From positions 1-20,112 of the IMG/VR virus record IMGVR_UViG_3300021131_000068: DNA of 20,112 bases; one strand, written 5' to 3'. The notes below the pieces were generated by a model. It was given only the letters and a program-made list of their open reading frames with translations. It did not search any database and was not told the DNA's origin. This document shows, piece after piece, positions 1-20,112 of the stretch. This stretch comes from a virus. The stretch's first letter is position 1. Each line of letters starts with the position of its first letter. The translations under genes and the position numbers were made by a program.

Positions 1-345
1 GGCAAAGTCATCCAAGTCATCGTTGCAGAACCTGAGTTCTTCGATACGTTCGTGGACTCTTCTCCGGGGCAGTGGATTCAGACCTCATACAACACCCGTG
101 GCAACGTTCACTATGGCCCTGATGGCGAGCCGGATGGCGGTGAAGCGCTACGTGGTAACTATGCGGGGATTGGGTTCAATTACGATGCGTCCATCGACGT
201 TTTCTACCCGCAGCAGCCATACCCGAGCTGGGTGCTGAATGAATCTACGTGGCTCTGGGATGCACCAGTTGCTTATCCCACTGATGGCAAGTTGTATAAT
301 TGGGATGAATCCGTTAAGGATTGGGTCGAAGTGAAAGCTCCATAA
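1..345 (+). CDS. Small phage structural-type protein, C-terminal part
   Basis: The frame is open from the first base of the window to a TAA ending at 345, so only the last 114 residues are present and the start lies upstream. The visible part is rich in Tyr, Trp, Pro and Gly. It contains GNVHYGPDGEPDGGEALRGN followed by an aromatic segment with YPSWVLNESTWLWDAP, and ends with a YNWDESVKDWVEV tail. This style of protein (a 'G-G-ALRGNYAG ... YPSW-L ... W-WEAP-PYP-DG' layout) recurs next to structural genes of many tailed phages and is usually called a hypothetical or virion structural protein. No catalytic motif is visible. It sits 12 bases upstream of the gp4-like gene on the same strand, so it is probably co-transcribed with the virion module. 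The internal GTG at 52 is not a convincing start, because the upstream residues are also open and in the family style. Confidence 0.7.
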   Translation, partial: GKVIQVIVAEPEFFDTFVDSSPGQWIQTSYNTRGNVHYGPDGEPDGGEALRGNYAGIGFNYDASIDVFYPQQPYPSWVLNESTWLWDAPVAYPTDGKLYNWDESVKDWVEVKAP

Positions 346-357
346 ATAGGAATATCC

Positions 358-1623
358 ATGTCACAGTATTTCCAAGTCACGTTCCTTCCTCCTCCTGGCG
401 CAACAATTGGGAATGCTTATGCTCAGTTTTATGCTGCCGGCACGATTACGCCAGTCACGATCTATGCTGACTTTGGCCTAACAACGCCAATTGCACAGCC
501 GGTTAGCATAGAATCTGGAACGTTTGAATGCTACTTTACTACTGGTGTAGTCAATGCGACTGCTATCACTGCTGGCAATAAATACACCATTCAGAACGCT
601 GGAACGACTAATTTCACTTTAATCGGCGCATCTTCAAATGCAGCAGGAACTACATTTGTAGCCACTGGTGCAGGAACTGGCTCCGGTACGGCATATCTTG
701 AATACGACATGCGTATCGCTGGTGGCAATCTTGTACGTTCATCAGTCATTCAAAATATCTGGACCATTCCGGCCAATATCTGGGGTCTTGACGTAAATCT
801 TTGGGAAAATGAGCCTAGCGTCTGGGGTGCTGTAAATCCTGTAGCTGCAAGCACTAGGACTGAGCAGAATGTCGGCCAAATGTATACGGCCAATGACATT
901 ATTCGCGCCGCTATGCGGCTTATTCAGGTGTCAGCGGTTGATACGGATTTAACTGCTGCTGAATTAAAAGACGGTCTTGAATCGCTTAATAGAATGCTGG
1001 ATAGCTGGTCAGCAGATGAATTGACGCTGTACCAAGTCATTCGTGAGCAATTCCCGCTGGTGTCTGGTCAGAATCCGTACAGCATGGGCTATGGTGGAGA
1101 TTTCAACACCAGTAGGCCAATAAAGATTGTTGATGCTTATCTAGTTCTCAACAATGGCTCTATTCCTGTCAGCTATCCGATGCAAGTGCTTGGATATGAT
1201 GACTACAATTCTGTGCGTCTCAAGACTCTCAGCACTAACTTCCCGAACTATATCTACTATCAGCCTTCTTTTCCGATTGCTGAAGTCTATATTTATCCTA
1301 TTTTTGCGCCTAATGATCCTAGTACGCAGGGTCCGGCCTATATCAATCTAACTTCATGGAAGCCGTTTGATATGGTTGTAGATCCGACTGCATACATGGA
1401 GTATCCTCCAGGATACTGGGAAGCGATTGTATTCAATCTGGCAGTACGGATTGCTGAAGAATATCAGTTTGACATTCGTTCTACGACTGTTCAACTTGCT
1501 GTCAATGCGCTCAAACGTGTTAAGCGTCTGAATCAGCGCACTGTTACGCTTCAGACGGATGTGGCTTTAATGAATACAAGCCAATTGCGTTACAATATCT
1601 ATTCAGACGGATACGGACGCTAA
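358..1623 (+). CDS. P22 gp4-like head-tail connector / tail accessory protein with N-terminal extension
   Basis: The C-terminal half (from about residue 175) resembles the P22 gp4 family. It has a helical start (YTANDIIRAAMRLIQV), an acidic segment before LESLNRMLDSWSADELTLYQ, a beta region, then a PPGYWEAIVFNLAVRIAEEY helix near the end. P22 gp4 docks on the portal ring after packaging and connects it to the tail. At 421 residues this protein is much longer than P22 gp4 (about 166). The extra N-terminus has two parts. Residues 1-60 look like the N-terminal beta domain of phage fibres (FYAAGTITPVTIYADFG). Residues 66-113 are a GTTFVATGAGTGSGTA beta module also found in the next gene. The start at 358 is preceded by an AGGA ribosome binding site. 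The gp10-like gene follows after 2 bases, which supports the assignment. The family call rests on motif and context reading, without an alignment. Confidence 0.75.
   Translation: MSQYFQVTFLPPPGATIGNAYAQFYAAGTITPVTIYADFGLTTPIAQPVSIESGTFECYFTTGVVNATAITAGNKYTIQNAGTTNFTLIGASSNAAGTTFVATGAGTGSGTAYLEYDMRIAGGNLVRSSVIQNIWTIPANIWGLDVNLWENEPSVWGAVNPVAASTRTEQNVGQMYTANDIIRAAMRLIQVSAVDTDLTAAELKDGLESLNRMLDSWSADELTLYQVIREQFPLVSGQNPYSMGYGGDFNTSRPIKIVDAYLVLNNGSIPVSYPMQVLGYDDYNSVRLKTLSTNFPNYIYYQPSFPIAEVYIYPIFAPNDPSTQGPAYINLTSWKPFDMVVDPTAYMEYPPGYWEAIVFNLAVRIAEEYQFDIRSTTVQLAVNALKRVKRLNQRTVTLQTDVALMNTSQLRYNIYSDGYGR
553..696 (+). repeat. Beta module copy 1 (about 48 residues) inside the gp4-like protein
   Basis: Residues 66-113 of the gp4-like protein follow the pattern A-T-A-G-x-x-Y-x-I-x-x-x-G-T-T-x-F-T-x-I-G-A, then an A/N spacer, then G-T-x-F-x-A-T-G-x-G-T-G-x-G. 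The same pattern occurs in the adjacent gp10-like protein at 2157-2297. The DNA sequences of the two copies have diverged; the similarity is clearest at protein level. This module is known as a recurring insert in phage structural proteins. It looks like a freely inserted surface domain rather than part of the connector core. Confidence 0.6.
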
Positions 1624-1625
1624 TC

Positions 1626-3419
1626 ATGGCTGAAACAATGCAACTCCCAATCCTTGGCCCTGGTGTTGCAGGCCGCGCTAGAGCGGTATCAGCGCAGAAA
1701 CGTCAAAATCTGTTTCTTGAAATCAAGCCAGAGAAAGACAAGTCAAACCTTGTAGCCTATGGTACACCAGGATTAAAACCGTTTACGGATGTAGGCGCTA
1801 ATCCGATTCGTGGTCTATGGTGGTATCAGGCAGTCAATCGTTTGTTTGCTGTTGCATACAATGAGCTTCTAGAAATCTCTCCAGATGGCAATGTAGTTAT
1901 ACGCGGTCAGTTAAATACAACGACTGGCACTGTTTCTATGTCAGATAACGGCATTCAATTGATGATTGTCGATGGCTTTACTGGTTATATCTTCCAGCCT
2001 GCAACCGCTGATTTGCAATATACGCGCTCAGGCCGTGTAGCTACGATTTATGAGACTTTAACAACTCGAAAAACGGGTCAGATTGTATCCATTGTTGGTG
2101 ATGCAAATCTTTCCTCTGGTGACTACACAGTTAGTCTTATTGAAACAAATGCGCCTGATTTAACGGCAAGCACTGAGTACGTCATTGAAACGGTTGGAAA
2201 TTCTGACTTTACTTTAGTTGGCGCTGCTACAAACACAGTTGGGACGGTTTTTACAGCAACAGGGCCAACGCCTGGTACTGGTGTATGCACAGCGGCTAAT
2301 AGCTTCCATATTGGGGTTTCGCTTGGTGGAACTCATTCCGGTACATGCAAGATTGTCAATAACTTTAGAGACATTACGACTGCGTACACGGGGACGAACT
2401 TTCCAAAGTCTACGACTGTTACGTTTTTAGACAGTTATTTTGTTGTCAATGTCATTGGAACTAAGCAGTTTTGGCTGTCAGCGTCATACGATGGCTTTTA
2501 CTGGGACCCGTTGCAATACGCAAGCAAAGAATCCTACACGGATAACTTGCAAGCAGTGACAGTTGATAACGGTCAGCTAGTGCTTCTCGGCGCAATCTCT
2601 CAAGAATACTGGCAAAACACTGGAGCATATCCGTTTCCGTTGCAGAGAATCGCAGGATCTCCGACTGACGTAGGTCTTGTTGCTATCAGATCTATTGCTC
2701 GATGTGCTGGCGAATTGTTCTATCTCGGACGCTCAAGACGCGGCGGTATTTCTGTTGTTCGCGTACAGGACTATCGTTGCGTACCGGTTTCTACGCCTGA
2801 TCTGGATTATCTGTTCAATGAATACGATTCTCCAGAGGATGCTATTGCGTACTCATTCCGGTTTACTGGGCATGACTTTTATGTAATTAACTTCCAGGCA
2901 CAGGCAAAAACATGGATGTATGACGCAACTTCAGACGTTTGGTCTGAGCTTGTATCTGGTGCTGATACAAGGCACTACGGACAAAGAGCTACGCAGTTTG
3001 AGAATCAGATTTTTGTTTCTGATTATCGGAATGGAAATCTCTACACGTATGACGCGCTGACTTATACAGACAATGGCGATTACATTCCCAGAGAGCTAAT
3101 CACGCCTCATTTCTTTGCCGGTACGTCATTCAATAAATTGCATATCTATCGCTTGCGTGTAGACATGGAGCAAGGTACTGGTCTTGTTGACGGCCAAGGT
3201 CAGAATCCTCAGATTATGTTGCAAGTAAGCCGTGACGGTGGATACACATACGGCAATGAAATGTGGACTAGCTTTGGTCAGGCTGGAGAATATCTACGCA
3301 GAGCAGAATGGCGCAGACTTGGCGTTAGCCGTAACTATGTATTCAAGTTCCGCATAACCGATCCTGTGAAAGTTGTTATGATGAGTGCAGCCGCATACGC
3401 AACTGAGGCAGCAAAATAA
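1626..3419 (+). CDS. P22 gp10-like packaged-DNA stabilisation / tail hub protein
   Basis: This 597-residue protein has the features expected of the P22 gp10 family, which closes the portal-gp4 channel after DNA packaging. The N-terminus has QKRQNLFLE and a YGTPGLKPF segment. Next come beta-propeller-like stretches: LWWYQAVNRLFAVAYNELLEI, then LDSYFVVNVIGTKQFWLS, then SYDGFYWDPLQYASKE. A VTVDNGQLVLLGAISQEYWQ segment and the end QVSRDGGYTYGNEMW are also typical. A beta module (residues 178-224) interrupts the usual layout. The gene starts with ATG 2 bases after the gp4-like stop, and its own stop overlaps the tailspike start (TAATG), so translation is probably coupled. It may belong to a broader 'stabilisation protein' family rather than being a strict gp10 orthologue. 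The family assignment is fairly secure from motif order and position. Confidence 0.75.
   Translation: MAETMQLPILGPGVAGRARAVSAQKRQNLFLEIKPEKDKSNLVAYGTPGLKPFTDVGANPIRGLWWYQAVNRLFAVAYNELLEISPDGNVVIRGQLNTTTGTVSMSDNGIQLMIVDGFTGYIFQPATADLQYTRSGRVATIYETLTTRKTGQIVSIVGDANLSSGDYTVSLIETNAPDLTASTEYVIETVGNSDFTLVGAATNTVGTVFTATGPTPGTGVCTAANSFHIGVSLGGTHSGTCKIVNNFRDITTAYTGTNFPKSTTVTFLDSYFVVNVIGTKQFWLSASYDGFYWDPLQYASKESYTDNLQAVTVDNGQLVLLGAISQEYWQNTGAYPFPLQRIAGSPTDVGLVAIRSIARCAGELFYLGRSRRGGISVVRVQDYRCVPVSTPDLDYLFNEYDSPEDAIAYSFRFTGHDFYVINFQAQAKTWMYDATSDVWSELVSGADTRHYGQRATQFENQIFVSDYRNGNLYTYDALTYTDNGDYIPRELITPHFFAGTSFNKLHIYRLRVDMEQGTGLVDGQGQNPQIMLQVSRDGGYTYGNEMWTSFGQAGEYLRRAEWRRLGVSRNYVFKFRITDPVKVVMMSAAAYATEAAK
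2157..2297 (+). repeat. Beta module copy 2 (about 47 residues) inside the gp10-like protein
   Basis: Residues 178-224 of the gp10-like protein repeat the pattern seen in the upstream gene: an L-T-A-S-x-x-Y-x-I start, a G-N-S-D-F-T-L-V-G-A core, then G-T-V-F-T-A-T-G and a Pro/Gly/Thr loop. It lies between beta segments of the hub protein, consistent with an inserted surface domain. Confidence 0.55.
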
Positions 3420-5263
3420 TGCCATTTCCTCAACCGCCATTTAACTCTCCGGTACAGACTGAGCCAACGATTAAAGGCGTTGTTACAATTAAGGCTGTAT
3501 GGCAAAACTGGCTACAGCTTGTTCAGATATTTCTAGCCAACCTTACTAGCTCCGGCCCTACTTCTGCAAGACCAACCAAGGATCTCTGGGTAGGTCAACC
3601 GTTCTTCGATACGACTATCAATGTTCCTGTCTACTGGGATGGCGGCGCTTGGGTTACGTCTGCGCCTGCTGGAACCGTGACTGCTGTTACTGGTACTGCG
3701 CCAATTTCGTCCTCTGGCGGAACGACTCCAAATGTCAGCATTACAAAAGCCAATGCGACAACAGATGGCTATCTAAGTGCCACTGATTGGAATACGTTTA
3801 ATGGCAAACAACCCGCAGGATCTTACGTTACAACAGTCACAGGAACGTCTCCTGTTGTTTCAACTGGTGGGACGGCTCCGGCAATTAGTATGCCAGCGGC
3901 AAACAGTACGACTAGCGGCTATCTGACCAGTACGGATTGGAATACGTTTAATGGAAATAAGACGTACATCAATGTCTTGTCTTATGGGGCTGATGCTGGC
4001 GGGACTGTAGATTCAACCACAGCCATTCAGAATGCAATCAACGCTAATCCGTACCGAACCATCTATTTTCCCGCTGGACGATATCTTGTTTCTTCATTAG
4101 CGATCACTACTGGCATCACGTTACTTGGCGACGATGCTTACGCAAGCTCGATTGTTTCAAGCTCTTTGACTGGCGATGTTATTAACTACACGTCTACAGC
4201 TCCGTTAAATGTAGCAAATTTGACGTTTACGTCTAACACGACAACAAGAACAAGCGGCGCATACATCACCATCAATTCATCTGGTGATAACGGACAAAGC
4301 AGGATTACAAATTGCCAATTTATTGCCTCATACATTGGTCTAAATTTTGTAACCGCAAGCACATGGGTTGTCACTAGCTGTTATTGGTCAAATTACAACG
4401 TAGCCATACAAGTTCAAAACACGTTCAACATTGACTCTGGTGATTCTTGCGTCACGAGTTGCACGTTCTCATCGTCCATCGGTGGAATCTCAATATCTCA
4501 GTATTCTTCTGGTGGCTTAAAGATTGTTGGCAACAAGTTTCTTAATGCGACCTATCATTATCTTGGGCAATATGTAACAGGTGCAGGAAATCCAAGCACA
4601 TCAATTCTTGTGATTGCGGCAAACAGTTTTGAAGGTGCAACATCCGCATCAATTGCTATTAATACAAACAGCAATTCTTTTTCTCAAGTAAACATTACTG
4701 GCAATCAATTTACTTTAGACGTTAGTGGCACAAAAGGATTTTCATCCACAGGAACAAACTTGTCTAACGTCTTTATTGGCGCAAATGAATTCTCAATGAG
4801 CAATGGCGCAACCGCAATAAACATCGGCGGCGGCTCTGGATTTACTATTGGATCTAATTCAATCAATGGCTCGTCTGCTGATGCTGGAATTGCAATCTAC
4901 AATAGTGCCACAGTGCATGTTTGCCCGCAAGGATGGATAGGCATAACAAATAGATATGTTAGCTATGACGCTAATACGCGATTTGATGCCAGTCAAATGC
5001 AAACGGGTTCAATGCCTACGATTTTTACAACAACATCGTATGGCGTTCCAGGTCTATATTATGGAGATGGTAGCCAGTCATTTCCAATAGCATTCCAAGG
5101 AACTCCGGCTGTTAATGCGTACATTTATGATCCCTCAGGCGCCAGTGGCGCTGTTGGCGTTCAGCTTACAGGCGTTAGCTCATCTGGTTTTACGGTTAGG
5201 GTTATAGGCGCAAATCCAAGCGGAGCGGTTACAATCTACTACACCGCTTTATTATCTGGTTAA
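3419..5263 (+). CDS. Tailspike with pectate-lyase-type beta-helix
   Basis: This 614-residue protein has three parts. Residues 1-82 form a short adaptor containing a Trp-rich helix (AVWQNWLQLVQIFLANL) and RPTKDLWVGQPFFDTT, presumably the virion-attachment part. Residues 84-181 are two tandem 50-residue repeats ending in DWNTFNG. From about residue 185 the sequence reads NVLSYGADAGGTVDSTTAIQ, the usual opening of pectate-lyase-superfamily beta-helix domains. It continues with an IYFPAGRYLVSS rung and many Ser/Thr/Asn-rich turns to about residue 520. A short C-terminal beta domain with VQLTGVSSSGFTVRVIGANP may serve trimerisation. Such proteins bind, and often cleave, cell-surface polysaccharide. 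No catalytic residues can be assigned from the sequence alone. Its ATG overlaps the gp10-like stop. It sits where P22-like genomes carry the tail needle gene. Confidence 0.8.
   Translation: MPFPQPPFNSPVQTEPTIKGVVTIKAVWQNWLQLVQIFLANLTSSGPTSARPTKDLWVGQPFFDTTINVPVYWDGGAWVTSAPAGTVTAVTGTAPISSSGGTTPNVSITKANATTDGYLSATDWNTFNGKQPAGSYVTTVTGTSPVVSTGGTAPAISMPAANSTTSGYLTSTDWNTFNGNKTYINVLSYGADAGGTVDSTTAIQNAINANPYRTIYFPAGRYLVSSLAITTGITLLGDDAYASSIVSSSLTGDVINYTSTAPLNVANLTFTSNTTTRTSGAYITINSSGDNGQSRITNCQFIASYIGLNFVTASTWVVTSCYWSNYNVAIQVQNTFNIDSGDSCVTSCTFSSSIGGISISQYSSGGLKIVGNKFLNATYHYLGQYVTGAGNPSTSILVIAANSFEGATSASIAINTNSNSFSQVNITGNQFTLDVSGTKGFSSTGTNLSNVFIGANEFSMSNGATAINIGGGSGFTIGSNSINGSSADAGIAIYNSATVHVCPQGWIGITNRYVSYDANTRFDASQMQTGSMPTIFTTTSYGVPGLYYGDGSQSFPIAFQGTPAVNAYIYDPSGASGAVGVQLTGVSSSGFTVRVIGANPSGAVTIYYTALLSG
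3668..3961 (+). repeat. Two tandem 50-residue neck repeats in the tailspike
   Basis: Unit 1 covers 3668-3814 and unit 2 covers 3815 to about 3961. Both follow the pattern A-G-x-x-V-T-x-V-T-G-T-x-P-x-x-S-x-G-G-T-x-P-x-x-S, then T-T-x-G-Y-L, then T-D-W-N-T-F-N-G. A 20-base stretch, gattggaatacgtttaatgg, is identical at 3785-3804 and 3935-3954, exactly 150 bases apart. Such units are common spacer modules in phage fibres. Confidence 0.8.
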
Positions 5264-5275
5264 TAGGAGACAATT

Positions 5276-5422
5276 ATGCCGTTGAAGAAAGGTTCATCAC
5301 AGAAAACAATTTCTAAGAACATTGCGACTGAGGTCAAGGCTGGCAAGCCAGTAAAACAGGCTGCTGCGATTGCTTACTCAAAAGCTAGAGAGTCTAAGGC
5401 TGGATGCTGCAAGAAAAAGTAA
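5276..5422 (+). CDS. Small basic phage protein
   Basis: A 48-residue Lys/Ala-rich protein starting [16 protein letters not shown] and ending in the unusual Cys-Cys-Lys-Lys-Lys tail. The ATG at 5276 has a clear ribosome binding site (aggaga, spacing about 6). The layout '[28 protein letters not shown]' is recognisable as a very common, uncharacterised small protein encoded among phage structural genes. The end overlaps the next gene by 19 bases, in a different frame. High Lys content suggests nucleic-acid contact, but there is no functional motif and the role is unknown. Confidence 0.75.
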
Positions 5423-5865
5423 AGACTGATCTTGTTCCTGCTGGCGTAAAGCGCATTGAGTCATTGCGCTATGCAATGGAGGAATCCTGCAAACGTGGTC
5501 TGATGGAGGAATTTGAACCTCCATTGGATCATTTGTTTTGTAAAGGGCTGTATGCTAGACGTAATTATGTTCCTGCTGGCATTACCGTCATAACTAAAGT
5601 TCATGCGGTTGAGCATATAACTGTTGTCTTGTATGGCAAGTGCCATGTTTACGACCAGCACAGCAAAAAGAGTATAATTAGTCAACCCGGTATGTGGGTC
5701 ACTAAGCCAGGTACGGTCAGAGCCATATACTGCGAAACTGATACAAGCTGGATTACTGTTCATCCATCGGATAAATACTCCGTAGAAGAAGCAGAGCATG
5801 AGATTTTTACTGAGACATTCGCAGAATATCAAGAGCGAATAAAGTTACTTGAGGTAACAATATGA
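5404..5865 (+). CDS. Cupin-like phage protein
   Basis: This 153-residue protein has a helical N-terminus and then a small beta-barrel style core. The core has alternating beta strands and Gly/Pro turns: [20 protein letters not shown], then [14 protein letters not shown], then a [17 protein letters not shown] segment and [10 protein letters not shown]. This matches cupin-fold proteins found among phage virion genes, although the full metal-binding His/Glu set is not obvious, so binding rather than catalysis is more likely. The start lies inside the end of the preceding small gene, and its TGA overlaps the next ATG (ATGA), indicating coupled translation within the late operon. A role in virion assembly or decoration is inferred only from position. 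Confidence 0.65.
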
Positions 5866-6656
5866 CAGGTGTAGCACTTGGAGCGGCGGCAATCGGGGCG
5901 GCGGGGTCAATGGCCGGTGCTGGCATATCTGCCGGTGCAAGTAGCGCGGCAAACGCTGCCAATCAAAAAATGATGCAACAGCTTTGGGCTATTGCTCAAC
6001 AGCAGAATGCTCCTTATCAGAAGTTTGGCAAAGCTGGTATGAACATGTATCAGCAAATGCTTCCGCAATTGTTGGCACAGCAACAGTATCAGCAATTCAC
6101 GCCAGAAATGTATAAGGAATCTCCGTTATATACGCCAATGGTGCGTAATTTGGCTGAATTGCAAGCTACCCCAGGCTACCAGTTTCAGCTTCAGCAAGGT
6201 CAGAAACAGATAGATCAATCAGCCGCAGCGCGTGGCGGAATGTTGTCTGGAGCGCAATTGCAAGCATCACAGCAGTTTGGTCAAAAACAAGCCGCTACTG
6301 GTTTTCAAGACGCATGGCAAAGGGCGCAAACTGCATATCAGAATGCGTTTAATACCTACAACCAACAGTATTCCAATCAGCTTGCTGGCGCTAATGCTCA
6401 GTCTAGTATGCTTGGTGATATTACTAAGATTGGCTACGGTGCGGCTAATGCTCCTACACAAACTGTCCAAGGTATAGTTCCTAGCGCCATGTCGTCTAAT
6501 ACGTATGCCGGAAATCAGCAAGGAAATATGTATGGCGCAATCGGTTCAACGCTAGGCAATCTTGGTAGTTTCGCAGCTAACCAGTTTGGCAACACTGGGC
6601 CAATATCTTCATACGATCAATTACAGACTCCTGGTCAAAAGACGATAGTTCTTTAA
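5862..6656 (+). CDS. DNA ejection / transfer protein (P22 gp7-like style)
   Basis: This 264-residue protein has an Ala/Gly-rich N-terminal segment (GVALGAAAIGAAGSMAGAGI) that looks membrane-active. A Gln-rich helical middle follows, then the characteristic ATPGYQFQLQQGQKQIDQSA and ARGGMLSGAQLQASQQFGQ stretch. The sequence 'PGYQF-L-QG---ID-SAAARGG--SG' is a recurring signature of small phage ejection or internal virion proteins annotated as DNA transfer proteins. These are expelled from the capsid and help form a conduit through the cell envelope. The next two genes are also ejection-type proteins, matching the gp7-gp20-gp16 order of P22. The start overlaps the cupin-like stop. The family call is good; exact equivalence to gp7 is inferred from order. 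Confidence 0.65.
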   Translation: MTGVALGAAAIGAAGSMAGAGISAGASSAANAANQKMMQQLWAIAQQQNAPYQKFGKAGMNMYQQMLPQLLAQQQYQQFTPEMYKESPLYTPMVRNLAELQATPGYQFQLQQGQKQIDQSAAARGGMLSGAQLQASQQFGQKQAATGFQDAWQRAQTAYQNAFNTYNQQYSNQLAGANAQSSMLGDITKIGYGAANAPTQTVQGIVPSAMSSNTYAGNQQGNMYGAIGSTLGNLGSFAANQFGNTGPISSYDQLQTPGQKTIVL

Positions 6657-6667
6657 AGGTAAATATC

Positions 6668-8053
6668 ATGGCTGATCCCGAAATCTGGAAAGCATTAATA
6701 GACACTGGCAATCCTTACGTTCAACAGGAGCGTCAGCAGAAAGGTCTGATGGGCATGATGGAATTGCAGGAAAAGCAACGCCAGATGCAGGATGTTCAGC
6801 GCCTCAGAGACCTGTATTCATCCGGCAAGCCTGTCAGCACTGAACAGGTTATGTCTGTAAATCCTGAGCTTGGAATTAAGCTACAGGAAGCGCAATTCAA
6901 GAATGCGTTTCAGATGCAGCAAATGGAAAAGCTGGATCGTGAAAAGAAAGAAGCCAATGCTAAGACTTATGCTCAATATGTAGGGCCAGTAGCGGATACT
7001 TACTATGATGATATTAACAGCGGAATGCCTAAAGAACAGGCTATGCAAAAGTTCCGTTCCGGCATTGGTGCTGCTCAAGCTGAATTAGATAGCAAGCATG
7101 GAATTAAGCCAGAAGTTGATTTCACTCAATTTGATCCAGAGCATATCTTGGAGCGCACTACGGGTCTTGGTGTTCCTAGTCGGCATCACAAGCGACAGGA
7201 AGAGGAAGAAAAGATGACTCGCGACTACTCTTTACGCGGTGCGCCGAATTATCAGGAAACGCATGGAACCGTTTCGCGCAATCCGGTGACTGGAGCGCCA
7301 GAGTATATGCCTCCTGTATCCAATTCTAGACAGCCTCGCGGTACAGGTATGGGCGGTGCGCCAGCGGCTAAAATACCGAATGGCTTTAAGGAAGCTACGG
7401 CAGAAGATATTCCAACGCTTCAACAGGCTTACGATAGCGCAACTGATCCGAATGAAAAACAGCAAATTGGCTCATTGCTTTATCAGCTTAAACAGCAAAC
7501 TTCTCAACTTCCGATGGCTAGAGGTGTAACGCCGGAAGAAAGGGGCGCGTTTAAGAAAGAGGAAAAGAAAGCTGAATTAGCGGCTGAGAAAGAAGCAACC
7601 ATAGAACAGCGTAGCGAGATTCTTTCTAGCATTCCTGATAGATCAACGATTGAAGGCTTGATTGATAAGTCAATCGGATCTGGCATTGAGCAGCAAGTCA
7701 AGGGCAAGCTAGGTCCTATGGTTGGACAGAGTTCAGAAGCGCTAGAAGCCACAAAACAGCTTGACGTTATCGCTCCACAGTTAAAGAGCATTACGAAAAG
7801 CCTAGCCGGTGCTGGTGCTATTTCTGACTTTGAACAGAAGATGATGGCTGATGCGGCTGGCGCTATTGCTGATCCGAATGTACCGCCAGAGGCGAGAAAG
7901 GCTGCATTTAGAACCTTCATGGATGTAATGGATAAGGCGAACAAAGGAAAAGCAACGACTCCTAAATCAGGCATTGAGGTCGGGCATGAGGAAGGCGGCT
8001 ATCGCTTCAAGGGCGGGAATCCAGCAGATAAATCTAGTTGGGAGAAAATCTAA
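6668..8053 (+). CDS. Candidate DNA ejection protein (second of three)
   Basis: This 461-residue protein is strongly helical, with Gln/Glu/Lys-rich coiled-coil stretches near the N-terminus (MMELQEKQRQMQDVQRLRDL, then QMEKLDREKKEANAK) and again around residues 290-320. The middle is Pro/Gly-rich and probably flexible. The C-terminal third has short helices with an Ala/Gly-rich SLAGAGAISDFEQKMMADAA segment, a motif seen in phage ejection-type proteins. No enzyme motif is visible. The gene starts 11 bases after the gp7-like stop with an aaagg ribosome binding site, and its stop overlaps the next start (TAATG). The assignment to the internal ejection set, in the position of P22 gp20, rests on composition and gene order more than on recognisable homology. 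Confidence 0.5.
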   Translation: MADPEIWKALIDTGNPYVQQERQQKGLMGMMELQEKQRQMQDVQRLRDLYSSGKPVSTEQVMSVNPELGIKLQEAQFKNAFQMQQMEKLDREKKEANAKTYAQYVGPVADTYYDDINSGMPKEQAMQKFRSGIGAAQAELDSKHGIKPEVDFTQFDPEHILERTTGLGVPSRHHKRQEEEEKMTRDYSLRGAPNYQETHGTVSRNPVTGAPEYMPPVSNSRQPRGTGMGGAPAAKIPNGFKEATAEDIPTLQQAYDSATDPNEKQQIGSLLYQLKQQTSQLPMARGVTPEERGAFKKEEKKAELAAEKEATIEQRSEILSSIPDRSTIEGLIDKSIGSGIEQQVKGKLGPMVGQSSEALEATKQLDVIAPQLKSITKSLAGAGAISDFEQKMMADAAGAIADPNVPPEARKAAFRTFMDVMDKANKGKATTPKSGIEVGHEEGGYRFKGGNPADKSSWEKI

Positions 8054-9747
8054 TGTCCGGTCCCTGGGAAAATTATGCTTCTGATGAAGGTCCGTGGTCA
8101 AAATATGTTGAAAAGTCCTTACCCGAAAGCGTAGGATCAGCCGAACGCTTTTTAAAGGGTGCGTCCGCTCAGGGCTATAAAGGCATGATGGGCGCAAAGC
8201 GTTTATTTATGGGCCTTTCACCAGAAGAGGAGCAAGCACTTGCTGGTCAAGCTGAATGGGTTAAACAAGCTGGTATGCCAGCACAAGTTGGGCAAATTGC
8301 ATCAGAAGCAGCAATGTTATCGCCAAGCCTTGCTATGCCTGGCGCTGGAGTGCTTCCTGCTCTTCAACGCGCTTATACATCAGGTAGTTTATCTGCGTTA
8401 TTTGAACCTGGTGGAACATACGAACGGGAGAAGTCAGGCGCTCTTGGTGCTGTCGGTTCTCTTGTTGGTGAAACTATTCCTTATGCCGCTGGAACCATCA
8501 CTAGAGCAATTGAGCCACTGACTGAGGGTGGCAAGAAAAATATCATTGCTAGGTCTTTACAGCGCGTTGTAGGCGAGAATGCACCAAGTGTAGCCAGTCA
8601 GCTTGAAACAACTCGATCTGGCGTACCAGGAGTGCAATACACGGCATCTGAGGCTGCTCCGCAATCTGGCGGTTTAGCCGCTATGCAACGATGGGCAGAA
8701 CAAGCTAATCCAGAGTCTTACTTCCAGAGACGCGCAGAGAATGTAGGCGCTAGACGCATGGCGCTACAGGATATTGCAGGATCTGAAGCACAAAAAGCTG
8801 CGGCACTTGGCATGCGTGAATCTGTCACTAAGCCAATGTATGAAGAAGCTATGCAGATGAGTGTGCCAGTAGATGAGTCACTGCGTGAATTGTTTAAGCG
8901 TCCCAGTATGCGTAATGCGCTTTCTCAGGCGCAAACAATTGCAGCAGAACAAGGTACGCCAATTCCTGCTGATCTAATTAAGGCAATTGAATCTGGTGAA
9001 GTGCCTGCTGAAATTTCAGGTCAAGGCTTGCACTGGCTTAAGATTGGTCTTGATTCATTGCGTGATGAGGCCAAAACATCTCTTAGCAAAGCACAGCAGA
9101 ATGCACTGAAAGGGACTGTAAACGCTTTTGAAGAATGGCGCGGTCAGAACATCCCTAAATATGCTGAGGCGCAAGCTGAGTTTAAGCGACTGTCACAGCC
9201 TATTTCTCGCATGGATGTAGGCCAGTCTTTGTACGAAAAGTTAGCTCCTTCATTGTCTGACTTTGGTCCTGTGACTCGCGAACGCGCTGAGTCATTTGCT
9301 GGCGCATTGCGCGATGCAGATGTTACTGCTCAGAGAGCTACTGGATTCAAAGGCGCTAAATTCTCAGACATCATGAAGCAAAGCGATCAAGATACTTATT
9401 CTGCAATTGCGTCTGATCTGTCTAGACAAGCTGAATCTGCTGGCGCAGGACGTGGCATCGGATCTAATACGTTCCAGAATCTTGCTATGCAAAATCTTGC
9501 AGAACGTGCTGGGTTTCCGGGTACGCTCATTGGAAAAGTAACGCACTTGCCAGGGATTGATTACGCCTATACACGCGCTGAACAAGCAATGCAGAGAGAG
9601 CTTGCAGACATTCTGCTTGATCCTAAAAAAGCCGCTAAAATGCTTCGTAGACAGCCGGGAACTTTATTGCGTTTGCTTGAAGCAGACTTTGCACATGCTC
9701 CCGGTAGTGTTGCTGGCGCAGCGATTGGCTCATCATTGAATAGGTAA
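8053..9747 (+). CDS. Candidate DNA ejection protein (third of three)
   Basis: The preferred start is ATG at 8053, overlapping the previous stop and preceded by gggag; the in-frame TTG at 8038 is less likely. The product is 564 residues. The N-terminus has two short aromatic repeats (GPWENYASDEGPWSKY), a pattern common at the start of large internal virion proteins. A hydrophobic Gly/Ala-rich region follows (residues about 75-145, with AMLSPSLAMPGAGVLPALQR and LGAVGSLVGETIPYAAGTIT), able to insert into membranes. The remainder is long amphipathic helix with Gln/Ala/Glu. A PGVQYTASEAAPQSGGLAAM segment is reminiscent of phage ejection proteins. It occupies the place of P22 gp16. No transglycosylase motif is seen. 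The role as the largest ejected protein is inferred. Confidence 0.5.
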   Translation: MSGPWENYASDEGPWSKYVEKSLPESVGSAERFLKGASAQGYKGMMGAKRLFMGLSPEEEQALAGQAEWVKQAGMPAQVGQIASEAAMLSPSLAMPGAGVLPALQRAYTSGSLSALFEPGGTYEREKSGALGAVGSLVGETIPYAAGTITRAIEPLTEGGKKNIIARSLQRVVGENAPSVASQLETTRSGVPGVQYTASEAAPQSGGLAAMQRWAEQANPESYFQRRAENVGARRMALQDIAGSEAQKAAALGMRESVTKPMYEEAMQMSVPVDESLRELFKRPSMRNALSQAQTIAAEQGTPIPADLIKAIESGEVPAEISGQGLHWLKIGLDSLRDEAKTSLSKAQQNALKGTVNAFEEWRGQNIPKYAEAQAEFKRLSQPISRMDVGQSLYEKLAPSLSDFGPVTRERAESFAGALRDADVTAQRATGFKGAKFSDIMKQSDQDTYSAIASDLSRQAESAGAGRGIGSNTFQNLAMQNLAERAGFPGTLIGKVTHLPGIDYAYTRAEQAMQRELADILLDPKKAAKMLRRQPGTLLRLLEADFAHAPGSVAGAAIGSSLNR

Positions 9748-9751
9748 AACC

Positions 9752-10951
9752 ATGTCCAACGCATATCTCTCTCCGCTCCTTAATGACGCTCAATTCAATG
9801 GTGACGGTACGTTTCTAGCTGGCGGTCTGATCTGGTTTTATCAGGTCGGTACGTCTACTCCGTTGCTGGCATATACAACTCCGGTTGCTAATACAGCATG
9901 GACTAACCCGATTGTTTTAGATCAGCGCGGAGAGACTGGCGGAGAGATTTGGCTTAAGGCTGGTTCATCATACAAGATGATTCTTGAATCTCCTCCAGAG
10001 TACGGACAAGCGCATGGCGTAGTCATTTCCACGTTTGACAATATCACTGGTGTCAATGATCCAGGTACGACAACGGTACAAAACTGGGTCGCTTTTGCCG
10101 GTACCCCAACGTATGTCAGCAGCACTAGCTTTAGCGTGACAAGCGATTACAGGACTACGTTCCTTACTGGTCGCAGAGTCAAAATGAACAATAGCGACTC
10201 GACAACATATTACGGAACGGTTGTTAGTTCAGCATACGCTACTGGCGTAACCACTGTCACTCTATCGCCTGACTATGGCGAATCTGTCAGCAGCCTTATT
10301 TCATCCGTATCTTATGGATTCATTGAAACTGGCGCTGTTTCATCTATTCCAGTAGCTGTGCTTGCTGGTTCTCCAGCATCTGGTTCTCAGCATTTGATGT
10401 GGATTGATTACGATTCAAGTATCGGATTGCGCTGGACTGCTGACAACGGAACTCTGAGTAGCAATTGGCCTATCAATGCCGCGACAGCAACTGCGGCTGC
10501 TAGTAACTCATTTGCTACACAGCAAACTACATTAGAAGGAATTATTAGCGCAAGAATCAATGCTCAGAATGATGTTTCTCTTGTAAATGACACAACATCC
10601 TGGGGATTGCTTGAGCAGTCTGTAGGGTATGCTGTGAAATATGATCGCTCAACCGGACTGTATAGCTATGGCGGTTTCGGGCTTCCGGCGCAGACAGGCA
10701 TTAGTAACTGGAGCAGTTTGCCCAATGGCATGATCTTTCAGTACGGATATGCAACAGCGTCAAATTCCGGTGCTGTAATTACGTTCCCGAAAGCGTTTAC
10801 AACCGCTTCATCTTATGCAATCACTATCGGAGCCTATGGAACAGGGCCAACTACGCATAATGAAATTGTTGTCAGAAACACTTCAAACACATCGTTTACG
10901 GCATATCAAGCCAATGGCGATACGTTCTACTGGATAGCGATGGGGTACTAA
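9752..10951 (+). CDS. Tail fibre protein with gp53-like C-terminal domain
   Basis: This 399-residue protein has a recognisable fibre N-terminal domain (residues about 10-80): NGDGTFLAGGLIWFYQVGTS, TPLLAYTT, an IVLDQRGE turn and IWLKAGSSYKMIL. This layout is common at the base of phage side fibres. A Ser/Thr-rich beta segment follows, then a short helical Ala/Gln region. The C-terminal 80 residues read WSSLPNGMIFQYGYA, then VITFPKAFTTASSYAITIGA, and end DTFYWIAMGY. This is the usual plan of the gp53-like receptor-binding tip domain (final F-W-A-G motif). It follows the ejection genes by 4 bases and precedes the endolysin by 1 base. With the tailspike at 3419 the phage has two candidate receptor-binding proteins. 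Confidence 0.7.
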   Translation: MSNAYLSPLLNDAQFNGDGTFLAGGLIWFYQVGTSTPLLAYTTPVANTAWTNPIVLDQRGETGGEIWLKAGSSYKMILESPPEYGQAHGVVISTFDNITGVNDPGTTTVQNWVAFAGTPTYVSSTSFSVTSDYRTTFLTGRRVKMNNSDSTTYYGTVVSSAYATGVTTVTLSPDYGESVSSLISSVSYGFIETGAVSSIPVAVLAGSPASGSQHLMWIDYDSSIGLRWTADNGTLSSNWPINAATATAAASNSFATQQTTLEGIISARINAQNDVSLVNDTTSWGLLEQSVGYAVKYDRSTGLYSYGGFGLPAQTGISNWSSLPNGMIFQYGYATASNSGAVITFPKAFTTASSYAITIGAYGTGPTTHNEIVVRNTSNTSFTAYQANGDTFYWIAMGY

Positions 10952-10952
10952 A

Positions 10953-11372
10953 ATGGTTACTGCAAAAGACTGTCTAGCGCGATATGGCGACCCCAGCCAT
11001 GAGAAGAACATGATTCTTTGGGATGTTCCGGCAGAACTAGAAATTGGTGTTATTCCCAAGCGTGTTTACTGTAACGAGAACCTAATCCCGCCATTGACTC
11101 AGGCATTCAAGAATCTGATTGCTACTGGTTATGTCAAGGAACTCAAAACATGGGATGGTTGTTTTAACATTCGCAACATTCGCGGTAGAACTACTCAAAG
11201 CCTCCATTCATGGGGGATTGCCATAGATATTAACGCTGCATGGAATCAGCTTGGAAAGAAGCCAACTATGACAGAAGGATTCATTAAGTGCTTTACTGAT
11301 GCAGGATTTGACTGGGGCGGATTATGGAAACGTCCAGATGGAATGCACTTTCAACTATCAAAATTGCCATAG
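10953..11372 (+). CDS. Endolysin, M15-type peptidase
   Basis: This 139-residue protein carries the zinc-peptidase signature of the M15 family (VanY / L-Ala-D-Glu peptidase group). The sequence LHSWGIAIDIN gives His85 and Asp92 in the S-x-H-x-x-G-x-A-x-D pattern, and GMHFQ gives His132. These are the three expected zinc ligands, and DAGFDWGG provides nearby acidic residues. M15 phage enzymes cut peptide cross-links of peptidoglycan at the end of infection. There is no signal peptide, so release would depend on the holin encoded just downstream. The length is normal for single-domain phage M15 endolysins. The ATG is one base after the fibre stop. Confidence 0.85.
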   Translation: MVTAKDCLARYGDPSHEKNMILWDVPAELEIGVIPKRVYCNENLIPPLTQAFKNLIATGYVKELKTWDGCFNIRNIRGRTTQSLHSWGIAIDINAAWNQLGKKPTMTEGFIKCFTDAGFDWGGLWKRPDGMHFQLSKLP

Positions 11373-11451
11373 TAAAATGTTGCCAGTGATTTCATTAGTA
11401 GCTAAATCTATTCTTAATGCCGGAATTTCAAACGCTATAAAGGATCAATCT

Positions 11452-11685
11452 ATGAATACGCTTATTGCATTTCTTATCAAACAACTTGCTGACGTTGTTC
11501 TCGGATCAGACGTTTTTCCGCGCATTGTTGGCGCAGTAGAGCGATGGGCTGAAAAAGAAATTTCCGGTGCCGAGAAACGCAAAGGTGTTATTGATGAGCT
11601 TGAAGTGATTGGCCTCAAATTAACTGAATCACTTGCTAACTTTGGCGTAGAGCTTGCGGTACAATATATCAAAACCAAGTCTTAG
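11452..11685 (+). CDS. Small helical protein of the lysis region, unknown function
   Basis: From ATG 11452 the product is 77 residues, starting MNTLIAFLIKQLADVVLGSD and ending in amphipathic helix with VERWAEKEISGAEKRKGVID. The start was chosen because it has an aagga site at the right distance. An upstream in-frame ATG at 11377, four bases after the endolysin stop, would add 25 residues but has no visible ribosome binding site. The protein is helical with a mildly hydrophobic N-terminal helix and a charged remainder. I do not recognise its family. Lying between endolysin and holin, it may assist lysis, but this is only context. Confidence 0.6.
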   Translation: MNTLIAFLIKQLADVVLGSDVFPRIVGAVERWAEKEISGAEKRKGVIDELEVIGLKLTESLANFGVELAVQYIKTKS

Positions 11686-11694
11686 GAGACTGAC

Positions 11695-11874
11695 ATGAGC
11701 AAATTTGGCGTTGCATTTAATGAGCCTAGCACATGGAGAGGTGTTTGCTATCTTCTGATTGCGTTTGGCATTCAGATTTCACCAGAATTGCAGGGAGCGA
11801 TTGTAACCGCTGGCTTATCCGTAGCAGCAGCCATTGGTATTTTCGTAAAGGATAAAGCCAATGAGCCGGGATGA
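11695..11874 (+). CDS. Holin
   Basis: This 59-residue protein starts at ATG 11695 with a strong aggag site, and is short enough to be missed by length-filtered gene finding. It has two hydrophobic helices: GVCYLLIAFGIQI (about residues 16-28), then GAIVTAGLSVAAAIGIFV (about residues 34-51). A short loop with SPELQ separates them and the tail KDKANEPG is charged. This is the plan of small phage holins that permeabilise the inner membrane and let the endolysin through. It lies directly downstream of the endolysin region and overlaps the next gene by 14 bases. Confidence 0.75.
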   Translation: MSKFGVAFNEPSTWRGVCYLLIAFGIQISPELQGAIVTAGLSVAAAIGIFVKDKANEPG

Positions 11875-12049
11875 TGAGTCACTCAAAGTAGTTGACACAT
11901 CAAATGTCCTGACGAAAGAAGAGCTATTAGAGCTAAAGCGATTGGCCAATTTATCAAAGACTGCCAAGTTTATTGTCAGTATTCTTTTTGGCGCAATCAC
12001 TTTGCTCGGTGCGGATCATCTAGTGGAGTGGATTGAACGGGCTAAGTGA
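11861..12049 (+). CDS. Small membrane protein, possible second holin or antiholin
   Basis: This 62-residue protein has an acidic N-terminal half (MSRDDESLKVVDTSNVLTKE), a helix with ELLELKRLANLSKTAKF, then one hydrophobic segment IVSILFGAITLLGADHL (about residues 37-54) and a charged end. It starts inside the holin gene (14-base overlap) in another frame, so it is probably made in proportion to it. One membrane span next to a holin fits an antiholin, a second holin or an envelope-disrupting helper; the sequence cannot distinguish these. No Cys-rich Rz/Rz1-like pair was found nearby. It is the last plus-strand gene, ending 7 bases before the first minus-strand gene. Confidence 0.6.
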   Translation: MSRDDESLKVVDTSNVLTKEELLELKRLANLSKTAKFIVSILFGAITLLGADHLVEWIERAK

Positions 12050-12056
12050 TGGAATG

Positions 12057-12275
12057 CTAGGAATCACTCCCTCCTATCCCGTGGCTCTTGCTTAACCTCT
12101 CTATCTCATCTGCCGCTTCTTGGCACAAACACATCAAGAAGGCGTTGGCTTTCTCCGGCGTTTCAAAATTTCCGGGGTAGTAATCCTCTGGGTTATTGAG
12201 GAGTTTTACTAGGTTGTATTCTTCACTCATTACTCCCCTGCCAATCTCAGCGGTCAATAGTTCTTTGTCGTTCAT
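12057..12275 (-). CDS. Hypothetical acidic small protein
   Basis: The start is the ATG at 12275, within an ATGA overlap with the upstream gene and preceded by ggagga. The product is 72 residues, starting MNDKELLTAEIGRGVMSEEY. It has helix-rich, acidic sequence with LVKLLNNPEDYYPGNFETPE and a Cys pair in FLMCLCQEAADEIERL. No family is recognised. It is the last gene of the minus-strand small-gene operon and converges on the lysis genes. Confidence 0.6.
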   Translation of the reverse strand: MNDKELLTAEIGRGVMSEEYNLVKLLNNPEDYYPGNFETPEKANAFLMCLCQEAADEIERLSKSHGIGGSDS

Positions 12276-12559
12276 TCTTCCTCCTCCCATTCAATGCGGA
12301 CACAGGCTACTCTCTTGTCTTTCCCAACTTCATCCGATTTATCAGCATGAACCTTGCTGTGGAAATAGCACAGAAAATTCCCCGGATAAACATTCACCCA
12401 TCCCTCTTTCTTCACGCGCTTGGGTTTGATGCGGTAGTTCACATTTACGCACCAATCAGGCTCATTAATATCTACCCAATCTCCTTTGTATTCGTACTGG
12501 ATCTCCTCACCCGCCGCCCACGCAACGATCACATCGTAGTGTTTGTGTTTAGTTCCCAT
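12272..12559 (-). CDS. Small phage protein of the 'KPK/YRIKP' type
   Basis: This 95-residue protein opens with KHYDVIVAWAAGEEIQYEYK, then W-x-D-I-N-E-P-D-W and NYRIKPK. The pattern 'H-DVI-AWA-GEEIQ ... W-D---P-W----YRIKP' recurs in many tailed phages as an uncharacterised accessory protein. The C-terminal half adds a beta-rich segment with VNVYPGNFLCYFHSK and ends in a run of Glu. The ATG has a ggagg site inside the preceding gene, and the TGA overlaps the next ATG. Function is unknown. Confidence 0.7.
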   Translation of the reverse strand: MGTKHKHYDVIVAWAAGEEIQYEYKGDWVDINEPDWCVNVNYRIKPKRVKKEGWVNVYPGNFLCYFHSKVHADKSDEVGKDKRVACVRIEWEEEE

Positions 12560-12773
12560 CTATTTCCTCCAACGCTTTCAGCGCGGCTCGGGCGTTTCTT
12601 GCTAGGTTTCCAGAACATTCAGTCATTGTGACCAGATCTTCCAACGCCTCAGCCAACCCATCCACTAGGTCTGCGCGGATGTACGGAGTTGTGGTCATAC
12701 GGTTTTCTTTATCATGCCAATACGGATGCTTGTCCCAATCATCGTTAATCCAAATCTTCTTAGGCGCATTCAT
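12549..12773 (-). CDS. Small phage protein, unknown function
   Basis: This 74-residue protein has an aromatic N-terminus (KIWINDDWDKHPYWHDKENR), a TPYIRADLVDGL link and a C-terminal helix EALEDLVTMTE with NARAALKALEEI. 'YIRADL--GL-EAL--L' followed by a helix is a frequent theme in short phage early proteins. The start has a very strong aggaggg site and overlaps the upstream stop (ATGA). Function is unknown. Confidence 0.65.
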   Translation of the reverse strand: MNAPKKIWINDDWDKHPYWHDKENRMTTTPYIRADLVDGLAEALEDLVTMTECSGNLARNARAALKALEEIDGN

Positions 12774-13108
12774 TTCCCCTCCCTCACTTTCCTAGTCCTG
12801 TAGTACCGGCTCCTTTCAATACCGGCAATTCTTATAGCATCGCAAACCCTCACTCCGTCATTGATTAGCGAACAGGCTCTGGCGAATGCCGCTTCAAATT
12901 TTGGGTCTGGTGTATAGGGTCCGGGTCCAAAATTGGCACTGCAATAGGGCGATTTAAGATTCAACACACTGGCTCTGCGCCTAATGGAATCACTGGTGCG
13001 TGAAAACCCTGCAAGCTGTAGCTTGACCATTGCTCCGGGTAAACCCTCTTTTTCGTACCATTCTTTGAGGATGTCATCTTCTTTTTCTGTGTAAGCGTAA
13101 CCTGTCAT
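12770..13108 (-). CDS. HTH-containing small protein (Myb/GcrA-like N-terminus)
   Basis: The chosen start is ATG 13108, ten bases beyond the stop of the upstream zinc-finger gene. The longer frame reaching 13219 would overlap that gene by about 100 bases and reads poorly. The 112-residue product starts MTGYAYTEKEDDILKEWYEK and continues with KLQLAGFSRTSDSIRRRASV, a helix-turn-helix arrangement similar to SANT/Myb-like and GcrA-like DNA-binding domains. A second possible HTH lies near the C-terminus (VCDAIRIAGIERSRYYR). Two DNA-binding-like helices in one small protein suggest a transcription-related role, but no target can be named. Confidence 0.6.
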   Translation of the reverse strand: MTGYAYTEKEDDILKEWYEKEGLPGAMVKLQLAGFSRTSDSIRRRASVLNLKSPYCSANFGPGPYTPDPKFEAAFARACSLINDGVRVCDAIRIAGIERSRYYRTRKVREGK

Positions 13109-13115
13109 TGTGTCT

Positions 13116-13370
13116 TTAAACCCCGTGTTCTGACCAGCACTTAAAGCTAGCGCATTCAGTATTGCAATCCGGCTGTTTCCAGCAATTATCGCATGGACAT
13201 ATCGTTTCTGGTTGCTCATTAGCTAAAATCTCAGCTTCTTTCTTTTGCTCTCTAATGAGCTTGTCTGCTATGCCTCTGCATATTTTGCATCGGCCTTCTG
13301 GTTTGCCGCGGTTTATGTAAAACTGATCTGATGGTTTTTCTATACCGCATTCATAGCAAACTTTAGTCAT
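13116..13370 (-). CDS. Zinc-ribbon / Cys-rich small protein
   Basis: This 84-residue protein (from ATG 13370) opens with the phage zinc-ribbon pattern V-C-Y-E-C-G-x-x-K-P-S-D-x-F-Y followed by RCKICR, giving two CxxC knuckles that can bind one zinc. The C-terminal half carries further Cys residues (CPCDNCWKQPDCNTECASFKC), enough for a second metal site. Such N-terminal motifs often precede HNH nuclease domains, but no HNH motif follows here, so this is not a nuclease on present evidence. An ATG at 13385 in the same frame is an alternative start. The chosen start overlaps the 33-codon gene upstream. Confidence 0.6.
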   Translation of the reverse strand: MTKVCYECGIEKPSDQFYINRGKPEGRCKICRGIADKLIREQKKEAEILANEQPETICPCDNCWKQPDCNTECASFKCWSEHGV

Positions 13371-13464
13371 CCTCGTCTGGCACATGGCCTAAAGCAAATT
13401 CTGCAATGACAATGATGACAAACACTAAAATCATCAAACCGCTTATTGTTTTTTCGAGTTCCAT
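13363..13464 (-). CDS. Tiny single-span membrane protein
   Basis: A 33-residue frame starting MELEKTISGLMILVFVIIVI and ending in an acidic PDEDD tail. One hydrophobic helix covers most of the length. It overlaps the 39-residue gene upstream and the zinc-ribbon gene downstream (shared ATGACTAA). No good ribosome binding site is visible, so it relies on translational coupling or may not be real. No family is recognised. Confidence 0.45.
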   Translation of the reverse strand: MELEKTISGLMILVFVIIVIAEFALGHVPDEDD

Positions 13465-13562
13465 TGGTGTGCTAATTGTTGATCTTCAAAATCTTGGTTG
13501 CTTACGTAGGCGTAGCCAGCGATTAAAGCAAAGGCCAGTATAACTTTGAGAATTCTATACAT
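13443..13562 (-). CDS. Tiny membrane or secreted protein
   Basis: A 39-residue frame starting MYRILKVILAFALIAGYAYV, a short positive N-terminus plus hydrophobic helix like an uncleaved signal anchor. A polar Gln-rich tail follows (SNQDFEDQQLAHQWNSKKQ). The ATG overlaps the stop of the upstream gene, and aaggtg lies just ahead. Too short for standard gene filters, but the charge-hydrophobic-polar layout looks protein-coding. Confidence 0.5.
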   Translation of the reverse strand: MYRILKVILAFALIAGYAYVSNQDFEDQQLAHQWNSKKQ

Positions 13563-13782
13563 CATCGTCACCTTTATAACCGTAAATATAGTCATACAGA
13601 CCGTCCATGTCATTTTCGTTAATTATCGGCAAAACATCAACGCCCTTGTAAATCACCGATGTGATTTCTGCGTCATCATCACAACCAGGATCGTCAAATG
13701 TGGCAGGATAACCTTTGTCGAAGCTGAAATGGACTTCAACGGGAACGTCATTGAGGGGAATGATTAGGGTGCAATTGCTCAT
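13555..13782 (-). CDS. Small acidic phage protein, unknown function
   Basis: The start is ATG 13782, overlapping the upstream stop (TAATG) with aaggg ahead; upstream in-frame starts would cut deep into the previous gene. The 75-residue product starts MSNCTLIIPLNDVPVEVHFS. It has a beta segment, a PATFDDPGCDDDAEITSVIY link and an acidic C-terminus ending in GDDDV. 'V-V-F-----PAT--DPG---D-EI-SV---G-DVLP' is a known layout of short phage proteins of unknown function. Confidence 0.65.
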   Translation of the reverse strand: MSNCTLIIPLNDVPVEVHFSFDKGYPATFDDPGCDDDAEITSVIYKGVDVLPIINENDMDGLYDYIYGYKGDDDV

Positions 13783-13988
13783 TAACGTACCCTTGCATAA
13801 GCAGTGCAACGGGTTGAAATACCCCAAGGCTCGGCTTGAACACAAGCAAATTCAGATGCGTTGATGGTGACACTCTTACTTGCTTTGCTGATAAAAATTC
13901 CTGTACCAGAAATCAGTATGATCAATGCAAAAATCATGCCGGCCCGTGTGTTCAATAACCATCCGCCAAATTTATCAACTGCTTTCAT
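13782..13988 (-). CDS. Small membrane protein with exported two-Cys tail
   Basis: This 68-residue protein has a short basic N-terminus, one hydrophobic helix (GMIFALIILISGTGIFI) and an exported-looking tail containing ASEFACVQAEPWGISTRCTA, where two Cys residues could form a disulfide. This plan recurs as a short inner-membrane protein in the early regions of many phages. The start has an excellent aggagag site. Function is unknown; a role at the host envelope is inferred from topology alone. Confidence 0.65.
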   Translation of the reverse strand: MKAVDKFGGWLLNTRAGMIFALIILISGTGIFISKASKSVTINASEFACVQAEPWGISTRCTAYARVR

Positions 13989-13998
13989 TTTGTCTCTC

Positions 13999-14193
13999 CT
14001 AGTTTAGTTGGTCTTCAATAAACTCGATCTTGTTTTTGATCAAATTAATCTCAATCTCGATCTCATGTTGAATCCTTAAAATATGGTAAGGATTTTGCTT
14101 ACAAAGCGCATGCATCTGATGCAGAGTTGAAAGTGTTACTTCATAATCTTGCTTGATCTGGCGCATACGCTCGGCTTTCTTTTCAGTCAACAT
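13999..14193 (-). CDS. Small coiled-coil protein, unknown function
   Basis: The ATG at 14193 was chosen because ggaga precedes it at the right distance; the longer frame from 14226 would start inside the promoter's -10 box. The 64-residue product (MLTEKKAERMRQIKQDYEVT onward) is nearly all helix, with heptad-like hydrophobic spacing in HEIEIEINLIKNKIEFIED. It is the first gene after the promoter at 14222-14250. No family is recognised. Confidence 0.6.
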   Translation of the reverse strand: MLTEKKAERMRQIKQDYEVTLSTLHQMHALCKQNPYHILRIQHEIEIEINLIKNKIEFIEDQLN

Positions 14194-14221
14194 CAGGTCT
14201 CTCCAGGTTGATGTTGAAAAG

Positions 14222-14250
14222 ATCATAAAGCAATAAATTACATTTGTAAA
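14222..14250 (-). promoter_or_regulatory. Sigma70-type promoter for the small-gene operon
   Basis: Reading the minus strand, TTTACA (14250-14245) and TATGAT (14227-14222) are separated by exactly 17 bases, each matching five of six consensus positions. Transcription would start near 14215, and the first ribosome binding site and ATG (14193) follow at once. The promoter lies directly after the stop of the pyrophosphorylase-like gene. It would allow the small genes to be expressed separately from the upstream modification operon. An inverted repeat overlaps the -35 box. Confidence 0.65.
14238..14249. promoter_or_regulatory. Candidate operator, inverted repeat TTACA-N2-TGTAA
   Basis: A perfect 5-bp inverted repeat with a 2-base spacer (ttacatttgtaa) overlaps the -35 box of the promoter at 14222-14250. 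An identical arm pair occurs at 18922-18933. Its position would let a bound dimer block polymerase. A regulator is inferred, not shown. Confidence 0.45.
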
Positions 14251-15213
14251 CTATTTTTTGCGTCTTCCGTGAGGATGGTCAATCTTTGAACTGTTCCAGA
14301 TCTTGTCAAGATCCAAATGATCATAATCAGCGCCTTTGCGGCAATAGTTTTCAATCCATCTTATGAAGTCACAGCAAACATCCTCAACGTCATAAGGATT
14401 GCCTCCAGTGGCTTCACAGGCCATCATGGTGATGCGATCGAAGTCTGGTTTGTCAGCAAGATAGCTTAGACACTCCTTTGCATTGGTGCCATAGAAAAAC
14501 AAAGACTTTGGGTCAACAAGATCAGGATAGTGATCTGCGATGTCAGCTAGAAAAGCTGCATACTGAAACCAATAGACTCTGAGGTTGTTCTGCTTATTCC
14601 AATTTGCAAGGTCATCCATCCAACCTCTGAAAGTTTTTTGATGATATGGAAGTGACTTGATCAAACTTGGCAACATCTCACAAATGAAGTAGTCACCTCC
14701 TCGCTTATATCCATCAATAGGCTTAGGGAATGATGGAAACTGATAGCCAATTGACGTATACATAGGACCTTGATGCTCTTTGATCTTTTTGACCATGTCA
14801 TCAATGGTTCTGCAGTCATGAAGTTCAGGCAATACGGTGTTGTGATAACCTGATGGATTCTTTGCATAGTTGATTGCAGAACCTGTCAAGCGATGAACTG
14901 CAAACACGTAGAACCATGTTTCAGGTGACCAGTCTTGATGTCCAAACTTTTGACAGATAGGACGCCGAGTATCGTTCAGTTTGTGTGAGTACGGATGAGA
15001 TTCCTTTTCACCATGCATCAAGTCCCAAAGGATCTGTGAGAATCCTGCGTACTTTCTTTCAACCACGTCATAAAGATGCACGTGTTTCATAAGATCGTCA
15101 TCCACAGATGATTCTGCATGGGGTATGGTGCCAAGATTGCATTCTTCTTGTTGAGTTTTAGCCATATCGTAGTAACGTAAAAACTCATCAAAATAGATCG
15201 TAGGTTTTACCAT
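14251..15213 (-). CDS. Alpha-glutamyl/putrescinyl-thymine pyrophosphorylase-like DNA-modification protein
   Basis: This 320-residue helical protein contains ETWFYVFAVHRLTGSAINYA followed by KNPSGYHNTVLPEL. This segment resembles the 'HRLTGSG-N---GY-N' style core of the aGPT-PPlase families. These are helix-hairpin-helix, DNA-glycosylase-related proteins that replace the pyrophosphate on an activated hydroxymethyl base in phage DNA with an amino acid or amine. The C-terminal ACEATGGNPYDVEDVCCDFI helices fit such a fold. The start overlaps the stop of the PLP-like gene by 7 bases (ATGGTAA), tying it to the hypermodification operon. If the assignment is right, it acts on polymerised DNA and needs a base-kinase partner, which is not in this window. 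The call is from motif memory and context; a different all-helical DNA-binding family remains possible. Confidence 0.5.
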   Translation of the reverse strand: MVKPTIYFDEFLRYYDMAKTQQEECNLGTIPHAESSVDDDLMKHVHLYDVVERKYAGFSQILWDLMHGEKESHPYSHKLNDTRRPICQKFGHQDWSPETWFYVFAVHRLTGSAINYAKNPSGYHNTVLPELHDCRTIDDMVKKIKEHQGPMYTSIGYQFPSFPKPIDGYKRGGDYFICEMLPSLIKSLPYHQKTFRGWMDDLANWNKQNNLRVYWFQYAAFLADIADHYPDLVDPKSLFFYGTNAKECLSYLADKPDFDRITMMACEATGGNPYDVEDVCCDFIRWIENYCRKGADYDHLDLDKIWNSSKIDHPHGRRKK

Positions 15214-16088
15214 TGGAGTGGTCTCTCTAAGTCTGAATGGTCACCCCATTCACGTTGTGAATTGATATGACCAGGATATGGTTTCATGATGTTGGCATCA
15301 CACGACACATTGACAAACAATGCGCCAGGTTTATGCTCATCTCTAAACCGTTTCCATGCTTTAGCATCATAGTTAGATGTTGAAGGAAACGGAGGAAGAT
15401 CTTTAATAGGTCTTAAGAACGGAATTGAAGATGAGACAAGATCAGCTTTACCGATTTCACCAGGATGCATGTTCCTAGCTACAGCCACACCTTTGATTTC
15501 AGCGTAAGGCCATGCAATTTCAAATGCTCTGATTGCCGTTCCAGTTGACACACTCATCCATACCTGTGATGGATTCAATCGCATCCTCTGAGCGGTCAGG
15601 ATAAGACCTGCTGTGACCAAAGGACTTTTAGCTAAGCCAAATGGTAAGAACTTTGCACCATTTTGTTCTGCCCACTTTTCTGCATAGCTATTCAAGACCG
15701 GCATGGCTGCAATCTTGACAAACCGAAGCTCTACATTGGGATAGTTAAGAACTGACCTTTGATGTGGAGATGGGACTTTAGAAGCAGGACAAAAGAAAAC
15801 GCAACGTTTTCCATAAATCGAAGCTACTTTTGCAATGGCATCAGGGGCAGCTCCGGCTCTTGGAGCTACATAGACAACCGTATCTGCTCCAATAGATGCC
15901 ATCAAAGGTTCAGCGCCATACCCTTTAAGTGATGTCTGTGACAAATCACCTCTGAATATGGAGTAGTCATGGACATGTTTAACGATAGGATCTGCAAGTC
16001 TAGATTCAAAGCCATCTAGCATTTTGAGATAATCTTTAGCACTTAGAACGGCATCTCGGTTAGTTTGGTCTTTGGTGATCTCAAACAC
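15207..16088 (-). CDS. Fold-type-II PLP-dependent enzyme-like protein
   Basis: The preferred start is GTG at 16088. It has a GGAGG site 5 bases ahead and overlaps the upstream TGA; the frame continues to 16193 but would intrude on the SGNH-like gene. The 293-residue product fits the layout of the tryptophan-synthase-beta / ACC-deaminase superfamily. TSLKGYGA places Lys55 where the PLP lysine of the 'S-x-K-x-R-G-A' motif sits. VVYVAPRAGAAPDAIAKVAS followed by GKRCVFFCPAS parallels the 'SSGNHG--vA--A' strand-helix-strand. SVSTGTAIRAFEIA (residues 179-192) matches the Gly/Ser-rich phosphate loop. Known phage thymine-hypermodification pathways use a PLP enzyme to decarboxylate the attached amino acid, which would suit this neighbourhood. 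A phosphoribosyltransferase-like reading of APRAGAAPD is the main alternative. Confidence 0.5.
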   Translation of the reverse strand: MFEITKDQTNRDAVLSAKDYLKMLDGFESRLADPIVKHVHDYSIFRGDLSQTSLKGYGAEPLMASIGADTVVYVAPRAGAAPDAIAKVASIYGKRCVFFCPASKVPSPHQRSVLNYPNVELRFVKIAAMPVLNSYAEKWAEQNGAKFLPFGLAKSPLVTAGLILTAQRMRLNPSQVWMSVSTGTAIRAFEIAWPYAEIKGVAVARNMHPGEIGKADLVSSSIPFLRPIKDLPPFPSTSNYDAKAWKRFRDEHKPGALFVNVSCDANIMKPYPGHINSQREWGDHSDLERPLQW

Positions 16089-16935
16089 GCCAACCTCCAA
16101 CGCGTCTGTAATGAGTTGGTGCAATATGGACAGATGATCCAAGTTCCATATACTCATCAGCATAAGCTTTGCCATCCATGATGTAGCAAACATCAGGAAG
16201 TCGAACGTGAGTATAAGCTTTGAATAGAGAAGTCAAAGCTTGACGGTCTTGTCTTGATCCAAAGAAAGGTGTTCCTTTGTAATGGCCAGTTTTAGGAATT
16301 CTTCGTTCTTCATGTTCAATAGGAACAGGAGTTCCTAACTTGGCATCAGGATACCTTGATTGAAGTTCTTTGATCATCTCCATAGATGCTTCTCTTGGAT
16401 CAGGTTGACGCATCAGATGATGGCGGATGTCAATTGATCCTAAGACAATGAGATCAGCATCTTTAGGAATCTTGTTGTCTTTGAGTGCGCCATATAAAGT
16501 CTGACCATTGACTCGAATGATTCTAGACTTATAAGGTGCATAGGCCGTAGCATGACTATCGCCATACGTCAAATGCTTCAAAGGAAGTTCTTGCTGTGTA
16601 AGAGTAATAGCATTGGCAAGCTTTTCTTTAAGTCCTGGAATTTCAACTCCACGCTTTTTAAGCATGGCATCATAGTCAGGCATTGGAATGTCTAAAGAGT
16701 AAAGCTTATCAGGAGATGCAACAAGTTGCTTGAGATTGTCGATGATCTCACAAGTCACACCGCCAAATAGGTTAAGGGATCCACCAAAGTTAACGCCATG
16801 CTCAAGGTATAGATCTCCTGAATAGTTGCCTTCACGATGGATAGGCTGATCAATAGATTCTGACCAATGCAAAGCCCAACCTTTGACGTGCGACTTGTTG
16901 GATTTAGGAATAGGGGTAAAAGGATTTATTATCAT
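16081..16935 (-). CDS. SGNH/GDSL-hydrolase-like protein in the modification operon
   Basis: The start is taken as ATG 16935; a TTG at 16950 directly after the upstream stop is possible. The 284-residue product has ordered blocks like an SGNH hydrolase: YGDSHATAY with Ser127 in a GDSH block, Gly144, LGSIDIRHH (166-169, in place of G-x-N-D), and SSVHIAPTHY with His270 in place of D-x-x-H. Two canonical positions differ (Ile for Asn, Ser for Asp), so activity may be altered or the fold distant. The N-terminal 60 residues carry a conserved-looking LEHGVNFGGSLNLFGGV segment of unknown role. Some SGNH proteins move acyl groups. Within this operon it might add or remove a group on a modified base or its precursor; that is inference. 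The stop overlaps the PLP-like start. Confidence 0.45.
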   Translation of the reverse strand: MIINPFTPIPKSNKSHVKGWALHWSESIDQPIHREGNYSGDLYLEHGVNFGGSLNLFGGVTCEIIDNLKQLVASPDKLYSLDIPMPDYDAMLKKRGVEIPGLKEKLANAITLTQQELPLKHLTYGDSHATAYAPYKSRIIRVNGQTLYGALKDNKIPKDADLIVLGSIDIRHHLMRQPDPREASMEMIKELQSRYPDAKLGTPVPIEHEERRIPKTGHYKGTPFFGSRQDRQALTSLFKAYTHVRLPDVCYIMDGKAYADEYMELGSSVHIAPTHYRRVGGWRV

Positions 16936-16950
16936 TTGTAAATTGCTCAA

Positions 16951-17379
16951 TTAAAATTTTTGCCAAATCCGACCAGCAGAAACCCATAAGGATTCTGAAC
17001 CGTGAGGATATTCTTCTATAAAGATGATACGTTTGCAGCTTGTGTTAAGAAGAAGTTTGGTGCATGTAAAGCATGGACTTGCTGTCACATAAGCCGTATC
17101 AATAGACCAAACGTCATGACATTGAAGAAGCGCGTTTTGTTCAGCATGCAAAGCATTGCATCCATCTAAGTTTGTACCTGATGGAGCATCAGAACCTTGG
17201 CAAGGATTGTCAAGGCAATGAGGAAGTCCTGGGGCATTGCCATTATAGCCTGTAGCAATGACATGACCTTTCTGATTTAGAAAGACTGCTCCAACCTGTC
17301 GCCTTCTACATGTTGCACGTTTTGCAGTTAAAAGCGCAAGACCTAATGCCCATTCGTCTTTGCTCATCCTATCAGGCAT
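16951..17379 (-). CDS. dCMP deaminase
   Basis: This 142-residue protein has the zinc-dependent cytidine/deoxycytidylate deaminase signature: HAE at residues 78-80 (His zinc ligand, catalytic Glu) and PCFTC at 102-106 (two Cys ligands). Family features also include ATGYNGNAPGLPHC, the substrate-side loop of dCMP deaminases, and extra Cys/His residues (CLDNPCQGSD) suggesting a second zinc. It converts dCMP to dUMP, feeding thymidylate-type synthases. The ATG has an aggag site and overlaps the end of the synthase gene by 16 bases, so both products are probably made together. It could also act on 5-substituted dCMP, linking a dCMP-specific hydroxymethylase to a uracil-type modification. Family assignment is secure. 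Confidence 0.9.
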   Translation of the reverse strand: MPDRMSKDEWALGLALLTAKRATCRRRQVGAVFLNQKGHVIATGYNGNAPGLPHCLDNPCQGSDAPSGTNLDGCNALHAEQNALLQCHDVWSIDTAYVTASPCFTCTKLLLNTSCKRIIFIEEYPHGSESLWVSAGRIWQKF

Positions 17380-18116
17380 TGAATGTCTCCTGTTTGACGA
17401 ACAATGTCAAGCGATGCCATAAGATGAGTGAAAGAGTCAAACTCTTTGATCTTTGGAGATTTTGCAAGAGGCATCTCAAGGACTTCATGTGCAGCTTCAA
17501 AGTTATTCTCATAGACATGCATGGATGTTGCTGTCAAATGCAAAGATCCAAGCTTGTACTTCTTATCCAACCACAAACGAACAGCGTTAGTGATCATCGA
17601 GAAGTTGAACACGTCGTAAGGACGTCCAAGCCATAAGTCATTAGATCTCATGGTTGTATGACAATGGATAGCATCATTTCTGATGAAGAACGTCATTGCA
17701 ATCGTGCAAGGATAATCCTTAGTTTCAGGAGGATTTTCTCTCCAAATGGTCAATGTCGCTTGCCGTGTATTTGGATCTCTATTGAGCTTTTCAATGACGT
17801 ATTTAAGTTGACCTATGACTTTAGGGCCATAAGCTCCAAAGAATGTTTCTCCGTCATCAGAAAAGTTTTTGATAATCTGCATGTAAGGTGCAATGCCATC
17901 TACGCGGTTGTCACCTGACAAGATCCAATAACACTCCGCAGCCATGAACTTGTAATTGATAGCTCTAATTGGATTGACAAGGATCGGGTAGTTCATGTCA
18001 ATCTTAGAAGTTTCAGCCACAAGTTCTAAAGTATTTTTGCTTCTAGGTGAGATGCGTTGACCGAAATGCAACACATCTTTAAGGTTAAAACACCATTCCT
18101 GATCAATTGTGTTCAT
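17364..18116 (-). CDS. Thymidylate synthase family protein, probable dCMP (hydroxy)methylase
   Basis: From ATG 18116 (a TTG lies one codon upstream) the product is 250 residues. Family landmarks are in order: ECYWILSGDN (Glu61, Trp64), a YGPKVIGQL segment, DPNTRQATLTIW, the catalytic Cys137 in DYPCTIAM, then MRSNDLWLGRPYDVFNF and TATSMHVYEN (His200, Tyr202). The position of the dUMP-selecting Asn in thymidylate synthases (the 'P-F-N-I-A' Asn, E. coli Asn177) is Asp168 here. T4 dCMP hydroxymethylase has Asp at this site too, within a similar M-R-S-N-D context. Asp there is the accepted dCMP-specificity change. The C-terminus lacks the usual 'HP-I-M--AV' end of thymidylate synthases. So a dCMP hydroxymethylase or methylase is more likely than a true thymidylate synthase, though a dUMP hydroxymethylase cannot be excluded. 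The stop lies within the deaminase start region. Confidence 0.8.
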   Translation of the reverse strand: MNTIDQEWCFNLKDVLHFGQRISPRSKNTLELVAETSKIDMNYPILVNPIRAINYKFMAAECYWILSGDNRVDGIAPYMQIIKNFSDDGETFFGAYGPKVIGQLKYVIEKLNRDPNTRQATLTIWRENPPETKDYPCTIAMTFFIRNDAIHCHTTMRSNDLWLGRPYDVFNFSMITNAVRLWLDKKYKLGSLHLTATSMHVYENNFEAAHEVLEMPLAKSPKIKEFDSFTHLMASLDIVRQTGDIQCLIG

Positions 18117-18366
18117 CAATATGTCTCACTACTAGTTGAGCATAACCTGCAATGTCAACCCAAGAATCTGCATAATCGGCATCTCCATTGACAATCCTTG
18201 CAAGCTTATGGACGATCATGTGCATGGCTTCTTTGTGATAATACTTAAGAGCTATGGCATTGTCACCAGCCATAAGGACATCAAGACAATCTTGAACAGT
18301 ACGGGCATTGCCATCGAATGTGCCATAACGATTGCCACGTTCATCGAGGACTTTATCAATACTCAT
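18103..18366 (-). CDS. DUF6378-like phage protein
   Basis: From ATG 18366 (ggag site 6 bases ahead; the TTG at 18378 is less likely) the product is 87 residues. The C-terminal half HKLARIVNGDADYADSWVDI followed by AGYAQLV is the recognisable signature of a small all-helical family often listed as DUF6378. It is common beside phage nucleotide-metabolism genes and has the look of MazG-type helical proteins. The N-terminus carries ERGNRYGTFDGNA. It overlaps the MazG-like gene upstream and the synthase gene downstream. A role in nucleotide-pool control is plausible from context only. Confidence 0.65.
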   Translation of the reverse strand: MSIDKVLDERGNRYGTFDGNARTVQDCLDVLMAGDNAIALKYYHKEAMHMIVHKLARIVNGDADYADSWVDIAGYAQLVVRHIDEHN

Positions 18367-18733
18367 ATCCAGCTCCAATTAAAATCTTACGAGTCTTAGG
18401 ACCTTCCCAACCTTCAGGCTTAACTAAGTCTTCAGCATGACCACGCTTAGTCATTCCACGTTCTTTAGCCATGTTAGCACGATGAACGTCATCCCAAAGT
18501 TCATACCAAGGAATTCCCATCATTGCGGCAGTACCTAGTGCAAAATAGACAAGATCGATGAGAGCATCTGCTTGATGATCAATAGACTGACAGTCAATTC
18601 CATCAGCAAATTCGTCAAGTTCTTCTTGCATACAAACAAGGCGCTCATTCAGCTTTTTCTTTTCTAAAAGAGTTGGTTTGTCTGCAACTGCAAAACCAAA
18701 CTTCTTATGCATTTCAATGACGTCGTTAATCAT
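18356..18733 (-). CDS. MazG/PRA-PH-like nucleotide pyrophosphohydrolase
   Basis: This 125-residue protein has the all-alpha NTP pyrophosphatase core: CMQEELDEF (Glu37, Glu38, Glu41), then DALIDLVYFALGTA (Asp56, Asp60) forming the E-E-x-x-E ... D/E-x-x-x-D metal site. A DVHRANMAKERGM segment and a C-terminal KPEGWEGPKT follow, typical of phage members. These enzymes hydrolyse nucleoside triphosphates to monophosphates and pyrophosphate. In a base-modification operon such an enzyme can remove the unmodified competitor dNTP and supply dCMP to the neighbouring synthase and deaminase, as T4 dCTPase does. The ATG overlaps the stop of the small HTH gene. Substrate is not predictable from sequence. 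Confidence 0.7.
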   Translation of the reverse strand: MINDVIEMHKKFGFAVADKPTLLEKKKLNERLVCMQEELDEFADGIDCQSIDHQADALIDLVYFALGTAAMMGIPWYELWDDVHRANMAKERGMTKRGHAEDLVKPEGWEGPKTRKILIGAGYEY

Positions 18734-18905
18734 TCGCGTTTACCATGTATTTAAGGAGTTGAAAATCTTTGTCAGTAATGTGCCTTTCAGAGTTGCACTT
18801 CCAAATTTTTACCGTCATCAATGACACAGACAGCATCTTTGCTACCTGATGATCAGACAAATTGTGATCATGCATGAACTTCCATAGTTCATTCCGTCGT
18901 TTCAT
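18726..18905 (-). CDS. Small HTH (Cro/XRE-like) DNA-binding protein
   Basis: A 59-residue frame starting at ATG 18905 with a ggtgg site 6 bases ahead. It is below usual length filters but fills the gap between helicase and pyrophosphohydrolase genes exactly, overlapping the latter start by 8 bases. The core DHQVAKMLSVSLMTVKIWK reads as a helix-turn-helix with the pattern of Cro/XRE-type domains, followed by a helix ITDKDFQLLKYM. The inverted repeat at 18922-18933 lies 17 bases ahead of the start, so autoregulation is plausible. It is the first gene of the modification operon in the window. Confidence 0.6.
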   Translation of the reverse strand: MKRRNELWKFMHDHNLSDHQVAKMLSVSLMTVKIWKCNSERHITDKDFQLLKYMVNAND

Positions 18906-18921
18906 AGTCTACCACCAATTA

Positions 18922-18933
18922 TTACAAATGTAA
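18922..18933. promoter_or_regulatory. Second candidate operator, inverted repeat TTACA-N2-TGTAA
   Basis: A perfect 5-bp inverted repeat (ttacaaatgtaa on the plus strand) with the same arms and spacing as at 14238-14249. It sits between the helicase stop and the HTH gene start. On the minus strand TTTACA overlaps it as a possible -35, but the matching -10 (TAGACT) would abut the start codon, so a functional promoter here is uncertain. Confidence 0.4.
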
Positions 18934-18936
18934 AAT

Positions 18937-20112
18937 TTATTTGAGTTCATCAAGCAATGCCGTTTGAACTGTTGCTTTGCCTTCTAAGACTTTCATGACT
19001 TTGAAGTCAATTGTGTCTTTTGCAAGAAGATGATAAAGATGAACGGGTCTGTCAAAACCAGCTTGAGCTTGTCTGACAGGTCCGATTCGTTCTATAACTT
19101 GCTGATAAAGTTCTAGATTCCAATTGACGTCATAGAACACCATGACGTGACCTCCTTCTGCAAGATTAAGCCCATGACCTGCAGATTGAGGATGGATGAA
19201 TAGAAGTGGAATCTTGCCTTGATTCCAGTCATCGATGTTATCTCCTAACACATGTCCTTGAGCATATCTTGATGTGAGTTTGGTCAAAGACTCTTTGAAC
19301 CAATAAACCACGATGACAGGCCGATGTGCCCATTCCTCTAAGATGTCATCTAAAGCTTCAAGTTTTGAAGCATGAACATCTATTGGAATTTTGTTTTCAT
19401 CATAGACAAAACCCGCTGTCATTTGAAGGCATTTGTTAGATGCTGCTGCAACCGTGACAGCCGTAATTTCTGTGTTTTTGATGACTGAAGTCATCTCTTT
19501 TTCAAGCTCTTTGTACTTCTTAAAAGCCATTGGAGGAAGATCAACTTCGATGATAGATGAAACCGGTTTTGCAACATCGATGTAGTCTTTGACATCGATC
19601 GTTAAGGTAATATCTTTTATCTTAGATGTAGCAAGTTCAAATGCATTCTTATAAGGGGTTAGTTTTGTATAACCACCAGGCATTAGAGCTGATGAAAAGA
19701 AGCGCGATGTGAAAGCTTGCCAAGTCTTGCCTAAACGTTCACCTTTGTCAAGGAAGAACAATTGCCCATAAAGATCGATGATGCCTTGAGGAGCAGGAGT
19801 CCCTGTCAATTCAATGAATCTTGTTGCGTTATCAAATTGCTTAAGGGCTTGGGTCGATTTAGTCCCACCTCTAAGACGGAAACCTCTAAGCTTTGACGAT
19901 TCATCAACAATGATTGTCTTAAACTTTGAACCGAGCAAAGTATTATTCAACCATGCAAGATTTTCAAAGTTGATGGTATAAATTTGGGCCTTGGATAGAA
20001 GAGCATCACGGCGTTGTTCAGGCGTTCCTTTGATTGTTTGAATGGCGAAATACGGAGTCCATTTCTGAACTTCAGCTGGCCATACGTGCTTAGCAACTCG
20101 AAGTGGAGCAAC
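18937..20112 (-). CDS. SF2 (SNF2-type) helicase, C-terminal part
   Basis: The frame is open to the window edge (20112), giving the last 391 residues; the N-terminal ATP-binding motif I lies outside. Visible motifs in order are APLRVAKHVWPAEVQKW (motif Ia), TIIVDESSKLRG (motif II, Asp-Glu), ELTGTPAPQG (motif III), VIVVYWFKESLTKL (second-domain start), HPQSAGHGLNLAEGG (motif V), and QVIERIGPVRQAQAG (motif VI). The last motif is a phage variant of 'Q--GR--R-GQ' lacking the first Arg. These proteins translocate on DNA and often serve in phage replication or recombination. The frame does not start at TTG 19950, because the residues upstream are also helicase-like. It ends 31 bases before the HTH gene and is probably the head of the same transcript. 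Confidence 0.85.
   Translation of the reverse strand, partial: VAPLRVAKHVWPAEVQKWTPYFAIQTIKGTPEQRRDALLSKAQIYTINFENLAWLNNTLLGSKFKTIIVDESSKLRGFRLRGGTKSTQALKQFDNATRFIELTGTPAPQGIIDLYGQLFFLDKGERLGKTWQAFTSRFFSSALMPGGYTKLTPYKNAFELATSKIKDITLTIDVKDYIDVAKPVSSIIEVDLPPMAFKKYKELEKEMTSVIKNTEITAVTVAAASNKCLQMTAGFVYDENKIPIDVHASKLEALDDILEEWAHRPVIVVYWFKESLTKLTSRYAQGHVLGDNIDDWNQGKIPLLFIHPQSAGHGLNLAEGGHVMVFYDVNWNLELYQQVIERIGPVRQAQAGFDRPVHLYHLLAKDTIDFKVMKVLEGKATVQTALLDELK

Follow-up and report, generated by a model that had tools for sequence, protein, structure and literature searches.

The window analysed here, the whole 20,112-nucleotide stretch of IMG/VR virus record IMGVR_UViG_3300021131_000068, carries on its minus strand a run of seven genes (14251-18733), which ends in the five-gene cluster P5 to P1:

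14251..15213, minus strand: P1, a 320-residue protein resembling amino-acid:DNA transferases, with an HhH-glycosylase-type fold (structure model and structural matches)
15207..16193 as listed, minus strand: P2, a PLP fold-type-II-like enzyme similar to M6 gp52 (phrog_7093, E 4e-43)
16081..16950, minus strand: P3, an SGNH/GDSL-fold protein with a likely start at ATG 16935 (model fold; phrog_13881, E 2e-49)
16951..17379, minus strand: P4, dCMP deaminase (PF00383, E 5e-21; phrog_174, E 8e-40)
17364..18119, minus strand: P5, a dCMP-type member of the thymidylate synthase (TS) family, predicted dCMP hydroxymethylase (PF00303, E 7e-24)
18103..18378, minus strand: P6, a DUF6378 protein whose gene overlaps that of P5 by 17 nt (PF19905, E 2e-8)
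18356..18733, minus strand: P7, a MazG-like nucleotide pyrophosphohydrolase (PF01503, E 9e-15)

A preliminary description of this DNA had presented P1 to P5 as five overlapping minus-strand genes forming one unit. All five ORFs are present at the coordinates it gave, and strand and unit hold; the overlap does not hold throughout. With the likely starts, spacings of -16 nt (synthase/deaminase), -20 nt (SGNH/PLP) and -7 nt (PLP/320-residue protein) were obtained, but the deaminase and SGNH genes are adjacent without overlap (+15 nt) if the SGNH protein starts at ATG 16935. In the ORF list the PLP frame extends to 16193, where it overlaps the SGNH gene by 113 nt; PLP homologues begin later, and the nearest in-frame start is TTG 16100. 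Upstream of P5 lie two further overlapping genes, encoding the DUF6378 protein and then the MazG-like PRA-PH. Genes of the P6 type were found in 15 loci (duplicates included) and those of the P7 type near the module in 13 of the 25 loci described below; a role of P7 in the dNTP pool is possible.

The recurrence of this arrangement was assessed in 25 non-redundant viral contigs with adequate flanks that were found with the SGNH protein alone. P1 is encoded within 5 kb of the SGNH gene in all of them (25/25), and the same distance includes the PLP gene in 23, the synthase gene in 21 and the dCMP deaminase gene in 21. Adjacent module genes overlap or lie at most 20 nt apart in 209 of 267 pairs (median gap -4), the content of the module being kept among loci while gene order is variable. 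Chance clustering of the genes was ruled out by this synteny across many viral contigs. Dozens of uncultured phages carry the module. P1 is encoded in at least 189 viral contigs and a member of the SGNH family in at least 562, the latter count having been obtained with an alignment as query. No match to P1 or its partner C0 was present among 50,697 phage records, and the complete gene set was not found in any cultured phage genome searched. P1 and C0 also occur with no SGNH, PLP or TS gene in view (16 of 104 non-redundant loci), and some larger records of this group still lack these genes; some P1-C0 loci have an HhH-GPD gene in their vicinity. Sugar-nucleotide genes are not a recurrent feature of most module loci, nor are glycosyltransferases of the unit, their place being occupied by PLP and ADDT-like proteins.

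The synthase had been regarded as dCMP-type, and profile and residue evidence agree. T4 dCMP hydroxymethylase (1b49) is the best PDB match to the P5 profile (E 4e-64). The catalytic Cys138 is conserved in 40/40 aligned sequences, and in P5 it is directly followed by Thr, as in T4. Asp169 occupies the position of E. coli Asn177, where dUMP enzymes carry Asn. Asp is found at this position in 38 of the 40 aligned sequences, corresponding to 38 of the 39 sampled module contigs; the exceptions are M6 gp58, which is of the dUMP type, and the canonical TS in the locus L095. Among the controls, T4 gp42 has Asp, and the SPO1 dUMP hydroxymethylase and M6 have Asn. ThyX co-occurs with this TS type in 10/104 loci, so that dTMP synthesis is not the needed role of the TS there; on the Asp at position 177 and the co-occurrence of ThyX we reject the reading of P5 as an ordinary TS. 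Asp at this site alone does not distinguish dCMP hydroxymethylases from dCMP methylases, and P5, for which the T4 hydroxymethylase is the closest relative of solved structure, is predicted to be the former.

P1 had no match in Pfam, PHROGs, NCBIfam, PDB sequences or cultured phages. The best PDB match of its AlphaFold model (pLDDT 92.5) is the phage DNA glycinyltransferase PUGT (8z2n; 202 residues aligned, rmsd 3.9) with a Z of 10.2, a value that can reflect fold only, as all-helical models generally score high. HhH DNA glycosylases (AGOG) follow as the next PDB matches, and matches in BFVD are named ADDT, HMUDK_hel and aGPT-PPlase1. At the sequence level, none of the 45 P1 members listed reached the Pfam cut-off for ADDT (PF18724; positive control M6 gp51, E 1e-46) and none of 30 records matched it at E<=1; likewise 0/45 P1 members and 0/40 records reached the cut-off for HMUDK_hel (PF18723; positive control M6 gp55, E 8e-56). 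Single-sequence hhalign comparisons of P1 with M6 gp51, gp55 and the C-terminal part of a phage 31 protein were negative, and small-family profile comparisons with ADDT and HMUDK_hel were weak (E 0.007-0.012). Since the sequence comparisons were negative or weak, the assignment of P1 rests on structure and context. P1 thus probably belongs, by fold only, to the aGPT-PPlase/ADDT structural superfamily, with amino-acid transfer as its predicted activity. The earlier label of an aGPT-PPlase-like protein stands for the structure, which is closest to the PUGT glycinyltransferase, and not for the sequence, which lies outside Pfam ADDT/HMUDK_hel. In a by-eye reading of alignments, the motif E-x3-C-x-[FW] seems common to P1 (E277, C281), C0 and several ADDT/HMUDK_hel members, which is only suggestive.

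P2 was identified through PHROGs only. Its family, phrog_7093 (E 4e-43), includes gp52 of Pseudomonas phage M6, in line with the original reading of a PLP-like enzyme, and hhalign of P2 with gp52 gave 94% (E 1e-7). Lys90 is invariant in 21/21 sequences and a weak PDB match was obtained to threonine dehydratase (8y1j, E 0.006). P2 is accordingly placed in the M6 gp52 PLP family, and PLP binding and decarboxylation are predicted for it.

For P3, PHROGs gave the only sequence-level match (phrog_13881, E 2e-49) and PDB sequences none, so that a structure model was needed to assign the fold. The model (pLDDT 92.2) matches SGNH esterases and thioesterases in the PDB, the best with Z 8.7 over residues 124-289, and the SGNH acyltransferase SsfX3 appears at rank 46. 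The SGNH fold that had been suspected for P3 is thereby confirmed at the level of the model. GDSH (block I) and His275 (block V) are invariant in 42/42 family members; the block III Asn (GxND) is absent, the corresponding residues being G171-S-I-D174, with Asp174 invariant.

It had also been remarked that no base kinase lies in the window, which is true but weak given that the window is a 20 kb fragment. The search was made in larger relatives instead, covering 40 related records. The 5-hmdU DNA kinase HMUDK (PF18748) was not found above the cut-off in these records, which are possibly fragments; one weak match (E 0.001) appeared, and M6 gp54 served as positive control (E 8e-18). To our knowledge, amino-acid:DNA transferases known so far act on uracil substrates after kinase activation.

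On this basis we consider it probable that the cluster directs hypermodification of cytosine, as 5-hydroxymethylcytosine, by an amino-acid:DNA-transferase-like protein with an activation unlike the known kinase route. P7 and the deaminase P4 would reshape the dNTP pools, and P5 would convert dCMP to 5-hydroxymethyl-dCMP for incorporation into phage DNA. P1, with its DNA-glycosylase fold and PUGT-related structure, would then flip the hydroxymethylated base and join a small nucleophile to it, most likely an amino acid, which P2 as an M6 gp52-type PLP enzyme may remodel, e.g., by decarboxylation. P3, with its Ser-His SGNH site, could catalyse an acyl-type reaction that stands in for the kinase by activating the hydroxymethyl group, or one that trims or acylates the product. 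The data show that the genes are conserved as a unit, that the synthase carries the dCMP-type residue, which folds the models adopt, that residues of catalytic type are invariant and that the known kinase was not found in the 40 related records; we infer the identity of the final base and of the amino acid, the sequence of the steps and what P3 catalyses. Several points count against the proposal: P1 lies outside Pfam ADDT/HMUDK_hel, with weak profile scores and a Z that can reflect fold only; Asp does not tell a dCMP hydroxymethylase from a methylase; known amino-acid:DNA transferases use uracil after kinase activation; some P1-C0 loci have no SGNH, PLP or TS in view; and the SGNH protein lacks the block III Asn and has relatives next to a UDP-galactopyranose mutase gene. 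The earlier suggestion of an undescribed hypermodification, possibly on cytosine, fits all protein assignments and the kinase result, its chemistry staying conditional.

Three other explanations have to be weighed. The same machinery could act on thymine/uracil, with 5-hydroxymethyl-dUMP arising from the synthase or by later deamination and P1-P3 building an M6-like hypermodified thymidine. P2 does share a PHROG with M6 gp52, P1 resembles the uracil enzyme PUGT, and the dCMP deaminase of the cluster could in principle deaminate hm-dCMP. However, Asp in 38/39 module TSs, the T4-like Thr beside the Cys and the best profile match to T4 gp42, set against Asn in M6 and SPO1, together with the failure to find the 5-hmdU kinase in the 40 related records, make this explanation unlikely. 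We regard it as quite unlikely that hmC is made but receives a group other than an amino acid, with P3 acylating the base or helping to glycosylate it and P1/P2 making or delivering another small molecule. SsfX3 is an example of an acyltransferase with an SGNH fold, and in Aeromonas phage 25 and Stenotrophomonas phage IME13 the SGNH relatives have UDP-galactopyranose mutase as a neighbour, which, with the missing block III Asn, suits a sugar route too; yet P1 and P2 have their nearest folds and PHROG relatives in amino-acid-based pathways, P1 accompanies SGNH in 25/25 loci and no sugar-nucleotide gene is recurrent in most module loci. It is very improbable that the synthase makes 5-methyl-dCMP (as a dCMP methylase) or canonical dTMP and that P1-P3 serve DNA repair or a metabolic role that has nothing to do with base decoration: the second-best folds of P1 are DNA glycosylases, HhH-GPD genes lie near some P1-C0 loci and Asp177 alone leaves methylation and hydroxymethylation undistinguished, but the triad is tightly coupled to a dCMP-type TS and dCMP deaminase, ThyX stands beside this TS in 10 loci and PUGT outranks repair glycosylases for P1.

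The proposed cytosine hypermodification combines elements of several known systems. The thymidine hypermodification of the Pseudomonas phages M6 and PaMx11 (also Salmonella ViI and Delftia PhiW-14) likewise employs a TS-family synthase and aGPT-PPlase/ADDT-fold proteins, and in M6 also a PLP enzyme that shares its PHROG with P2. In contrast to these phages, the synthase here is dCMP-type rather than dUMP-type (Asn), P1 lies outside Pfam ADDT/HMUDK_hel, an SGNH protein is present and the relatives searched yielded no HMUDK above the cut-off; nor was an rSAM gene like that of M6 seen in the unit. T4-type hmC synthesis (gp42, deaminase, gp56) shares the dCMP-type TS, dCMP deaminase and nucleotide pyrophosphohydrolase, but T4-type systems have glucosyl- or arabinosyltransferases where the unit has PLP and ADDT-like proteins. 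The Asp177 TS is associated with modified-cytosine phage contigs, in which it co-occurs with PRA-PH and dCMP deaminase domains, as in the MetaGPA 5-carbamoyloxymethylcytosine system (PMC8670742). That system has a carbamoyltransferase instead of SGNH, PLP and ADDT-like proteins, and the terms aGPT, PLP and SGNH are absent from the main text of its report (PMC8670742). In the CmoA/CmoX/CmoY carboxymethylcytosine system, phage DNA contains a cytosine derivative to which glycine is attached (PMC12783734). The joining of an amino acid to cytosine would be common to both, but a carboxymethyl handle and an amide ligase are used there, in place of the predicted TS-made hydroxymethyl handle and ADDT-like protein (PMC12783734). 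Our literature search found no paper joining phage, DNA modification, SGNH and thymidylate synthase, and none on the PUGT structure.

P3 is a homologue of the N-terminal half of ORF233c of Aeromonas phage 31; ORF233c of phages 31 and 44RR and its homologue in phage 25 belong to the same SGNH family (25-30% identity). A 2010 survey reported genes 42 and 56, but no glucosyltransferases, in phages 44RR, 31 and 25, and left open how hmC is protected in phages of this kind (PMC2993671). All three have the dCMP hydroxymethylase gp42, with Asp in that of phage 31, as well as gp56, and no known glucosyltransferase. Unlike the module, phage 25 has UDP-galactopyranose mutase nearby, and the phage 31 protein continues beyond its SGNH part into a C-terminal part that matches HMUDK_hel below threshold (E 0.0036). 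A P2-type PLP gene was not found in phages 31, 25 or IME13 in a search run without a positive control. The SGNH family may explain the modification in phages 31, 44RR and 25, and among cultured phages its gene is a tangible candidate for answering the hmC-protection question, which makes the system testable. We advance more tentatively, as somewhat short of probable, the wider idea of a widespread phage amino-acid hypermodification on 5-hydroxymethylcytosine, with SGNH replacing kinase/pyrophosphate activation, unknown as a whole in cultured phages and perhaps accounting for the modification of these Aeromonas phages.

Modified bases of this type usually shield phage DNA against host nucleases, and DNA chemistry can make use of new ones. 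If the proposal is true, the amino-acid hypermodification route on a hydroxymethyl handle would not be restricted to thymine, and uncultured phages would hold a large reservoir of such hypermodification.

The left half of the 20,112-base window carries plus-strand structural genes, and the right half minus-strand replication and nucleotide genes. The five genes that the preliminary description had joined into a hypermodification operon are all present where it placed them, within a longer run:

18733 to 14251, minus strand: seven-gene run of the five genes (TS-family synthase, dCMP deaminase, SGNH protein P3, PLP-like enzyme P2, 320-aa protein P1) plus DUF6378 and a MazG-like PRA-PH gene
16935, minus strand: ATG assumed as SGNH start
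near 16100, minus strand: probable start of the PLP ORF, rather than 16193

Neighbours overlap by 7-23 nt, apart from one deaminase/SGNH gap, which is 15 nt with the assumed SGNH start.

The family profile of the synthase has T4 dCMP hydroxymethylase as its top PDB match (E 4e-64). The position of E. coli Asn177 sets dUMP versus dCMP preference and has been tied to modified-cytosine contigs (MetaGPA; PMC8670742). It is Asp in the window TS and in 38 of 40 aligned sequences, the two others being gp58 of Pseudomonas phage M6, a control of the dUMP type, and an additional TS of canonical kind in locus L095; T4 gp42 has Asp and the SPO1 dUMP hydroxymethylase Asn. ThyX lies near the module-type TS in 10 loci, so dTMP synthesis is not required of that TS there. 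We infer that the synthase hydroxymethylates, rather than methylates, dCMP. The 5-hmdU kinase PF18748 exceeded its cut-off in none of 40 related records (26-306 kb), HMUDK_hel was found in 0 of 40 and ADDT in 0 of 30. Some of these records may be fragments, yet several span 80-306 kb, which makes a simple miss less likely. Beside these observations, a thymine or uracil version of the same pathway, the setting of the M6 and PaMx11 relatives described below, is considered unlikely.

Comparison of 45 P1 members with family libraries and PDB sequences gave no match at a meaningful score. AlphaFold models P1 confidently (pLDDT 92.5, pTM 0.90), and the top PDB match of the model is 8z2n (Z 10.2, 202 residues, rmsd 3.9), which is gp46/PUGT, a glycinyltransferase of phage PaMx11 acting on 5-phosphomethyl-deoxyuridine. 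Archaeal AGOG and further HhH DNA glycosylases come next. For a helical model, Z 10 is evidence of fold and not of function. First matches in a viral model library include proteins named amino acid:DNA transferase, aGPT-PPlase clade 1 and the HMUDK helical domain. P1 thus resembles, and probably works like, an amino-acid:DNA transferase, yet tests of members and related records did not place it in Pfam ADDT or HMUDK_hel. Its invariant residues include H107, R108, K164, D224, N244, D259, E277, D278, C281 and R285.

P2 falls in phrog_7093 (E 4e-43) together with M6 gp52, which carries a PALP (fold II) domain and aligns with P2 in hhalign (94%, E 1e-7); Lys90 of P2 is invariant. In thymidine hypermodification, PLP enzymes trim amino acids already on DNA. 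An 812-aa protein of Erythrobacter phage ZS04 (L021:2326-4764) joins an N6/N4 methylase match to a P2-related PLP domain, and in a Microcystis phage such a domain adjoins ParB-like genes, contexts that suggest DNA modification. In one larger related record (L078:5977-6861, G010), the PLP gene beside P1 crosses one TAG and one TAA, and may be broken or read in another code.

P3 has an SGNH fold at residues 118-289, its top PDB matches (best Z 8.7) being nearly all esterases, acetylhydrolases or thioesterases of the SGNH type. All 42 family sequences compared keep GDSH and His275, and the block III Asn is not present in the family alignment. Relatives occur in cultured Aeromonas, Stenotrophomonas and Tenacibaculum phages. 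In Aeromonas phage 31, which encodes gp42 (with Asp) and gp56 and has no known glucosyltransferase (PMC2993671), SGNH lies at the N-terminal end of a 795-aa protein, fused to a C-terminal part that matches HMUDK_hel weakly (E 0.0036, below cut-off). Directly upstream lies a sodium:solute symporter (L023:4402-5925; PF00474, E 7e-53), unusual in a phage, which might import a modification substrate. The stand-alone SGNH genes of Aeromonas phage 25 and Stenotrophomonas phage IME13 lie near UDP-galactopyranose mutase, hinting at galactofuranose-type decoration; the mutase and a 358-aa protein come just before SGNH (L211:270-2451; L203:2264-4446). Given these contexts, P3 may have a role in more than one type of decoration. 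A group other than an amino acid on 5-hydroxymethylcytosine, to be set against the glycinyltransferase likeness of P1, is slightly less probable still than the thymine or uracil version.

Profile searches found the P1 family in at least 189 viral contigs and the SGNH family in at least 562, the best 80 of each being compared. Partners were counted in the SGNH-query set alone, which avoids picking contigs for P1 presence, at 25 non-redundant loci flanked by 3.5 kb or more on each side. Within 5 kb of SGNH were P1 (25/25), PLP (23/25), TS and deaminase (21/25 each) and C0, a 333-aa family found beside P1 (9/25). Five viral contigs from the P1 and P2 searches hold SGNH, PLP, P1, TS and deaminase together, four with a TS just 24-26% identical to that of the window. 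Gene content is kept across contigs, order varies, and the median distance between neighbouring module genes is -4 nt, together strong evidence that the module has one function; that there is no hypermodification whatever is very improbable.

The P1-query loci (n=27) are looser, with SGNH nearby in 17 and PLP in 15, and many of the rest pair P1 with C0; some large records of this group have SGNH and PLP elsewhere, others lack them. C0 shows a remote similarity to P1 (hhalign E 8e-5, probability 61%) and adjoins it at L087:6756-7760 and 84 other loci; it matches nothing in Pfam, PHROGs or the PDB and has no relative in cultured phages. Near P1-C0 pairs without nearby SGNH or PLP there is a gene resembling HhH-GPD DNA glycosylases (L068:7128-7970 and 35 other loci). 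At two contig ends (L007:2-1788; L015:1-1346), PLP, TS and dCMP deaminase adjoin, SGNH and P1 being outside view. Cultured Stenotrophomonas phage AXL3 (L204:6475-9675) has a TS 47% identical to that of the window, accompanied by genes for dCMP deaminase and a MazG-like protein, and no annotated SGNH-PLP-P1 triad near the TS, possibly a simpler relative of the module.

The earlier reading of an undescribed hypermodification, possibly on cytosine, stands, with its chemistry predicted from sequence and models. We consider it fairly probable, and the best-supported account, that 5-hydroxymethylcytosine is hypermodified: P1 would attach a small nucleophile, probably an amino acid, to the base, P2 would remodel the attached group, and P3 would carry out an acyl-type step, possibly standing in for kinase activation, the last two steps being the least certain. 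Such a module would depart from the M6 pathway in the base modified, the mode of activation and the enzymes present, and it is set apart from T4 by the lack of a recurring glycosyltransferase.
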